From Solitalea canadensis DSM 3403 (GTDB lineage: Bacteria > Bacteroidota > Bacteroidia > Sphingobacteriales > Sphingobacteriaceae): a DNA stretch of 64,000 nt. The position numbers and the translations under genes are program-made. Within the stretch, counting starts at the first letter, position 1. Each line of letters starts with the position of its first letter. The stretch covers positions 434,001-498,000 of the forward strand of contig NC_017770.1 of the NCBI RefSeq assembly GCF_000242635.2. Reading direction: 5' to 3'. This document shows, piece by piece, positions 1 to 64,000 of this stretch. The notes beneath the pieces are model-generated. The model was given only the letters and a program-made list of their open reading frames with translations. It searched no databases and was not told the DNA's origin.

Positions 1-749
1 TAGCAGATATTTGGTCATCTTTAAAGCCAGGTGGTGTGTTAATTTATAGTACCTGTACCTATAGCCCGAATGAGAATGAAGAAAACCTTGCATGGCTATG
101 TGAAAATTATGAAGCCGAGAATCTTACCATAAAGCTTGATGATAACTGGAGAATAAAGGAGAGTACACATTCAGGATTTACAGGTTATCGTTTTTATCCT
201 CATGAAACACAAGGAGAAGGGTTTTTCCTTGCTATCGTTAGAAAGAAGGGTGAACTCGGAAAAGAATTTAAGTACCCTAAGAAAAAAGGTAAAAGCTTAT
301 TCGTTCCTATGGATGCTAAAGCCATAGCTCCGTTCAGTGGATTACTTCTCATGCCTGAAAAATGGAAGTACTTTCTTAAAAATGATATGGTGTCTTTATT
401 TCCGGCAATAAAAAGCAAAGAAGTTGAATACCTGATCGATGCGTTAAATGTGATTTATGCCGGTGTTGAAGTGGGTCAGTTAACCAAAAAGGAGTTCAGG
501 CCAGAGCATGCTTTAGCCTTGTTTGGGGAGCTAAACAAAAATTATTTTTCGGTCATTGAGGTTAATAAAGAAACTGCTTTGAAGTTTTTACGCAAAGACG
601 ATCAGGTTTTTGAAAAAGCGATAGAAGGATGGAGTTTATTAACCTATAATGGTATCGGGCTGGGCTGGGTAAAAAAAGTGGGGAATAGATTTAATAACTA
701 TTATCCTAAAGAATGGCGTATACGATTATCCCTGGATAAAATGATTTAA
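1..749 (+). CDS. rRNA (cytosine-C5)-methyltransferase, RsmF/NOP2-like, 3' part
   Basis: C-terminal part of a SAM-dependent m5C rRNA methyltransferase; the reading frame is open to the window edge (codons start at base 3), so the N-terminus and most of the Rossmann fold lie outside. What remains starts with GGVLIYSTCTYSPNENE, the segment of NOL1/NOP2/Sun enzymes carrying the conserved Thr-Cys. The last roughly 90 residues (from about GVEVGQLTKKEFRPEHAL to the stop) look like the C-terminal PUA-like RNA-binding domain of RsmF-type enzymes. The LuxR-type gene follows 32 bp downstream on the same strand. Family assignment is firm; the exact rRNA target is inferred only. Confidence 0.85.
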   Translation, partial: ADIWSSLKPGGVLIYSTCTYSPNENEENLAWLCENYEAENLTIKLDDNWRIKESTHSGFTGYRFYPHETQGEGFFLAIVRKKGELGKEFKYPKKKGKSLFVPMDAKAIAPFSGLLLMPEKWKYFLKNDMVSLFPAIKSKEVEYLIDALNVIYAGVEVGQLTKKEFRPEHALALFGELNKNYFSVIEVNKETALKFLRKDDQVFEKAIEGWSLLTYNGIGLGWVKKVGNRFNNYYPKEWRIRLSLDKMI

Positions 750-781
750 AATTCTGAATACACTACCGTAAACTGATTAAC

Positions 782-1477
782 ATGGAGGAAAATAGGCAAG
801 AAAAGGACTTGCAAACAGGGAAACAAGCATTAACGACGGTTGATGAGCATATATTTTTTAAAGAACTTGTAGATAAAATGCCTGTGGGCTTGTATACTGC
901 AAGTTATGAAACAGAAAGTGTTACTTGGTGTAATCAATACATGGAAAACATGTTTGGATTGTCGGCAAATGAAATTATTGCTTTAGGCAGTGATTTTTGT
1001 GGAACCTTGGTTCATCCCGATGATCAACATTTGACACAAATAAGCCAGCTTTTGTTAAGCCAGCAACCTCTTGTAAATTTTGGAGGAGTTTTCAGAGTTC
1101 GTTCAGCCAACGATGCTAATTGGAAATGGCTTGCGGGTTGGGCCACTTCTTTGCAAAAAGATAATAGTGGCATTGCTACTGATATGCTTTGTGTTTTGGT
1201 TGACTTGGGTGTTTGTATTCATACCTATGATCGTACAATTGATGCATTAAAAGATGCGTTGAGGAATAAAAAAGATGAAACATTACTTTCGCTAACCAAT
1301 AGAGAGCGTGAGGTGTTATTGCTGATAGCTAAGGGACTTAAGAATAAGGAAGTAGCAGAACGTTTAAGTGAGTATACCATTGAAACTCACCGTAAGAATA
1401 TCAAGTTAAAGCTCAATGTTCGTACAACAACTGAATTATTGAAGAAGGCCGAAGATCTGATACTGTTGAATGTTTAG
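782..1477 (+). CDS. PAS domain LuxR-family transcriptional regulator
   Basis: 231-aa DNA-binding regulator with no receiver domain. Residues about 22-145 resemble a PAS sensor fold (MPVGLYTASYETESVTWCN opening, then FCGTLVHPDD and WLAGWATSL). Residues about 168-228 form a LuxR/GerE helix-turn-helix (LTNREREVLLLIAKGLKNKE, followed by ETHRKNIKLKL). Such PAS-LuxR proteins are common in Bacteroidota and presumably respond to a cytosolic ligand or partner; nothing here identifies it. The gene lies 32 bp after the methyltransferase gene and may share its transcript. A hairpin with a T-run directly follows the stop. Targets are unknown. Confidence 0.85.
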   Translation: MEENRQEKDLQTGKQALTTVDEHIFFKELVDKMPVGLYTASYETESVTWCNQYMENMFGLSANEIIALGSDFCGTLVHPDDQHLTQISQLLLSQQPLVNFGGVFRVRSANDANWKWLAGWATSLQKDNSGIATDMLCVLVDLGVCIHTYDRTIDALKDALRNKKDETLLSLTNREREVLLLIAKGLKNKEVAERLSEYTIETHRKNIKLKLNVRTTTELLKKAEDLILLNV

Positions 1478-1483
1478 ACACTT

Positions 1484-1509
1484 AAAATACCCACAAGTTG
1501 GTATTTTTT
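1484..1509 (+). terminator. hairpin/T-run after LuxR gene
   Basis: AAAATACC (1484-1491) pairs with GGTATTTT (1500-1507) and runs into six T, seven bases after the LuxR stop. The inner sequence is also an 18-bp motif shared with 51976-51993, so it may have another role. Confidence 0.55.
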
Positions 1510-1535
1510 ATCGAATAAAGTCGTTCTACTTTTAC

Positions 1536-1549
1536 GTCGTTATAACGAC
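1536..1549. promoter_or_regulatory. perfect 14-bp palindrome, possible operator
   Basis: GTCGTTATAACGAC is a perfect palindrome in the gap between the LuxR gene and the convergent Fe-S gene. No promoter is recognised next to it. It could be a binding site, but this is inference. Confidence 0.25.
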
Positions 1550-1630
1550 CTCACCAAATCTGAACTATTAGTTGCCACTAATGGGTTTTCCGGGTTTGAG
1601 TACCTATCCGAAACATAGTTTATAATTATT

Positions 1631-1662
1631 AAAAAAGCTTCCCCGTTATTGGGAGAAGCTTA
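1631..1662 (-). terminator. terminator of the Fe-S protein gene pair
   Basis: AAGCTT (1635-1640) plus CCC pairs with GGG plus AAGCTT (1656-1661); read on the minus strand the stem runs into TTTTTT. It lies about 25 bp beyond the stop of the CCG-domain gene and may work in both directions. Confidence 0.7.
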
Positions 1663-1684
1663 TTTATTTTTAAGGGTTTCTTGC

Positions 1685-2476
1685 TTACGTCCAACCGTTG
1701 GCTTTGGTTGCAATTTCAGCAATGTCCAATACTTGCACCTCGGCTTCTTTGTCGGCTAATTTTACGCCATCTCTGATCATTGTCATACAGAAAGGACATG
1801 AAACTGCAATAACATCTGGTTTTAAGGCTAAGGCTTCTTCTGTACGCTCTACATTAATGTCTTTATTCCCTTTCTCAGGTTCTTTGAACATTTGAGCTCC
1901 ACCCGCTCCACAACAAAGTCCATTAGAGCGACAACGTTTCATTTCTGTTAATTCAGCATCCAATTGCTCTATTACAGCACGTGGAGCCTCGTATACACCG
2001 TTGGCACGTCCTAAATAACAAGGATCATGATAAGTGATTTTTTTACCTTTGAAGGTTTCACCGTTTTCAATTTTTAAACGGCCATCATCAATTAATTGCT
2101 GTATTAACTGAGAGTGATGAATAACCTCGTAATTACCACCTAACTCAGGGTATTCATTTTTTAAAGTATTAAAACAATGAGGACAAGCAGTAACGATTTT
2201 CTTAACGTTGTAGGCGTTTAAAATTTCAATATTGGTCATTGCCATCATTTGAAACAAAAATTCATTTCCTGCACGTTTAGCCGGGTCTCCGGTACAGCTT
2301 TCTTCTGTTCCTAAAATGGCAAACTTGATTCCTACATTGTTTAAGATTGTTGCAACTGCACGGGTAATTTTCTGAGCACGTTCGTCAAAACTTCCTGCAC
2401 ACCCAACCCAAAATAATAATTCTGGTTCTTCGCCTGCAGCCAGCATTTCCGACATTGTTTTTATATGGAGTTCCAT
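1685..2476 (-). CDS. CCG-domain Fe-S protein (HdrB/GlcF-like)
   Basis: 263-aa cytosolic redox protein with the two cysteine-rich CCG domains seen in heterodisulfide reductase subunit B, glycolate oxidase GlcF and LutA. Visible motifs are VTACPHCFNTLKNEYPELGG and YHDPCYLGR in the first half, then SNGLCCGAGG and VSCPFC near the C-terminus. It starts 64 bp after the stop of the membrane ferredoxin gene; together they resemble split HdrD/DsrK-type modules that carry electrons between a membrane quinone or cytochrome and a soluble partner. The true donor and acceptor cannot be read from the sequence. A terminator follows. Confidence 0.85.
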   Translation of the reverse strand: MELHIKTMSEMLAAGEEPELLFWVGCAGSFDERAQKITRAVATILNNVGIKFAILGTEESCTGDPAKRAGNEFLFQMMAMTNIEILNAYNVKKIVTACPHCFNTLKNEYPELGGNYEVIHHSQLIQQLIDDGRLKIENGETFKGKKITYHDPCYLGRANGVYEAPRAVIEQLDAELTEMKRCRSNGLCCGAGGAQMFKEPEKGNKDINVERTEEALALKPDVIAVSCPFCMTMIRDGVKLADKEAEVQVLDIAEIATKANGWT

Positions 2477-2540
2477 TGTAATTTTATCTGTTTAAAAGAC
2501 GGACTTTATTTATTCAGTTGTCTTTGTTTTTAATAAATGC

Positions 2541-3839
2541 TTAATTATTGATCCAGTTTGTTCTGTCTGATGGAGAATATTTCCACGGAGCCTGGTTATT
2601 TTCTACGTTACCAAACATATTGTTGATGCTTGCTGGTGCGTTGGATTCTTCCATAACCAAATACCTGCGCAACTCAACAATGATCGCTAACGGATCAATA
2701 TTAACCGGACAAGCCTCAGTACATGCATTACATGTGGTACACGCCCAAAGTTCTTCTTGAGTGATATAATCACCTAATAACGCTTTACCATCCTGGTAAT
2801 CCTTCCCGTGCTTATCAATATTTTTTCCTACTTCTTCCAGACGGTCGCGGGTATCCATCATTATTTTGCGTGGAGATAATAACTTACCGGTCATATTAGC
2901 AGGACAATTAGATGTACAGCGACCACATTCTGTACAAGAATAAGCATTCATTAGGTTAACCCAATTTAGGTCAGTAACATCTTTTGCGCCGAAACGTCCG
3001 GGCGCACCATCTGTTGCAGGAGGGGTAAAAGACGGATCAAGCATTGCTTTCACCTCGTTAGTAACAGACTGCATATTGGTGAACTTTCCTTTTTTATTCA
3101 AATTAGAATACCAGGTGTTTGGAAATGCTAGTACAATGTGAAAGTGTTTTGAATATGGAATGTAGTTTAAGAAAGCAAATATGCCCACAATATGGGACCA
3201 CCAGCAGAGACGCTCAACAAAAATTAAAGCAGTTTCACTATCAGGTAAAATGGCGGCAATTGCTGCACTGACAGGGAATGATCCCGCCTGAATGTAGTGA
3301 TGGGCTCCAAGCAGCTGTAGTTTATAATCTGCGGCATTCATGGTTAAAAAAGCCGTCATTAATAAGATCTCAGCAATTAGGATATAGTTCGCGTCGCTTA
3401 CAGGCCATCCTTTCATCTCCACGCCAGAAAAACGTTTTAAATGAATAATGTTCCTTCTGATTAAGAAGACCACACAAGCAGTAAGTACACCTAAGGCTAA
3501 AAATTCAAATGACCCAATAAGGAAGCCGTAGAAGCTACCTAAAAAAGAAAATATACGGTGAGTGCCAAAGATGCCGTCTATTACAATTTCAAGCATCTCT
3601 ATGTTAATGATTACAAAACCTACATAAATGAGGATGTGAAGGAATCCTGCAATAGGTCTAACCATCATTTTAGACTGGCCCAGGGCAACTCTTGCCATGG
3701 TTTTCCAGCGTTCAGCAGTATGATCCGTTCGGTCGATGTCTTTACCGAGCATGATGTTCCTGCGGATTTTCATCACATTGCGGGTGAAAAGCCAAATAGC
3801 GGCTGCTGCAATAAGTACAAATAATAGCTGTCCAAGCAT
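2541..3839 (-). CDS. membrane 4Fe-4S ferredoxin protein (HdrC/DsrMK-like)
   Basis: 432 aa. The N-terminal two thirds holds about five to six membrane helices, resembling a nitrate-reductase-gamma/DsrM-type cytochrome b region. The C-terminus carries two 4Fe-4S motifs, CTECGRCTSNCPAN and CTTCNACTEACPVN (roughly residues 300-315 and 365-380). Together with the downstream CCG protein it looks like a membrane-anchored Fe-S electron-transfer unit. The start ATG at 3839 is followed by a hydrophobic stretch, as expected for an inner-membrane protein. No clear TAnnTTTG box was found upstream. The family is well supported; the reaction is unknown. Confidence 0.85.
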   Translation of the reverse strand: MLGQLLFVLIAAAAIWLFTRNVMKIRRNIMLGKDIDRTDHTAERWKTMARVALGQSKMMVRPIAGFLHILIYVGFVIINIEMLEIVIDGIFGTHRIFSFLGSFYGFLIGSFEFLALGVLTACVVFLIRRNIIHLKRFSGVEMKGWPVSDANYILIAEILLMTAFLTMNAADYKLQLLGAHHYIQAGSFPVSAAIAAILPDSETALIFVERLCWWSHIVGIFAFLNYIPYSKHFHIVLAFPNTWYSNLNKKGKFTNMQSVTNEVKAMLDPSFTPPATDGAPGRFGAKDVTDLNWVNLMNAYSCTECGRCTSNCPANMTGKLLSPRKIMMDTRDRLEEVGKNIDKHGKDYQDGKALLGDYITQEELWACTTCNACTEACPVNIDPLAIIVELRRYLVMEESNAPASINNMFGNVENNQAPWKYSPSDRTNWINN

Positions 3840-4126
3840 AAGGTTTTTGATCAGAGTATATCGCTAAAATAATAATTCAAAAAAATAAACCAATTATTAA
3901 AACGGTCTATTTTCTACTTAGAATCGATATAAATTGGCTATTGCTTTTAGAATATAGTTTTAAACAATAGTACTAATATAGATTTTTAAACAGACTTTTG
4001 GGTGCTCTTTGTAAATCTATTTGTGCAGATAATCTGATACTTAAGAGGAATGTGTCTAAAAAAACAGAAAAACCTTTTTGATTTGAGTAAAAAGATACTA
4101 CATTTGCATTCCCAAAACGAAAGGGA
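3840..4126. other. intergenic region upstream of the tRNA genes
   Basis: Apart from the tRNA promoter at 4077-4106 I see no gene or repeat. The 77-codon minus-strand frame over the tRNAs is spurious. Confidence 0.6.
4077..4106 (+). promoter_or_regulatory. promoter of tandem tRNA-Phe genes
   Basis: TTTG (4077-4080), 18 nt, then TACATTTG (4099-4106), an exact match to the Bacteroidota -33/-7 consensus (TTTG, TAnnTTTG). The first tRNA begins 20 nt downstream of the -7 box. Confidence 0.75.
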
Positions 4127-4199
4127 GGTGATGTAGCTCAGTCGGTAGAGCAAAGGACTGAAAATCCTTGTGTCGCTGGTTCGATCCCGGCCATCACCA
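4127..4199 (+). tRNA. tRNA-Phe (GAA), copy 1
   Basis: A 73-nt cloverleaf. The acceptor GGTGATG pairs with CATCACC, discriminator A is at 4199, the D-stem is GCTC/GAGC, the anticodon stem AAGGA/TCCTT with loop CTGAAAA (anticodon GAA), and the T-arm is GCTGG-TTCGATC-CCGGC. CCA is not encoded. It differs from the second copy by one base in the D-loop (GTCGG instead of GTTGG). Confidence 0.97.
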
Positions 4200-4224
4200 C
4201 AAAATAGATAAAAATGCACCGCAA

Positions 4225-4297
4225 GGTGATGTAGCTCAGTTGGTAGAGCAAAGGACTGAAAATCCTTGTGTCGCTGGTTCGATCCCGGCCATCACCA
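4225..4297 (+). tRNA. tRNA-Phe (GAA), copy 2
   Basis: Same cloverleaf as copy 1 with one D-loop difference, separated from it by 25 nt. Both copies lie between one promoter and one terminator, so they are probably cut from a single precursor. CCA is not encoded. Confidence 0.97.
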
Positions 4298-4302
4298 CAG
4301 AC

Positions 4303-4335
4303 AAAAAGCTTCCTGATTCAGGAAGCTTTTTTTGT
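4303..4335 (+). terminator. terminator of tRNA-Phe operon
   Basis: A strong hairpin starts five bases after the second tRNA: AAGCTTCCTG pairs with CAGGAAGCTT around a three-base loop, followed by seven T. Confidence 0.9.
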
Positions 4336-4497
4336 TTTTAGGGTAAAACTGAAACGCCGGATGGGGCGGAATGATTCAATCCAAGATCGGCATCAACCTG
4401 AATGATTGTCTACTCAAAATTTATGGATCTTAAATTAGTTAAATCTCCGGAGGAGAATAAACTTAGTAGGTAATACATCGGGACTAAAACATAAGCC

Positions 4498-4543
4498 CCG
4501 GATGGGGCGAAACTAATTCTCTGCTTAGTTTCACTCCATCCGG
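4498..4543. repeat. 19-bp inverted repeat with CCGGATGG ends
   Basis: Left arm 4498-4516 pairs with right arm 4525-4543 (17 Watson-Crick pairs, one G-T, one mismatch) around an 8-nt loop. The outer core CCGGATGGGGC is repeated at 4357-4367. There is no T-run, so it looks more like a dispersed palindromic element than a terminator. Confidence 0.65.
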
Positions 4544-4730
4544 AGTTAACCTTTCAATTTTTTTGTTTCTATTAAGGTTAGACTTCTATGAAGTTTCCTT
4601 CTTAAAGATGAAATTATTCCTTTTGTCCCCCTCCAACTTTTCCGGTTGGTCCAAACTCAGCTCAAATAAGTATCCTATTATTCGGTGTTAACTTCAACAT
4701 AACCCTTTTTTACTATCACTATCTCACTCA

Positions 4731-4762
4731 TAAAAAATAAAGCTTCCCAACCAGGAAGCTTT
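4731..4762 (-). terminator. minus-strand terminator after small membrane gene
   Basis: AAAGCTTCC (4739-4747) pairs with GGAAGCTTT (4754-4762). The minus strand then reads into a T-rich run. This supports transcription of the small leftward gene upstream. Confidence 0.7.
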
Positions 4763-4839
4763 CAATTAACAGCCGATCGAAGACTGAAGGTAATAAGTTA
4801 TCTTTTTATCAATAAGAACTCTTTTACTATTTATGTAAT

Positions 4840-5061
4840 CTACATACGGCCATATCTTCTACGATAGCTATACAATTTTCGTTTTTGCCAAAAAATTACA
4901 ATGAATAAAAGCGCGATTAAGGTTGGTTGGATAACGGAAGAAGTCCATTTGAACAATTGAACTGGATCTATATCATGGATAAAATTCAAGTGTTCTTCCG
5001 GAATTCCTAATTTCACTAAGAGAGCGCTAACTTTAGCCGAAAAGTCTGAAACTAGCAGCAT
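4840..5061 (-). CDS. small hypothetical single-span membrane protein
   Basis: A 73-aa frame with one hydrophobic helix near the C-terminus (about residues 43-60, QPTLIALLFIVIFWQ) followed by a very basic tail (KRKLYSYRRRYGRM), which would place the C-terminus in the cytoplasm. I do not recognise the family. Evidence that it is real: a plausible membrane topology, no competing gene in the region, and a minus-strand terminator about 80 bp after the stop. No promoter match was found. Confidence 0.45.
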   Translation of the reverse strand: MLLVSDFSAKVSALLVKLGIPEEHLNFIHDIDPVQLFKWTSSVIQPTLIALLFIVIFWQKRKLYSYRRRYGRM

Positions 5062-5224
5062 AATGATTTGGTATTGGGTTTGATCGTTCCCTAAATTAGG
5101 AAAAATTATTAACTATAATTCAAATATTTTGTTAAATAATTTTGAAATCTATTTTCCAGTTCTTTTGTAGTTATTAAATCAATTAAAAAAAGTATTTCAG
5201 CTTGTTGTTGAACAGAAAATAAAC

Positions 5225-5255
5225 AAAAAAGGAGCTGTTAATCAGCTCCTTTTTT
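5225..5255 (-). terminator. terminator of tdk
   Basis: GGAGCTG (5231-5237) pairs with CAGCTCC (5243-5249) around TTAAT; the minus strand continues into six T. It begins directly after the tdk TAG stop. Confidence 0.88.
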
Positions 5256-5831
5256 CTATTTATCTAAGTTAAAACAAACTCTGCATCGTGGCTCATAGCT
5301 TTCTTTTTCGCCAAGAAGAAATGTTTCTTGTCTTTCAACCAAACGATAAGAATGGCTGGCCGGGGCCCCACAGCGTACACAAACTGCGGTAATTTTAGTT
5401 ACAAACTCTGCAACGGCCATTAGCTTAGGAATAGGTCCAAAAGGGTTGCCTTTAAAATCCATATCAAGACCTGCTACAATAACTCTTATTCCTTTATTGG
5501 CTAGCGTAGCGCAAACATTTGGTAATTCATCATCAAAGAACTGAGCCTCATCTATTCCGATAACTTGTGTATTGCTGCTTAATAATAAGATTGCCGATGA
5601 AGTTTCAATAGGAGTGGATTGAATTGAATTAAGATCATGAGAAACAACAGCAGTGGCGTCATAGCGGATGTCTGTTGCAGGTTTAAAAATCTCCACTTTA
5701 AGTTTCGCTATCTGCGCTCTTTTTAATCTGCGAATCAGTTCTTCAGTTTTTCCTGAAAACATTGGTCCGCAAATTACTTCAATACTGCCTCTTTGTGCTC
5801 CTTTTGGTCTTTCAATTCCCTCGTTTATCAT
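5256..5831 (-). CDS. tdk: thymidine kinase
   Basis: 191 aa, the usual length for type II thymidine kinase, which phosphorylates thymidine to dTMP in the salvage pathway using ATP. The P-loop GPMFSGKT is at residues 22-29, the DEAQFF motif holds the catalytic Glu (about residue 95), and the zinc-binding cysteines are CVRC (151/154) and CRVC (183/186). It is divergent from the hypothetical gene at 6023 and has its own terminator, so it is probably a single-gene transcript. Confidence 0.97.
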
Positions 5832-5949
5832 CCACTGTCAAATTAATTGTTTTTCAGCCTACGAATATCCGTATTTTAACACTAAAATTAATTTGCTGTT
5901 GATAAGTACTTAAAAAGCTAATTGTCACGTTTTCATGACGGATATAGGG

Positions 5950-5979
5950 TTTGTATTTAGTTGTGATTTGTTATTTTTG
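5950..5979 (+). promoter_or_regulatory. promoter of the 292-aa hypothetical gene
   Basis: TTTG (5950-5953), 18 nt, TATTTTTG (5972-5979). The ATG lies about 43 bp downstream of the -7 box. Confidence 0.6.
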
Positions 5980-6022
5980 ATATTAAAATCTACAGACTGA
6001 ACCTCAATTAATAATTTTTCAT

Positions 6023-6901
6023 ATGACGCGCGAAGATATTTTAGGACGAATTGGTTCCATACTTGATGAGTTAAAAACAGAATGTCGCAGTTTATATATT
6101 CAGCCTCACATCAATTCCATTGAACTTGAATTGTTTGAAGCGAATGCCAACTTTCTTAAGGATCATATTGCTATTTTAAGGAAACTTGTTGAAAAAGAAA
6201 CGACTACTTCCTTGCCTGATTCGCAACCGGTTGTTAAAGCTGCTTCTAAAGCCTCCTCAGCAAATGAGTTGATTGCGACCATTGAACCTAAGCAACAAGT
6301 AGAGGTAGAGAGACCTGTTAAAAAAACAGAACCGGAAGAATTGATCACGGCCACGTTAAAGTTCGAAGAAAAAGCAGCTGAAGTTCAATCTGTTTTTGTT
6401 GAACCGCTTGTAAAAGAGCCGGAGGTAACTGCCCCTTTTGAAAACGTAATAAAAGAACCGGAATCGGTTATTATTCCAGTGGTATCACCAATGGCCGATG
6501 TGAAGCATCAGCCGGCTATGACCATGGAAGAAAAGATCAAAAAAGAAGAAGAGGCATGGGCAGAACTCAACAGACGTTTCCAAACCAATGTTCCTAGTCT
6601 TAACGATAAGATATCTTCTCAGAATCAAAATAGAACTGAAGTTAATTCAATCATCCAGCCGGCGGTTAGCGATCTGAGAAAAGCTGTTGGGCTTAATGAT
6701 AAGTTCGCCTTTATAAAAGGATTATTTAACAACAGTGTTGAGTCATTCGAAAAGGCATTAACAGATCTTAATGCTTGCAGCACTTTTGCTGAAGCCAAAC
6801 AATTAGTAGATCAACAATTAGCTAATCGCTATGATTGGGATCAAAAACCTGAATTACACGATCAATTCTTAAACGTTGTAAAGAAACGTTTTAACGGATA
6901 A
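6023..6901 (+). CDS. conserved hypothetical protein, 292 aa
   Basis: Cytosolic protein without signal peptide or membrane helix. The N-terminal roughly 60 residues are probably helical (ILGRIGSILDELKTECRSLY). A long Glu/Lys/Val/Pro-rich, apparently disordered stretch follows (about 65-165), then a helical C-terminal domain (about 220-292) containing AVGLNDKFAFIKGLFNN and EAKQLVDQQL. A similar C-terminal segment occurs in other Bacteroidota hypotheticals as far as I recall. The function is unknown. Its last 11 bp overlap the 3' end of rodA, which converges on it. Confidence 0.75.
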   Translation: MTREDILGRIGSILDELKTECRSLYIQPHINSIELELFEANANFLKDHIAILRKLVEKETTTSLPDSQPVVKAASKASSANELIATIEPKQQVEVERPVKKTEPEELITATLKFEEKAAEVQSVFVEPLVKEPEVTAPFENVIKEPESVIIPVVSPMADVKHQPAMTMEEKIKKEEEAWAELNRRFQTNVPSLNDKISSQNQNRTEVNSIIQPAVSDLRKAVGLNDKFAFIKGLFNNSVESFEKALTDLNACSTFAEAKQLVDQQLANRYDWDQKPELHDQFLNVVKKRFNG

Positions 6902-8159
6902 TTCCGTTTCTGTTGGTATCGAGCTTTATCAGGATAAATAACAAGATGGTAAAGCTCCATAACGACGATCCTCCATAACTAATGAACGGCAAAGGAATAC
7001 CAATTACCGGTATAATACCAATAGTCATACCCACATTAATAAATACGTGGAAGAATAATATCGAGGCTACACCATACCCATAAACTCTTGAAAAAGTAGA
7101 TCGCTGTCGTTCGGCTAAAACAACTATACGAAGTATTAAGAAGGAATATAGACCTAATACAACAACACTCCCTAAAAAGCCCCATTCTTCACCTATTGTA
7201 CAAAAGATAAAGTCGGTACTTTGTTCAGGTACGAAGTCATATTTGGTTTGAGTTCCTTTTAAAAAACCTTTTCCCAGTAACTGTCCGGAACCAATTGCTA
7301 TTTTTGATTGGTTTACATTATAACCAACACCTTTTGGATCCACTTTTTTTCCTAACAAAAGGTCAATACGATCACGTTGGTGAGATTTTAATACGTTATG
7401 GAAAACATAATTTACACCTGTTACTAACACAATAGCCATAATTGTACTTCCGATCACCAATGTGTAAGTACGTCTTATTCTACGATCTCTCCACAATAAG
7501 AAAATCGCAATCGCAATTAATGCTACGATTATATAGGTTTGAGGTATTAGTAATGATAAAATGAATAGAATAACTGAAACGAATCCGAATACCAGATAAA
7601 AAGGAGGGAGTCCTTCTCTATATAATACTAAGAAAAATGAAGTAAATACAATGGCCGAACCAGCGTCGGGCTGTAATAAAATTAAAACAACGGGAGTGAA
7701 AATAAGGGCAAAACACTTTAATTGATCACCAAAATCAGTCAGTTTAAGGTTGGTAGTTCCCATGTAACGCGACAGGGCAAGACAAGTGGCCACTTTCGCA
7801 AATTCTGCAGGTTGTAGCCTAAAACTTCCTATTTCAAACCAGGCTCGGTTACCACCAACAAGTTTACCCACAAAAAGCACCGCAATAAGCAATATTAAGG
7901 TGACTCCATAAAAAGCATAGGCAGAAAAATTGAAAAACTTTGAGTCAATCAATAAAATGGCCGTAATAATAATTCCTGCAGTTAATATCCATATGAGCTG
8001 TTTTCCGTAATTACGGCTCATGTCAAATATGCTGGCGTGATCAGCGTCAAAAACGGCAGCATAAATATTTAACCACCCGATTACCACCAAACAAAAGTAA
8101 AGGATAATCGTAACCCAATCTACGTTATAAAAAGGACTGGTTTGCTGTTTTTGGTTCAT
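6891..8159 (-). CDS. rodA: rod shape-determining protein RodA (SEDS glycosyltransferase)
   Basis: 422-aa polytopic membrane protein (about ten helices) of the SEDS family that polymerises lipid II glycan strands during cell elongation, working with PBP2. Diagnostic motifs are LLQPDAGSAIVF, containing the Asp essential in SEDS enzymes, and the C-terminal PVIGIPLPFISYGGSS. The ATG directly abuts the stop of the PBP2 gene, so the two are translated from one message. It is the last gene of the leftward cluster, and its 3' end overlaps the convergent hypothetical gene by 11 bp. Confidence 0.95.
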   Translation of the reverse strand: MNQKQQTSPFYNVDWVTIILYFCLVVIGWLNIYAAVFDADHASIFDMSRNYGKQLIWILTAGIIITAILLIDSKFFNFSAYAFYGVTLILLIAVLFVGKLVGGNRAWFEIGSFRLQPAEFAKVATCLALSRYMGTTNLKLTDFGDQLKCFALIFTPVVLILLQPDAGSAIVFTSFFLVLYREGLPPFYLVFGFVSVILFILSLLIPQTYIIVALIAIAIFLLWRDRRIRRTYTLVIGSTIMAIVLVTGVNYVFHNVLKSHQRDRIDLLLGKKVDPKGVGYNVNQSKIAIGSGQLLGKGFLKGTQTKYDFVPEQSTDFIFCTIGEEWGFLGSVVVLGLYSFLILRIVVLAERQRSTFSRVYGYGVASILFFHVFINVGMTIGIIPVIGIPLPFISYGGSSLWSFTILLFILIKLDTNRNGIIR

Positions 8160-10142
8160 TTAGCGGTTTGCTTTATCTTGTTGTATGCTTGTTGTTGTTT
8201 TCTCTTCTTTTCTTGGTTGCGCTGTACCTTCAGTTTTAGGTTGCACGGTCGACTTGCCATTTTTAGCACCCTTCGTTACTTTGCTGCCTTCTTTTGGCTT
8301 TACGTTACCAGCTGCAGTAAATACATCTCCTGGCAATAAGCTAGCATTCAAAATACGATCAGAATAGTACTTCGGACGAGTTATTGAGTCGCGAAGGTAT
8401 TTTTCTATCATCAGACTGGCAATTGGAGCTGCCCATGTAGCACCATATCCTGCATTTTCTACTACAACAGCAATGGCAATCTTAGGGTTTTCTTTAGGGG
8501 CAAAACCCATAAAGATGGAGTGGTCTTTTCCGTGAGGGTTTTGAGCCGTACCTGTTTTACCGCAAATAGGAATATCAGGAATAAATGCGATCCGAGCAGT
8601 ACCTGCTGAAACTACTTTTTCCATACCATTTACTACTACTGGAAAATACCTCGATTCCACACCAACGGATACTTTTTCCGAAAACTCAGGTCGAATATAT
8701 TTTTTCTCTCCAATAGCTTTAACAAGATGCGGACGATAATAATAACCACGGTTTGCAATGGCCGCCATTACATTTGCCATTTGTAGTGGAGTAATACCTA
8801 ACTCACCTTGTCCGATCGAAAGTGAGATAATATTGGAAGACTTCCAGTGATTACTTCCATACATTTTGTCATACAACGCATGAGTTGGTAATAGTCCTTT
8901 TACTTCATTTGGTAAGTCAACATCTGTTTTTTTACCAATACCCCACTCATAAATATGTTCTCTCCAGATATTGTAACCTTCTTCAGGTGAATGTCCGGGA
9001 TTATCATCTACCATTGTTTTGAATGCCCAACCATAATAAGCATTACAAGAATGCTGGATAGATTCCTCCATATTTAACGGAGGGTGAACGTGTGTACATC
9101 TTAATACTCTGTTTCCGTATCGGTAACCACCTCCACAAGGGAAACGTCTGTCCGGAGAAATCAAACCTAGTTGTTGAGCAATTAATGCTTGTACAGGTTT
9201 GAAAATTGATCCCGGAGGATATTGAGCTTGTAATGGACGGATAAATAATGGTTTCAACGGATCTTTTAACAACTTCATGTAGTTGTTGCCGCGCACACGT
9301 CCGACTAACAGGTTAGGATCATAGCTTGGTCCGCTAACAAATGCAAGAATTTCTCCGGTAGAGGGTTCAATAGCTACTACACTACCCATTTTATTCTTCA
9401 TCAGTTCTTCGCCAAATTTTTGCAATTGAGCATCTAACGAAGTGATCATTTTATCACCCGGAACAGCGGCAGTATCATATTTTCCTTCATCAAAACTTCC
9501 TTGTTCACGGTTAAATACGTCTACCATTACACGCTTAATACCACGTTGTCCGCGTAATAGCTTTTCATAAGATCGTTCAATACCACTGATGCCAATATAG
9601 TCGCCCTGACGGTAATCTCCTTTTGAAAGTTCAATGATCTTATCATTTACCTCTCCAATATAACCTAAAACATGGGCAGCAATTGGATTGGGGTATTTTC
9701 TTAACGTTCGGTTCTGAACAAAAAAGCCAGGAAATTGAAATAAATGTTCCTGTAAACGAGCATATGTCTCTGATGAAAGCTGTTTTTCTAACTCTGAAGC
9801 TTTTACAGGCGAAAACTCTCTTGCTTTTGCCAGTTTTTCTGTAAATCGCTCTTGTTCAACTTCAATTAGTTTACAAAGTAAAGCTGTATCAAAAGGCTTA
9901 ACGCTTTTGGGAACTACCATCAGGTCATAAACAGGTTCGTTCTGAACAAGAATATTATCCTTACGGTCATAGATTACACCACGAGGAGGATAAACTACCA
10001 ATCTTCTCAATACGTTATTATTAGCGAAATCTAGATAACGGTCGTCTATAATCTGGATGTAAAAAAGCCTTGCTATCAGCAATAAGATTGCTGTTAGAAA
10101 TATAGTTTGAATGATGAACTTCCGTTGAAAAAAACTATTCAT
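8160..10142 (-). CDS. mrdA: penicillin-binding protein 2 (elongasome transpeptidase)
   Basis: 660-aa class B PBP that cross-links peptidoglycan in the elongasome. An N-terminal membrane anchor (about 10-30) is followed by the dimerisation domain and then the transpeptidase with SIFK (Ser312/Lys315), SCN (365-367) and KTGT (529-532). The last 60 residues are a Lys/Thr/Gln-rich, low-complexity tail beyond the usual domain. The start overlaps the mreD stop by one base (TAATG) and the stop abuts rodA, a tightly coupled mreD-mrdA-rodA arrangement. Confidence 0.96.
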   Translation of the reverse strand: MNSFFQRKFIIQTIFLTAILLLIARLFYIQIIDDRYLDFANNNVLRRLVVYPPRGVIYDRKDNILVQNEPVYDLMVVPKSVKPFDTALLCKLIEVEQERFTEKLAKAREFSPVKASELEKQLSSETYARLQEHLFQFPGFFVQNRTLRKYPNPIAAHVLGYIGEVNDKIIELSKGDYRQGDYIGISGIERSYEKLLRGQRGIKRVMVDVFNREQGSFDEGKYDTAAVPGDKMITSLDAQLQKFGEELMKNKMGSVVAIEPSTGEILAFVSGPSYDPNLLVGRVRGNNYMKLLKDPLKPLFIRPLQAQYPPGSIFKPVQALIAQQLGLISPDRRFPCGGGYRYGNRVLRCTHVHPPLNMEESIQHSCNAYYGWAFKTMVDDNPGHSPEEGYNIWREHIYEWGIGKKTDVDLPNEVKGLLPTHALYDKMYGSNHWKSSNIISLSIGQGELGITPLQMANVMAAIANRGYYYRPHLVKAIGEKKYIRPEFSEKVSVGVESRYFPVVVNGMEKVVSAGTARIAFIPDIPICGKTGTAQNPHGKDHSIFMGFAPKENPKIAIAVVVENAGYGATWAAPIASLMIEKYLRDSITRPKYYSDRILNASLLPGDVFTAAGNVKPKEGSKVTKGAKNGKSTVQPKTEGTAQPRKEEKTTTSIQQDKANR

Positions 10143-10651
10143 TACCGCGTTCTTCTACCGAATAAGTATTGACTAATTATGATTAAAATTAATGTATATA
10201 CGGAACTAATCAATGCTTTATATGTAGCAGTGAAAAATTCACTAAGTCTGAAGTATTCGATATTCAATAAGAACACATGATGAATAACTACCAGAATTGC
10301 ACTGTACGTAAAGAACCATTTAAAACCGTAGTTTTTAATGGTTGGTTCAGGTAAAAACTCACCTCCTTTAGGGATCATGACGGACAATAACCCGATGCGG
10401 CAAAAAGCCATTAACACACAAGCTGAAGTATGAAGCCCTAATGTGTTTGAGAATACATCAATTGAGAATCCTAAAACAAATGAAAGTACGTATACCCAGA
10501 ATGTTGGTAAGTTTACCGGCAGCAACAATATAAATAAAACGTATAGATACGGTACTCCAATATTATAGAGCGATAAGTTTGTAAGAAAAAACACCTGGAA
10601 GATAACCAGGAATATGAATCGTAAAACGTTAACGGTAATAATTCTAATCAT
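10142..10651 (-). CDS. mreD: rod shape-determining protein MreD
   Basis: 169-aa inner-membrane protein with about five hydrophobic segments and few conserved motifs, as is usual for MreD. It links the MreB cytoskeleton to the cell-wall synthases with MreC. Identification rests on size, topology and its position between mreC (8-bp overlap at its start) and mrdA (1-bp overlap at its end). Confidence 0.88.
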   Translation of the reverse strand: MIRIITVNVLRFIFLVIFQVFFLTNLSLYNIGVPYLYVLFILLLPVNLPTFWVYVLSFVLGFSIDVFSNTLGLHTSACVLMAFCRIGLLSVMIPKGGEFLPEPTIKNYGFKWFFTYSAILVVIHHVFLLNIEYFRLSEFFTATYKALISSVYTLILIIISQYLFGRRTR

Positions 10652-11486
10652 GGTTCAGGTTAGATTCGAGCTTTTGTCTTTCTTGAATAAATTTGTCTTG
10701 AACAACGTAAACATATTGTAAACGCTGAAAATCTGTAGAAAGCAATATCTCAATATTCAATAAGCTTTCTCCTGTTTGTTTAGGAGTATCAATTACTTTA
10801 CCTAAAGAAACGTTCTCTGGGAATAATGAATAACCTGTTGTAACAACACGTTCTCCTTTTTTTACCACCACGTGATTTGGGATTTCTTTTAAGATGCCGA
10901 TTCGCGGGTTGGTGCCTTCCCATACCAATGAACCAATTTCATTGGTTGAAGCCAATTTTACACTGATTTTACTGTCTTTATGCAGTAAAGACATAACTGT
11001 ACAAAAATTATCAGAAACATCTTTAACAATTCCTACCACTCCCTGAGCACAGATAACACCCATTCCTGGTTTTATTCCGTGACGCGCTCCGCGGTTTAGC
11101 GTAAGGAAATTGTTTTGATAGCTTATGGTGTTATTTACTACTTTTGCCTCTATATAAGTATACTGTTGAATTTTCATTGAATCTTGTTTCAAGGTATCAA
11201 TAACAGTTTTCTTCTTAATAGAGTCGTTATAAAAAACCGATGGTAACATATTACGAAGTTTGGCATTTTCAGCGGCAAGACTATCGTTTACGCGACCCAA
11301 CTGCATATAGCTTTTTATGTCGTTAGATGTCGTGTAGAGATTACCAATAAGTTTATTGGATGAATTAATAAAGGAGGTTTTTTGGTAGTTGTTATTTTGA
11401 ATAAGCAGGATGATTGCAATAGTTTCAAAAATAACAAACAGAAAAAATGCGTGAAAACGAAGAATGAATAGCCAAAGGTTACGCAT
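10644..11486 (-). CDS. mreC: rod shape-determining protein MreC
   Basis: 280 aa: a single N-terminal membrane helix (about 9-29), a coiled-coil-prone segment (about 55-80), then the periplasmic beta-rich MreC domain (TLNRGARHGIKPGMGVICAQ and later VTTGYSLFPENVSLGKV). MreC scaffolds PBP2 and RodA activation. It overlaps mreD by 8 bp and lies 102 bp downstream of mreB. A perfect 12-bp hairpin in that gap may lower its expression relative to mreB. Confidence 0.93.
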   Translation of the reverse strand: MRNLWLFILRFHAFFLFVIFETIAIILLIQNNNYQKTSFINSSNKLIGNLYTTSNDIKSYMQLGRVNDSLAAENAKLRNMLPSVFYNDSIKKKTVIDTLKQDSMKIQQYTYIEAKVVNNTISYQNNFLTLNRGARHGIKPGMGVICAQGVVGIVKDVSDNFCTVMSLLHKDSKISVKLASTNEIGSLVWEGTNPRIGILKEIPNHVVVKKGERVVTTGYSLFPENVSLGKVIDTPKQTGESLLNIEILLSTDFQRLQYVYVVQDKFIQERQKLESNLNHD

Positions 11487-11523
11487 CGGTTGGGTTTAAT
11501 AAGTTGAAATGCCTGAAAAACCA

Positions 11524-11562
11524 AATGACAGATAAAGCAATTGTATTAAGTTATCTGTCATT
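11524..11562 (-). promoter_or_regulatory. 12-bp hairpin between mreB and mreC
   Basis: AATGACAGATAA (11524-11535) is the exact reverse complement of 11551-11562 with a 15-nt loop. On the transcribed minus strand it is followed by ATTTGGTTTTTC, only a weak T-run. It could be a leaky terminator, an RNA-processing site or a 3' stabiliser for the mreB message. Confidence 0.55.
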
Positions 11563-11588
11563 CAAGTTTCTTCTATTTATTTTAAAGA

Positions 11589-12611
11589 TTATGGCATCAG
11601 GAATCTAAAGTTCTCAATGTTTTTGAGTGCGATACCAGTACCGCGAACCACGGCGCGTAAAGGATCTTCAGCAACGTGTACAGGTAATTTGGTTTTAGCC
11701 GCAATACGTTTGTCTAATCCACGAAGTAAAGCACCACCACCTGTCAGATAGATACCTGTTTGGAAGATATCCGCTGAAAGTTCAGGAGGAGTGATCTCTA
11801 ACGCTTTAAGAATCGCTTCTTCAATTTTTGAAATAGATTTATCTAAACAATGAGCAATTTCAGTATAAGAAACCATGATTTGCTTAGGAACACCCGTCAT
11901 AAGGTCACGACCCTGAACAGCGAAATCAGCAGGTGGTTCTTGTAATTCAGCCAAAGCTGAACCAACTTCAATTTTAATTTTTTCAGCAGTACGATCACCG
12001 ATTAAGATATTGTGCTGACGACGCATGTAGTTAACAATATCGGCATCAAAGTTATCACCCGCTACACGAATAGACTGGTCACAAACAATGCCACCCAATG
12101 CAATTACTGCGATCTCAGTAGTACCACCACCTATATCAATGATCATATTACCCATTGGTTCTTCAACATCGATACCGATACCGATTGCTGCAGCCATTGG
12201 CTCATGAATAAGGTACACTTCTTTTGCTCCGGCAATCTCAGCTGAGTCACGTACGGCACGTTTCTCCACTTCTGTAATGCCTGAAGGAATACAAATAACC
12301 ATACGAAGAGATGGGAACAACCATCCTTTACCTCCATTGATCATTTTGATAAAACCACGAATCATGTGTTCTGCTGCATCAAAGTCTGCAATAACACCAT
12401 CTTTTAGTGGCCTTACGGTTTTAATATTTTCGTGTGTCTTACCATCCATCTGCATTGCCTGGCGGCCAATCGCAATCATTTTTCCCGATTTACGGTCAAG
12501 TGCTACGATTGATGGTTCATCCACTACTACTTTATCGTTATGAATGATCAGGGTATTGGCTGTACCTAGATCAATCGCGATTTCCTGGGTGAAAAAGTTA
12601 AACAGTCCCAT
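11589..12611 (-). CDS. mreB: rod shape-determining protein MreB
   Basis: 340-aa bacterial actin that forms membrane-bound filaments directing cell-wall elongation. Motifs include AIDLGTANTL (phosphate 1), MIIDIGGGTTEIAV (phosphate 2) and TGGGALLRGL (adenosine). The length is typical. It lies 100 bp downstream of purH and heads the mreBCD-mrdA-rodA block. No TAnnTTTG box was found in the purH-mreB gap, so it may be read from upstream. Confidence 0.98.
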   Translation of the reverse strand: MGLFNFFTQEIAIDLGTANTLIIHNDKVVVDEPSIVALDRKSGKMIAIGRQAMQMDGKTHENIKTVRPLKDGVIADFDAAEHMIRGFIKMINGGKGWLFPSLRMVICIPSGITEVEKRAVRDSAEIAGAKEVYLIHEPMAAAIGIGIDVEEPMGNMIIDIGGGTTEIAVIALGGIVCDQSIRVAGDNFDADIVNYMRRQHNILIGDRTAEKIKIEVGSALAELQEPPADFAVQGRDLMTGVPKQIMVSYTEIAHCLDKSISKIEEAILKALEITPPELSADIFQTGIYLTGGGALLRGLDKRIAAKTKLPVHVAEDPLRAVVRGTGIALKNIENFRFLMP

Positions 12612-12711
12612 TCGGTTTGTTGCTCAGTTGTTATATTAATTCTTACTTACTTAATTAGCTTTTACGAGATACCCCGCCATTCTTATATTAACTCGTTGTT
12701 AAATATAAAAA

Positions 12712-14238
12712 TTAATGTTTAAAGTGACGTACTCCTGTAAATACCATCGCAACATTGTTGTTGTTACAATACTCAACAGAATCCTTGTCTTTAATAGATC
12801 CGCCTGGTTGTAAAACAGCTGTAATGCCAGCTTTGTGAGCAATTTCAACACAATCAGGGAATGGGAAAAATGCATCAGAAGCCATAACAGACCCTTTAAG
12901 GTCAAAACCGAAAGTTTCGGCTTTTAATATTGCTTGCTTTAATGCATCTACACGTGAAGTTTGTCCTACACCACTCGCTAGCAATACATCACCTTTAACT
13001 AACACAATTGTGTTAGATTTAGTATGTTTTACCAATTTATTAGCAAAAAACAGATCTTTAAGCTCTGCTTCTGTAGGTGCCTTGGTGGTAACTGTTTGCA
13101 TCTGAGCAGGACCTTCCATTGAAAGATCTTTATCTTGCTCAATTACACCGTTCAATAATGTTTTAAATTGTTTAGCTGATAATTCAACCGCTTTCTGACG
13201 TAAGATGATACGGTTTTTCTTTTCGGTTAATATAGCAACCGCATCATTATCATAATCAGGTGCAATTAATACTTCAAAGAATAATTTGCTGATTTCGGTT
13301 GCCGTTGCAGCGTCAACTTTACGGTTGGTAATTAAAACACCACCAAATGCTGAAACCGGATCACATGCCAATGCTGCATCCCATGCATCTTTTAAAATAT
13401 CGCGGGAAGCTACACCACAGGCATTGTTATGTTTTAAAATAGCAAATGTAGGAGCATCGAATTCAGCGATTAACTGAACTGCTGCATCAACATCTACCAG
13501 GTTGTTATACGAAAGCTCTTTTCCGTTCAGTTTGTCAAATATTGCATCTAAGTCGCCATAAAATACGCCTTGTTGATGTGGATTTTCTCCATAACGTAAA
13601 ACTGAGGAATTTTGAATACTTTGCTTAAATACATTCAATGGCTCTTCATTATTAAACCAATTGAAGATAGCAGTATCGTAATGTGATGAAACGTTAAAAG
13701 CACGTTTTGCTAATTCTTTGCGTTGCTCAATGCTAGAAACACCAACTTGTTCTTTTAAGATGTTTTCAACAAATCCGTAATCATTTTTAGATGCAACGAT
13801 CATTACATCTTTATGATTTTTCGCTGCCGCACGGATTAATGAGATACCGCCAATGTCAATTTTTTCTATAATGTCTTGTTCAGAGGCTCCTGAAGCAAGC
13901 GTTTCTTCAAAAGGATACAGATCAACAATCACTAAATCAATTTCCGGAATTTGGTATTCCGCCAACTGCTGCTGATCAGATTCATTCGCTCTGCGAGCTA
14001 AAATACCACCAAAAATTTTAGGGTGTAAAGTTTTTACGCGACCGCCTAAAATTGAAGGGTAAGAGGTCATGTCTTCAACTGGTGTAACAGCTACACCAAG
14101 GTCACGAATAAAGGCTTCGGTACCACCGGTTGAATAAATGGTTACACCAAGACGATCTAATTCTTTAATGATCGGCTCTAAATTATCTTTGTAATAAACT
14201 GAAATTAAGGCGTTTTTAACTTTTAGGGGCTGGTTCAT
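12712..14238 (-). CDS. purH: bifunctional AICAR formyltransferase / IMP cyclohydrolase
   Basis: 508 aa, full length, catalysing the last two steps of IMP synthesis. The N-terminal IMP cyclohydrolase (MGS-like) domain begins KNALISVYYKDNLEPIIKEL and contains YSTGGTEAFIRDLG; the AICAR transformylase domain follows with ILKHNNACGVAS and ends with LQPGGSIKDKDSVEYC and MVFTGVRHFKH. It is 60 bp downstream of purN and upstream of mreB, a purine-cell-shape order that I recall from other Bacteroidota. Confidence 0.98.
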   Translation of the reverse strand: MNQPLKVKNALISVYYKDNLEPIIKELDRLGVTIYSTGGTEAFIRDLGVAVTPVEDMTSYPSILGGRVKTLHPKIFGGILARRANESDQQQLAEYQIPEIDLVIVDLYPFEETLASGASEQDIIEKIDIGGISLIRAAAKNHKDVMIVASKNDYGFVENILKEQVGVSSIEQRKELAKRAFNVSSHYDTAIFNWFNNEEPLNVFKQSIQNSSVLRYGENPHQQGVFYGDLDAIFDKLNGKELSYNNLVDVDAAVQLIAEFDAPTFAILKHNNACGVASRDILKDAWDAALACDPVSAFGGVLITNRKVDAATATEISKLFFEVLIAPDYDNDAVAILTEKKNRIILRQKAVELSAKQFKTLLNGVIEQDKDLSMEGPAQMQTVTTKAPTEAELKDLFFANKLVKHTKSNTIVLVKGDVLLASGVGQTSRVDALKQAILKAETFGFDLKGSVMASDAFFPFPDCVEIAHKAGITAVLQPGGSIKDKDSVEYCNNNNVAMVFTGVRHFKH

Positions 14239-14298
14239 CTTTCAAAAATCAAGGCGCAAAATTAGAAAAAAATTCTGCTTTAATTAGCTGTTTTCTAA

Positions 14299-14874
14299 TT
14301 ATTTCGACATTTTTTTTAAGAGATTTTCAATCACTTTCGGATAGTAATGATGTTCGAGCTGTTGTCCTTTGTAGGCAATCATATCAATATCATCTCCGTT
14401 ATCAATTTTGTATTTAGACTGGTGTATGATTTCTCCTTCATCAAAATGTTCATTTACAAAATGAATTGTAATGCCTGATTCTGCTTCTCCAGCTTCTAAA
14501 ACAGCTTTGTGTACCTTCATTCCATACATCCCTTTACCACCAAATTTGGGTAAAATGGCAGGATGAATGTTGATAATTTTATTAGGATATGCTTCTATCA
14601 GGTTTGACGGAACTAACCATAAAAATCCAGCGAGTACCACAAGATCAATATTTAAGCTTTGAAGAAGTTTTACCACCTCATTGGTTTGATAAAACTCTTC
14701 ACGGTCAAAAACATGCGTTGGAATTTCAAAGTTATCCGCGCGTTGCAGTACATAAGCGTCAGGACGGTTAGATAGTACAATTGATACTTCAATTTCCTGA
14801 TTTTTATGGAAATATTCTATGATTTTTTGAGCATTTGATCCCGACCCAGAGGCAAAAATGGCAATTCTCTTCAC
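14299..14874 (-). CDS. purN: phosphoribosylglycinamide formyltransferase
   Basis: 191 aa. It transfers a formyl group from 10-formyl-THF to GAR in de novo purine synthesis. Motifs are FASGSGSNAQ at the N-terminus, INIHPAILPKFGGKGMYG around the catalytic His, and HFVNEHFDEGEII. It is first in the leftward purN-purH-mre cluster, with a 321-bp gap to the divergent patatin gene upstream. I could not find a convincing promoter box for it. Confidence 0.96.
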   Translation of the reverse strand: MKRIAIFASGSGSNAQKIIEYFHKNQEIEVSIVLSNRPDAYVLQRADNFEIPTHVFDREEFYQTNEVVKLLQSLNIDLVVLAGFLWLVPSNLIEAYPNKIINIHPAILPKFGGKGMYGMKVHKAVLEAGEAESGITIHFVNEHFDEGEIIHQSKYKIDNGDDIDMIAYKGQQLEHHYYPKVIENLLKKMSK

Positions 14875-15195
14875 TTTAATCTTTCGTTGTAAATATTAAT
14901 GAAATTTGATTGTAATAATACAAATTTTGTTCAAGACTGTAGGTTTAAAATATCAATCATCGAATTTTTTTTGAACGATTTAATTATATTGCTTTCAAAG
15001 AAAACCCCGTTTCAATTTTTATCGTGCAGGTGCTCTTTCTATATATAATTAATAGACAGTCATCGTTATAAGAAAAGCCAAACTCTGAAACAATTTAATT
15101 TCTCTTTGGTTACTGCATTGTAGTTTTATGAACTATTAATAAAAGGTTTGACATAATTTTGATCGGATAGTTATACATAATTTATTAGTCTCTCT
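14875..15195. other. divergent intergenic region, purN / patatin
   Basis: AT-rich and without coding signal. The only promoter-like element is TAATTTTG at 15154-15161 (rightward) without a good -33 partner. Confidence 0.4.
15154..15161 (+). promoter_or_regulatory. -7 promoter box for the patatin gene
   Basis: TAATTTTG matches TAnnTTTG 34 bp before the ATG at 15196. No TTG lies at the expected spacing, so the assignment is tentative. Confidence 0.35.
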
Positions 15196-17469
15196 ATGAG
15201 GATAGTATTCATAAAAACATTTTACGGTAATACCATTAAATACGTTTTGGTGAGTTTGTTATGCCTTTTAGTAAATCATAATCTTTTGGCGCAGGAAAGA
15301 CCCAAAATTGGACTTACCCTAAGTGGAGGGGGAGCCAAGGGTTTGGCTCATATAGGTATTCTGCAAGCTATTGATAGTGTAGGTCTAAAGATTGATTACA
15401 TCAGCGGTACAAGTATGGGGGCGATTATGGGCGCTCTGTATGCTGCCGGTTATTCCGGAAATGATCTTGAGAAAATATCTCGTAACACATCATGGGATCG
15501 TTTGCTTACTAATCAGCCTGATTTGAGAAGTATTGTGTTTGAGGAAAAATCGGAGTTTGACCGATATGCGGTTGAATTGCCGGTAGTGAAGGGTAAGATT
15601 AAAATTTCGTCGGGGGTGTTAGAGGGTGAAGAGCTATGGCTTACATTTGCTCAATTGTTCCTACCGGTTCATAATATTCACGACTTTTCACAGTTAAAAA
15701 TTCCTTTTAAATGTATTGCCACTGATGCAGCAACAGGTAAAATGGTGGTGTTGGAGAAGGGGAACATTATTAATGCAGTTCGGGCCAGCATGGCTATTCC
15801 AAGTGTTTTTACCACGGTTGAGTATGAGGGGAAAAAGTTAATTGACGGTGGTGTTGTGCGGAATTTTCCGGTAGAAAATGTAAAGGAAATGGGCGCAGAT
15901 TATGTAATTGGCGTAAATGTGGGTCAGGGATTGCAATCTGCAGATAAGTTAAGTTCTGTGCTGGATATTCTTTACCAAGTTGGTTCTTATCGTGAAGCAG
16001 AAGATTTTTTAAAACAGGTGCAGCTTTGTGATCTGTTTATTGAACCGGATATGGAGGGTTATAGTGCCGCTTCGTTTAGTAGTGCCGATTCTATTTTGCA
16101 AAGGGGAAAAGACGCTGCGAAGAAATTTTATCCTCAATTAAAACGGTTTGCAGATTCACTTAATCAATTATATCCTGGCCAGGTTTACAAACGAGATACA
16201 ATCCCCACTAATTATAAAATTAAGATCGATGAGTTTAAGGTGGAAGGATTGCGGGTAACCAACCAGAGTTTTGTGGTGGGTAAGCTCGATATGAAAACGG
16301 GAAGGAGCTACACTGCCGGACAAATTGCGGATGGAGTTAGAAGAGTTTTTGGTACCCGAAATTATAACAGCATTACGTATGATATAGACTCGTTAAGTGA
16401 TGGGAAAACCCGAATGACCTTATATGCGACTGAAAGTCCTCAGACAACTGTAAAAATGGCTTTGCATTATAATAGTTTTAGTGACATTGCGGCAATAGTA
16501 AATATTACCTCTCGTAATTTTCTTATTAAAAACTCCAGATCGTTACTAACATTAAATATTGGTAAGGACCCTAAACTTCGGGCTGAATATTTTAAGTACC
16601 TGGGAAACAACAGGAACTGGGGCTTTACTTTCGCTTTAAGGAATTTTAATACAGATTTGCCTGTTTATCAGGATTTTAAGCAAGTTTCTTTGTATCGTTA
16701 TAATTATGGGGCTATCGATTCTCGTTTACAATATGCGGTAAGCAGGTTTGTGGGGGTGGGGGTAGGCACTAGTTATGAAATTACCAGGCTTAAGCCTAAG
16801 CTTTCTCAAGCCGGACAAAATCAAGGGTGGAACTATAACTGGAATACCTACTTTTATTATGATATGAACTCTCTTGACCGAAAGCAATTTCCAACGAGCG
16901 GAATTGAAATGTATGCAAGACTGAGTTATATATATGGTCAAAATCCATCTGTTGATTATTATGATAATTTAGGAAGGCAGGTAACTAATCTTGATTCCGT
17001 TGGGTTATTTTTCAAACCTTATATACGATCAGATTTTAAGTTCTCCTATTATCGTGCATTGTCAAAGCACTCAACATTGATTTGGAATGCACAGGCCGGC
17101 ATTAACTTTAATCAGAAACAATCTTTCTTGAATCAGTTTGTTGTTGGAGGCGTTACGGATTTTTTGCGAAACCAGGTAACTTTTGTTGGGTTAAGAGAAG
17201 CTAACCTTACAACATCGAGTATTGCAACAGGCATGATCGGTTACCAGTATGAGTTGTATCGGAATATATTTTTAACCGGAAAATTCAACTTGGGCTATTA
17301 TGATTTTAATGGAGACTTTTTTGATGATTTAGTAAATGGTAGCTGGCTGAGTGGTTATGGTGTTAGTGTTGGTTATAAATCTGCCGCCGGTCCGTTGGAA
17401 TTAACGATAATGCGTTGCGATCAAAAAGGAAGTGTTAGTGCTTATGTTAATTTAGGATTTCATTTTTAA
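15196..17469 (+). CDS. patatin-like phospholipase fused to an outer-membrane barrel
   Basis: 757 aa. A signal peptide (about 1-32) precedes a patatin domain with oxyanion loop SGGGAKGLAHIG, nucleophile motif GTSMG (Ser73) and DGG (Asp217), the Ser-Asp dyad of patatin lipases. A POTRA-like segment (about 315-390, YKIKIDEFKVEGLRVTNQSF) and a C-terminal beta-barrel follow, ending in Phe. The architecture matches PlpD-like type Vd autotransporters and RssA-like Bacteroidota proteins, so the lipase is probably exposed at, or released from, the surface. The substrate is unknown. It converges with the POTRA outer-membrane gene, six bases away. Confidence 0.9.
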   Translation: MRIVFIKTFYGNTIKYVLVSLLCLLVNHNLLAQERPKIGLTLSGGGAKGLAHIGILQAIDSVGLKIDYISGTSMGAIMGALYAAGYSGNDLEKISRNTSWDRLLTNQPDLRSIVFEEKSEFDRYAVELPVVKGKIKISSGVLEGEELWLTFAQLFLPVHNIHDFSQLKIPFKCIATDAATGKMVVLEKGNIINAVRASMAIPSVFTTVEYEGKKLIDGGVVRNFPVENVKEMGADYVIGVNVGQGLQSADKLSSVLDILYQVGSYREAEDFLKQVQLCDLFIEPDMEGYSAASFSSADSILQRGKDAAKKFYPQLKRFADSLNQLYPGQVYKRDTIPTNYKIKIDEFKVEGLRVTNQSFVVGKLDMKTGRSYTAGQIADGVRRVFGTRNYNSITYDIDSLSDGKTRMTLYATESPQTTVKMALHYNSFSDIAAIVNITSRNFLIKNSRSLLTLNIGKDPKLRAEYFKYLGNNRNWGFTFALRNFNTDLPVYQDFKQVSLYRYNYGAIDSRLQYAVSRFVGVGVGTSYEITRLKPKLSQAGQNQGWNYNWNTYFYYDMNSLDRKQFPTSGIEMYARLSYIYGQNPSVDYYDNLGRQVTNLDSVGLFFKPYIRSDFKFSYYRALSKHSTLIWNAQAGINFNQKQSFLNQFVVGGVTDFLRNQVTFVGLREANLTTSSIATGMIGYQYELYRNIFLTGKFNLGYYDFNGDFFDDLVNGSWLSGYGVSVGYKSAAGPLELTIMRCDQKGSVSAYVNLGFHF

Positions 17470-17475
17470 TGTAAT

Positions 17476-19362
17476 CTATTTGTATGCAACAAATGATGGA
17501 GCTTTTATCGGACTGACGTTAAAACGTAAGTCAACCACAGTACTAAACTGAAGGTTAAATTTAGGAGAACTGCTTGGTGCAGTTGGATAATAATATCCGC
17601 CTACTTTAAGTGTCTTGAAAACTAAGCCTTCATTTCGAATTCTGAAACCAGTACCAATACCCATATACAGATGTTGGCCCAGAATGAAGTCGTTCGTATC
17701 CCCTAATTGAGAGAATTGGACGGAGGTAAACTGATTAAACTTAAATCCAAGTATGGAAAACAAATCATACAGGTTAAGCTCACTTTTGATATTTAATCGT
17801 TGATATCCATTTATTGAGTTATCACTAAATCCTGTCAGTCCAAAATCGTCGTTAATATTTACAGGTTTATAAAGTGTAGGATTATAACAATTAATATATC
17901 CGGCTTCAATCAAATGTCTGAATCGGAGCTTTTTGTGTACTAGTAGTTTGCTGTAAAAGGCTCCTTTAAGATTCACAACAATATCCTCAAGTCCCTTGCT
18001 GATAAATCCTCCAGCCCCTACATAAAAAGATGAAAAGCCTCTTCCTATCGCTTTCTGTTGTTCAAATTCAGCTCCAATATATACCCGGTCTTTATTTAAT
18101 CGATGATCAGTACCGCTGGTAAACGTTGCATAGTAACCGGTCGCAATATCTTCCGTTCTACCAAAGCCAAAAAGATAATGGGTATTATAAATCTCCTGTC
18201 TGAATAAAATCAATTGGGCCAGTGTATATTTCCAGTTATTATAATTCGGATCATAAATGAATTGTGGCTGCTCCGGATTTTTTAAAAAATACTGTTGATA
18301 ATATCGTAATGAAATAGCCCTTCGGCTCCTGTTTTCCTCTCCTTTTTTATTAAATCGCTTAAATGAAAACGAATAAGCTGCCCAAGTGTCAAATAGTCTG
18401 TATTGATAATTCCTGAAAAGAGAATCGGCAAGATTGTTAACGTTAATAGATTTATTGTACTGAAAAGTTAATCCCCCGGCAAAATGAGTATAAGATGAAT
18501 AAAGAGGTCGGTTAAGTCTTATAAAGAAAGAACCTTCATAAACTCCGGTATCAATAGTTCCCTGGGTATTTAATTGTGAGTAACCGATGTTTGCATCTGT
18601 AAAAGTGCCCAATAAATTATACTTGGTATAAGATAGGGATGTTCCGGCCACTGGGTTTCGTTTGCTGCTCACTTCTAGTCCTGCATCAATAGCCTGTCCC
18701 CATCCATTAATATTAGAATGATAAAATTTGGCCATAACACCAGAAACATTATCTATAGGATAAATAGCAACTCCGGGAGCAAATATATCTTGGGTTAATA
18801 CAATTACTTCAACCGAGTCTGCATTAGCATCGCAAGGGGTTACATAAATTCTGGCATCGTGTAAAAAGGGTAAACTACGTAGATACCTTGCATTGTCGGC
18901 AAGGCGGTATGAACTTACTGTTTCGTTTTCATGAAAGAATAAGGAGTTTTGAATCACCCAAGGCCGGGTGTTTGTGTGCCATTCCCGCATTCGTTCTTTC
19001 AGACTTTTTCTTTTCTCCGCTTCTTTTTCGTCAGGCTCATTGAAAATGTCTGTTTGCATTAGCGAGATTGACTTAATCACCTTGCCCTCATAAGCTACAT
19101 ATTCTTTAATACTTTGTAGCTGTTGATCACCCTCTGGTTTGCGATTTTTACTGATAAACCTTTTTGTAAGTGAATCGATGTATGATTTTCGCCAAAGTGA
19201 ATCAATATGGAAGGAACGTTTCTTTACAATAGAATCCTGAAAAAAATAAGATCTGGCAACTAAATTAGTGGGTAATAAAGAAAAACTGATAACAATAAGG
19301 AATGCAATGCACCAACCAGAAATCTTTAACCTCTCAAAAAACAAAACAAACATGCACCCCAT
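17476..19362 (-). CDS. BamA/TamA-like outer-membrane protein (POTRA + barrel)
   Basis: 628 aa. A hydrophobic N-terminal signal is followed by a POTRA-like region (VAYEGKVIKSISLMQTDIF, then ENETVSSYRLADNARYLRS and DSVEVIVLTQDIF, about residues 85-195). The rest is a predicted beta-barrel rich in aromatic and Gly residues (about 200-628). It resembles uncharacterised Bacteroidota outer-membrane proteins related to the Omp85 superfamily; a true BamA has more POTRA repeats. Function is unknown, possibly secretion or outer-membrane assembly. A second start at 19353 is also possible. Confidence 0.75.
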   Translation of the reverse strand: MGCMFVLFFERLKISGWCIAFLIVISFSLLPTNLVARSYFFQDSIVKKRSFHIDSLWRKSYIDSLTKRFISKNRKPEGDQQLQSIKEYVAYEGKVIKSISLMQTDIFNEPDEKEAEKRKSLKERMREWHTNTRPWVIQNSLFFHENETVSSYRLADNARYLRSLPFLHDARIYVTPCDANADSVEVIVLTQDIFAPGVAIYPIDNVSGVMAKFYHSNINGWGQAIDAGLEVSSKRNPVAGTSLSYTKYNLLGTFTDANIGYSQLNTQGTIDTGVYEGSFFIRLNRPLYSSYTHFAGGLTFQYNKSINVNNLADSLFRNYQYRLFDTWAAYSFSFKRFNKKGEENRSRRAISLRYYQQYFLKNPEQPQFIYDPNYNNWKYTLAQLILFRQEIYNTHYLFGFGRTEDIATGYYATFTSGTDHRLNKDRVYIGAEFEQQKAIGRGFSSFYVGAGGFISKGLEDIVVNLKGAFYSKLLVHKKLRFRHLIEAGYINCYNPTLYKPVNINDDFGLTGFSDNSINGYQRLNIKSELNLYDLFSILGFKFNQFTSVQFSQLGDTNDFILGQHLYMGIGTGFRIRNEGLVFKTLKVGGYYYPTAPSSSPKFNLQFSTVVDLRFNVSPIKAPSFVAYK

Positions 19363-19468
19363 AAGAGCTAATAAATCGTAAAGCGTCTTTAATTTAATAC
19401 GTTCTTAATTCGCATAAATTATGCCCGTCTACAAGGTACATGTAAATTATTTTAAAATGGAGGAAATC

Positions 19469-20146
19469 CTAAATGGAAACCTTTTTGTCGATTGTCCATT
19501 GCTGAAAAACGTCAGCCATGCTTTGATAATGATACTTCAACGTTTCCATCCAAAAGTTAAGAGCCTCTTTATGATCTTTCTTTTTGCAGAGTTCAAAGAA
19601 TTTTCGGTAGCCATCTAACTGCATACCCTGATTAAATGAATTATAGTAAATACCTAAAACCATTAAATGGCGTTTTAGGGTGATTTCTGCAAAATGCAAT
19701 ATAAATGGCATGTTACAGGGGCCGTACATTACGTCCTGAATTTTTAAGAGAAAAGTCAAATAGTTATTAAGCGTCATGTTTTTCTCTGTTTTATCAATCA
19801 GATCTTCAGCCTGTTTAATAAGCTTAGCTGTATAGTTAGGAAATGCGTTTTCCAGCATTGCAGGAATGATACATAACCTTACAGTATGCGTTTCTTTAAA
19901 AGCTTCCGGAGTAATTTCACGAACTACAGAACCTTTGTATGGCGATATTTCCAGAAATCCCTCAGACTCAAGAAGTCTGATCGCTTCTCTTACCGGAATG
20001 CGGCTTACACCGAATTCTTTAGATAAGTTTTGTTCAATAATTCGTTCCCCTTCTTTGTAGTTTCCGAAGATAATCTCATTCCTGATCTTATCAGCGATTT
20101 TCATGGAGAGGGTTTTTGCTTCCAGCTTTTTTGAACTTTCCTTCAT
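19469..20146 (-). CDS. GntR-family (FadR/FCD type) transcriptional regulator
   Basis: 225 aa. An N-terminal winged helix-turn-helix (about 15-80) contains EQNLSKEFGVSRIPVREAIR, the GntR recognition helix, then the wing FLEISPYKGSVVREI. The C-terminal all-helical part (about 95-215) fits an FCD ligand-binding domain. FCD regulators usually sense organic acids. The neighbours (a POTRA protein and a TRIC channel) do not reveal the target; the tyrosine-degradation genes 3 kb away are one speculative possibility. Confidence 0.9.
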   Translation of the reverse strand: MKESSKKLEAKTLSMKIADKIRNEIIFGNYKEGERIIEQNLSKEFGVSRIPVREAIRLLESEGFLEISPYKGSVVREITPEAFKETHTVRLCIIPAMLENAFPNYTAKLIKQAEDLIDKTEKNMTLNNYLTFLLKIQDVMYGPCNMPFILHFAEITLKRHLMVLGIYYNSFNQGMQLDGYRKFFELCKKKDHKEALNFWMETLKYHYQSMADVFQQWTIDKKVSI

Positions 20147-20355
20147 TACTGTGGTAAATTGTAGTATAAGATTTTAATTATAACAGAGTACCCGGTTTGG
20201 TTTATTTTAAATAACCTGTTAATTCATAAATAGATAGTTTAGAGCGAAAAATGGATTTATTAATATGAAAGAACGCAAAGTTTTGGTAGAAAAGCAACAG
20301 TGCTTAAGGTGTAAAGGGGTTAAAAGGTTGTTTTAGGAGCTGTGTAATCAATTTT

Positions 20356-21000
20356 TTACATGTTTCTGCGTATAGCTTTGGTTGTCCAGTTGAATTTTAC
20401 GGCTGAAAAACGAAGTAAGAAGGATGCTGCGATGGCTATTAATGCAGCAATTTGTGCATTTAATTTAAATCCCGCACCTAAAATTAAGAAAACTACAATT
20501 GCAACGATGGAAGCAACTGAATAAAAGTGACCTGGTTTAAAAAGTTTTGATTCTTCACGAGTTAAAATATCTCTGATTAAGCCTCCACCTACTGCGTTTA
20601 TAAATCCGATAATAAATGCCGCAAAAACACCAAGTTCGAGAGCAATGGCTTTTTGGGTACCGAAAACAGCGTACATTCCTAATGAAATGGCATCAACAAC
20701 TTTGGTGGTTGTCTCCATTTTGTTATTTAGCTTATAGAAATAGATTCCGGCAGTACCGGCAAGTAAAACCATTAAAATATAACGATAATCAAGCAGAACA
20801 GCAGGAGGACCATTTTGGAGCAATATGTCACGAATAAGTGACCCTCCGGTACTGGTTACCATTGCCAGAACAAATACTCCGATAAAGTCATAATTCTTCT
20901 CAATCGCTTTTACAGAACCTGAAAAAGCGAAAAGGAATGTAGCCAGAAGATCGAAAAATATTGGTAACTGATACTGTCCTTGTAATCTTATTTCATCCAT
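20356..21000 (-). CDS. TRIC-type trimeric cation channel family protein (UPF0126)
   Basis: 214-aa polytopic membrane protein of about seven helices with an internal duplication. The first half has GSVKAIEKNYDFIGVFVLA and TSTGGSLIRDIL; the second has GTQKAIALELG and NAVGGGLIRDILTREE. The two GG-LIRD repeats are diagnostic for UPF0126/TRIC (YicG/YadS) proteins, shown in some members to conduct monovalent cations. The physiological role is unclear. The gene stands alone. Confidence 0.92.
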   Translation of the reverse strand: MDEIRLQGQYQLPIFFDLLATFLFAFSGSVKAIEKNYDFIGVFVLAMVTSTGGSLIRDILLQNGPPAVLLDYRYILMVLLAGTAGIYFYKLNNKMETTTKVVDAISLGMYAVFGTQKAIALELGVFAAFIIGFINAVGGGLIRDILTREESKLFKPGHFYSVASIVAIVVFLILGAGFKLNAQIAALIAIAASFLLRFSAVKFNWTTKAIRRNM

Positions 21001-21403
21001 GTGATGTTTGCACTAAAAACGAAAGATACAAAGTTTGATTGTTCTTTTGTATGATCCGGCTGTCTACAGATTTAAACTATTAATTACTACCGGATTATTA
21101 TTCATAATCCAATTTTGTGCTACACAATTGAATTGTATACTATACACTACAACTTTAGCTGATGGTTAAATATTGGGTCAAAAGAGTTAAGTCTTAAAAA
21201 TTAGAATACTCTTTTCATAGTATTATGCATGTTTTTTTTCTTAAAGTTCAACAATGGCATGGTTTGTGGAGATTATTCCACAGGTTCGAATTGTTTGACA
21301 CATACTTTTATCTATTAATCTCAATTAATCCGTAAAATATCACGATTTGAGTCTACGAAATAAGGAGTGTTAGTAACACTTTATCCGTTTGTCGTAATTC
21401 AAG
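21001..21403. other. 403-bp divergent intergenic region
   Basis: No gene, repeat or exact promoter match. TTTG occurs near 21294 but without a TAnnTTTG at normal spacing. Both flanking genes must start from this gap. Confidence 0.4.
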
Positions 21404-22324
21404 ATGTCTATGAAACGTTTTTTATCTTTCTGGTTAGTTTTAGCAGTAATTCATAACCCGGTTTCTGCACAGCGAATTCTTTTTAAAGAAAACAGCGCTT
21501 CAAATACAAATAATACTGAAGTATTTGGGAAGTTTATTAATGGAGCTATACAAAGAAGTTATTGTAACACGGAAATAGCATTAAATAGTGGCAATACATC
21601 TTTGGCAAAATGGACTTCATCCCCGGAAGGTGATATTCTGTGGACGAATGGAGTGTCTCTTTATAAGTATAGGTTTGATACGCAAAGAAGTATTGTGATT
21701 GCGGAAAATCTTAATTTCATCTTAGAAATGGCTTCTTGTGGCAGATTTGCATATGTTGTTACACATCCAGATGGATCTGATGGGCGTTTTTCTTCAGGAC
21801 TTAAGCTAACGAGAATCAACCTTGAAACCTTAAAAAAAGAAAATATCCAGGTCCCTGCAGGTGTTAATTTTACGAACCTGAGCGTGTCGGCTGATGGAAA
21901 TACGCTTGCCTTTATTAATACGGTTAATCATGATGACCAATCGTTGCAGGAATTCCGTTTTACCTTGTACGACGTGATAACTAAGTCTTATAGTGTAATT
22001 GATAAAGCTAAACGTACGGAAGATGAATATTTTGGCTCAATAGAAAGATATAATTCCTCAGTTTGGATGGACAGCAATAAGCTGTTGTACTATAAGCACG
22101 CAAAAGATAATATTAACGGAAGCATCATGTATTATGACTTGCGTACAAGGGTGGCTACAGTTTGGCTTCAGAATATTCCGGATAAAAACTTTAATTGGTT
22201 TTCCTATTCTGATCAATGGTTTTATTTTTCCGATGATAAAAACATCTATAAAACAAAAGATGGGTTGTCAAAGCAGATCGTTTATCAACAGAATGTTCAG
22301 CAGGCAATCTTGGTTCAACAATAA
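21404..22324 (+). CDS. secreted hypothetical protein, propeller-like
   Basis: 306 aa with an N-terminal signal peptide (KRFLSFWLVLAVIHNPVSAQ). The mature part has repeats resembling TolB/PD40 propeller blades (LSVSADGNTLAFINTVNHDD, WTSSPEGDILWTNG), suggesting a periplasmic or surface beta-propeller. I do not recognise a specific family. The gene is alone and ends in a bidirectional terminator shared with hppD. Confidence 0.65.
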   Translation: MSMKRFLSFWLVLAVIHNPVSAQRILFKENSASNTNNTEVFGKFINGAIQRSYCNTEIALNSGNTSLAKWTSSPEGDILWTNGVSLYKYRFDTQRSIVIAENLNFILEMASCGRFAYVVTHPDGSDGRFSSGLKLTRINLETLKKENIQVPAGVNFTNLSVSADGNTLAFINTVNHDDQSLQEFRFTLYDVITKSYSVIDKAKRTEDEYFGSIERYNSSVWMDSNKLLYYKHAKDNINGSIMYYDLRTRVATVWLQNIPDKNFNWFSYSDQWFYFSDDKNIYKTKDGLSKQIVYQQNVQQAILVQQ

Positions 22325-22356
22325 TCATGAAATATTAAGAATAGTATTGTTATAAC

Positions 22357-22387
22357 AACAAAGGCCGGAAAATCCGGCCCTTGTTTT
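22357..22387. terminator. bidirectional terminator
   Basis: GGCCGGA (22363-22369) pairs with TCCGGCC (22373-22379), extended by AACAA/TTGTT with one mismatch, and followed by T-rich sequence on both strands between the converging genes. Confidence 0.85.
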
Positions 22388-22416
22388 ATTCAAACAAATT
22401 ATAAAAAGTTGCAAAA

Positions 22417-23565
22417 CTATAGGTTTCCGCGCTTGCCTTGTTCCAGTTCAATTGCTTCAAATAAAGCTTTGAAGTTTCCTTTACCGAAAGAAGTAGCTCC
22501 TTTACGTTGAATGATCTCATAAAACACAGTTGGACGGTCTTCCACTGGTTTAGTAAAGATCTGTAACAAATAACCCTCTTCATCACGATCAACCAAGATG
22601 TTCAACGCTTTAATTGCCTTAACGTCTTCGTCAATGTGACCTACACGTTCAAATAAATTATCATAATAAGCATCCGGAACTACTAAGAACTCAACACCTC
22701 TCTTACGTAATTCGCTTACTGTGAAAATAATGTCGTCGGTAGCCAGTGCTAAGTGTTGAACGCCGGAACCATGGTAATAATCAATATATTCTTCAATCTG
22801 CGATTTCTTTTTGCCTTCAGCCGGTTCATTGATAGGGAATTTTACAAAACCAGAACCATTTGAAACAACTTTTGACATTAATGAAGTATATTCTGTTGAG
22901 ATATCCGTATCGTCAAAAGTGATTAATAGTTTAAATCCTAAAACATCTTCATAGAATTTAACCCATTTATTCATTTCTCCCCATCCCACATTACCAACAC
23001 AGTGGTCAATATATTTTAAACCTACAGGAGTTGTTTCTAACGGTGATTTTGCAGGCGCATAACCTGGTAAGAAAGCTCCGTTGTAGTTTTTACGTTCTAC
23101 AAACGTATGGATGGTTTCTCCATAAGTTTTAATAGCAGCAAGTTTAACTTCACCAAATTCATCTGAAATAGTATAAGGTTTAAATGCTGCTTCTGCACCA
23201 CGTTTTACTGTTTCATTGAATGATTTTTCTGCATCATCAACCCATAAAGCTAGTACTTTAACACCATCACCATGTACACGTACGTGCTCAGAAATTGAAC
23301 TATCCGGATCAAATGATGTGGTTAACACTAACCGGATTTTATCTTGTTGCAAAACATAGGATGCTTTGCCGCGAACTCCGGTTTCTGGTCCGGCATAAGC
23401 AACTAATTTGTAACCAAATGCCACCTGATAGAAATAGGCAGCTTGTTTTGCATTACCAACATAAAACTCAACGTGGTCAGTCCCTAATAAAGGCAAGAAA
23501 TCAGCAGCAGGATTGTGATCCTTGTGTAATTCTTCCAGTTTATTTACTACTTCAGCGGTTGCCAT
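22417..23565 (-). CDS. hppD: 4-hydroxyphenylpyruvate dioxygenase
   Basis: 382 aa. It converts 4-hydroxyphenylpyruvate to homogentisate, the committed step of tyrosine degradation. Two vicinal-oxygen-chelate domains are visible (about 27-160 and 182-355). The expected Fe(II) ligands are His188 (YIDHCVG), His271 (VQHLAL) and Glu350 (FYEIIQRKG). The C-terminus FGKGNFKALFEAIELEQ is characteristic. It lies 113 bp downstream of hmgA on the same strand; the gap contains a heptamer repeat element. Probably co-transcribed with hmgA. Confidence 0.97.
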   Translation of the reverse strand: MATAEVVNKLEELHKDHNPAADFLPLLGTDHVEFYVGNAKQAAYFYQVAFGYKLVAYAGPETGVRGKASYVLQQDKIRLVLTTSFDPDSSISEHVRVHGDGVKVLALWVDDAEKSFNETVKRGAEAAFKPYTISDEFGEVKLAAIKTYGETIHTFVERKNYNGAFLPGYAPAKSPLETTPVGLKYIDHCVGNVGWGEMNKWVKFYEDVLGFKLLITFDDTDISTEYTSLMSKVVSNGSGFVKFPINEPAEGKKKSQIEEYIDYYHGSGVQHLALATDDIIFTVSELRKRGVEFLVVPDAYYDNLFERVGHIDEDVKAIKALNILVDRDEEGYLLQIFTKPVEDRPTVFYEIIQRKGATSFGKGNFKALFEAIELEQGKRGNL

Positions 23566-23609
23566 AACTTTTAGATATTATAATTATAAATTGATTGGTT
23601 CATTTTTTA

Positions 23610-23679
23610 GTTCATGGATCATAGATAATAGTTCTTAGTACAAATAGGTTCTATGAACTATTAACCATAAACTATGATC
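23610..23679. repeat. heptamer inverted-array element 1 (hmgA-hppD gap)
   Basis: Four tandem 7-bp units of GWTCATR type (23610-23637) face four inverted units (23652-23679) across a 14-nt spacer. The right arm runs into the hmgA stop codon. Confidence 0.7.
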
Positions 23680-24845
23680 TATTCAATATTCTCCTGCCAT
23701 GATTTAAAATAATCAGGGTCTTCTATTTCAATGGCATCTTCGGTAACCATTAGTGGGCGGAATGGGTCGATCATGACTGCTAGCTCTTGGGTTTCTTCTT
23801 TGCCAATGCTTTTTTCTACAGTTCCAGGGTGTGGTCCGTGCGGTATACCTCCCGGGTGTAAGGTGATCTGTCCTTTTTCAACACTCTTACGGCTCATAAA
23901 ATCACCATCCACATAGTACAACACCTCATCCGAATCCACATTGCTGTGGTTATAAGGAGCCGGAATTGCAGTTGGGTGATAATCATATTTACGTGGGACA
24001 AATGAGCACACTACAAAGTTGTGGGCCTCAAATGTTTGATGTACCGGAGGTGGTTGGTGAACACGGCCTGTTATTGGCTCAAAGTTGTGGATCGAGAAAG
24101 CGTATGGATAATGGTAACCATCCCAGCCAATAAAATCAAATGGGTGTGTGCCATATGTATATGGATAAATTAATCCTTGTTTTTTGATCAATACCTTAAA
24201 ATCTCCATACTCATCAAATGTTTCCAGTTGTTGGGGTCTGCGAATATCTCGCTCGCAGAATGGAGAGTGTTCTAAAAGTTGTCCGAATTCATTACGATAA
24301 CGTTTGGGAGTACGAAGCGGACTAAATGATTCAACAATAAATAAGCGATTGTTCTCATCGTTAAACTCCAATTGATAAATGGTTCCGCGAGGAATAATCA
24401 GGTAATCGCCATACTCAAAAGGAATATTTCCATATCCTGTTTTTAGTGTTCCTGAGCCCACATGAACAAAGATCATTTCATCAGCCTGACTGTTTTTATA
24501 GTAATAATCAGTCATCGACTTACGCGGAGCGGCTAACGAAATATGAAGATCGTTATTTACCAATACAGGTTTTCTGCTTTCAAGGAAATCATCAGCAGGT
24601 TTAATTTTAAAACCTTTTAAGCTGGTGTGACGCAAGTGTTTTTTGCGCGCAATTTTAGGTTCAACAGAATAGGGTTCGTCAGTAGCCTTCACAATTGTTG
24701 GCGGATGACAATGGTATACTAATGAGTACAGGTTTGAAAAACCTTCTGTTGATACAAGCTCCTCAGCATATAACTTTCCATCAGGTTTACGGAAAACCGT
24801 ATGACGTTTAGCCGGAATGCTGCCCAAACTGTGATATATAGGCAT
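23679..24845 (-). CDS. hmgA: homogentisate 1,2-dioxygenase
   Basis: 388-aa cupin-fold enzyme that opens the homogentisate ring to maleylacetoacetate. It begins MPIYHSLGSIPAKRHTVFRK, typical of the Bacteroidota form. The C-terminal metal region includes HQPPPVHQTFEAHNFVVCSF and HPGGIPHGPHPG. The order hmgA-hppD leftward, with a FAH-family gene divergent on the other side, makes a tyrosine-catabolism cluster. A maleylacetoacetate isomerase gene is not seen in the window. Its TAG stop lies in a heptamer repeat. Confidence 0.95.
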   Translation of the reverse strand: MPIYHSLGSIPAKRHTVFRKPDGKLYAEELVSTEGFSNLYSLVYHCHPPTIVKATDEPYSVEPKIARKKHLRHTSLKGFKIKPADDFLESRKPVLVNNDLHISLAAPRKSMTDYYYKNSQADEMIFVHVGSGTLKTGYGNIPFEYGDYLIIPRGTIYQLEFNDENNRLFIVESFSPLRTPKRYRNEFGQLLEHSPFCERDIRRPQQLETFDEYGDFKVLIKKQGLIYPYTYGTHPFDFIGWDGYHYPYAFSIHNFEPITGRVHQPPPVHQTFEAHNFVVCSFVPRKYDYHPTAIPAPYNHSNVDSDEVLYYVDGDFMSRKSVEKGQITLHPGGIPHGPHPGTVEKSIGKEETQELAVMIDPFRPLMVTEDAIEIEDPDYFKSWQENIE

Positions 24846-25162
24846 ACTCGAAAAAATTTAACTGGGTTAGATAAATTGGTTTATTGATAATCAGTTGATT
24901 ATAACTAATATAAATTTACAAAGAAATTGTGGGGAAATGCTTATACAGAATATTGAGCGAAAACGATTTTAGCAACAAGCTCTTGTCTGAACAAGGCGGC
25001 TATCCACCTGCTGCTCATCAACAGAAGTTGTTTTGTTGCATTCAAAATCATTTTCAAGTATTATTTAAGTAGGGCTAATATAGAAATATTTTTCATGAAA
25101 ACACGAAATTGCCTTTAGTCTAAAATTTCATAGCTTTGACCACCATTAAATAACCTACTCAT
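24846..25162. other. divergent control region hmgA / fahA
   Basis: Holds the rightward promoter at 25109-25138. No convincing leftward box for hmgA was found and no other gene is visible. Confidence 0.45.
25109..25138 (+). promoter_or_regulatory. promoter of the FAH-family gene
   Basis: TTG (25109-25111), 19 nt, TAGCTTTG (25131-25138); the ATG is 24 bp beyond the -7 box. Confidence 0.7.
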
Positions 25163-26158
25163 ATGAAGCTAGTAAGCTATAAAACAGAAGGCCAGGAGCA
25201 TTTAGGTGTTTTCAATAACGGTCATATCTACAATTTACATTCATTAAATAAAGCTATTCCTGATAACATCATTGCATTTTTAGAAGGCGGCGATGAGTTA
25301 ATGGACAGGGCTAAACAAATAGATGCTGATATTACAGCAGGAACAATTGATGCGAAGGAAGAAGTTTTCTTTGAATTGCTAGCTCCAGTTCCTCGTCCAA
25401 CTTCATGTCGCGATGGTTATGCTTTCCGCCAGCATGTAGCTTCTGCTCGTCGCAATCGTGGAGTTCCAATGATTCCTGAGTTTGATCAATATCCGATCTT
25501 CTATTTCACTAACCATAATGCTATACAAGGCCCTGGCGACATAGAATGCATGCCCGACCATTTTAAAAAACTTGATTTTGAGTTGGAAATTGCTGTTGTT
25601 ATCGGAAAAAAAGGTAGAAATATAAAAGCTGTGGAAGCCGATGAGTACATTGCCGGCTACATGATCATGAATGATATGAGTGCCCGTACCTTACAAATGG
25701 AAGAGATGTTATTAAATCTTGGTCCTGCAAAAGGAAAGGATTTTTCAACAGTTATAGGTCCGTGGATTGTTACTCCTGATGAATTAGAACCTTATAAAGT
25801 GGCTGCTAAGCCTGGTCACGTAGGTAATAACTATAATTTAAAAATGAAATGTTGGGTAAACGGTAAACAAGTTTCTGAAGGATCCGTAGCCGACATGGAC
25901 TGGACTTTCGCCGAGATCATAGAGCGCTGTGCTTATGGTGTAGATATTTTACCTGGAGATGTTATTGGTTCGGGAACAGTTGGAACCGGATGTTTCCTTG
26001 AACTAAATGGTACCGGCAAATTAAATGATCCTAACTATACCGAACAATGGCTCCAAAACGGCGATATCGTTGAAATGGAAATTACTGCTTTAGGCTCACT
26101 AAGCAATACCATCAAGGCCGTGGAAACTGATTTCTCAATTTTAGGGCTGAAGAAATAA
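25163..26158 (+). CDS. fumarylacetoacetate hydrolase family protein, probable fumarylacetoacetase
   Basis: 331 aa. The FAH catalytic domain shows the metal ligands in FELEIAVVIGKKGRNI (E-x-E) and the later NDMSAR (Asp), plus VIGSGTVGTGCFLELNG near the C-terminus. Family members hydrolyse C-C bonds of beta-diketo acids. Because it sits divergently beside hmgA and hppD, the likely role is the last step of tyrosine degradation to fumarate and acetoacetate. Other FAH-family activities cannot be excluded from sequence alone. Confidence 0.9.
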   Translation: MKLVSYKTEGQEHLGVFNNGHIYNLHSLNKAIPDNIIAFLEGGDELMDRAKQIDADITAGTIDAKEEVFFELLAPVPRPTSCRDGYAFRQHVASARRNRGVPMIPEFDQYPIFYFTNHNAIQGPGDIECMPDHFKKLDFELEIAVVIGKKGRNIKAVEADEYIAGYMIMNDMSARTLQMEEMLLNLGPAKGKDFSTVIGPWIVTPDELEPYKVAAKPGHVGNNYNLKMKCWVNGKQVSEGSVADMDWTFAEIIERCAYGVDILPGDVIGSGTVGTGCFLELNGTGKLNDPNYTEQWLQNGDIVEMEITALGSLSNTIKAVETDFSILGLKK

Positions 26159-26164
26159 TTGCTC

Positions 26165-26686
26165 ATTACGAGTTTCGTGTTGCGGGTTACGGGTTTGTGA
26201 CCTGCAGCACTTATTTTATCATCTAAATTTATGGCTACCTATACTAATTTTGAAGATTTAGAAATATGGAAATCTGCTGCTCTTCTTGCTGAAAAAATAT
26301 ATCTAATTTCTGATGAAATTCCATTGAAGCATGATTTTGGAATGAAAGATCAGATAAGGAGATCTGCTGCTTCCATATCAAATAATATCGCAGAAGGATT
26401 TGAATATGGTAACAATAAAGACTTTATTCGATTTCTAAGATATGCCAAGGGTTCAACAGGCGAATTCCGAAACCAATTGATTTTATTATTTCGAGCCAAT
26501 AAAATAGAAGAATCATTCTATAATAAAATGTATAATGATGCTATTGTACTTGGAAAGATGATTGGGAGTTTTATGAAGTACTTAATTGAATTCGAAAAAC
26601 AAAAAGAACTCAATACTAAAGTGATTTCGGTAAATCGTAATTTTTGAATGTTGTTAATCCGAAATCCGTAACCAACAATTCGTAAT
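26165..26686. repeat. imperfect inverted repeats bounding the four-helix-bundle gene
   Basis: The left flank has ATTACGA (26165-26171) then GGTTACGGGTTT; the right flank reversed has ATTACGA (26686-26680) then GGTTACGGATTT. They bracket only the 138-aa gene, giving a roughly 520-bp unit with inverted ends. No clear target-site duplication was found. Confidence 0.6.
26231..26647 (+). CDS. four helix bundle protein (S23/IVP-like)
   Basis: 138 aa of the small four-helix-bundle family (TIGR02436-like) first known from intervening sequences in 23S rRNA genes and related to Avd of retroelements. Diagnostic stretches are FEDLEIWKSAALLAEKIY, MKDQIRRSAASISNNIAEGF and FLRYAKGSTGEFRNQL. The helices cover nearly the whole chain. 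Such genes lie scattered in Bacteroidota genomes without a settled function. Here it sits inside the tyrosine cluster, flanked by inverted repeats, and looks like an inserted unit. Confidence 0.9.
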   Translation: MATYTNFEDLEIWKSAALLAEKIYLISDEIPLKHDFGMKDQIRRSAASISNNIAEGFEYGNNKDFIRFLRYAKGSTGEFRNQLILLFRANKIEESFYNKMYNDAIVLGKMIGSFMKYLIEFEKQKELNTKVISVNRNF

Positions 26687-26692
26687 TATCAA

Positions 26693-27589
26693 ATGATTTC
26701 CTTCAATTTAAAAGACCTTAAACCATCAGAAGCACAAAGCTATCTGCAACATGCAATAGCACCTCGTCCGATTTGTTTTGCGGCGACGGTGGATGCCGAC
26801 GGTAACCATAATTTAAGTCCGTTTAGTTTTTTCAATTTATTTAGCTCCAATCCGCCTGTTTGTGTGTTTTCTCCCGCGCGACGAGTTCGTGATAATACTA
26901 CTAAACATACGTTAGAAAATGTTAAAGTAGTTCCGGAAGTAGTGATCAATATTGTGAATTATGAAATGGTACAACAAACTTCATTGGCAAGTACTGAATA
27001 TGCGAAAGGAGTAAATGAGTTTGAAAAAGCTGGTTTTACTATGCTTAAATCAGATGTTGTAAGGCCGATGCGTGTAGCAGAATCTCCTGTTCAGTTGGAA
27101 TGTAAAGTTCGGGAGGTAATTTCTCTTGGCAATGAAGGAGGGGCCGGAAACCTAATATTGGCTGAAATTGTAAAAATGCATATTCATGAAAGTGTGATGA
27201 ACGAGTCAGGAAACGGAATTGATCAGGCCAAAATGGATTTAGTTGCACGTTTGGGAGGCGATTGGTATTGCAGAGTAACTGAGCAGAACTTATTTAAAGT
27301 GGCTAAGCCATTAACAACATTAGGGATTGGAGTAGATCAAATTCCTTCAGCGATTCGAAACAGTAAAGTGTTAACCGGAAATAATTTAGGTCAGCTAGGT
27401 AATGTGGAGCATCTTCCATCAGAAGAAGAAGTAGAGACCACCAGGCATCTACCGGAAATCAAAGATATTTTCGACGCTTTCATCGGTGATAAAAACACAC
27501 TGGAGATTCATCTTCATAAAAAAGCAAAAGAACTACTTGATAGCGGTAATGTAGCGGACGCCTGGAAGGTGTTAATGACGCTTGATTAG
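26693..27589 (+). CDS. flavin reductase family protein
   Basis: 298 aa. An FMN-binding split-barrel domain covers about residues 15-200 (APRPICFAATVDADGNHNLSPFSFFNLF near the N-terminus, then PEVVINIVNYEMV). The C-terminal roughly 90 residues are an extension ending in a helical segment (HLHKKAKELLDSGNVADAW). The substrate is unknown; the position downstream of the FAH gene suggests a link to aromatic catabolism. Its ATG lies only seven bases after the right inverted repeat of the four-helix-bundle unit, so its natural leader may have been altered. Confidence 0.85.
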   Translation: MISFNLKDLKPSEAQSYLQHAIAPRPICFAATVDADGNHNLSPFSFFNLFSSNPPVCVFSPARRVRDNTTKHTLENVKVVPEVVINIVNYEMVQQTSLASTEYAKGVNEFEKAGFTMLKSDVVRPMRVAESPVQLECKVREVISLGNEGGAGNLILAEIVKMHIHESVMNESGNGIDQAKMDLVARLGGDWYCRVTEQNLFKVAKPLTTLGIGVDQIPSAIRNSKVLTGNNLGQLGNVEHLPSEEEVETTRHLPEIKDIFDAFIGDKNTLEIHLHKKAKELLDSGNVADAWKVLMTLD

Positions 27590-27660
27590 TCTATAGTTGA
27601 TAGTTCATAGATCATGGTTCATAGTACGTTGCTATGATCCATGAACTATGAACCATGAAC
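27589..27660. repeat. heptamer inverted-array element 2
   Basis: Five 7-bp units (27589-27623) face four inverted units (27633-27660). The inner 21-bp arms 27604-27624 and 27632-27652 match at 19 positions with a 7-nt loop. It starts at the last base of the flavin reductase stop codon. Confidence 0.75.
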
Positions 27661-27718
27661 CATTTGCTTTTCCGCATTTTCTTTCAGATATTCAGAGGAC
27701 AACAAATTTGCGTCCTCT

Positions 27719-29377
27719 ATGTCATTGTTCGAATCTAAATTCAACCATCCCTATTCTTACGATCCTAAATTTTCTAAACGAGTTGCTTATTTCAGTATGG
27801 AATTTGCCATTGACCAAAGCCTGAAAGTATATTCAGGAGGCCTAGGTTTTTTGGCTGGCTCACACATGCGTAGTGCCTTTGAGCTAAAGCAGAATCTGAT
27901 TGGCATAGGCATTCTATGGAAATATGGATATTATGATCAGATTAGGCAGCAGGATCAATCGATGAATGTACTCTTTCAGGAAAAGGTATATTCTTATTTG
28001 CAGGATACCGGCATTAAGTATACCATTGATGTGAACGGACATCCTGTATGGGTAACGGCTAAATACTTACCGCCACAATTATTCAACTCGGTGCCGATGT
28101 TTTTCCTGACTACTGATCTTCCTGAAAATGACTACCTGGCTCGGTCGATATCATTTCATTTGTATGACGCAGATCTTGCAGCTAAGATTGCTCAGTTTAT
28201 TTTGTTGGGGGTAGGAGGGGCTAAACTATTGGATGAACTTGGTTACAATGCAGAGGTGTATCATTTGAATGAAGCGCATGGTTTGGCCGCAAGCTTTTAC
28301 CTCTATCAAAAATATAAGAAGCTTGAAGAGGTAAAAAAGAGACTTGTGTTTACCACTCACACTCCCGAAGAAGCCGGGAATGAAAAGCATGATATCTACC
28401 TGCTAAACAAAATGGGCTATTTCTGTGGAACTAATTTTGACGAGGTTAAGTTCATTAGTGGCATGCACGACAATATTTTCGATTATTCGCAGGTTGCTAT
28501 GCGATTTGCACGTATCGCCAATGGTGTTTCCGCTTTGCATGGTGAAGTTTCGCGTAAAATGTGGAGTAAATACGAAGGACTATGTCCGATTATATCAATA
28601 ACAAATTCCCAAAACTATACCTATTGGGCGGATAAAGAAATGTATGATGCGTTAAAGACAAGCGACGATGAGCGTTTGGTTAGGCGTAAAAAATACATGA
28701 AAATGCGCTTGTTTGAAACTGTGTCGGATCAGGCTGGTGACTTATATGATCCGAATGTGCTGACTATTGTTTGGGCGCGCCGATTTGCAGGCTATAAACG
28801 CCCCGATTTAATTACTCAAAATCGCGAACGTTTCGAACGACTGATTACCAATAAAAAATACCCCATACAGATTATTTGGGCAGGTAAGCCGTATCCTATG
28901 GATTATGGGGCAATATCTACATTTAATAGTCTGGTGCACCTTTCTAAGGTGTATTCGAATATATCAGTGTTGGTAGGTTATGAGTTAAAACTTTCTAAGA
29001 AGCTAAAATATGGGACCGATATTTGGCTGAACAGTCCTCGCGTGCCACGTGAGGCTTCTGGTACATCAGGAATGACAGCATGTATGAACGGAGCTATCAA
29101 TTTTTCAACTCAAGACGGCTGGATACCAGAGTTTGCTAATGATAAGAACTCATTTTTAATTCCGTTGGCCGATCAATCAAAGTCGATTTCAGATCAGGAT
29201 ACTTCAGATCTGAATAATTTGTATGATATCCTCGAAAACCAGATCATTCCAATGTATTATGAACGTCCTGATGAATGGGTTGCGATGATGAAACGAAGTA
29301 TGACAGATGTACTTCCAGCTTTTGAATCAAATCGGATGGCCACTGAGTATTATGAAAAGTTATACTTGAATTCTTAA
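27719..29377 (+). CDS. alpha-glucan phosphorylase-like protein (GT35 family)
   Basis: 552 aa, the short form of the glycogen/alpha-glucan phosphorylase family. Family landmarks are VAYFSMEFAIDQSLKVYSGG and LGFLAGSHMRSA (N-terminus), VYHLNEAHGLAASF, RFAGYKRPDLI, and PREASGTSGMTACMNG followed by STQDGWIPEF. In canonical enzymes the GTxxMK segment carries the lysine that binds pyridoxal phosphate; here the equivalent position is Thr453. Either this clade uses a different mechanism or it is not a phosphorylase. It ends with a 4-bp tail-to-tail overlap with the next gene. Confidence 0.85.
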   Translation: MSLFESKFNHPYSYDPKFSKRVAYFSMEFAIDQSLKVYSGGLGFLAGSHMRSAFELKQNLIGIGILWKYGYYDQIRQQDQSMNVLFQEKVYSYLQDTGIKYTIDVNGHPVWVTAKYLPPQLFNSVPMFFLTTDLPENDYLARSISFHLYDADLAAKIAQFILLGVGGAKLLDELGYNAEVYHLNEAHGLAASFYLYQKYKKLEEVKKRLVFTTHTPEEAGNEKHDIYLLNKMGYFCGTNFDEVKFISGMHDNIFDYSQVAMRFARIANGVSALHGEVSRKMWSKYEGLCPIISITNSQNYTYWADKEMYDALKTSDDERLVRRKKYMKMRLFETVSDQAGDLYDPNVLTIVWARRFAGYKRPDLITQNRERFERLITNKKYPIQIIWAGKPYPMDYGAISTFNSLVHLSKVYSNISVLVGYELKLSKKLKYGTDIWLNSPRVPREASGTSGMTACMNGAINFSTQDGWIPEFANDKNSFLIPLADQSKSISDQDTSDLNNLYDILENQIIPMYYERPDEWVAMMKRSMTDVLPAFESNRMATEYYEKLYLNS

Positions 29378-29905
29378 GTGCTACGAGAATTCTGCAAATG
29401 GATGTTTCTGAAATCGTCTATTATAGATTCTGTATAATATTCTAATTGTGTCCTATTGATTATGATTGAAGCATACCAAATGATCGGAATAATAAGCCAT
29501 ACAAGTATTAATAAAATTAAGGCATACACACTATAATCCAAAAGAATATTTAATACAAAAGAGATTACGGTAAACACTACTAAAAAAATTAATATAAGTA
29601 GTGAGCCAATTTGACGGTTTTCACTAAGAGGGTTTATTAGTGTATTAATTTTTGTACTTGTATTATCAGGTTCTAGTTGCATTGTAATAATGCCAATCCC
29701 TCTGTTATTGGTAAAAGAATACTTCTCCTTTGAAACTATAATGGTGTTTTCACAAACATTGAACTCCTTGTATTCAATAAGTTTACTCCAAATGAATTCG
29801 TGCAAGCTATTATTTTTTAGTTGCTTTTGCGATTCAATAAAATCTAGAATAACGTTGGATGGTTGGTTAATTATAAAACTTTGATTTGAGTCTACTAAAG
29901 TTCAT
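29374..29905 (-). pseudogene. two-span membrane protein with probable N-terminal frameshift
   Basis: The longest frame (29374-29805) encodes 143 aa from a TTG, with two adjacent membrane helices (about 67-90 and 95-118). The same frame stays open upstream to about 29893 but contains no ATG. An ATG at 29905-29903 opens a frame one base out of register. Removing one A from the run at 29875-29878 joins them into MNFSRLKSKFIINQPSNV followed by the rest. This looks like a one-base indel, either a real mutation or an assembly error. The family is not recognised. Confidence 0.6.
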
Positions 29906-29927
29906 TTTGTGGGCAAGTTGTGATCTT

Positions 29928-30116
29928 CTATTTTTTTAACAAGGCTTCTCTATACGTTCTGCTAACAGATATCTGCTTGTCTCTTATTTGGACAAAACTA
30001 CCTTTTATTGCTTGAAGTTGGTTAAGATTGATAATAAATGATTTATGAACATGTAAGAAGTCTTTTGCAGGCAATGACTTGTGAAAAGGTGAGGAAGTTG
30101 TAATTAAAAGGTTCAT
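29928..30116 (-). pseudogene. LytTR DNA-binding domain remnant
   Basis: A 62-aa frame whose bulk, LPAKDFLHVHKSFIINLNQL then IRDKQISVSRTYREALL, matches the second half of a LytTR DNA-binding domain. The first half of the domain and any receiver domain are missing. The ATG sits in heptamer element 3 and is preceded at once by an in-frame TGA, so the gene was probably cut at this repeat. Expression is unlikely. Confidence 0.75.
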
Positions 30117-30150
30117 AGATCATATTTATATAGGCTATGATCTATGAACC
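30110..30150. repeat. heptamer inverted-array element 3
   Basis: Perfect 15-bp arms (30110-30124 and 30136-30150) made of 7-bp units, with an 11-nt loop. Further related units continue to 30164, where the TAG stop of the M16 gene lies. Confidence 0.75.
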
Positions 30151-30163
30151 ATAATCCCATGAA

Positions 30164-32236
30164 CTATTTAAAATCAGCTTCAGTAACGCCTTCGTTTACT
30201 TTCACTTCTTTTACTTTCATGTCAATTTGTTGTGGCCCGGCAGAAATAGATAAAGAGTGTGGCATAAGAACGCCATTTACTGCTTTATAATCACCATATT
30301 CAATAGATTGAGTCATTTCTTGTCCGGTAGGCAGTTTTATTGTTTCTTCCGATTTAACCAATAAAGAAGAAGTAACATCAAAATACTTATAAGAAGTTTT
30401 TCCGGCAGGAGAGTTGATTTTAACTTTATAAGCATCCTTGTCATTCACCTTCTCAATACCATCAACTAATAAATTAAATTTATCTGCTGTGTAATAAAAC
30501 TCAGGGAAAAGTGTATGCTCTTCTTGCTTTTTCTTTACTTCATCAGCTTCAAACGGATTTTTCTGACCTTGCATCTCATTGTAACCGGTTTTGCCGTCAA
30601 ATACAGATTTCATGATCGTCATGCCGTTGATGCTCATGCTTTGGAATTCTTTATTCGGAACCATTTGTTTAAATAAAGCATTCAACGTCATGCCCTGAAC
30701 CGAGGCTTCAGCATTAATAGCAACCGTTTTTACTGCTTTTACTTTATTTGGCCCACCAATAGCCTGAATGTATTTATCCATTACATTTTGAGGCGAAACA
30801 TTAGAAACCTTCGGAGCAGTTCCTTTTACAATAGGATTTGCATACTTATCGAAGTAATTAACTTTGTAACCTAATTTCTCTAATTTCGGACCTACTTCTG
30901 CTGCTTTGCCAACAACAATGATGCGAGCCTGATTATTCAGGAAATATTTCCTGGCTACACGCTGAATATCTGCAGCGGTAACTGCATTTATTTTTTGCAG
31001 AAATGTTTGATAAAAGTTTTTAGGCAATCCTTCTATTTCAATATTCAGTGCATATTCTGCAATTTTTGCTTTATCCTCCAAGCCCATTGCAAAGCTTCCA
31101 TTGTAGGTGTTTTTTACTAGCTGAATATCGTCTTCACTTGCATTTTCAGAGCCTATACGTTTTATCTCGTTTAATATCTGGATAACAGCACTATCTGCAA
31201 CAGCATTTCTAACACTTGCTGAAGCTCCAAAACGGGCCCCATAACGATTAGAACCTACAGACGAGTAAGAACCATACGTATAACCGTGTTTTTCTCGAAG
31301 ATTTAAGAATAAGTATCCGTTTGAACCTCCACCTAAGATTTGGTTAGCTAAAACTAAAGCGAAATAATCAGGGTTATTTTTAGTGTTATCAACAATGTTG
31401 GTTACAGAAACCTCAGATTGAACGGCATTTGGAACATCAATTAAATCAATTTCAGTTGTCGAAACATTTACAGGTTTCTTTACAGATGGTTCATTTAACG
31501 TTCCAAGCTTCCAATTTCCGAAATACTTAGTTGCTAGTTTTTTAGCATTTTCAAGTTTAATGTCTCCGGTGAAAACTAAATAGGATTTATTAGGGACAAA
31601 CTGTGCTTTATACGCTGATTTAACATCATCAAGTTTAATTCCGTTTAGCTTCTCTTCTGTTTCAAATTCACCAAAAGGGTGATCTGTGCCATAGACTAAA
31701 GCAGAAACAACTCTCCCTGATATGGCTTTTGCACTTTTTTCACCTGACTTTAATCCAGTGATAGCTTGCGACTTAATTTTATCAAAAGACTCCTGTGGGA
31801 ATGCCGGATTTAAAGTTGCATCAGCCATTAACTCAAATGCTTTATCAAAGTATTTCGTTAATGCTGAAGCCGAAGCTCCATTAGCCGAAGCACTTACATT
31901 TGCACCCATAAAATCTACTTCCTCATCAAATTTAGCTTTTGATCGGGTGGTAGTTCCTTCGTTCATCATCGCACTCATTAAGCCTGAAGTCCCGGCTTTA
32001 CTACCTTCAAGTTTAGGGACCCGATCAAGCATTAAGCTAGCTGAAACTGTGGGTAATTTGTGGTCTTCAACAACTAAAACCTTCATGCCGTTAGGAAGCG
32101 TAAAAGTTTGCGGCTGACCAATGTTGATAACCGGAGCAGGTCCTGCTGCAGGTTTGTGTGTTCTGTCTATTGTTTGTGCTAGAGTAGAGGTAATGATAAA
32201 TGCTACTGTAGCTACACTTAAAAATATCTTTTTCAT
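30164..32236 (-). CDS. M16-family peptidase-like protein, non-catalytic partner
   Basis: 690 aa with signal peptide (KKIFLSVATVAFIITSTLAQ). Two pitrilysin-type half-domains cover about residues 35-480, but the zinc motif HxxEH is missing where expected (LEGSKAGTSGLMSAMMNEG). The C-terminal roughly 200 residues (from about DKYIQAIGGPNKVKAV) form a beta-rich domain like those of periplasmic lipid- or lipoprotein-handling proteins. It lies 21 bp after the active M16 gene; the two probably form a periplasmic heterodimer, as known for other M16B pairs. Confidence 0.88.
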   Translation of the reverse strand: MKKIFLSVATVAFIITSTLAQTIDRTHKPAAGPAPVINIGQPQTFTLPNGMKVLVVEDHKLPTVSASLMLDRVPKLEGSKAGTSGLMSAMMNEGTTTRSKAKFDEEVDFMGANVSASANGASASALTKYFDKAFELMADATLNPAFPQESFDKIKSQAITGLKSGEKSAKAISGRVVSALVYGTDHPFGEFETEEKLNGIKLDDVKSAYKAQFVPNKSYLVFTGDIKLENAKKLATKYFGNWKLGTLNEPSVKKPVNVSTTEIDLIDVPNAVQSEVSVTNIVDNTKNNPDYFALVLANQILGGGSNGYLFLNLREKHGYTYGSYSSVGSNRYGARFGASASVRNAVADSAVIQILNEIKRIGSENASEDDIQLVKNTYNGSFAMGLEDKAKIAEYALNIEIEGLPKNFYQTFLQKINAVTAADIQRVARKYFLNNQARIIVVGKAAEVGPKLEKLGYKVNYFDKYANPIVKGTAPKVSNVSPQNVMDKYIQAIGGPNKVKAVKTVAINAEASVQGMTLNALFKQMVPNKEFQSMSINGMTIMKSVFDGKTGYNEMQGQKNPFEADEVKKKQEEHTLFPEFYYTADKFNLLVDGIEKVNDKDAYKVKINSPAGKTSYKYFDVTSSLLVKSEETIKLPTGQEMTQSIEYGDYKAVNGVLMPHSLSISAGPQQIDMKVKEVKVNEGVTEADFK

Positions 32237-32257
32237 GATGTTTTCTGTTCTGGTTAA

Positions 32258-33577
32258 TTATTGGTTGCTTTTAGGTAGGTAATACAATAACACTCGTTGA
32301 TTTGGGCTTAAGTATTTTTTTGCCACATCTCTGATCTCTTCGCGAGTTATAGAACGGTAAACAGAAAGTTCAGTGTTGATTAAGTTGGTGTTTTTATGGA
32401 ACGTGTAGGCATCAGCAAGATTATTTGCAATACCCTCAACACCCTTGTTTGCATTTACAAAGTTGTTTTCCATAATATTTTGTAGCTTTTGATAATCATT
32501 TTCGGAGATTAACTCATTTTGCATTTTAGCGATCTCTTCATCAATGTCTTTTAAAAGATCATTTAGACTTGCATTATTGTTAGGCAATGCATAAGTAATA
32601 TATGCACCGTAGTCTTCCAACGTATATGGGAATGCACCTACCTGAATGGCGTTTTTCTTTTCGTCTACCATTTTTTTGTATAAACGTGAGCTACCGCCGT
32701 TTGATAAAATAGTAGAGATCATGTTTAATACATAAGAATCACGGCTTTTCATACCCGGAACACGATAGGCCGTAATAATAGCAGGGATCTGAATATTGGC
32801 ATCATAAACAGAGTCAACAATAGCTTGAGTAATGGGAGCTTCTTCTATAGAAGGTTGGACAACATCTGGGCCTTTCTGAACCGGACCGAAATAAGCTTTG
32901 ATCAAACTTTTAGTTTTGTCTACATCAATATCTCCGGCGATAACTAAGCAAGCATTATTCGGAACATAAAACTTCTTGAAGAACGCTTTAAACTCCTCTA
33001 GTTTAGCAGCATCAAGGTCGGCCATAGATCCGATCGTTTGCCAGTGATAAGGATGCTTGTTGAATAAACGAACAAATACCTCTTCTGCAAAGCGGCCATA
33101 AGGCTGGTTGTCGATACGCAAGCGCTTCTCTTCTTTAACCACTTCATTTTGGGTCTTTACCCCAATCTCATTAATAACAGGGTGCAGCATACGTTCCGAT
33201 TCAAGCCATAAGCCGGTTTCTAATTCATTTGATGGTAATACTTCATAGTAATAAGTACGATCCTGAGTGGTGTTTGCATTATTCTGACCGCCAGCTTTAG
33301 ACACGATTTTCATGAATTCGCCGCGTTTGATGTTGTCGGAACCTTCAAATAGTAAATGCTCGAAAAAATGTGCAAATCCAGTTCGATTGGTTTGTTCATT
33401 TTTGGATCCTACGTGGTACATTACAGAAACTGTAACTACCGGTGCTGCATTATCTTTATGCAGGATCACATGCAGTCCATTGTCTAGATCATATTCTGTA
33501 AAATCTACTTTTTGGGCATAGATAGATGAGCTTAAGCCCAGCAGGAGTGATAGCGCTCCAATTAGCCTTTTATTCAT
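32258..33577 (-). CDS. M16-family zinc peptidase, catalytic subunit
   Basis: 439 aa with signal peptide (MNKRLIGALSLLLGLSSSIYAQ). The inverted zinc motif HFFEH (His70, Glu73, His74) and downstream KTQNEVVKEEKRLR, carrying the further Glu ligand, identify an active pitrilysin/M16B protease. It is first of the two-gene leftward operon with the non-catalytic partner. Likely substrates are short peptides in the periplasm; specificity is unknown. Confidence 0.92.
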   Translation of the reverse strand: MNKRLIGALSLLLGLSSSIYAQKVDFTEYDLDNGLHVILHKDNAAPVVTVSVMYHVGSKNEQTNRTGFAHFFEHLLFEGSDNIKRGEFMKIVSKAGGQNNANTTQDRTYYYEVLPSNELETGLWLESERMLHPVINEIGVKTQNEVVKEEKRLRIDNQPYGRFAEEVFVRLFNKHPYHWQTIGSMADLDAAKLEEFKAFFKKFYVPNNACLVIAGDIDVDKTKSLIKAYFGPVQKGPDVVQPSIEEAPITQAIVDSVYDANIQIPAIITAYRVPGMKSRDSYVLNMISTILSNGGSSRLYKKMVDEKKNAIQVGAFPYTLEDYGAYITYALPNNNASLNDLLKDIDEEIAKMQNELISENDYQKLQNIMENNFVNANKGVEGIANNLADAYTFHKNTNLINTELSVYRSITREEIRDVAKKYLSPNQRVLLYYLPKSNQ

Positions 33578-33744
33578 GTTAATAAGTGATGAAATTAATG
33601 ATTACGGTTAAAATATAACAACGAAGTTATAAAATAGGAAAGTTAACTGTATACAAAACAACCGTATGATAAAATTATTACATACAGGTAGTTATACCGT
33701 TTAAGTAGAGTAGATGATGAGTTTTTGTGATGACTGCAAACACA

Positions 33745-33775
33745 AAAAGCTTAATCCTGTATGGATCAAGCTTTT
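33745..33775 (-). terminator. terminator of rpsT
   Basis: AAAAGCTT (33745-33752) pairs with AAGCTTTT (33768-33775), with ATCC/GGAT inside. The minus strand continues with TTTTTG, 25 bp after the rpsT stop. Confidence 0.8.
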
Positions 33776-33799
33776 AAAATATTGTTATGCTAAATCAGA

Positions 33800-34054
33800 T
33801 TAACCTAATTTGCTTACGAATTTGGCTAATTTAGATTTGTTGTTAGCTGCTTTGTTTTTGTGAATAACGTTTTTCTTAGCTAAACGATCTAACATAGAAG
33901 AAACTTTTCTGTAAAGCTCAGTTGCCTCAGCTTTGCTGTTCATTCCACGTAATTTTTTGATAGCGTTACGAGTAGTTTTAGCCTGGTAACGGTTTCTTAA
34001 GCGTTTAGTTGCGTTAGCACGAATTCTCTTTATCGCTGATTTATGATTTGCCAT
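33800..34054 (-). CDS. rpsT: 30S ribosomal protein S20
   Basis: 84 aa, basic and helical, starting [20 protein letters not shown], the typical bS20 N-terminus; it binds the 5' and 3' minor domains of 16S rRNA. It is a single-gene unit with a textbook Bacteroidota promoter (34085-34115) and its own terminator. Confidence 0.98.
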
Positions 34055-34379
34055 GATATATAAACTCTTTTCTTAAAAGGACTGCAAATATAGAGCTAAT
34101 AATTTAAAAAGCAAACAACAATTTAAATTTTAGATGTTTGCAAAAGCGAGCCCTAAAAAATGCTGCTGCAAATGTACTTTTTTTGATTGGTAATTAAAGC
34201 CCATTAGTCTACTATTAACTGTTTACCCTTTTATAGTCGATCGTTCAGTTAACTTTTAATAAAGTAATTCGTTTAACAATATGATGCTGTATTAATTATC
34301 TTTTGATAAAATTAAATTCATATTAATATACGAAAAGATTTTTTTAGCTAGTATTGCTAAACATTAGTTAATATCACCT
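34055..34379. other. divergent region rpsT / propeller lipoprotein
   Basis: Contains the rpsT promoter. For the rightward gene only TAGTATTG at 34349-34356, one mismatch from consensus and without a good -33, is seen. Nothing else stands out. Confidence 0.4.
34085..34115 (-). promoter_or_regulatory. promoter of rpsT
   Basis: On the minus strand TTTG (34115-34112), 19 nt, TATATTTG (34092-34085): an exact Bacteroidota consensus 31 bp from the ATG. Confidence 0.85.
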
Positions 34380-35663
34380 ATGAAAATTTATTACTTCATT
34401 CTATCGTTTATAGCGATAATTTTATTTCAGATAGGATGTAAAAAAGTGTCTTCGGTACCCGTAAAAACAAAAATGGTTCTTGCCGAAAAAAAATCTGTAG
34501 ACACACTGACCTCGGTTATTCACACACTTAAGCCCTACTCAGATCTGGTATTAGATACATCAATTTCATTACAATCAGCACCTGGCACTAAATCAGTTCT
34601 TTTTAATAGTGATGGAAGTCGGTTGTATGCCTTAAACTTGGAAGGTTTAAGTGTGTATGAGTTTGATCAGCAGGAGAAAAGAGTACTACGGGAGTTTAGA
34701 TTTAAACCAACAATTGGTGAAGGATGGAGTTATGAAGATGCAAAGAAAATAATTTCGTACAAGGAAAAACCGGTAGAGGCGGCTATAAGTAACCATGATA
34801 GTATTTTATGGGTTTCGCTTCACAATGCTGAGGGAATCGTTCCGATCTTATTGAATGATATTCCAAAAATGAAAGCGCTTCATCCTGAACGAGATTCATT
34901 GCAAAAGGAGGTGAAAGTTATATACACGAATGACGCTACACCTGATACAATTTATTGTCCATTGATAAAAACCGGAAAAACGCCAAAGGTTATTGTTGCT
35001 GATAAGAAAAGTCAATATTTATTGGTTAGTAACTGGCATTCTCATTCCACGAGTGTTTTAACAATTGATCCGGATCATTTCCCTTTCGCCTATCTGCTTA
35101 AAAATATTTCAATGGGAGCTATTCCCAGGGGGATTGTTGTCGACAATAACAATGAGCGATCTTTTGTAGCGATCATGGGTGGTGCGCGTATCAATGTGGT
35201 AAATATGAAGACATGGGAAAATGAACCTCCTATTAATGTGGCATCCAATCCCAGACACCTAGTTATGGATACTAAAGGACGACTATTTGTTTCCTATAAT
35301 ATGCTTTCGGAAGTTGCTTGTATCGATCCTTTAACAGGGCAAACCCTTTTTACTGCTAAGACTGAATCTCACCCGCGTACAATTATTTTATCAAAAAATG
35401 GCCAGTTTTTATTTGTTACCTGTTATAAAGGAAATAAGTTGGATGTTTTTAAAATAGTTGATAATGGGCTTGTAAAGATTTATTCACTTGATTCGAAAGG
35501 TAGGCCTGTAGGTGTAGATATTTTTGAAGATGATGATACACTTGAAGCCTGGGTTTGTAACTATACGATTGGAACTATTAAAGTTTTTAAGTTTCAAAAA
35601 CATCAGGATGAATTAAATCTGGCTATTACAAAGAAAAAGCGGCTGTCTCAGTCAATAAATTAA
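34380..35663 (+). CDS. beta-propeller lipoprotein (YVTN/YncE-like)
   Basis: 427 aa. The N-terminus MKIYYFILSFIAIILFQIGC has a lipobox, so it is probably an outer-membrane lipoprotein. The mature part shows repeated blades with signatures such as GTKSVLFNSDGSRLYALN, NPRHLVMDTKGRLFVSYN and HPRTIILSKNGQFLFVTC, as in YncE/lactonase-like seven-bladed propellers. Function is unknown. The phospholipase-C-like gene starts 19 bp downstream, so they are probably an operon. Confidence 0.8.
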   Translation: MKIYYFILSFIAIILFQIGCKKVSSVPVKTKMVLAEKKSVDTLTSVIHTLKPYSDLVLDTSISLQSAPGTKSVLFNSDGSRLYALNLEGLSVYEFDQQEKRVLREFRFKPTIGEGWSYEDAKKIISYKEKPVEAAISNHDSILWVSLHNAEGIVPILLNDIPKMKALHPERDSLQKEVKVIYTNDATPDTIYCPLIKTGKTPKVIVADKKSQYLLVSNWHSHSTSVLTIDPDHFPFAYLLKNISMGAIPRGIVVDNNNERSFVAIMGGARINVVNMKTWENEPPINVASNPRHLVMDTKGRLFVSYNMLSEVACIDPLTGQTLFTAKTESHPRTIILSKNGQFLFVTCYKGNKLDVFKIVDNGLVKIYSLDSKGRPVGVDIFEDDDTLEAWVCNYTIGTIKVFKFQKHQDELNLAITKKKRLSQSIN

Positions 35664-35682
35664 TTTTAACATCTATCTATTT

Positions 35683-36651
35683 ATGCGTTTTCTTTTGGCA
35701 GGCACACTCTGCTCGCTTTTGCTATTGCCGTTAGGTACAGCAAATGCTTCATTTAAATGGGGATTTTTTGCTCACATGCAAATAAACCGAATGGCTGTTT
35801 TTACACTTCCTCCGGAGATGTTTGGGTTTTATAAACGAAATCTTGAATATCTTACCAAGCATGCTGTTGACCCTGATAAAATGCGTTACCTGGTAAAGGA
35901 AGAAGGAGCAAGGCATTTTATGGATTTGGATCATTATCCTGAATTATTGGCAACAAAGAAATTAATGCGATGGAATGATGCAGTAACTCTTTACTCAGAA
36001 GATACATTGCAAAGTAAGGGAATACTGCCATGGAATATTGAGTTAACACTAAATCGCCTTACAAAAGCATTTGTTGAACGTGATTCCGCTAAAATTCTCA
36101 GGTATTCAGCCTACCTTGGTCATTATTTGGCGGATGCTTCTGTTCCATTACATACCACTTCTAATTATAATGGACAGCTTACCGGTCAGAAAGGGATTCA
36201 TGGTTTTTGGGAAACACGATTACCTGTGTTGTTCTCTTCTAGTTACGATCAATTACCAGGAAGGGCAGGGTACATTGATCATCCGTTGGATTATGTATGG
36301 AAGCATATACTGCAATGTCATAATGCGGTTGATTCTGTCCTTAAGTTCGAAGCAAAATTAAACTCAGAAATGGCTTCCGAACAGAAGTATGGTTTAGTTG
36401 AAAAGAATAAGATGATGGTGAGTGATTATTCAGAGAAATATTCCGAAAAATATCATCAGCAATTAAATGGAATGGTTGAACGGCAAATGATTTCAGCCAT
36501 TCATATCATTGGTTGCTATTGGTATACAGCCTGGAAAAATGCCGGACAACCCTCATTAAATAACTGGAAAATCAGAAAGGATGACGATGAATCTCCTGTT
36601 GATAGTTTAAGTGTAACGAAACGTACTTTTAAGGTTAGGGAAGAAGAATAA
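35683..36651 (+). CDS. zinc-dependent phospholipase C / S1-P1 nuclease-like protein
   Basis: 322 aa with a signal peptide (about 1-22, ending TANAS). The mature N-terminus FKWGFFAHMQINRMAV, then ARHFMDLDHYPE, YLGHYLADASVPLHTTSNY and GIHGFWETR give the His/Asp/Glu pattern of the trinuclear-zinc phospholipase C/S1-P1 fold. The substrate (phospholipid or nucleic acid) cannot be told. It is probably co-transcribed with the lipoprotein gene; its stop codon lies in the stem of a bidirectional terminator. Confidence 0.82.
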   Translation: MRFLLAGTLCSLLLLPLGTANASFKWGFFAHMQINRMAVFTLPPEMFGFYKRNLEYLTKHAVDPDKMRYLVKEEGARHFMDLDHYPELLATKKLMRWNDAVTLYSEDTLQSKGILPWNIELTLNRLTKAFVERDSAKILRYSAYLGHYLADASVPLHTTSNYNGQLTGQKGIHGFWETRLPVLFSSSYDQLPGRAGYIDHPLDYVWKHILQCHNAVDSVLKFEAKLNSEMASEQKYGLVEKNKMMVSDYSEKYSEKYHQQLNGMVERQMISAIHIIGCYWYTAWKNAGQPSLNNWKIRKDDDESPVDSLSVTKRTFKVREEE

Positions 36652-36676
36652 CAGGTAGTACTCACTACCTGTTATT
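36647..36676. terminator. bidirectional terminator
   Basis: A perfect 13-bp stem (36647-36659 with 36664-36676) and a 4-nt loop between converging genes; it includes the TAA stop of the upstream gene. Confidence 0.8.
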
Positions 36677-36683
36677 ATAATTG

Positions 36684-37706
36684 TTAATTACTCGTTACAG
36701 CGGCAAAATCATTAATAATTGTTTTTAGTTGTTCCCATTCGATAAGGAATCCATCATGGCCAAAGAAAGAATCGATTTCAATGTAATTAGCCCCAGGAAT
36801 ATGTTCAGCCAAAAACTTTTGTTCAACTGGAGGAAAAAGTAAGTCAGAGCTGATACCTATGGTTAGCGTACGCGACTTGATTTGTGATAAAGCATTTTGA
36901 ATGCTTTCCCGATTTCTGCCGACGTTATGAGAATCCATGGCTTTGCTTAGTGCCCAGTAAGAAAATGCGTTAAATCTTTTTACAAGCTTATCTCCTTGGT
37001 ATGCCTGATACGAACTAGCCTTATATTCGTCGGTTTTATCAATATCCAGTTCTTTCTGAGTGATATTATAGGCATCATAATGGCGATAGCTTAATAGTGC
37101 AAGTGAACGTGCAGCTTTTAACCCTTTAAGACCTGCTTCAGGGTGATTATCTTTCCATGTTGTATCGGCTTCAATAGCTAATCGTTGACTTTCATTGAAA
37201 GCAATACCCCATGGCGAATGAGATGCATTGGTAGCAATAAGGATTAGATTTTCTATTAATTCGGGTTGCTCAATGGCAAATTCCATTGCCTGTTGCCCTC
37301 CTAATGACCCTCCGATTGCTGTATTAATACGTCGAATACCCAAATGTTGTCTTAGCAGGTTGTGAGCCCGGGCCATATCACGAGTGGTAACTGCTGGAAA
37401 AGTATGGAAATACGGAGCACCCGTTTCAGGATTAACAGATAACGGTCCGGTTGTGCCATAGCAAGAACCCAGAATGTTAGCACAAACAATAAAATGTTGA
37501 TCGGGGTCAAATACTTTTCCCTTTCCTACAATGCCATTCCACCAATCGCTAACATCGGCATTAGCGGTTAGGGCGTGACAAATCCATATCACATTTGTTT
37601 GTTCAGCATTTATAGTACCAGCAGAGAAATAGGCTATTTCAAGCTGTGGTAACACAATACCTGACTCTAACTTAAAAGCATTCGTATATGTAAAACTCCT
37701 GATCAT
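36684..37706 (-). CDS. metX: homoserine O-acetyltransferase
   Basis: 340 aa, alpha/beta hydrolase fold. It acetylates homoserine with acetyl-CoA in methionine synthesis. The nucleophile elbow GGSLGG (Ser134), the Asp in GISSDLLFPP and the His in FFGHDGFL make the triad. MetX and succinyl-transferring homologues are hard to separate by eye; the pairing with an O-acetylhomoserine sulfhydrylase gene supports acetyl. It lies 118 bp after metY, with a hairpin in the gap. Confidence 0.95.
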   Translation of the reverse strand: MIRSFTYTNAFKLESGIVLPQLEIAYFSAGTINAEQTNVIWICHALTANADVSDWWNGIVGKGKVFDPDQHFIVCANILGSCYGTTGPLSVNPETGAPYFHTFPAVTTRDMARAHNLLRQHLGIRRINTAIGGSLGGQQAMEFAIEQPELIENLILIATNASHSPWGIAFNESQRLAIEADTTWKDNHPEAGLKGLKAARSLALLSYRHYDAYNITQKELDIDKTDEYKASSYQAYQGDKLVKRFNAFSYWALSKAMDSHNVGRNRESIQNALSQIKSRTLTIGISSDLLFPPVEQKFLAEHIPGANYIEIDSFFGHDGFLIEWEQLKTIINDFAAVTSN

Positions 37707-37724
37707 CTATTCTTTACACTAAAA

Positions 37725-37762
37725 CAGCAAAACATCCGGGCTGTACACACGGATGCATGCTG
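37725..37762 (-). terminator. hairpin between metY and metX
   Basis: CATCCG (37733-37738) pairs with CGGATG (37750-37755), and an outer CAGCA pairs with TGCTG. The minus strand then reads TTTTAG. It may partially terminate transcription or process the metY-metX message. Confidence 0.5.
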
Positions 37763-37824
37763 CAAACTTATTATTTCTAAAAACTAATATTTTAAGCATG
37801 CCTAAACGGCGATGCGTTTTTATG

Positions 37825-39183
<1,359 letters not shown>

Positions 39184-39269
39184 TTATTTTAGAGCTACTA
39201 TCATCTGTTGCCAGCGCGCATGGAAACTTTAGGTAATAGCAATAGGATAGATGCAAGTAATAACCCGCC

Positions 39270-39389
39270 TTAACACATGCAACAACAGTAAAAATATGCT
39301 GTAGAATTGCTAAATGAATTGAATGAGATAGGTAACAGGAAGAAATAACCGTTACTCTTTACGAAGGAAGTTGAATTTTTTGTCTTCAT
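39270..39389 (-). CDS. 39-aa cysteine-rich leader peptide of metY
   Basis: An ATG 20 nt after the riboswitch aptamer opens 39 codons ending TGT-TGT-TGC-ATG-TGT-TAA, that is Cys-Cys-Cys-Met-Cys at the extreme C-terminus. The rest is rich in Ser, Asn and Phe and has no known domain. The stop is about 110 nt before the metY ATG. The placement and the clustered codons for the pathway's end products suggest a translational leader that senses Cys or Met supply; this is inference, as the peptide may simply be fortuitous. Confidence 0.5.
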   Translation of the reverse strand: MKTKNSTSFVKSNGYFFLLPISFNSFSNSTAYFYCCCMC

Positions 39390-39408
39390 TTTACTGTAAT
39401 TTTTATAG

Positions 39409-39512
39409 TTCTCATCCTGAAAATCAGGGTTGAGCAGGAGTTGGCACCTTTCCGGTATCGGCGGTTGCCAGAGGGTCACAGAGCCTGTTCTCTCGCCTCT
39501 TCTTTATAAGAA
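39409..39512 (-). ncRNA. SAM-I riboswitch (S-box) upstream of metY
   Basis: Read on the minus strand, P1 TTCTTAT (39512-39506) pairs with ATGAGAA (39415-39409). Between them are the S-box landmarks: AAGAAGAGGCGAGAG, a TGA kink-turn side, TGGCAACC, AAGGTGCCAACTCCTGC and the closing GATGAGAA. The aptamer binds S-adenosylmethionine and should repress metY-metX when SAM is high. No clear terminator follows the aptamer, so control may act on translation or on the leader ORF just downstream. Confidence 0.93.
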
Positions 39513-39548
39513 TTACATTGTGCTTAATGCATGAAGTAATTCGGTGTT

Positions 39549-39581
39549 CAAATATAATGGAGTATAACGTTATTCTCCAAA
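39549..39581 (-). promoter_or_regulatory. promoter of the riboswitch-metY-metX transcript
   Basis: On the minus strand TTTG (39581-39578), 21 nt, TATATTTG (39556-39549): an exact consensus ending 37 bp before the start of the SAM aptamer. Confidence 0.85.
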
Positions 39582-39617
39582 TTTATTTTAAAAAGTCTAT
39601 TGATTGAGTAGAGTATG

Positions 39618-39792
39618 ACCTCGCCCCAAATCCCTCTCCTGAAGGAGAGGGACTTTGAGACAGTGCAAGCTTGCCATTTTCAGGACGGTTGGGCAGATTG
39701 CTTAACTGAGAATTTTCGATGATAATGGAATTTATCGAAACATACATTCCGAGCGCTCCCTTCTCCTTAAGGAGAAGGGCCGGGGATGAGGT
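39618..39792. repeat. 175-bp MITE-like element with inverted ends
   Basis: The ends read ACCTCGCCCC... and, reversed, ACCTCATCCCC.... Each end then contains its own small palindrome (CCCTCTCC-TGAA-GGAGAGGG at the left, CCCTTCTCC-TTAA-GGAGAAGGG at the right). It has no ORF and lies between dnaN and the metY promoter. Similar CCTCACCCC/GGAGAGGG elements are, as I recall, widespread in Bacteroidota genomes. Confidence 0.65.
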
Positions 39793-39793
39793 G

Positions 39794-39828
39794 AAAAAAA
39801 AGCTGCTCCAAAAAATCGGAACAGCTTT
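39794..39828 (-). terminator. terminator of dnaN
   Basis: AAAGCTG (39799-39805) pairs with CAGCTTT (39822-39828), with TCC/GGA inside. The minus strand continues into eight T, 24 bp after the dnaN stop. Confidence 0.85.
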
Positions 39829-39851
39829 CTACAAATTCTTCAACTAGTAAA

Positions 39852-40976
39852 TTATGCGTAGGTATTTAACATTACCGGCATTACCAACATTAAAACATCT
39901 TCGTTTTCTTCCTGATTGGTTGGGAATAAGATACCCGCACGGTTTGGAGTCGACATTTCTAAAATAACTTCGGAACAATTCAAGTTATTTAACATCTCAA
40001 TTAAGAAACGAGCGTTGAAGCCGATTTCTAAATCCTCACCGTTATATTGACAGCTTAAACGTTCGTACGCTTCGTTTGAGAAGTCTAAGTCTTCAGAAGA
40101 AATATTCAATTCGCTGCCGTTGATTTTTAGGCGAACCTGATGAGTGGTTTTATTTGCATAAATAACCACACGCTTCAGTGAACTTAAGAATTGACTGCGA
40201 TCGATTGTTAATTTATTAGGGTTGTTTTGAGGAATTACCGCTTCATAATCAGGGTAGCGCTCATCAATTAAACGACAGATAAGACTGATGCTGTTGAAAC
40301 GGAAAAATGCACTGCTGTTATTATAATCAATTTGAACAGCGATGTCTTCACTTGGTAATGAACTTTTTAATAAGTTCAATGCCTTTTTAGGAAGGATAAA
40401 TGATGATGCAGACTCTGCTTGCGTGTCTGAACGACGGTAACGAACTAATTTATGCGCATCTGTAGCAACAAATGTTACGTTGGTTGGTGACAACTGGCAG
40501 TAAACACCTGTCATTGCCGGGCGAAGCTCATCATTAGAAACTGCAAATAAGGTTTTGCTGATAGCTTCAGCTAACACAGATGCCGTAATTGAGATCGTGC
40601 TGGCATTTTCTACCACTGGAATCTTAGGGAAATCATCACCGTTTTCACCCGCAAGTTTATATTTACCGTCACCTGCATTTATTTCAACTCCGTAAGAGTT
40701 GTTGTCAATGGTAAAAGTTACGGGTTGCTCAGGAAGGGTTTTAAGCGTATCAAGTAAAATACGTGAAGGAATTGCGATTTTTCCATTTTCTTTAGCTTCA
40801 ACCTGCAAACTTGTTGTCATTGAGGTTTGCAAATCTGTTGCAGATACAGTAAGCGTGCCTTCGTTTATCTCGAATAAAAAATTCTCAAGAATTGGAAGTA
40901 CCGTATTACTGCTCAACGCGCCGCTAATTGCCTGCAACTGTTTTAGTAAGGTACTTGTAGAAACAATAAACTTCAT
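39852..40976 (-). CDS. dnaN: DNA polymerase III beta subunit (sliding clamp)
   Basis: 374 aa, normal length, forming the ring clamp that tethers DNA polymerase III. It starts MKFIVSTSTLLKQLQAISGAL and ends with the characteristic MLVMPVMLNTYA. Three clamp domains are expected, with VSATDLQTSM, VATDAHKLVRYR and IGFNARFL as landmarks. It is a single-gene unit here and is not next to dnaA, as often in Bacteroidota. An inverted repeat AGGCCTA-N4-TAGGCCT lies just before the ATG. Confidence 0.98.
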   Translation of the reverse strand: MKFIVSTSTLLKQLQAISGALSSNTVLPILENFLFEINEGTLTVSATDLQTSMTTSLQVEAKENGKIAIPSRILLDTLKTLPEQPVTFTIDNNSYGVEINAGDGKYKLAGENGDDFPKIPVVENASTISITASVLAEAISKTLFAVSNDELRPAMTGVYCQLSPTNVTFVATDAHKLVRYRRSDTQAESASSFILPKKALNLLKSSLPSEDIAVQIDYNNSSAFFRFNSISLICRLIDERYPDYEAVIPQNNPNKLTIDRSQFLSSLKRVVIYANKTTHQVRLKINGSELNISSEDLDFSNEAYERLSCQYNGEDLEIGFNARFLIEMLNNLNCSEVILEMSTPNRAGILFPTNQEENEDVLMLVMPVMLNTYA

Positions 40977-40989
40977 ATGTATGAATTTA

Positions 40990-41007
40990 AGGCCTAAAAA
41001 TAGGCCT
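40990..41007. promoter_or_regulatory. AGGCCTA inverted repeat upstream of dnaN
   Basis: AGGCCTA (40990-40996), four A, TAGGCCT (41001-41007), located 14-31 bp before the dnaN ATG. It could be an operator or a 5'-UTR hairpin. Confidence 0.4.
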
Positions 41008-41167
41008 AAGTTTTAAGAATTAAAAGATGAAAGTATCAACGTTTCGTTAATAAAGCAAATGTTAGCCTATTAATTATTTATGAAAAGTAAGCCTTCTGCT
41101 GTCGCATTTGGTTTATTTAAAGCGTATAGGTGTTTGAATGCTTTTAATATATAGTGAATTTAGATTT

Positions 41168-41509
41168 ATGCGAATATTACTAATTCTTTTTTTAGGTATT
41201 GCCTTAATAATTGGAGCTTGTGAAAGAGAAGAAGAAGTAATGCAATTTCAGGACCTTGAGGTGGGAGCAATTATCACCAAAAAAGCAACCCTGAAATGGT
41301 ATGGAAGTCCTTCTGTTGACAAAGCTGGCCTATGGGCTGAGATTGATACCAGAACTTTTATGGTGGTAAATTATGCCCAAGTTGATAATCATTTTTATCA
41401 GGATTCAGTAACTGTTCTTTTAACTTATCGAAGAATCGGAAAGGTTATTTATTCTAACATGGGCTATAAGGCCGAAGTTGATGGTATTGAAGTTCTTGAA
41501 ATTGATTAA
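41168..41509 (+). CDS. hypothetical lipoprotein, 113 aa
   Basis: I chose the ATG at 41168 over the upstream one at 41138 because it gives a clean lipoprotein signal, MRILLILFLGIALIIGAC. The mature part (about 95 aa) has alternating hydrophobic residues suggesting a small beta-rich domain (EVGAIITKKATLKWYG, WAEIDTRTFMVV). The family is not recognised. A very long hairpin after the stop separates it from gldG. Confidence 0.7.
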   Translation: MRILLILFLGIALIIGACEREEEVMQFQDLEVGAIITKKATLKWYGSPSVDKAGLWAEIDTRTFMVVNYAQVDNHFYQDSVTVLLTYRRIGKVIYSNMGYKAEVDGIEVLEID

Positions 41510-41551
41510 AAAGACAAAGGATAATTTATGCTAATTATCCTTTGTCTTTTT
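41508..41551. terminator. bidirectional terminator, 19-bp stem
   Basis: 41508-41526 is perfectly complementary to 41533-41551 with a 6-nt loop, with A-run and T-run ends. It separates the converging lipoprotein gene and gldG. Confidence 0.92.
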
Positions 41552-41566
41552 AATGTTCTTCAAAAT

Positions 41567-43258
41567 TTAAGCTGCGTATTTTCTCTTGCGGTAAATACTG
41601 CGTCCGACTGCGAATAATACAATAATGGCTACCGGAAGTATTGTATTTATAAGTTGCCATTTCAGACGTTCATTCCTGATCACTTCTTTGTCTAAAAGTC
41701 TTATTTTGATTTCTTTGGTTCTAAGTGTTAATAAACCTGAGTCATCTGTAAGGTAATCAATGCTGTTTTCGACAAATACTTTATTGCCATAAGTTTGGTT
41801 AGTGTATTTATCAAAACCTAACGGGAATATTTGTTTGTCTAAGGCAGAAACATCATTTGTAATAACATCACCATCGGCAACAATAATAAGCTTACTTTTC
41901 TTATGTTGAGTTTTAAACGGAATACTTAAATCGGCCCCTTCTATTGTTCTGTTTGCAAATACGGATGAAAAACTGCCTTCCAACAGCACAGCTGCAGTTT
42001 GTGGCCCGGCAGTGAATTTTGCCGGATCGGGTTCTTCCTGAACACTCGCTAACGATAATACTACAGGTGCATTCGATTTGCGCGAGTAAGGGGAAGTAGT
42101 TAATAAAATTGTTTTATTGATATTCTTATTGCCGATTGTATCGATTGAATTAACAAACTGACAACGAACGGCCTCCAGGTTTCTGACAATTGGATGGTTG
42201 GAGTTAGAAATAAGCATCGGATAAAATATCCAGGGTAATAACTCTTGTTGCGCCTGATTTCCTTCACCCAATATTACCGGAATCCTTGCACAATAAACAT
42301 CTTCCACTAAGTTATAATTTACCCTTGCACCATAGCGGAAAAGCATATCATCAAGATTTAAGCTTAATGGATAAGCCAGTGACATTCCTCTACTTCTGAT
42401 ACTATCTGTTTCGGCTTGTAACTGATCCAGTAATAAAAAAAGATTTCCACCATTTACAAGGAACTGATCCAGTTTATACTTTTCTTCTTCAGAGAAAGCT
42501 TTTGTTGGTTTAGCGATTACCAACGTTTTAAACTTTTGTAAATCAATTAATTTGACGGCATTTAGGTCAACTCTCCTCAATTCATAAGATTCGGCTAATG
42601 TTCTTCCTATATCTGCCAAATGTTGGTCGTCTGGTTCATTATGACCGATCGTGAAACCTATTAATGCTTTATTCTTATTGGAAAGTTTTTTTACGGTTGA
42701 TGCCAGTTGGTATTCAATGTTTTCAATGGAAGCATTAATGGCCTCTTCTTGCGTACCGCCTCCAACTCTGCTGCTATTTTGTAAAAGTGAAATGGGTAAC
42801 TGCTTGCCTTCATAATAAACTAAGGCTCCTGGAATAATAATCTTTTGGGTGTTTCCTTTATCGGTTTTCATCATCAGGTTGGTAGGTTGCAAACCTTGCT
42901 TTGCCAATGTATCGATCATGGCGTTTTGACGTTCAACAGATGATGAACCCAAAGGGTCAATAAAATTATAATAGATCTTACCTTTAGAATATGCTTTGAA
43001 CTCATCCAGCATTTCGAGTGTCGATTTTTTTAATCGCTTAAAGTTTGCCGGTAATTCCCCCTCCAGGTATACATTTACAACGACATCATTCTCCAATCCG
43101 GTTAGAATGTTTTTGGTCGATTCAGATAAAGTATAGCGTTTTTCTTTAGTGAAATCGATGCGGCTGAAGTAAAAGCTACCTGCAATATTTACTAAAAAAA
43201 CGGCGGCAATTATCGCCAGAAATTGTATGATAGATTTTTTCTTTACTGTATTGTTCAT
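41567..43258 (-). CDS. gldG: gliding motility ABC transporter substrate-binding protein GldG
   Basis: 563 aa with an N-terminal membrane helix (about 10-31) and a C-terminal one near IINTILPVAIIVLFAVGRSIYR. Between them is a large extracytoplasmic domain of the GldG/IFT52-like type (FTKEKRYTLSESTKNILTGL, then IGFTIGHNEPDDQHLADIGR). With GldA and GldF it forms an ABC transporter linked to gliding in Flavobacterium johnsoniae; many non-gliding Bacteroidota also carry it, so motility is not proven here. Confidence 0.93.
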   Translation of the reverse strand: MNNTVKKKSIIQFLAIIAAVFLVNIAGSFYFSRIDFTKEKRYTLSESTKNILTGLENDVVVNVYLEGELPANFKRLKKSTLEMLDEFKAYSKGKIYYNFIDPLGSSSVERQNAMIDTLAKQGLQPTNLMMKTDKGNTQKIIIPGALVYYEGKQLPISLLQNSSRVGGGTQEEAINASIENIEYQLASTVKKLSNKNKALIGFTIGHNEPDDQHLADIGRTLAESYELRRVDLNAVKLIDLQKFKTLVIAKPTKAFSEEEKYKLDQFLVNGGNLFLLLDQLQAETDSIRSRGMSLAYPLSLNLDDMLFRYGARVNYNLVEDVYCARIPVILGEGNQAQQELLPWIFYPMLISNSNHPIVRNLEAVRCQFVNSIDTIGNKNINKTILLTTSPYSRKSNAPVVLSLASVQEEPDPAKFTAGPQTAAVLLEGSFSSVFANRTIEGADLSIPFKTQHKKSKLIIVADGDVITNDVSALDKQIFPLGFDKYTNQTYGNKVFVENSIDYLTDDSGLLTLRTKEIKIRLLDKEVIRNERLKWQLINTILPVAIIVLFAVGRSIYRKRKYAA

Positions 43259-43263
43259 GATTT

Positions 43264-43291
43264 GTTCATGGTTAATGGTTCATAGATCGGT
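43264..43291. repeat. heptamer half-element 4 (gldF-gldG gap)
   Basis: Four tandem 7-bp units of GWTCATR type in direct orientation between gldF and gldG. No facing arm is present. Confidence 0.5.
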
Positions 43292-43303
43292 TTACAAAAT
43301 CTA

Positions 43304-44032
43304 CTACCATTTTCTGGTTGATAATACGGTTTTTGTTGCAGCTAAGAATAATGCAGAAAAACTTAGAAAATAGATCAGGTCACGTGTGTCGAGTACTCCG
43401 CGACTGATTGATTGATAATGCGCATTTATGCCCATATTTAATATACTCGAATCCAGGTATCCTAATGAAGCAATTGAACTTATTGATTCAAACCCGCTAA
43501 AAGCGATGAAACAAATAAATACAGCAACAATAAACGCTACAATTTGGTTATTAGTGATTGATGAACTGAAAATACCGATGGAAGCAAAAGCACATCCTAA
43601 TAAAAGCAACCCAATATAAGAACCTATAACAGCTCCAGAATCTAAGTTACCCGGAGTGGCGCCTAACTCATAAACTGAGAAATAATAAACCAGCGTAGGA
43701 AGTAATGAAAATACAACTAAAAACAAGCCAGCTCCAAACTTGCCAAGAATAATTTGCCAATCAGTTACAGGTTGGGTAGTCAATAATTCAAAGGTTCCTT
43801 CTTTTTTTTCTTCGGCAAACGAACGCATCGTAATGGCCGGAATCAGGAACATGAAAACATACGGCGCGATGTAGAAAAGACTGTCTAATCCGGCATAGCC
43901 GTAATCTAAAATGCTTGACTCTGGAAATACCCACAGAAATAAACCTGTTATAACAAGGAAGAAAATAATGGTTACATAGGCAACCATTGAATTAAAGAAT
44001 CCCGATATTTCTTTTTTTAATATTGTTAACAT
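43304..44032 (-). CDS. gldF: gliding motility ABC transporter permease GldF
   Basis: 242-aa ABC-2 type permease with six predicted membrane helices. The N-terminus MLTILKKEISGFFNSMVAYV and the cytoplasmic loop FAEEKKEGTFELLTTQPVTDWQI are characteristic. It should form the membrane channel with GldA (ATPase) and GldG. The gap to gldG (45 bp) holds a heptamer half-element; the gap to gldA (68 bp) holds a different palindromic repeat. The order gldA-gldF-gldG suggests one transcript. Confidence 0.93.
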   Translation of the reverse strand: MLTILKKEISGFFNSMVAYVTIIFFLVITGLFLWVFPESSILDYGYAGLDSLFYIAPYVFMFLIPAITMRSFAEEKKEGTFELLTTQPVTDWQIILGKFGAGLFLVVFSLLPTLVYYFSVYELGATPGNLDSGAVIGSYIGLLLLGCAFASIGIFSSSITNNQIVAFIVAVFICFIAFSGFESISSIASLGYLDSSILNMGINAHYQSISRGVLDTRDLIYFLSFSALFLAATKTVLSTRKW

Positions 44033-44039
44033 GAAATTT

Positions 44040-44097
44040 TACCGCTAAGTCGCAAAATCGCTAAGCTTTACATTGTGTCTCAGCGTCTTTGCGGTTA
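44040..44097. repeat. ACCGCTAAG/CTTTGCGGT repeat between gldA and gldF
   Basis: The left end ACCGCTAAGTCGCAAAATCG faces a right end that reversed reads ACCGCAAAGACGCTGAGAC. It fills nearly the whole gldA-gldF spacer. Sequences of this kind recur in many Bacteroidota genomes as far as I recall. Confidence 0.55.
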
Positions 44098-44100
44098 TAT

Positions 44101-45000
44101 CTATTTTGTTAAGGTTCTGAAAATATCTTCCAATGAATTTTCTTCTTGCTTTGAACTTAATAAGGCAAGGTCATTTAGCTTGGCGAATTCAAAAACACGA
44201 CCTCTGATATCCTGTCCGGAAGTAATCTTCCATGAATTAGTACCAATAAATTCAATGGCTGATACGCCTTCTATTTCCTGTAATTTTTCTGCGGAAACCT
44301 CTTTGTCGAATTCAACATAATAGGTTTTACTGCCGGCCAGTAATTGTTTAAGATTTGAAGTCTGATCATTCGCTACAATTAATCCATTGTTGATAATGAC
44401 TACCTGATCGCATATAGCTTCAACCTCTTGCATAATATGCGTTGAAAAGATTACAGTTTTTTCCTGTCCGATTGTTTTAATCAGACTGCGGATCTCTATC
44501 AATTGATTAGGATCCAATCCTGTGGTAGGTTCATCTAAAATCAACACCTTGGGATCATGAATGATAGCTTGCGCTAATCCTACACGTTGGCGATAACCTT
44601 TTGACAGTTGACCTATTTTTTTATGTTGTTCAATACCTAATCCGGTGAGTTCAATCACTTCCGATATGCGCTTACCTGCATTCGTAATTTTATGCATTTG
44701 GGCAGTAAAAGCAAGCGATTCCTTTACGTACATCTCAAGGTATAAGGGATTATGCTCGGGCAGATAGCCAATATTTCTACGAACGTCCAAAGATTGACTT
44801 ACGATGTCGAAGCCACAAACGGTAGCTTTGCCCGAAGTAGGGGGGATGTAACCTGTAAGCATTTTCATTGTAGTGGATTTTCCGGCACCGTTTGGTCCTA
44901 AAAAGCCCATTATACGACCTGGTTGAGCCTCAAATGAAATACTGTTTACAGCTATTTGGTTTTTGTATTGTTTGGTTAATTGCTCTACTATTACCGACAT
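44101..45000 (-). CDS. gldA: gliding motility ABC transporter ATP-binding protein GldA
   Basis: 299-aa ABC ATPase: Walker A GPNGAGKST, Q-loop around GYLPEHNPLYLEMYV, signature LSKGYRQRVGLAQ, Walker B VLILDEPTTGLD, switch His in STHIMQEV. The extra C-terminal roughly 80 residues fit GldA-type transporters. It energises the GldFG permease. It is the first gene of the leftward operon; upstream only a one-mismatch -7 box was seen. Confidence 0.93.
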   Translation of the reverse strand: MSVIVEQLTKQYKNQIAVNSISFEAQPGRIMGFLGPNGAGKSTTMKMLTGYIPPTSGKATVCGFDIVSQSLDVRRNIGYLPEHNPLYLEMYVKESLAFTAQMHKITNAGKRISEVIELTGLGIEQHKKIGQLSKGYRQRVGLAQAIIHDPKVLILDEPTTGLDPNQLIEIRSLIKTIGQEKTVIFSTHIMQEVEAICDQVVIINNGLIVANDQTSNLKQLLAGSKTYYVEFDKEVSAEKLQEIEGVSAIEFIGTNSWKITSGQDIRGRVFEFAKLNDLALLSSKQEENSLEDIFRTLTK

Positions 45001-45212
45001 GTTATTATACGATAGTGTTATTACAATGAATATTATGACAATAATTGTTCACCATAATTAACGTGCGAAAGTAAGAAATTGAACGTAAAGAAGAGTTTAT
45101 AGATTGGTGTAATTTACAATGAATAATTATGATGAAGGAAATAAAAAACAGTACATAATATATTCTTTAACAAATTAATAAAGTTTCTCTTATCTTTTTG
45201 CCGATTAAAAAA

Positions 45213-45220
45213 TATCTTTG
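45213..45220 (+). promoter_or_regulatory. -7 promoter box of glyS
   Basis: TATCTTTG matches TAnnTTTG and ends only 8 bp before the ATG at 45228, implying a leader of a few bases at most. No TTG at normal -33 spacing was seen. Confidence 0.5.
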
Positions 45221-45227
45221 CCTCACT

Positions 45228-46706
45228 ATGAGTAAAAACAACGACGAACTTTTTAAAAACGTAATATCTCACTCAAAAGAGTACGGCTTTGTGTTTCCAT
45301 CAAGTGAAATTTATGATGGTTTAAGCGCAGTGTATGATTATGGTCAGCTTGGTGCTGAGCTAAAAAATAATATTAAGACCTATTGGTGGAAAGCCATGGT
45401 TCAAATGCATGAGAATATTGTCGGGATTGATTCGGCAATTTTTATGCATCCGAAAATCTGGAAGGCTTCGGGCCACGTTGATGGCTTTAGCGATCCGATG
45501 ATTGATAATAAAGATTCAAAAAAACGCTATCGTGCTGATCAGCTGTTAGAAGATAAAATTGCCAAATACGAAAAAGACGGTAAAATCCAGAAAGCTGAAG
45601 ACCTTCAGTTGAAAATGGACGAATACCTTAAAGTTGAGAATTTAGCAGGCTTAAAGGAATTGATCATTGAACATGAAATTGCTTGTCCTGTTTCAGGAAC
45701 TCGCAACTGGACCGATGTTCGTCAGTTTAATCTTATGTTCTCAACTCAAATGGGAGCCATGGCAGATGAAGCTGATGTTGTTTATTTACGCCCTGAAACT
45801 GCTCAAGGTATTTTTGTAAACTTCCTGAATGTTCAAAAATCAGGTCGTATGAAAATTCCTTTCGGTATTGCTCAAATAGGTAAAGCATTCCGTAATGAGG
45901 TAATTGCACGTCAGTTCATTATGCGTATGCGTGAATTCGAACAAATGGAAATGCAATTCTTTGTTCGTCCCGGTACGGAAATGGAATGGTACAATTACTG
46001 GAAAGAAGCCCGTCTAAAATGGCACAAAGCCTTGGGAACTGATCCTGAAAAATACCGTTACCACGATCATACCAAGTTGGCTCACTATGCAAATGCAGCG
46101 GTTGATATTGAATTTGAATTTCCGTTTGGTTTCAAAGAAGTAGAGGGTATTCACTCACGTACAGATTTCGACTTAAGTCAGCATCAGGAATACTCGAGAA
46201 AGAAAATGCAGTATTTTGATAATGATCTTAACGAAGAAGGCAAACCTTATGGTAATTATATTCCATATGTTATCGAAACTTCAATTGGATTGGATCGCAT
46301 GTTCTTGTTAACGATGATTAATGCTTATGAAGAACAAGATTTAAGTGAAGGCGATAAGCAAGATTCTCGTTCAGTATTGAAATTCCATCCTGCATTGGCA
46401 CCAATTAAGGCAGCTGTCCTTCCGTTGACTAAGAAAGATGGATTGCCAGAGAAAGCGAGAGAGATTATGGATAGATTGAAATTAGATTTCAATATGCAGT
46501 ATGACGAGAAAGATTCAATCGGTAAACGTTATCGTCGTCAGGATGCAATTGGAACTCCTTTCTGTATTACCGTAGATCACCAATCATTAGAAGATAATAC
46601 GGTAACCATCCGTCACCGTGATTCTATGGAGCAAGAGCGTGTTGCTATTGATCAGTTAGAGAAGATCATCGGTGATTTAGTAAGTTGGAAAAACTTGTTA
46701 GGATAA
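45228..46706 (+). CDS. glyS: glycyl-tRNA synthetase
   Basis: 492-aa class II synthetase of the single-chain (alpha2, eukaryote-like) type, charging tRNA-Gly. Motifs are RPETAQGIFVNFLNV, FRNEVIARQFIMRMREFEQME and the motif-3 region ETSIGLDRMFLL. The start at 45228 (MSKNNDELFKN) agrees with homologues; the in-frame TTG ten codons earlier is less likely, and the -7 box lies between them. A terminator follows the stop. Confidence 0.97.
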   Translation: MSKNNDELFKNVISHSKEYGFVFPSSEIYDGLSAVYDYGQLGAELKNNIKTYWWKAMVQMHENIVGIDSAIFMHPKIWKASGHVDGFSDPMIDNKDSKKRYRADQLLEDKIAKYEKDGKIQKAEDLQLKMDEYLKVENLAGLKELIIEHEIACPVSGTRNWTDVRQFNLMFSTQMGAMADEADVVYLRPETAQGIFVNFLNVQKSGRMKIPFGIAQIGKAFRNEVIARQFIMRMREFEQMEMQFFVRPGTEMEWYNYWKEARLKWHKALGTDPEKYRYHDHTKLAHYANAAVDIEFEFPFGFKEVEGIHSRTDFDLSQHQEYSRKKMQYFDNDLNEEGKPYGNYIPYVIETSIGLDRMFLLTMINAYEEQDLSEGDKQDSRSVLKFHPALAPIKAAVLPLTKKDGLPEKAREIMDRLKLDFNMQYDEKDSIGKRYRRQDAIGTPFCITVDHQSLEDNTVTIRHRDSMEQERVAIDQLEKIIGDLVSWKNLLG

Positions 46707-46727
46707 TTATTATTCACGAATAAAAGC

Positions 46728-46758
46728 AAAAGACCTTCAGTAATGAAGGTCTTTTTTT
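46728..46758 (+). terminator. terminator of glyS
   Basis: AGACCTTCA (46731-46739) pairs with TGAAGGTCT (46744-46752) with a 4-nt loop, followed by T7. Confidence 0.9.
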
Positions 46759-46834
46759 GTTGTTAAAAAACCTAAAGTAGTATGTAAATCAGCTATTATG
46801 GGTAGTAACGTAAAAATTACTTCATTAATAGCAG

Positions 46835-46872
46835 TTGTATCGATAGTTTTAAGACCTCAACAATCGATACAA
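46835..46872. promoter_or_regulatory. inverted repeat TTGTATCGAT / ATCGATACAA before the S9 gene
   Basis: Perfect 10-bp arms (46835-46844 and 46863-46872) separated by 18 nt; the right arm ends 7 bp before the ATG. It could be a repressor site or an RNA stem that hides the start. Confidence 0.5.
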
Positions 46873-46879
46873 AAGTTAT

Positions 46880-49282
46880 ATGAAGAAAATTACTAGTTCA
46901 CTTTTACTGCTTCTGATCACTGGTTTTGCGTGGGGACAAAGTTCCTACAAGCTTCCACCCAAAGAAGTTGTTGATGTGATTGATGCTCCAACTTTGCCAG
47001 GAGTAAGTATTAGTCCGCAACAAAATGACATGCTGCTTATTTCAAGCAAGCCTTATCCGTCAATTGCAACCGTATCACAGCCTATTTTAAGAATAGGAGG
47101 TGTTCGTATCAATCCTCAGTTAAATTCACGTCAGCGCTTAACGGAAATTTATGGGTTAAGTATTCAAAATTTAAGTGATGGAAAAATCGTTAAAGTCCAA
47201 CTTCCTGAAGGCTCAAGTATTCTTAGTCCTACCTGGTCATCAGATGGTAAAAAGATTGCGTTTTTAAGAGATGGAGCATCTGGCGTTGAGCTTTGGATTG
47301 CAGACGCTGCTTCAGGAAAAGCAAATGCGATTCCTAATATTAAGGTAAATGATGTGTTGGGACAACCATTTCAATGGATGAATGATAACCAATCGTTATT
47401 AGTAAAATCAATCCCTGCTACTCATGTAAAGGCCCCGGTAATCTCTAATACGCCTCAAGGTCCGGCAATTGAAGAAACAGCTGGTAAAACAGCTCCGGTT
47501 CGTACTTATCAGGATCTGTTGAAGAATCAGAATGACGAGAAATTGTTTGAATATTATGCTACATCTCAACTTGTTTTGGTTAATTCAACAACGAAAACCA
47601 TTAAAAAAGTGGGAACAGCTGCATTGTTTACAGATGTAGAACCATCGCCAAATGAAAAATTTGTTTTGGTTGAAAAACTAACCAAGCCATTCTCTTACCG
47701 TGTTGCGTTTGATGATTTTGCTCGATCAGTGGAAGTATTAGATATGAATGGAACAACCGTGAAAACAATCGTTAAATATGGTGTTACAGACGATATTCCT
47801 ACTTATGGGGTAGTAAAAGGTCCGAGAAGTTTTTCATGGCAGAAGTATTATGATGCAAAGCTAATCTGGTCAGAAGCACTGGATGAAGGTGATCCTTTGA
47901 AAAAAGTTCCTTTCCGAGATAAATTAATGACATTATCGGCTCCTTTCACTGCAGGAGCAACTGAGTTGTTGAAGGTGCAACACCGCTATGCTGGTGTTCA
48001 ATTCACTGCAAATAAGGATGAAGTATTGTTAACAGAATTTAACCGTGATCTTCGTTGGAGAACCACTTATTTCTATAATCTTATTAATACTGAGTCGTCT
48101 AAGCAAAAGGTATTTGACCTGAGTGTAAATGATGCATACAAAGATCCTGGAACTATTTTGTACGAAACAAAAGTTAATGGTGACCGGGTAATGATTCAAG
48201 AAGGTGACTGGGTTTATTTAAGCGCTAAAGGAGCATCAAAAGAAGGCGATTTCCCTGAGCTTAATAAATTCAATCTTAAAACCGGAGAAAAACAAAATAT
48301 CTTCAAATCAAAATCTGCGACTTATGAAGAGTTTCTCTCTTTTGCAGGTAAAGGGCAAACGCAAATTATTACCAGGTACCAAAGTAAAACAGAAGTTCCC
48401 AATCTTTATTTGACTGATCTTAAATCTGGAACAAGAAAAGCACTAACCTCATTTAAAGACCCGGCACCTCAATTAACAGGATTAAGTAAAGAATTAATTA
48501 AATACACTCGTCCAGATGGTGTGCCTCTTTCAGGAACGTTGTATTTGCCTGCCACCTATAAAAAAGGAGATCGTTTACCATTATTCATTTGGGCTTATCC
48601 GTTAGAATATTCAGATGCGAGTACGGCCGGACAAGTTCGTGGTTCTGCAAATACATTTACTTTTTTCCGCGGAATGACTCCACTATTTTTAGTTACTCAG
48701 GGATATGCGGTATTAATGGATGCTACTATGCCTGTGGTAGGTAATCCTGAAACAATGAATGATACTTTTCTTGAGCAGATTGTAGCATCGGGAAGAGCCG
48801 CTATCGATAAATTGGATTCATTGGGTGTTGTTGATCGCAAGAAAGTAGTGGTAGGTGGACACAGTTATGGAGCGTTTATGACTGCAAATTTACTGGCACA
48901 TTCAGATGATTATGTAGCAGGTATTGCACGTAGTGGAGCTTATAATAGAACATTAACTCCATTTGGCTTCCAGGGCGAGCGTCGTTCTTATTGGGAGGCG
49001 AAAGATCTTTATAATAAAATGTCTCCGTTTATGTTTGCCGATAAAATAAACGAACCATTATTGTTAATTCACGGAGAAGCAGATAATAACCCGGGAACTT
49101 TTCCAATCCAGTCTGAACGTTTATTTCAGGCGATTAAAGGAAACGGTGGTACCGCGAGGTTGGTAATGCTGCCAAATGAAAGTCACGGATATTCAGCGCG
49201 AGAATCGGTATTGCATACACTGGCAGAAATGATTGACTGGTGTAATAAATACACCAAATCAACAACTACAAGCAGTAAGTAA
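46880..49282 (+). CDS. S9-family prolyl oligopeptidase-type peptidase
   Basis: 800 aa with a signal peptide (about 1-19, ending GFAWGQ), so periplasmic or surface-exposed. An N-terminal propeller (PTWSSDGKKIAFLRDGASGV) precedes an alpha/beta hydrolase domain (about 540-800) with Ser662 in GGHSYGAF, Asp735 in HGEADNNPGT and His769 in NESHGYSAR. It probably trims peptides, as dipeptidyl or acyl-aminoacyl peptidases of this family do. It stands alone, with an upstream inverted repeat and a downstream terminator. Confidence 0.93.
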   Translation: MKKITSSLLLLLITGFAWGQSSYKLPPKEVVDVIDAPTLPGVSISPQQNDMLLISSKPYPSIATVSQPILRIGGVRINPQLNSRQRLTEIYGLSIQNLSDGKIVKVQLPEGSSILSPTWSSDGKKIAFLRDGASGVELWIADAASGKANAIPNIKVNDVLGQPFQWMNDNQSLLVKSIPATHVKAPVISNTPQGPAIEETAGKTAPVRTYQDLLKNQNDEKLFEYYATSQLVLVNSTTKTIKKVGTAALFTDVEPSPNEKFVLVEKLTKPFSYRVAFDDFARSVEVLDMNGTTVKTIVKYGVTDDIPTYGVVKGPRSFSWQKYYDAKLIWSEALDEGDPLKKVPFRDKLMTLSAPFTAGATELLKVQHRYAGVQFTANKDEVLLTEFNRDLRWRTTYFYNLINTESSKQKVFDLSVNDAYKDPGTILYETKVNGDRVMIQEGDWVYLSAKGASKEGDFPELNKFNLKTGEKQNIFKSKSATYEEFLSFAGKGQTQIITRYQSKTEVPNLYLTDLKSGTRKALTSFKDPAPQLTGLSKELIKYTRPDGVPLSGTLYLPATYKKGDRLPLFIWAYPLEYSDASTAGQVRGSANTFTFFRGMTPLFLVTQGYAVLMDATMPVVGNPETMNDTFLEQIVASGRAAIDKLDSLGVVDRKKVVVGGHSYGAFMTANLLAHSDDYVAGIARSGAYNRTLTPFGFQGERRSYWEAKDLYNKMSPFMFADKINEPLLLIHGEADNNPGTFPIQSERLFQAIKGNGGTARLVMLPNESHGYSARESVLHTLAEMIDWCNKYTKSTTTSSK

Positions 49283-49299
49283 AGGATTTGATCATAAAT

Positions 49300-49329
49300 A
49301 AAAAATCCACCTCAAGGGTGGATTTTTTA
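49300..49329. terminator. bidirectional terminator
   Basis: AAAAATCCACC pairs with GGTGGATTTTT around TCAAG, between the converging S9 and M56 genes, with a T-run on both strands. Confidence 0.9.
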
Positions 49330-49345
49330 GTATAGTTTTAAGTGA

Positions 49346-51331
49346 TTATTTAGAAATGCTGATCGAATAGTCGTCACTTTTAATTCTATTTGAGTTTTTG
49401 ATCAGTTTATCATATTTCTCAAATAATTCTGCTGATTGTTTTTTACCGTTCACGGTTAACTCCTTGTTTTTACCTGAGATACTGAACTGATAACTTTCTC
49501 CACTTTTAATCAATCCATCATTAATTAACTGTTGCTCTAAATTAGCGTTACTATGATCGTTAAACATGAATCCCTCGAAATCAGGAGCATTGAAGTTAAA
49601 ATTCCCAAGTGAATTAGTTGCTAACATTTGCAGATGTGGCTCAGCTTCTTTTGCCCAGGCATTCATTTTAACTTCAAAATCTTTCATTTGAGGTTCCCAT
49701 TCTTGTTGCATTTTTAGTTCCCACTCTTTGCCATATTTTTTCTCCCATTCTTTACTTTTAGCTTCCATTTCTTTTTGGAATTTTTCCATCTTCTTTTCGA
49801 ATTTCTTGCGTTCAGCCGGAGTCATATCTGCATTGAAATCACTCATATCGAAATTTAATCCATTAAGATCAAAATTCATTGGAGGAAAAGGAGGGAAAGC
49901 AGGAACCGATGGAACAGGAGGCAATTGCAATCCGTTAAAATGTTTGCAATCTGGTGCAGGAGGTACCGGAGGAGCAGGCATATCTACTGGAGGAACTGGA
50001 GGAACCGGTGCAACTAAACGCTGATTAATCAATGCTTGCAGGTTTTCTTCATTCCAGCTTTCTTTAGGTACCGATTTTCCATTAATGCGGATGTCTTTCA
50101 CCTCTCCCTTATCGTCTTTAATAATTACCAGTGCATCCCGATCATCAATAGTAAGGTTCTTATTTATGCGAATGCTGTCTTTTAAAGCAACAGGTGTGAT
50201 AATGCTGGTTAATGATGATTTTGCCACAGGTGCTTCATCATTGAAAACGGCTTTATCAAACAACTTTTGTTTTTTAGTCGAGGATGAAAAAACATCCGAA
50301 CTGTTCATAGTAAAAGTAATTAGTGCAGTGATAAGAATGATCACAGTACCTGAAACTCCGTTAAGAGTGGTTGAATTTTTTTCTGAGTGGCCAATTAATC
50401 GTTTAATACGGTTTAATAAAGAGCCTTTGCCTGTAAATGCCATGGCTAACGTAGTTTTAGGTTGACTGATGGATAATTCTTCAATAGTGGTTAGCGCTCG
50501 TGCAAGGGTTATTGCATCACAACCGGAAGCAACAGCCAGATCATCGCAACATAATTCACGTTCCTTACGGATGGTATTACTAATCCACCAAATGCCAGGA
50601 TGGAAAAAGTAAATAATCTCTAAAACCGATTGGAAAATATTAATGAGGTAGTCATTACGTTTTATATGGGCCAATTCATGCGCCAGAATAGCTTCAATTT
50701 GGTTTAACGGGAGGTATGAAAATGCCCCAATTGGAACCAGTATATAGGGTTTTAAATAACCAACAACGGTTGGAACTTTAACCAATGCAGATTCAAACAA
50801 CTGTACTTTTCTTCTAAGTTGAAAGCGCTCTTCCAATTTTTGAAGTTTCGCATTAAGGTTGGCTGCAACAGGTTTTAATTGTCGGTTTCTTAACCTGAAA
50901 ATATAGGTTATTCCTCCTGTAAGTCTGATTGATAATAGTCCAACACCCACCACCCACGCAGTAAGGAATAAATTCAGGTTTTGTTCAATAAATGAGCTTA
51001 TATTATTCATCCAACTATGGAAAAATCCTTGCTGGTAGTTACTGTCGAAGAATAACTGTGTATAAGTTATTTGGGATACAGAAGCATTATTGGTTGCAGT
51101 TGCATAAGGCGACTGCAATACGCTAAAAAAAGTGATTGCAGATATTATGAGAATTACTCCCAATGAACAAATAGCAATCAGGTAACGCAACCTGGCACTT
51201 TTATTATGCAGTACGATCATAATCGCAGCAAGTAATAACGATACTAAAGCAATTTGCCAGATGGAATGCACAAGCGCCCAACCCAATGCTTGAGCTATAT
51301 TGCCGGAAAAAATTGAATCAAAGGCATTCAT
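49346..51331 (-). CDS. BlaR1/MecR1-like M56 metallopeptidase sensor
   Basis: 661 aa. Four membrane helices (about 14-42, 48-72, 118-142 and 325-345) surround an M56 zinc-peptidase domain with HELAH (His218, Glu219, His222). In BlaR1/MecR1 this protease is activated by a sensor domain and leads to cleavage of the BlaI repressor. Here the C-terminal part is not a penicillin-binding domain: it has a short folded segment, a Pro-rich stretch (about 440-490) and a charged Met/Lys/Glu-rich region. The start lies one base after the blaI-type stop. The inducer is unknown. Confidence 0.9.
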   Translation of the reverse strand: MNAFDSIFSGNIAQALGWALVHSIWQIALVSLLLAAIMIVLHNKSARLRYLIAICSLGVILIISAITFFSVLQSPYATATNNASVSQITYTQLFFDSNYQQGFFHSWMNNISSFIEQNLNLFLTAWVVGVGLLSIRLTGGITYIFRLRNRQLKPVAANLNAKLQKLEERFQLRRKVQLFESALVKVPTVVGYLKPYILVPIGAFSYLPLNQIEAILAHELAHIKRNDYLINIFQSVLEIIYFFHPGIWWISNTIRKERELCCDDLAVASGCDAITLARALTTIEELSISQPKTTLAMAFTGKGSLLNRIKRLIGHSEKNSTTLNGVSGTVIILITALITFTMNSSDVFSSSTKKQKLFDKAVFNDEAPVAKSSLTSIITPVALKDSIRINKNLTIDDRDALVIIKDDKGEVKDIRINGKSVPKESWNEENLQALINQRLVAPVPPVPPVDMPAPPVPPAPDCKHFNGLQLPPVPSVPAFPPFPPMNFDLNGLNFDMSDFNADMTPAERKKFEKKMEKFQKEMEAKSKEWEKKYGKEWELKMQQEWEPQMKDFEVKMNAWAKEAEPHLQMLATNSLGNFNFNAPDFEGFMFNDHSNANLEQQLINDGLIKSGESYQFSISGKNKELTVNGKKQSAELFEKYDKLIKNSNRIKSDDYSISISK

Positions 51332-51332
51332 T

Positions 51333-51710
51333 TTATTTTCCTCCTTCTAATTGATCTAAGAGTTCACGAATTTGATTTAATTCTTCTTTAGACGTCTGCG
51401 AATTTCCCAACGCCTGCATAACAAGTTTGGATGCAGATCCTCTGAAGGCATTATCTAAAAACTTGTCAAGTAGTTGCTGTTGAGTTGCTTTTTCATCAAT
51501 TGCGGCACCATAAATATGCGTGCGACTACTGTCATCCCGGTCTAACATCTCTTTGCCATGCATAATTTGCATTAGCTTTAAAGTAGTTGTATAGCCGGTC
51601 TCTTTTTTCTCGTTCAATTGCTCATTCACAAATCGTACAGTATTGGGTCCGTGTTCCCACAATACTTGCAGGATTTCTAATTCAGCATCGGTAGGTTTTG
51701 GAATTTTCAT
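51333..51710 (-). CDS. BlaI/MecI/CopY-family repressor
   Basis: 125 aa. An N-terminal winged helix (PTDAELEILQVLWEHGPNTV, then GYTTTLKLMQIMHGKEMLDR) and a C-terminal dimerisation region (about 75-125). It should repress its own operon until the M56 partner cleaves it. The two genes are separated by one base. Three perfect palindromes TACGAA-N4-TTCGTA upstream, around a TATATTTG box, are very probably its operators. Confidence 0.95.
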   Translation of the reverse strand: MKIPKPTDAELEILQVLWEHGPNTVRFVNEQLNEKKETGYTTTLKLMQIMHGKEMLDRDDSSRTHIYGAAIDEKATQQQLLDKFLDNAFRGSASKLVMQALGNSQTSKEELNQIRELLDQLEGGK

Positions 51711-51733
51711 ACGTTAATAACGTTCAATTGGTT

Positions 51734-51806
51734 TACGAATTATTTCGTAGATCAAATATATACGAAGAGTTTCGTAATTAAAATAGTTACTACGAAATTT
51801 TTCGTA
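51734..51806 (-). promoter_or_regulatory. blaI operator array and promoter
   Basis: Three exact copies of TACGAA-N4-TTCGTA lie at 51734-51749, 51761-51776 and 51791-51806, with centres 27 and 30 bp apart. The minus-strand -7 box TATATTTG (51760-51753) sits between the first two, so bound repressor would block the promoter. The downstream edge is 24 bp before the repressor's ATG. Confidence 0.9.
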
Positions 51807-52126
51807 ACAAGTTTATTGCGTTGTGTTTCAGAGGTTAGTAATTGGGCGGAAAAATAAAGCCCCGAAAATATTCAGGGCCTCATACATATGTAGATGTGTA
51901 GAAAAGTATTTTTTAATAATTATTTCGATTCAACATTGCTGATTTCAAATTAACAGGATTCGCATTTTTTGAACAATACTCACTTGTAGGTATTTTTTAA
52001 TGCTCAACGAGTAGTTTCGGTAATCTCTTATACCTTCTCCACAACCCTAAATAATTGAAATGAATAACGCGAAAACCGAGAACTTAATCAAAGAATGGAT
52101 GTTTTTCACAGATAAATGGTTTAAAA
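51807..52126. other. intergenic region between blaI and the lipoprotein gene
   Basis: No gene. It contains a weak GCCC/GGGC hairpin near 51859-51878 (possible minus-strand terminator) and, at 51976-51993, an 18-bp motif plus T-run also found at 1487. Confidence 0.45.
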
Positions 52127-53026
52127 TTATCTCACTTCCTTTTTAAACTTAAAGCCATATTTCCTGTAAAGGAAATAAGCAGCTGAGGCTAAAAGTATTA
52201 CACTCCAAAGTTTTATTAGTGCCAAAACAATAGACGACAGGATTTCAAATCCTGTTAAAAAGGATTCGTAGGCGCTACTTAAAAAGCCTTGTTGATATTC
52301 TTTTAGATTTACGTTGTTTACAATTAATTCGCTTTTTGTGGTTTCGCGCTGGTAAACAGAAAGGCTAACAGTACTAAAATTTATCTGATCGTTTAAGTTA
52401 AGAGAAGAAAGCTTTGTGGCATCTGATTGCTCATTCTTATCTAGTAATGATTCCTCAGCATTCGTTACATCATTTAGTTTACGGCCTTTCTGGTCAATTG
52501 CATCTGTAAGGCGTTGCTCATTTTTTGCAATTCGCTTTTGAGCCATATTGTTAGATAATAGCTGTAATCCAACATCATCTGCCTTAATAACACGGTAATC
52601 TAAGAAATCAACCAGTTTGGCAATCTGTTTAAGTGTGGTATCTAATTTATAATTTGGAACTCTGAGAATAATTGAGTTGCTAACCGTATAGTATTTTGTT
52701 TCTACTGATGAATCCGCACTTACTTTGGTGGTTACAACATTGTCAACGGAACTCGTTAAGTTAGAAAGTGTAACAAATCCACCTTCCTTGCGGGCAATAT
52801 CCTCGATTTTGAAGGTTGCATCAGCGACACTTTTTACTTTAAACTTTAACTCCGATGTTCGGATGAACTTCCTACCGTTATCATTTCCGGTTTCCGCTGC
52901 CGATGAAGATATCATTGCTGTATCGGCAGAAGCCATTGACTCCATTTCCGCTTTGTGGTTCTGACCACAACTTGTAATTGCCAGGGTTAGTACTGATATA
53001 AGTACCAGTTGTTGAATGTTCTTCAT
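52127..53026 (-). CDS. DUF4349-type lipoprotein
   Basis: 299 aa from the ATG at 53026, chosen because it gives a proper lipoprotein signal (MKNIQQLVLISVLTLAITSC); the frame opens further upstream at 53083 without a signal. The mature part starts with a Ser/Ala-rich linker, then the DUF4349-like core (FIRTSELKFKVKSVADATFK, ARKEGGFVTLSN), a helical coiled-coil-prone segment (about 165-215), and a C-terminal membrane helix with a basic tail. Function is unknown; members are cell-envelope proteins. Confidence 0.82.
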   Translation of the reverse strand: MKNIQQLVLISVLTLAITSCGQNHKAEMESMASADTAMISSSAAETGNDNGRKFIRTSELKFKVKSVADATFKIEDIARKEGGFVTLSNLTSSVDNVVTTKVSADSSVETKYYTVSNSIILRVPNYKLDTTLKQIAKLVDFLDYRVIKADDVGLQLLSNNMAQKRIAKNEQRLTDAIDQKGRKLNDVTNAEESLLDKNEQSDATKLSSLNLNDQINFSTVSLSVYQRETTKSELIVNNVNLKEYQQGFLSSAYESFLTGFEILSSIVLALIKLWSVILLASAAYFLYRKYGFKFKKEVR

Positions 53027-53133
53027 AATTTTGTTTAGGAGTGAATTAGTTCGTAAATATTTTTCAATTAATTCACCCGACATGAAGAAAGTAACCCTTG
53101 TATTTATAAATTTACAAGACCAATCAATTTGAA

Positions 53134-54903
53134 ATGAATTTCTTTAACAATAAACAGGTGGCAGCGTTGCCTAACCATTTAAAGCAGTATGTTGTTGAAC
53201 AACATTATGAGCATTATACGCCTGTTGATCACGCTATTTGGCGGTATGTAATGCGTCAGAATTACAGTTACCTTAAGGATGTTGCTTATTACCCTTACAT
53301 TCCGGGATTAAAAAAAGCTGGTTTAACAATTGAAAAGATTCCAAGCCTGCAAGAGATGAATGATGCGCTTGGTCAAATAGGGTGGGGTGCGGTAACTGTT
53401 GACGGTTTTATTCCTCCTGCTGCTTTCATGGAGTTTCAGGCTTATAAGGTTTTAGTAATTGCTGCGGATATACGCCAAATCGATCATATTGAATATACTC
53501 CGGCTCCTGATATTATTCATGAATCTGCCGGCCATGCTCCAATTATTGGAGAACCTCGTTATGCCGATTATTTAAGCTATTTCGGCTACATAGGTTCTAA
53601 AGCAATGTATTCTCATAAAGATTTTGAATTGTATGAAGCGATCAGACATTTATCGATCTTAAAGGAAATGCCTGATGCTGATCCTGCTGAAATTGCAAAA
53701 GCCGAAAAGGATCTTGAATTTAAGCAGCAAAACTTAGGTGCACCTTCTGAAATGGCTTTGTTAAGCCGTTTACACTGGTGGACAGTTGAGTACGGATTAA
53801 TCGGTACTATAGATGAGCCTAAGATTTATGGAGCTGGCCTATTATCTTCAATTGGTGAAAGTGCATCTTGCATGAAACCGGATGTTCAAAAGCTATGGTA
53901 TGCCAAGGATACAATCAATTACTCTTATGATATTACCAAGCCACAACCTCAATTATTCGTTACAGCTGATTTCGAAAATCTGATAGCTGTATTAGAGGAT
54001 TTTGCCAATACAATGTCGTTTAGAGTTGGGGGTACTTATGGATTGATGAAAGCCATTGAGTGTAGAAATACTTGTACTGCAGTTTATAGTTCCGGATTGC
54101 AAGTAACAGGCACGTTTACAGATGTAATATTGAATGAAAAAGACGAAGCAATCTATCTGAAAACAACAGGTCCTTCCGCTTTAAGTTATAATGACACTCA
54201 ACTGGAAGGTCACCATAAGGAATATCATGCTGATGGATTCAGTTCTCCGATAGGTAAGCTAAAGGATACCGAAATGTCATTGGAAGATTTTCATATTAAT
54301 GACCTTAAAAACATTGGAGTAGAAATAGGTGAGCCTGCATACCTCGAATTTGAGAGTGGTATTGTTGTAGAAGGTGTATTAAAATCTGTTATCCAGGAAG
54401 ATCAAAAATTAGTATTACTAAGTTTTACTAATTGTAAAGTATACGACGCTAAATCTGGGAAAGTTTATTTTGAGCCATTATGGGGAATTTACGATATGGC
54501 TGTAGGTTCAAAAATTGTATCTGTGTTTTGTGGAGCCGCTGATAAAGATGCATTTGAGCCGGTAGCAATGGTGTCGGATAATAAAACATATCAGGTGAAC
54601 TATGATAATAAAACGATTCGTTTGCATGAATTATATCGTATTGTTAGAAAGGTTCGTGAAAAACAGGCGGATGTTGCTTTGTTGCCTTCAGTTTGGGATT
54701 CATTAAAAACTGAACATACGAATGACTGGCTTTGTGCAATGGAAATTCTTGAAATCTTTGATCACACCGGACTACATCCTGAGATAGCTGAAGATATTCG
54801 TTTATTCCTTAAAAATAAAGCTTCCAGCGATCCAAAACTAACCAAGTTAATTAATGACGGTTTTAGCCTTATCGCTAATCCGGTTATTGATTTAGTACAT
54901 TAG
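53134..54903 (+). CDS. aromatic amino acid hydroxylase (phenylalanine 4-monooxygenase-like)
   Basis: 589 aa. The N-terminal half is a biopterin-dependent hydroxylase: IIHESAGHAP gives His129 and His134, WWTVEYG gives Glu218, the iron triad, and KIYGAGLLSSIGES follows. It would turn phenylalanine into tyrosine, feeding hppD-hmgA-FAH about 30 kb away. The C-terminal roughly 290 residues, including GVEIGEPAYLEFESGIVVEG, have no counterpart in the roughly 260-300-aa bacterial enzymes such as PhhA; their role is unknown. The gene ends beside the largest heptamer element. Confidence 0.9.
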   Translation: MNFFNNKQVAALPNHLKQYVVEQHYEHYTPVDHAIWRYVMRQNYSYLKDVAYYPYIPGLKKAGLTIEKIPSLQEMNDALGQIGWGAVTVDGFIPPAAFMEFQAYKVLVIAADIRQIDHIEYTPAPDIIHESAGHAPIIGEPRYADYLSYFGYIGSKAMYSHKDFELYEAIRHLSILKEMPDADPAEIAKAEKDLEFKQQNLGAPSEMALLSRLHWWTVEYGLIGTIDEPKIYGAGLLSSIGESASCMKPDVQKLWYAKDTINYSYDITKPQPQLFVTADFENLIAVLEDFANTMSFRVGGTYGLMKAIECRNTCTAVYSSGLQVTGTFTDVILNEKDEAIYLKTTGPSALSYNDTQLEGHHKEYHADGFSSPIGKLKDTEMSLEDFHINDLKNIGVEIGEPAYLEFESGIVVEGVLKSVIQEDQKLVLLSFTNCKVYDAKSGKVYFEPLWGIYDMAVGSKIVSVFCGAADKDAFEPVAMVSDNKTYQVNYDNKTIRLHELYRIVRKVREKQADVALLPSVWDSLKTEHTNDWLCAMEILEIFDHTGLHPEIAEDIRLFLKNKASSDPKLTKLINDGFSLIANPVIDLVH

Positions 54904-54911
54904 TAATAAAA

Positions 54912-55071
54912 GTTCATAGATCATAGTTTATAGATCATAGTTCATGGTTCATAGATCATGGATAGATAATAGTTCAGGGGCAAGGTTTGAATAACCATAT
55001 ACAATAACTCCTGAACTATTATTTTTGGGGTTAGGTTATAGACCATGAACCATGATCTATGAACCATGATC
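54912..55071. repeat. heptamer inverted-array element 5 (largest copy)
   Basis: Seven perfect-phase 7-bp units of GWTCATR type (54912-54960) face five inverted units (55037-55071). A nested 11-bp stem AATAGTTCAGG/CCTGAACTATT lies inside the loop. It fills most of the gap between the hydroxylase and SDR genes and has no ORF. Confidence 0.85.
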
Positions 55072-55104
55072 TAAAACCCCATAACTATACACAATTAACT
55101 AAAT

Positions 55105-55809
55105 ATGAATATTGTTATTACCGGAGCCAGCAGCGGTGTAGGTTTCGAAGCAGTCATTGAATTTGCCTTACAAACTAATCTTAAGGTAGTAGCCTTAGCC
55201 AGATCGGGTGATAAACTTGAAAAGCTTAAAGAAATTTCGCTTCAATTAAATCCAAATTGTGAGATAGAAGTATTGCCATTTGATATCTATTCCGGAGATT
55301 ATGAAACGGAATTAATTCCATTGTTGAAAGAAAAATTAGGTACAGTTGATGTATTAATTAATAATGCAGGTGTGCTTATTAATAAGCCTTTCGAAGAACT
55401 AACAGAGGCAGATTTTGAGCTGATGATGCGTAGTAATCTGTTTGGGCATGTTAAAATGATTCAGCATCTGAAGCCTCTATTGTCTACCAATGCACATATT
55501 GTAAATATAGGTAGCATGGGTGGTTTTGCAGGAAGCGTTAAGTTTCCTGGATTGGTGGCTTATTCGGCAAGCAAAGCAGCGCTTCATAATCTTACGGAGT
55601 GTTTGGCAGAAGAGTTTAAAGAACAAAACATCAAAGTAAATTGCCTGGCATTGGGCTCGGCACAAACTGAAATGCTTGAACAAGCATTTCCTGGCTATGA
55701 ATCTCCTGTTGCAGCTTTTGAAATGGGTAAATACATTGCCGACTTTGCCCTTACAGGTCATAAGTTTTTCAATGGTAAAGTAATTCCCGTAGCAACAAGT
55801 ACTCCTTAA
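55105..55809 (+). CDS. short-chain dehydrogenase/reductase
   Basis: 234-aa classical SDR: NAD(P)-binding TGASSGVG at residues 6-13, NNAG (87-90), catalytic Ser137, Tyr153 and Lys157 (YSASK). The chain is slightly short but complete. The substrate cannot be predicted. It follows the hydroxylase gene after a roughly 200-bp repeat-filled gap, so a functional link is uncertain. Confidence 0.92.
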   Translation: MNIVITGASSGVGFEAVIEFALQTNLKVVALARSGDKLEKLKEISLQLNPNCEIEVLPFDIYSGDYETELIPLLKEKLGTVDVLINNAGVLINKPFEELTEADFELMMRSNLFGHVKMIQHLKPLLSTNAHIVNIGSMGGFAGSVKFPGLVAYSASKAALHNLTECLAEEFKEQNIKVNCLALGSAQTEMLEQAFPGYESPVAAFEMGKYIADFALTGHKFFNGKVIPVATSTP

Positions 55810-55982
55810 AATTATACAACTCATAACTAAGGGCTGACGGTTGAATAAATTATTATTCTGCTGTCAGCCTCATTTGTTTATAGGCATTATTGGTCTGATT
55901 TCTGCTTGGGAAAATTTATAGCGAACTTTTATTTGTTGATAAAGTTTGGTAAATTTTGTGTTCAATTTAATGCTCTCTGAAT

Positions 55983-56270
55983 ATGCCTCAACCTAAAAAT
56001 GACTTTGCCTTTTTACGCAAATGGGAAAAAGAACGTAAAGAAAATAAATGGCGTTTTGCTATCAGAATCGGAATTTTACGCTACACCTTGCCGGTCATCG
56101 CCATCGTTACCATTTATGATCTTATCAACGGAATTAAAGACTTCGATCTATATCTTAAAATAAGAGTATGGTACGGTATCCCCATTTACCTGCTATGTGG
56201 TTTACTTGGTGGATTACTTATGTGGTACAATAATGAGAAACGGTATAAATCACTAAAGGGTTTGGATTAA
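55983..56270 (+). CDS. hypothetical two-span membrane protein
   Basis: 95 aa. A basic, hydrophilic N-terminus (about 1-25, FAFLRKWEKERKENKWRF) and two membrane helices (about 28-47 and 65-84). The Lys/Arg pattern suggests both termini are cytoplasmic. No family is recognised. A clear terminator after the stop supports it as a transcribed gene. Confidence 0.65.
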   Translation: MPQPKNDFAFLRKWEKERKENKWRFAIRIGILRYTLPVIAIVTIYDLINGIKDFDLYLKIRVWYGIPIYLLCGLLGGLLMWYNNEKRYKSLKGLD

Positions 56271-56313
56271 TACTCCTAATAATTGAACGATCAATTTAAT
56301 TGTGAATACTTTG

Positions 56314-56340
56314 TTGCTCCTTTATGGAGCAATTTTTTTA
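56314..56340 (+). terminator. terminator of the small membrane protein gene
   Basis: TTGCTCC (56314-56320) pairs with GGAGCAA (56326-56332), followed by seven T. Confidence 0.9.
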
Positions 56341-56427
56341 TAAAGGGTCCACACTGTTTAACTCCCAACAAATTTCTTCGTTAAATACAATAATCGTTAG
56401 GCTTAATTGATAATAATTACTTGTTAA

Positions 56428-57132
56428 ATGGAAAATACTTATGAAAACAAACTGCCTATAACAGCATGGGCAGAAGACGATCGTCCGCGTGAAAAAATGA
56501 TGTTGAAAGGTCGTCAAAGTTTAAGTGACGCAGAACTAATCGCAATCTTAATAGGTTCTGGAACCGCAAAACTAAGCGCAGTTGATTTGAGTAAACACAT
56601 ATTAAATTCACTTCAGAATAATATTAGCAAACTTGCTAAGCTAAGTACTAAAGAGTTAATGAAGTATAAGGGGATAGGCGAGGCTAAGGCAGTGACGATA
56701 TTGGCTGCTTTGGAATTGGGCAGAAGAAGAAAAGAAGAAGAGCAAGTGAATAAGATTCAACGTATTTCTTGTAGCAAAGATGCTTATACTATCATTAACC
56801 CTTATTTGGCAGATATTCAACATGAGGAGTTTTGGGTAATTCTTTTAGGAAGATCCAACAAAGTGTTAGCGGTTAGCAATGTTAGTAAAGGGGGAATGAC
56901 TAGTACAATTGCTGATCCCAAAATAATCTTTAAGCAAGCAATTGAACATTCAGCAACCAACATGATTTTAATTCACAATCATCCCTCTGGCAATTTAACC
57001 CCAAGTCAGCAGGACATCACTTTAACGAATAAGTTTATTAAGGCTGGAGAATTATTGGAGATTCAAGTTCTTGATCACCTCATAATTGGTGATCAACAAT
57101 ACTATAGCTTTGCCGATGAAGGTAAATTGTAA
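56428..57132 (+). CDS. radC: RadC/JAB-domain DNA repair-associated protein
   Basis: 234 aa. N-terminal helix-hairpin-helix region (about 25-105, KYKGIGEAKAVTILAALELG) and a JAMM/MPN metal site HNHPSGNLTPSQQD (His183, His185, Asp196). The name is historical; the biochemical role of RadC is unsettled, and the JAB fold suggests hydrolase activity. It is a single gene between two terminators. Confidence 0.94.
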   Translation: MENTYENKLPITAWAEDDRPREKMMLKGRQSLSDAELIAILIGSGTAKLSAVDLSKHILNSLQNNISKLAKLSTKELMKYKGIGEAKAVTILAALELGRRRKEEEQVNKIQRISCSKDAYTIINPYLADIQHEEFWVILLGRSNKVLAVSNVSKGGMTSTIADPKIIFKQAIEHSATNMILIHNHPSGNLTPSQQDITLTNKFIKAGELLEIQVLDHLIIGDQQYYSFADEGKL

Positions 57133-57137
57133 GATAG

Positions 57138-57180
57138 AGCGCCAATCTTGTTCATATTTAATTAGAATGAGATTGGCGCT
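57138..57180. terminator. bidirectional hairpin after radC
   Basis: A 16-bp stem (57138-57153 with 57165-57180, including G-T pairs) and an 11-nt AT-rich loop between converging radC and the PepSY gene. The T-run is weak. Confidence 0.7.
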
Positions 57181-57189
57181 TTAGTTATG

Positions 57190-58422
57190 TTAAACAGTTT
57201 CGATAACGGATGATTTATCCTTTTTGATCTTCTTTTTTTCACCCTTTATTCTGTTCAGCCACATGATCACTCCAGTTACAGGAAATGCAAGCGATAACAG
57301 ACAAACAATAAAACTGATCACTTTTGTAGGTAAGCCATAAATGCTTCCAGTATGCAGAGGTTTAACAATCGATCTAATTTTTTGACCTTTGTTTTTAGCT
57401 GAATAAATAAATGAACCAACTATTTTACCACTATACTGATCAATGTAATAAGTGTCGCTTGCAGTTTCAATTACGTTTTCAGGTAAAACGTTTACCGTAT
57501 AAACAGCTGCAGAATCTTTGGGCATTCTCACAGCATAATAAGATGCATTTTTAATAGGTGCAACAGATTCATAAATGGCCGAAACAGGTAAAGGTTTAAT
57601 ATTGGCTTGATAAATAGATGAAGGCGGCTCTGGATTTTCCATTTTTGAACCTGTAAGTGTAAATATACCCTTGTTCATCCAGTTAAAAGCCATAACCAAA
57701 CCGGTTAATGAAATTACGATCAGAAAAATGGCGAGGTAAAATCCTGTAACAATATGCAGGTCATGATTTAAGCGTTTCCATCCACCGCTCCACTTAATTT
57801 TTAAGCGTTGATTTAGGATATTCTTCGTTTTTGGCCACCATAAAATTAACCCGGTGATTAAGATGAATAGAAAGAAGAAGGTAGAAATTCCAATTATTGT
57901 TTGACCGAAACTATCTTTTCCGGCTAACAACCATCTGTGTATCGATTCAACTGTAAAGAAAAATGATTCACGTCGGTTTACAACATCGATAACTTCACCT
58001 GTATATGGATTTACATAAACTGTCAATGTAGGTTTACGTCCTTCAGGTTTTCCTCCTTTTTTCTCGCCAGTTTTTCCTTCTGGTTTAATCTCTTTGGATG
58101 GTTGGGTATTGGCTTTTTTATCAGTTTCCTTTTTATTCTTCTTATCAGGAACCGTAATGCTAATTTCTACTGTTCTTGCTTCATCAGAATAAGCTTTAAC
58201 ACTTGCTAATTTAGCCTTTGGAGTGCTTCCCAATGCTTTATCAACCAACAGGTCAATTGGCAGGCGAACATCTCCAATTGCGGCAAAATATCGATCCTTA
58301 TGAATAGTTTGCTCTATTTCTTCTTCAAAAACTAAGATAGTTCCTGTTAAGCAAGAGATAAAAATGATTAAGCCTGCGATTAAACTTAGATAAAGGTGAA
58401 TAGTGCGAAAAAATACTTTCAT
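57190..58422 (-). CDS. PepSY-associated TM protein, putative siderophore-iron reductase
   Basis: 410 aa with four main membrane helices (about 10-32, 170-195, 225-250, 370-395) and PepSY-like extracytoplasmic parts (LTVYVNPYTGEVIDVVNRRE; YYIDQYSGKIVGSF). A Lys/Glu-rich insert lies at about 95-135. Histidines in helices (HRWLLAG, LNHDLHIVTGFYLA, PLHTGSIYG) may bind haem. Such proteins often follow TonB-dependent siderophore receptor genes, as here, and are thought to reduce siderophore-bound iron at the inner membrane. Confidence 0.88.
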   Translation of the reverse strand: MKVFFRTIHLYLSLIAGLIIFISCLTGTILVFEEEIEQTIHKDRYFAAIGDVRLPIDLLVDKALGSTPKAKLASVKAYSDEARTVEISITVPDKKNKKETDKKANTQPSKEIKPEGKTGEKKGGKPEGRKPTLTVYVNPYTGEVIDVVNRRESFFFTVESIHRWLLAGKDSFGQTIIGISTFFFLFILITGLILWWPKTKNILNQRLKIKWSGGWKRLNHDLHIVTGFYLAIFLIVISLTGLVMAFNWMNKGIFTLTGSKMENPEPPSSIYQANIKPLPVSAIYESVAPIKNASYYAVRMPKDSAAVYTVNVLPENVIETASDTYYIDQYSGKIVGSFIYSAKNKGQKIRSIVKPLHTGSIYGLPTKVISFIVCLLSLAFPVTGVIMWLNRIKGEKKKIKKDKSSVIETV

Positions 58423-58433
58423 GTGTTATACAA

Positions 58434-58468
58434 ACAAACCGGATCATCCTTTCGGAGATCCGGTTTTA
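58434..58468 (-). terminator. hairpin between receptor and PepSY genes
   Basis: AAACCGGATC (58436-58445) pairs with GATCCGGTTT (58457-58466), and the minus strand continues GTTTGTTTG. It may reduce read-through from the receptor gene into the PepSY gene. Confidence 0.7.
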
Positions 58469-58492
58469 TATTAGTAAAGGGTTATTTAGTTC

Positions 58493-60916
58493 TTAAAATT
58501 TATAAGCTACAGTAGCCATAAATTGACGAGGCGCAATAGGATTCACGCTGTAATTCTCATGAACATAGTAGTTCAATTCATCAGTAATGTTTGAAACCTT
58601 ACCTAAAACAGAGAATTTTTTAAATGTATAACCTAATGAAAGATCAAATGTCGTAAAGCCACTTACTGGGATTAAACGATTTTTTTGAGTTTGTCCCTTT
58701 GTATTATTCCAGCCTGCATTACGTTCTCCCGTATAAAAACCCGATACTCCTACTTTTAAACCTTTTAAAGTAGAATTTGAGAACGTATAAAATACGGTTC
58801 CGTTCGCAGTATGAGAAGGAACGCTTACTAAACGTTCGCCTTCAACATAACTACCCTTAGTATCAGGAGTTTTAGTGTAACGCATATAAGTATAACTGTA
58901 GCCCGCTAAGAAATTTAAGCCTTTTGTAATAGTACCGTTAATGTCTAATTCAATACCATCACTTGTAGTTTGTCCGGAGAACTCTTTAAGGTTAGTATCA
59001 AAGTTTTCTTTTCCTTCTTTATCATATCTTGCAGTTTGAACGAGATTATTGTTGATAATCTTGTAAGCAGTCAGATTAACTGAAAGACGGCCCTGTAAGA
59101 AATCATTTTTTATCCCAACTTCATACTGGTCAATTGTTGAAGGATCTAAACTTCCTTGGTAAATATCCGTTCCTGAAGTATTTGGTACAAAGTTATTTGA
59201 ATAGCTAGCAAATACAGATGTGTTCTTAGATGGTTGATAAACTACACCAAGACGAGGAGAAAACGCTTTATCAGATTTGTACTTAATTGTGGTGTTTTTT
59301 GCATCTGTTCCATTTGTTAAATTATAGATAGTTGGCACAGGAGAGTCGATGTATGACCATCTTAAGCCTGCTAAAACTTTAATTTTTTCAGAAATGCTTA
59401 TTAAATCCTGAACAAAGATTCCAAAGCGATTAGTAGGTATGGCATTTCTTATAGAATCACTGGTTGATGGCATATCTGTACGCCAGCTGTACTTTGAAGG
59501 ATCAAGGATGTTGATCTGGTCATATGCTGTAGGAAACTTTTTGAACCCGTATGTATTGTTCATGTATTTTTCTGCATCAGCTCCAAGCAATAACTTGTGC
59601 TCTACTTTTCCGGTTTTAACAGAACCATTTAAGTTAAGTTGCGTTGTATAATAATTCTCATTAGTTTTAGTCCTTGTCAAATTTCTGGCCCAGTCTCCAT
59701 TGCTTTTTGCTTGAATACGTTCAGTTGAGAAATAATTACGATCAAAATTCTGATAAGCAACCTGAGCGTTTAGTTTCCATTTTTCATTAAACTGATGATT
59801 TAATGTTGCATTAGCAGTAGCTTGTTTTGCTTTGTTGTACGCCCATGGAGTATTAAAGAAACTCGATCGATCAATTGAAGTTGCTAAAGCTGTATCAGCT
59901 AATGAACCCAAACCAAAATCAGGAGTTAAATCAGCATCTAAATAATCCCCCTGAACTAATAAGTCAGTTTTATCACTGATTTTGTACAGAATAGAAGGGT
60001 TAACATAGATACGTTTAGACTCAACAGAATGTCTGAAACTTTTTGAGTTCTCATAAGTGCCAATAACACGGAAAGCTACTTTTTTGCTGATTGGTCCGTA
60101 AACATCAAGTGTAGGTTTGTAAAAATCATAACTGCCTGTGCGCATTGAAACCTCACCACCAAAGTTAAATTTAGGCTGTTTGGTTACCATATTAATAACT
60201 GCCCCAGCAGTTACATTACCGTATAATAAAGCCGAACTTCCTTTTAAAACCTCAATACTCTCAAGCGCACTTGCCTCAGGAATAACGCCAGAGTTAGAGC
60301 GAGCGCCGTTTTTCATGATATTGTTGGCTCCAAGATTATAACCGCGTGCAAAAAAGGTTTCGGATGTAGTACCGCGTGTAGTACCTAATGATACACCATT
60401 AACGTTTTTGATGGCATCACTTAACTTATTTACCTGTTGTTCAGCAATTACAGTGCTATTGATAACGGCTACACTTTGTGGTAGGTCCATTGGAGTAATA
60501 TCAATTTTGCCTACACTAACGGGTTTTTTGTTAACGCTTTTAGTACCTGTTACAACTACTTCAGCAAGTTTACCTGATGTTTCAATTAAAGTAAAGTCGA
60601 CAACTGATGATTGACCAGCAGTTACTAATACAGTTTTTGATTGTGGTTCTAAGCCTACATAACTGATAAGAAGGGTGTACGAGCCTTCTTTTACACCTTT
60701 GATTGTAAATAAACCAGCATCATTTGTAATGGAGCCTCTGTTAACTTCCTTTAAGCTTACACTTACCGCAGCTGCAGGACTACCATCACTTGTTTTTACA
60801 GTTCCGGTTATTGAACCATTTTTTGATTGACCATTTGCTGAAAAAACGGTTATACATAGTATCAAAAAACTAAGGATTGCAAATGATTTAGAAGAGTTGT
60901 AGAGCTTAAGAGTCAT
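58493..60916 (-). CDS. TonB-dependent siderophore receptor
   Basis: 807 aa from the ATG at 60916, preferred over 61036 because it gives a clean signal peptide (about 1-29, ending SANGQ) and lies downstream of the promoter. Then come a carboxypeptidase-regulatory-like domain (SITGTVKTSDGSPAAAVSVS, about 32-110), a plug with MDLPQSVAVINSTVIAEQQV, and a 22-strand-type barrel with the siderophore-receptor signature YEVGIKNDFLQGRLSVNLTA, ending in Phe. Iron regulation is likely but no Fur box was confirmed. Confidence 0.93.
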   Translation of the reverse strand: MTLKLYNSSKSFAILSFLILCITVFSANGQSKNGSITGTVKTSDGSPAAAVSVSLKEVNRGSITNDAGLFTIKGVKEGSYTLLISYVGLEPQSKTVLVTAGQSSVVDFTLIETSGKLAEVVVTGTKSVNKKPVSVGKIDITPMDLPQSVAVINSTVIAEQQVNKLSDAIKNVNGVSLGTTRGTTSETFFARGYNLGANNIMKNGARSNSGVIPEASALESIEVLKGSSALLYGNVTAGAVINMVTKQPKFNFGGEVSMRTGSYDFYKPTLDVYGPISKKVAFRVIGTYENSKSFRHSVESKRIYVNPSILYKISDKTDLLVQGDYLDADLTPDFGLGSLADTALATSIDRSSFFNTPWAYNKAKQATANATLNHQFNEKWKLNAQVAYQNFDRNYFSTERIQAKSNGDWARNLTRTKTNENYYTTQLNLNGSVKTGKVEHKLLLGADAEKYMNNTYGFKKFPTAYDQINILDPSKYSWRTDMPSTSDSIRNAIPTNRFGIFVQDLISISEKIKVLAGLRWSYIDSPVPTIYNLTNGTDAKNTTIKYKSDKAFSPRLGVVYQPSKNTSVFASYSNNFVPNTSGTDIYQGSLDPSTIDQYEVGIKNDFLQGRLSVNLTAYKIINNNLVQTARYDKEGKENFDTNLKEFSGQTTSDGIELDINGTITKGLNFLAGYSYTYMRYTKTPDTKGSYVEGERLVSVPSHTANGTVFYTFSNSTLKGLKVGVSGFYTGERNAGWNNTKGQTQKNRLIPVSGFTTFDLSLGYTFKKFSVLGKVSNITDELNYYVHENYSVNPIAPRQFMATVAYKF

Positions 60917-60964
60917 ATAGTTGTAGTTAGTTGTTGTTATTTGTATTAAGTCTAAATATGGCCG

Positions 60965-60995
60965 CAAAAGTATACAATCAAAAAATCTTCCACAA
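60965..60995 (-). promoter_or_regulatory. promoter of the TonB receptor gene
   Basis: On the minus strand TTG (60995-60993), 20 nt, TACTTTTG (60972-60965); the chosen ATG is 49 bp beyond the -7 box. This supports the start at 60916. Confidence 0.75.
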
Positions 60996-61109
60996 GTATT
61001 ATTTATAATTAATTTAAATAAGATGTAGTGTTGCAAAAGTATTCAGATAGAAATACAGAAATAATGGTTGTAAATTGAGTAGGAAGAACACCTACTTTAT
61101 TTTTTTTCC

Positions 61110-61117
61110 TACTTTTG
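61110..61117 (+). promoter_or_regulatory. -7 promoter box of pheT
   Basis: TACTTTTG matches TAnnTTTG 25 bp before the pheT ATG. No clear -33 element was found. Confidence 0.5.
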
Positions 61118-61142
61118 CGATTCGCCAAAAAGCGTTGAACAA

Positions 61143-63554
61143 ATGAAGATTTCTTACAATTGGTTAAAACAATATATTCAAACTGAGTTAGCTCCTGAGG
61201 AGATATCAAAAATTCTTACGAATACAGGATTAGAAGTTGAAAGTCTGGAAAGAATTCAAACTATTCCGGGTGGTTTAGAGGGTTTGGTAATCGGTTATGT
61301 CACGTTTAGAGATAAACACCCTAATGCTGATAAGTTAAGTGTAACTAAAGTAAATGTTGGAGGTGAACGTGAATTAGATATTGTTTGCGGGGCTCCAAAT
61401 GTTGCAGCAGGACAAAAAGTGGTTGTCGCAACTGTTGGGTGTATTGTACATCCGGTTTCAGGCGAACCTTTTGAAATTAAAAAAGCAAAGATCAGAGGTG
61501 AGGTTTCTGAAGGGATGATCTGTGCAGAAGATGAAATTGGTTTAGGAGAATCTCATGCAGGTATTATGGTGCTTCCGGAAGATGCTCCGATCGGTATGCC
61601 GGCTAAAGAATATTTCAAAATCGAAGATGATTATTGTTTCGAAATTGGCCTTACGCCAAATCGAGTTGATGCTTCTTCACATATTGGCGTTGCAAGAGAT
61701 GTTGCCGCTGTATTGAAAGGTGCGGTTGTAATACCTTCTATTGATAATTTTAAGGTTGAAAATAATGACCTTAAAATTTCAGTTGAAGTAAAAGACAGTG
61801 AGGCTTGTCCGCGTTACTCAGGTGTTACAATTTCAGGAGTAACCGTTAAAGATTCTCCTGAATGGCTACAAAACAAATTACGTGCAATTGGAATTCGTCC
61901 GATTAACAATGTGGTTGACGTTACCAATTACGTTTTACACGAAACAGGGCAACCTTTACATGCATTTGATGCTGCCGAAATAAAAGGTAATAAAGTTATT
62001 GTTCGCAAAGCCGTTGAAAGGTCAACGTTTGTAACACTTGATGGGGCAGAACGTAAACTGTCGGCTAATGATCTGATGATTTGCAATGAGCAGGAAGAAA
62101 TGTGTATTGCAGGAGTTTTCGGAGGATTAAATGCAGGTGTTAAAGAAACTACTAAAGCCATTTTCCTGGAGTCGGCTTATTTCAGTTCAGTTTCTGTTCG
62201 CAAAACAGCAAAACTTCATAATTTAAAAACAGATTCATCGTTCCGTTTTGAACGTGGAACTGATCCGGAAGCAACAGTGTATGCTTTAAAACGTGCAACT
62301 TTATTGATTAAAGAGGTTGCTGGCGGATCTGTTTCGTCTGATGTAATTGATATTTATCCTACCGTTATTAAGAAGGCAGAAGTGGATGTTACGTATAAAA
62401 ACGTATATCGCTTAATCGGAAAGCAGATTCCGGCAGAAGAGATTAAATCGATTTTAAAAGGCTTGGGTATTGAAATTCTTTCAGAAAATGCTGAAGGTTT
62501 TAAAGTAAGTGTTCCTACCAATAAAGTGGACGTTACCCGTGAAGTTGATATCATTGAAGAGATTTTGCGTATTTACGGGTATAATAATGTTGAAATCCCT
62601 ACTATTTTAAATTCTTCATTGTCTTTTGCAATTAAGCCTGATCGTGAGAAACTGCAAAATGTTGTTTCTGATTTCTTTACAGCCAATGGCTTTAATGAGA
62701 TTATGTCGAACTCATTAACCAAGTCGGCTTACAGTCAACTTACTGCTACGATCAATCCGGAAGAAAATGTAGTTATTCTAAATCCATTAAGTACTGATCT
62801 TGACGTAATGCGCCAAACATTATTGTTCTCAGGTTTAGAGGCCATTGCTTATAACCAAAACCGTAAGAATGCAGATGTGAAGTTCTATGAGTTTGGTAAA
62901 ATCTATAAAACGATAGAAAATGGTTATTACGAGGAACCTCGTTTGGCCTTATTTGTAACAGGCAGAAAGGAAATAGAGCAGTGGAATGCATCCGCAAACC
63001 AAGTTGACTACTTTTTGTTAAAAGGTTATGTAGATGCCATAATTAAGAAACTAAAGGTTTCTGTTGCATCGTCAGAAGTTATCAATAACGATATTTTTGC
63101 TGAAGGATTGGCTTATAAAAAAGGCAAAAATGTAATTGTCCAGTTTGGACAGGTGAGTAAAGCTGTTTTAAAGAAATTAGATATAGATAAGCCTGTATTC
63201 TATGCTGACTTTAACTGGGAATATCTATTGAAGGTTCAGTTAAATAACGTTGCGGAATACAAAGAAGTGGCAAAATTTCCTGCTGTTCGTCGAGACTTGT
63301 CTATGTTGTTAGATAGTTCGGTGAATTTCGCTTCATTAAAAGAAATTGCTTTTCAAGTTGAAAAGAACTTACTGAAAGAAGTAAATATTTTTGATAAATA
63401 TGAGGGAGATAAGCTTCCTCAAGGTAAAAAGTCATATGCATTGAGCTTTGTCATTCAGGATGAGGAGAAAACCCTTACCGATAAGCAAATAGATGGCATT
63501 ATGCAAAAACTGATTGCTGGGTTTGAAAAAGTAGGAGCGGAGATCAGAAAATAA
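61143..63554 (+). CDS. pheT: phenylalanyl-tRNA synthetase beta subunit
   Basis: 803 aa, full length. An N-terminal B1 and tRNA-binding OB domain (MKISYNWLKQYIQTELAPEE; HPNADKLSVTKVNVGG), B3/B4 editing region, B5 (VDVTREVDIIEEILRIYGYN) and the C-terminal ferredoxin-like anticodon-binding domain (FPAVRRDLSMLLD). It forms the alpha2-beta2 enzyme with PheS, which is not in the window. A hairpin follows the stop; a coiled-coil gene and zapA come next. Confidence 0.98.
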   Translation: MKISYNWLKQYIQTELAPEEISKILTNTGLEVESLERIQTIPGGLEGLVIGYVTFRDKHPNADKLSVTKVNVGGERELDIVCGAPNVAAGQKVVVATVGCIVHPVSGEPFEIKKAKIRGEVSEGMICAEDEIGLGESHAGIMVLPEDAPIGMPAKEYFKIEDDYCFEIGLTPNRVDASSHIGVARDVAAVLKGAVVIPSIDNFKVENNDLKISVEVKDSEACPRYSGVTISGVTVKDSPEWLQNKLRAIGIRPINNVVDVTNYVLHETGQPLHAFDAAEIKGNKVIVRKAVERSTFVTLDGAERKLSANDLMICNEQEEMCIAGVFGGLNAGVKETTKAIFLESAYFSSVSVRKTAKLHNLKTDSSFRFERGTDPEATVYALKRATLLIKEVAGGSVSSDVIDIYPTVIKKAEVDVTYKNVYRLIGKQIPAEEIKSILKGLGIEILSENAEGFKVSVPTNKVDVTREVDIIEEILRIYGYNNVEIPTILNSSLSFAIKPDREKLQNVVSDFFTANGFNEIMSNSLTKSAYSQLTATINPEENVVILNPLSTDLDVMRQTLLFSGLEAIAYNQNRKNADVKFYEFGKIYKTIENGYYEEPRLALFVTGRKEIEQWNASANQVDYFLLKGYVDAIIKKLKVSVASSEVINNDIFAEGLAYKKGKNVIVQFGQVSKAVLKKLDIDKPVFYADFNWEYLLKVQLNNVAEYKEVAKFPAVRRDLSMLLDSSVNFASLKEIAFQVEKNLLKEVNIFDKYEGDKLPQGKKSYALSFVIQDEEKTLTDKQIDGIMQKLIAGFEKVGAEIRK

Positions 63555-63566
63555 GATATCATTATT

Positions 63567-63626
63567 AAAAATCAGGAATTAAGATTTTTTTATATATTAC
63601 AGAATTCTTATTCTTGATTTTTTCTT
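63567..63626 (+). terminator. long hairpin after pheT
   Basis: AAAAATCAGGAAT (63567-63579 region) pairs with ATTCTTGATTTTT (63610-63622) with one G-T pair and ends in a T-run. It may terminate or attenuate before the coiled-coil gene. Confidence 0.55.
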
Positions 63627-63644
63627 AAGGAATCTGAAAAATCT

Positions 63645-63935
63645 ATGAGTGAACTGGTAAAAACGCTTGAGCATCTTCAGCAAAAAATGCAAAAACTAAT
63701 GGTTTTGCATAATAAACTGCAAAAAGAGCATATGGAACTTTTAGCGGAACTGAATGAAGCAAAAGAGGTATCAGAGACCCGTAGAACAACGATTTTGGAG
63801 TTGGAAGATCAGTTAAAAGCAGCAAGATTAGCTTCTTCTTTATCAGGAGGTAGTGAAAAGGCTCTTGACATCCAACAAAAAATTAACGAATTTGCGAAAG
63901 AAATAGACAGGTGCATTGAGCTCCTGACTAAATAA
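63645..63935 (+). CDS. small coiled-coil protein upstream of zapA
   Basis: 96 aa, almost entirely helical with heptad patterns (LVKTLEHLQQKMQKLMVLHN, LLAELNEAKEV). No known domain is visible. It lies between pheT and zapA; a coiled-coil gene beside zapA suggests a role in cell division or FtsZ-ring regulation, but that is inferred from position only. Confidence 0.8.
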   Translation: MSELVKTLEHLQQKMQKLMVLHNKLQKEHMELLAELNEAKEVSETRRTTILELEDQLKAARLASSLSGGSEKALDIQQKINEFAKEIDRCIELLTK

Positions 63936-63956
63936 ACTCGTGATTTAGTGCTCAAA

Positions 63957-64000
63957 ATGGGAGAAATTTCCATTAAAATAAATATTGCTGATAGGGTGTA
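63957..64000 (+). CDS. zapA: cell division protein ZapA, 5' fragment
   Basis: The last 44 bases open an ATG frame reading MGEISIKINIADRV, which matches the start of Bacteroidota ZapA proteins that cross-link FtsZ filaments. The gene runs out of the window, so only 14 complete codons can be seen. It begins 21 bp after the coiled-coil gene. Confidence 0.75.
   Translation, partial: MGEISIKINIADRV

Follow-up and report, generated by a model that had tools for sequence, protein, structure and literature searches.

Facing arrays of seven-nucleotide units in the genome of Solitalea canadensis and their possible kinship with intervening sequences bearing an S23p gene

The window considered here, i.e., the whole stretch of 64,000 nucleotides of the genome of Solitalea canadensis DSM 3403 that was analysed, holds between its protein genes, and outside 23S rRNA genes, several elements built from tandem 7-nt units of the type GWTCATR. 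As put forward in the initial annotation, facing arms of such in-phase heptamers are present at four loci of the window and a single arm at a fifth. Element E possesses a left arm of seven in-phase units (54912..54960, + strand; GTTCATA GATCATA GTTTATA GATCATA GTTCATG GTTCATA GATCATG), six rather than all of which correspond exactly to GWTCATR, the exception being GTTTATA, and a right arm of five facing heptamers (55037..55071, - strand), where the count given initially stands but exact units are limited to four. Between the arms (54968..55020), the pair AATAGTTCAGG/CCTGAACTATT and its loop constitute the nested stem previously described in the spacer, and the region as a whole (54905-55078) has a computed fold with an MFE of -66.6 and a z of -9.3 respective to dinucleotide shuffles. 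The same plan recurs with differing unit numbers at 23610-23679, 27589-27660 and 30110-30164, namely (i) element A, with 4 units on each arm (23610..23637, + strand; 23652..23679, - strand), (ii) element B, with a left arm of 5 units starting at the stop of gene 26693-27589 (27589..27623, + strand) and a right arm of 4 units (27633..27660, - strand), and (iii) element C, with a left arm of 2 units (30111..30124, + strand) and a right arm of 4 units, the innermost degenerate, with 7 bp between it and the stop codon of gene 30164-32236 (30129..30156, - strand). Several units in the arms of elements A to D are degenerate, e.g., GTTCTTA or GCCTATA. Hairpin energy is well below that of dinucleotide shuffles for A, B and C (z -4.8, -7.7 and -5.5, respectively), whereas the lone arm D, 3 units without partner (43264..43284, + strand), does not fold into a hairpin (z -0.1). 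With respect to periodicity, E, B and A are the three foremost of the 37 intergenic regions of at least 35 bp in the window, all with period 7, C ranking far lower (z 1.9), and the two-unit pattern with at most 2 mismatches has 49 matches in the window vs. 12.9 expected. Compared by eye with the syntenic genome G002, to which this comparison was limited, loci A-D have no heptamer elements there; at locus E, a heptamer element is present in all four genomes of the genus, the units being chiefly of GTCCAT type in the three besides the source genome. Of note, two ORFs between B and C (27719-29805) were not found at the matching place in the otherwise syntenic G002, which exhibits an 840-bp gap, so that gene content changes between these two elements. 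The window also contains an ordinary SAM riboswitch (39400-39512, - strand, 71.2 bits).

Across the single contig of 5.2 Mb that makes up the genome, 70 exact matches to the three-unit pattern were counted (27 forward and 43 reverse) against 0 for the reversed control, and a 15-mer with at most one mismatch has 243 matches vs. 1 in the control. Within the 343 kb that were scanned, chosen mostly around pattern matches and including the window, 155 arrays were found in 45 clusters, where five shuffles gave 5-8 arrays. The initial view of a family that is scattered over the genome, forms hairpins, keeps to phase 7 and varies in its number of units is supported. The arms of these arrays normally face inward and commonly hold units other than GWTCATR, e.g., GTTGAT, GTTAAT or GTCCAT, one long array counts fifteen in-phase units (G000:2182672-2182776), and in five clean cases GTCCATR arms are nested inside GTTCATR arms. 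In L239 (G001:C10, 3713-4232), these units also build a tandem array of higher order, where a heptamer block is present five times in direct orientation, with a spacing of 100 bp in three instances and of 185 bp in the fourth.

Relatives were found in Mucilaginibacter, Saprospiraceae, Chitinophagaceae, Prevotella and Cyanobacteria. Those with closely spaced arms (at least 120 loci, 80 of them listed with names) follow one plan, i.e., A-GTTCATR-GTTGATR-GTTCATR-GTTCATR-G, a loop and the mirror image; by eye, Mucilaginibacter and Saprospiraceae have this plan in common, and less strict forms of it are present in Chitinophagaceae, Prevotella, a Bacillota MAG and two cyanobacteria. Among the matches listed, four units on each arm is the commonest form (46/120 by tolerant count, 30/124 by exact runs), and the median loop length is 17 nt among those listed from at least 120 loci. 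In 30 genomes behind relative loci, the two-unit pattern has between 3 and 656 matches, roughly balanced between strands, against 0-3 for the control; as the three-unit pattern is matched in only 8 of 119 relatives of the source genome, the distribution is patchy. Besides GTTCAT, other unit families with period 7, 8 or 9 exist: in 359 intergenic regions of the same loci lacking a GTTCAT element, self-identity peaks at lags 7, 14 and 21, and also at 8, 16, 9 and 18, when coding and shuffled sequence give no peak at these lags. Thirty-five of these regions pass z>5, with a best period of 7 (16 regions), 8 (12), 9 (6) or 6 (1), and in 27 of the 35 at least 30% of bases lie in inverted repeats. 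The reversed control pattern itself (TACTWGR heptamers) matches in G023, G043, G065, G072, G087 and G090, possibly as another heptamer family, and the hairpin at L146:7064-7114 lies within an additional inverted repeat, perfect and about 35 nt long, which may be an artefact of MAG assembly.

How such arms arise could be accounted for by local mutation only, with slippage adding units and template switching in a quasi-palindrome copying them to the facing arm, no mobile element being involved. Arrays as long as 15 units, a mirrored non-heptamer insert in both arms of L137 and the intergrading of unit types within arms all agree with such a process. On the contrary, the same unit families amount to tens to hundreds of pattern matches in many genomes of different phyla, the family found at a given site tracks the repertoire of its genome (see below), and arms are not homogenised, unit position 7 being anti-correlated between them (z -3.6). 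Over L070-L189, with related loci kept in, the same position (A/G) also alternates within arms (z -4.6); the two patterns look as though repeats and palindromes that are perfect had been removed. Local mutation as the whole story is considered improbable. Slippage, initially proposed as the mode of growth, probably acts at some loci, as with the fifteen units mentioned above, but is unsupported as sole origin since identical families of units turn up again at numerous sites, also of genomes that are unrelated, an arm commonly counts four units and the site family tracks the genome repertoire. As a proof of pairing, arm-to-arm covariation was considered and discarded as weak, being absent at register 0 with position 7 anti-correlated; the unit types of the two arms match above permutation only with the best of five registers (p 0.0015 and 0.0005).

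Regarding position, all 40 elements of the source genome above the score cut-off are intergenic according to ORF-based gene calls, usually a few bases from a stop codon, and divide into 28 tandem, 10 convergent and 2 divergent gaps vs. 140, 30 and 41 among background gaps. In named relative loci, 124 elements comprise 68 in tandem, 30 in convergent and 16 in divergent gaps, 2 in an ORF and 8 at an edge, with divergent gaps depleted (p 0.04) and convergent ones enriched (p 0.009), and elements are separated from a gene 3' end by a median of 6 nt (128 ends) and from a 5' end by a median of 23 nt. Such proximity to 3' ends speaks for host features, namely RNA 3'-end structures (termination boundary or mRNA stabiliser, REP-like) under selection, for which any hairpin would serve, the family drifting or being replaced, and a link with PF05635 genes (see below) would be secondary. 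Similarly, out of seven orthologous sites without a GTTCAT element, six carry by eye another repeat or hairpin, i.e., octamers, GC-rich palindromes and two ordinary stems, and one nothing evident, which favours a tolerated or useful 3' hairpin. Against this, no consistent T-run was seen by eye behind the right arms in the sequences viewed, several being followed by A, and a terminator scan restricted to loops of 3-8 nt lists none of A, B, C and E, D lying outside the scanned stretches; within these limits, a reading of the heptamer hairpins as intrinsic terminators, which would have a GC-rich stem with a U-run behind it, finds no support. At locus E, moreover, eleven genomes of other genera with the same kind of following gene have a gap of about 0-70 bp with no heptamers by eye.

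The turnover of unit families was considered behind hisIE in Mucilaginibacter, a site chosen because several relative loci had an element there. A match to hisIE was obtained in 58 of 61 genomes, and in 57 of these (G152 dropped) the stretch following the stop codon could be resolved; 43 of the 57 hold heptamer repeats of eight unit families, as labelled by eye (GTTCAT 10, GTCCAT 14, GTTTGCA 11, five others 8), mostly as facing arms with few direct, one-armed or remnant cases; in the remainder, six exhibit two other palindromes and eight are either empty (six) or unclear (two). On a tree of the flanking genes, obtained by a quick method with 18/54 inner branches well supported, the family label needs 32 changes and the presence or absence of heptamers only 6. 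At this one site, the unit changes fast and the design stays. The allele of G177 resembles that of G174 and the allele of G162 that of G165, when flanks instead pair G177 with G162, and some of the family changes thus correspond to allele exchange between species. The family at the site also tracks the genome-wide share of that family (F1 0.77 vs. 0.29, F2 0.74 vs. 0.25, F3 0.26 vs. 0.06), with a permutation p<=1e-4 (site removed, kinship ignored) and the dominant family being the site family in 22/35 genomes; corrected for phylogeny, the test comes down to 4 usable pairs, 3 for, 0 against and 1 tie (p 0.25). A fold z<=-2 is found in 37/41 heptamer sites tested vs. 0/6 tested sites without heptamers. 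The persistence of the design and the strength of folding fit a host 3' structure, but the six empty sites do not, and such a reading leaves the shared unit families, the period of 7 and the enclosed gene unexplained; on the whole, it is held to be doubtful, if the least so of the alternatives. At or near the 3' end of hisIE in G182, G192, G164 and G190 (L313, L315, L317 and L318) lies a GC-rich palindrome of the CCCCCTTTAGGGGG type, and HisIE ends in these genomes with an extension such as APQPPKGG, which such a palindrome could encode; G180 and G171 have a CATTGCGAGG..GAAGCAATC palindrome at this site.

Elements moved by a RAYT (Y1) transposase in the manner of REPINs were also envisaged, given a similar anatomy of two inverted arms in intergenic DNA. 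Over 61 genomes, the number of Y1_Tnp matches correlates weakly with that of heptamer matches (rho 0.35, p 0.006; 0.34 for F1 and 0.43 for F3, only 0.10 for the GTCCAT family), and a Y1_Tnp gene is located 1.5 kb away from one heptamer element, a further gene separating the two. The source genome possesses two RAYT-type genes (G000:2708920-2709261 and 5116803-5117147, i.e., L222 and L223; L190:4884-5260), the first of which is preceded by copies of another palindrome, CCGTTGGTT..AACCAACGG, likely an ordinary REP family of this genome. As to the linked RAYT to be looked for according to the initial annotation, the 3.3-kb loci of both Y1_Tnp genes are free of heptamer arrays, and genomes as rich in heptamers as G170 (115 matches) and G201 (69 matches) have no Y1_Tnp match. 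On these grounds, RAYT/REPIN mobilisation was rejected and its residual probability is taken to be very small. The initial distinction from REP is in line with these heptamer-free RAYT loci; the distinction from MITEs has become doubtful, because the same arms enclose a PF05635 gene elsewhere, so that the hairpins look like gene-less derivatives.

In the window itself, a gene of 138 aa belonging to PF05635 (23S rRNA intervening-sequence protein, four-helix bundle; Pfam E 1.8e-33) is found at 26231..26647 (+ strand). It is preceded by a left arm of another unit family (26172..26199, + strand; GTTTCGT GTTGCGG GTTACGG GTTTGTG), located 13 bp downstream of the stop codon of gene 25163-26158, and followed by facing heptamers (26648..26692, - strand; in reverse complement GTTACGG ATTTCGG ATTAACA). 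The duplex of 26648-26692 with the left arm 26172-26199 is computed at -35.6 kcal/mol and the left-arm region 26159-26212 folds alone with z -5.6, but these arms are weak, with a period z of 1.3 and 0.8 and an inverted-repeat p of 0.085. In the syntenic G002, the PF05635 gene is missing at that place and the short gap holds an ordinary inverted repeat. The single-sequence model of the protein (mean pLDDT 82.5) has as closest structures S23p 2gsc, which is XCC0516 of Xanthomonas campestris, and 2rld (E 2e-5 to 9e-4); a fold match of this model to Avd was dismissed, with an E of 0.1-0.4 no better than that of unrelated helical bundles, and with Pfam bAvd-like, L169 scores above the cut-off, L341 and L371 below.

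Among 3973 ORFs of the loci other than L001-L069, three are PF05635-type genes, and all three lie by eye between facing heptamer arms of different families, namely that of the window at 26231, L169 (GTTGGCA) and L241 (GTTCATA). A prediction set beforehand, i.e., that facing arms 400-500 bp apart enclose a PF05635 gene, was positive for four of five pairs picked by eye from among the matches listed (L341, L342, L344 and L345, PF05635 gene E 5e-39 to 3e-46); the fifth pair, L343, contains no PF05635-type ORF. None of the nine other loci compared alongside has such a gene, including L350, where GTTCAT arms about 420 bp apart surround a nested GTCCAT hairpin without a gene. In L344, whose right arm is situated outside the 90 nt tested, inverted repeats fall short of significance (p 0.6). 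Arms of F1, F2 and F3 were all seen around PF05635 genes, and by eye the two F3 copies share a protein subtype as well as a site between gmk and nadD, when F1 and F2 copies are of another subtype. For the four-helix-bundle gene of L169 and L341, located between gmk and nadD (neighbours by eye), the same named neighbours are mentioned in the accessible part of a report on Flavobacterium columnare (PMC5524665). As L241 and the four predicted loci were discovered through their arms, the copies free of that bias are those of the window, L169 and the plasmids; Pfam was run on 10 of the 25 PF05635-type genes, all 10 being PF05635, and the others were assigned by similarity to those.

By protein similarity to the gene of L241, relatives were retrieved on 26 plasmids, the majority belonging to cyanobacteria such as Nostoc and Calothrix, of which 18 records were examined. 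Their flanks hold units such as GGGAGTA, GGGTGTA, AGGAGTC or TAAAAGC, and 7 is the best period in 24/36 flanks vs. a base rate of 0.212 (127/600 control flanks; p 5e-9) and 5/22 flanks of neighbouring plasmid genes, a period z>3 being reached in 13/36 plasmid flanks vs. 2/27 in the control. Inverted repeats at p<=0.05 flank 10 of 18 plasmid genes vs. 2 of 17 neighbouring plasmid genes, as well as 5 of 7 chromosomal copies, hence 15/25 in total vs. 20/300 control ORFs (Fisher 2e-10); by eye, arms are not convincingly facing in L356, L357 and L367, and L358, L362 and L363 have one short arm. Some PF05635-like genes of cyanobacterial plasmids sit in CRISPR-Cas operons (L356, L359 and L372), either between cas6 and cas4 (L356 and L359) or between cas10 and a Cmr3-family gene. 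Among these copies, that of Azospirillum, L368, the only one shown to be so placed, lies inside 23S rRNA (2156.6 bits) with left-arm units GACGGAT GACAGAG GACGGAG GACAGAA, and is an intervening sequence (IVS) with the same heptamer arm design. No relatives of the PF05635-type protein appeared in the viral collection, and carriage of the GTTCATR unit by phages or plasmids was not retained as a lead, with weak matches only (E 0.1-0.6).

It could be argued that PF05635 genes and heptamer hairpins are separate entities sharing hot spots, genes being caught between two hairpins by chance or recombination. Ordinary genes can indeed sit between two elements, since in L373 (Prevotella MAG) arms about 700 bp apart flank an unrelated ORF, and several palindrome families share the hisIE site. 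Nonetheless, the excess of inverted flanks around PF05635-type genes over control ORFs, the subtype shared by the two F3 copies at one site and the copy inside 23S rRNA, which is away from any intergenic hot spot and yet has heptamer arms of its own, make mere cohabitation hard to credit.

Altogether, the explanation towards which we lean, somewhat beyond an even chance, is that the hairpins represent the gene-less form of a family of IVS-type hairpin elements, small and selfish. In complete form, such an element would consist of an arm, a PF05635 gene (S23p, possibly Avd-like four-helix bundle) and a facing arm, with an arm commonly made up of some four 7-nt units in tandem (8 or 9 nt in some families) and a transcript expected to fold into a stem of about 28 bp. 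Gene-less copies would retain both arms around a loop that is short and variable, much like MITEs, in which the transposon ends persist. Elements would settle just behind stop codons, and probably also in the loops of existing hairpins, at sites where an RNA stem may be harmless or useful as mRNA 3' structure, and RNase III could cut the stem there by analogy with IVSs in 23S rRNA. What is observed is the architecture, the position, the several unit families, their turnover at one site and the presence of PF05635 genes between heptamer arms; as regards movement and function, we infer that the hairpins derive from copies with the gene, that the protein assists in moving them and that RNase III cuts them. 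The reading of the hairpins as gene-less IVS-type elements draws on (i) the shared arms, (ii) the start of the interior of the gene-bearing element L342, GTAGCTGC, which recurs in hairpin loops (AGCTGC; this motif is present in 9/120 loops among the matches listed vs. a mean of 0.47 in shuffles), and (iii) the nested cases, GTCCATR arms within GTTCATR arms being expected if loops are targets, as described for IVSs in 23S rRNA in the available text of PMC4990558. Presence or absence between species was seen, and no clean empty site with target duplication was found. A distant resemblance to Avd would make a reverse transcriptase an attractive candidate partner. One step further, a single superfamily of selfish elements with RNA hairpins might take in the STRR-type heptamer hairpins found in Cyanobacteria and in Bacteroidota, the repeats of Xanthomonas and the IVSs of 23S rRNA, and in it an S23p/Avd-like pentamer would read the units in phase, about one per subunit, thereby fixing period and arm length, and would deliver the RNA to a trans-acting reverse transcriptase inserting it into hairpin loops and gene ends; this extension is put forward as a speculation that we deem unlikely.

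According to the available portion of PMC4990558, the functionality and origin of IVSs are still unclear after 25 years and S23p proteins are without known function. Heptamer repeats of several phyla likewise lack an explanation, and the two puzzles may concern one kind of selfish element. If the hairpins are gene-less S23p elements, an origin is at hand for many intergenic hairpins of Bacteroidota and Cyanobacteria that so far lack an explanation, and the questions of IVSs and heptamer repeats become testable with one genome set.

With respect to known systems, the statement that the GWTCATR unit belongs to no named family agrees with the literature searched, most subscription journals being outside its coverage, where neither such a family nor a title or abstract start linking heptamer arms to S23p was found, nor any of six array strings in full text. 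Reportedly, as cited in PMC4692102, STRR heptamers were described in Calothrix by Mazel et al. Heptamer repeats forming facing pairs or hairpins are already published for Xanthomonas and cyanobacteria (PMC4692102, PMC2670836, as far as the available texts go), so that heptamer hairpins as such are known and their link with a PF05635 gene is new. In filamentous cyanobacteria, STRRs are usually 7-bp tandem units between genes, capable of forming hairpins (PMC2670836, excerpt), and the present elements likewise consist of 7-bp tandem units in intergenic DNA; a link to PF05635 does not figure in that excerpt, whereas the plasmid loci of Nostoc, Calothrix and relatives have heptamer flanks around the gene. 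The GGGAATC repeats of Xanthomonas, mostly of four units, with 70 and 75 convergent pairs in two genomes, are mostly intergenic, nearer the preceding ORF and few between divergent genes (Rehm 2015, PMC4692102, accessible part). There, they are read as G-quadruplexes, without a link to a gene in that part, but GTTCAT units contain no G-run of three and yet commonly come in fours, so that a quadruplex cannot be the general reason for four units and the quadruplex reading of four-unit arrays is weakened. TAACTGA repeats, patchy heptamer arrays of Beggiatoaceae, Cyanobacteria and five Bacteroidetes, thus partly of the same phyla, have a reverse complement that, shifted in phase, reads GTTATCA, and this unit is also present behind hisIE in one Mucilaginibacter genome (G155), but they differ in being direct and, in the Maribeggiatoa genome, mostly upstream of start codons (PMC4679880, excerpt).

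Like REPs and REPINs, heptamer elements are inverted intergenic palindromes; unlike them, they have tandem-unit arms and no direct link with a RAYT. REPs and REPINs, too, lie behind stop codons. In the available text of PMC3733652, a REP is a single palindrome of 20-40 bp with a conserved tag at one end, whereas the arms here are tandem 7-mers with a sequence differing between families. As with MITEs, ends are shared with a gene-bearing element, F1, F2 and F3 arms surrounding PF05635 genes, the role of transposase being putative for the encoded protein. The foldback (FB) transposons of eukaryotes also have inverted arms of short tandem units around variable middles, a resemblance only, these being far larger and in other hosts. 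A parallel also exists with the 23S rRNA IVS holding an S23p ORF, a selfish stem-loop with terminal inverted repeats and a PF05635/S23p gene inside, described as replacing small hairpin loops and with a 28-bp stem in Coxiella (PMC4990558, available part): except for the one-armed D, the heptamer elements have terminal inverted repeats forming a stem, and the gene lies inside the 7 chromosomal and 18 plasmid gene-bearing copies and is absent from gene-less hairpins, but unlike IVSs they are numerous, mostly gene-less and found at gene ends, L368 alone having been shown to share with IVSs the location inside 23S rRNA.
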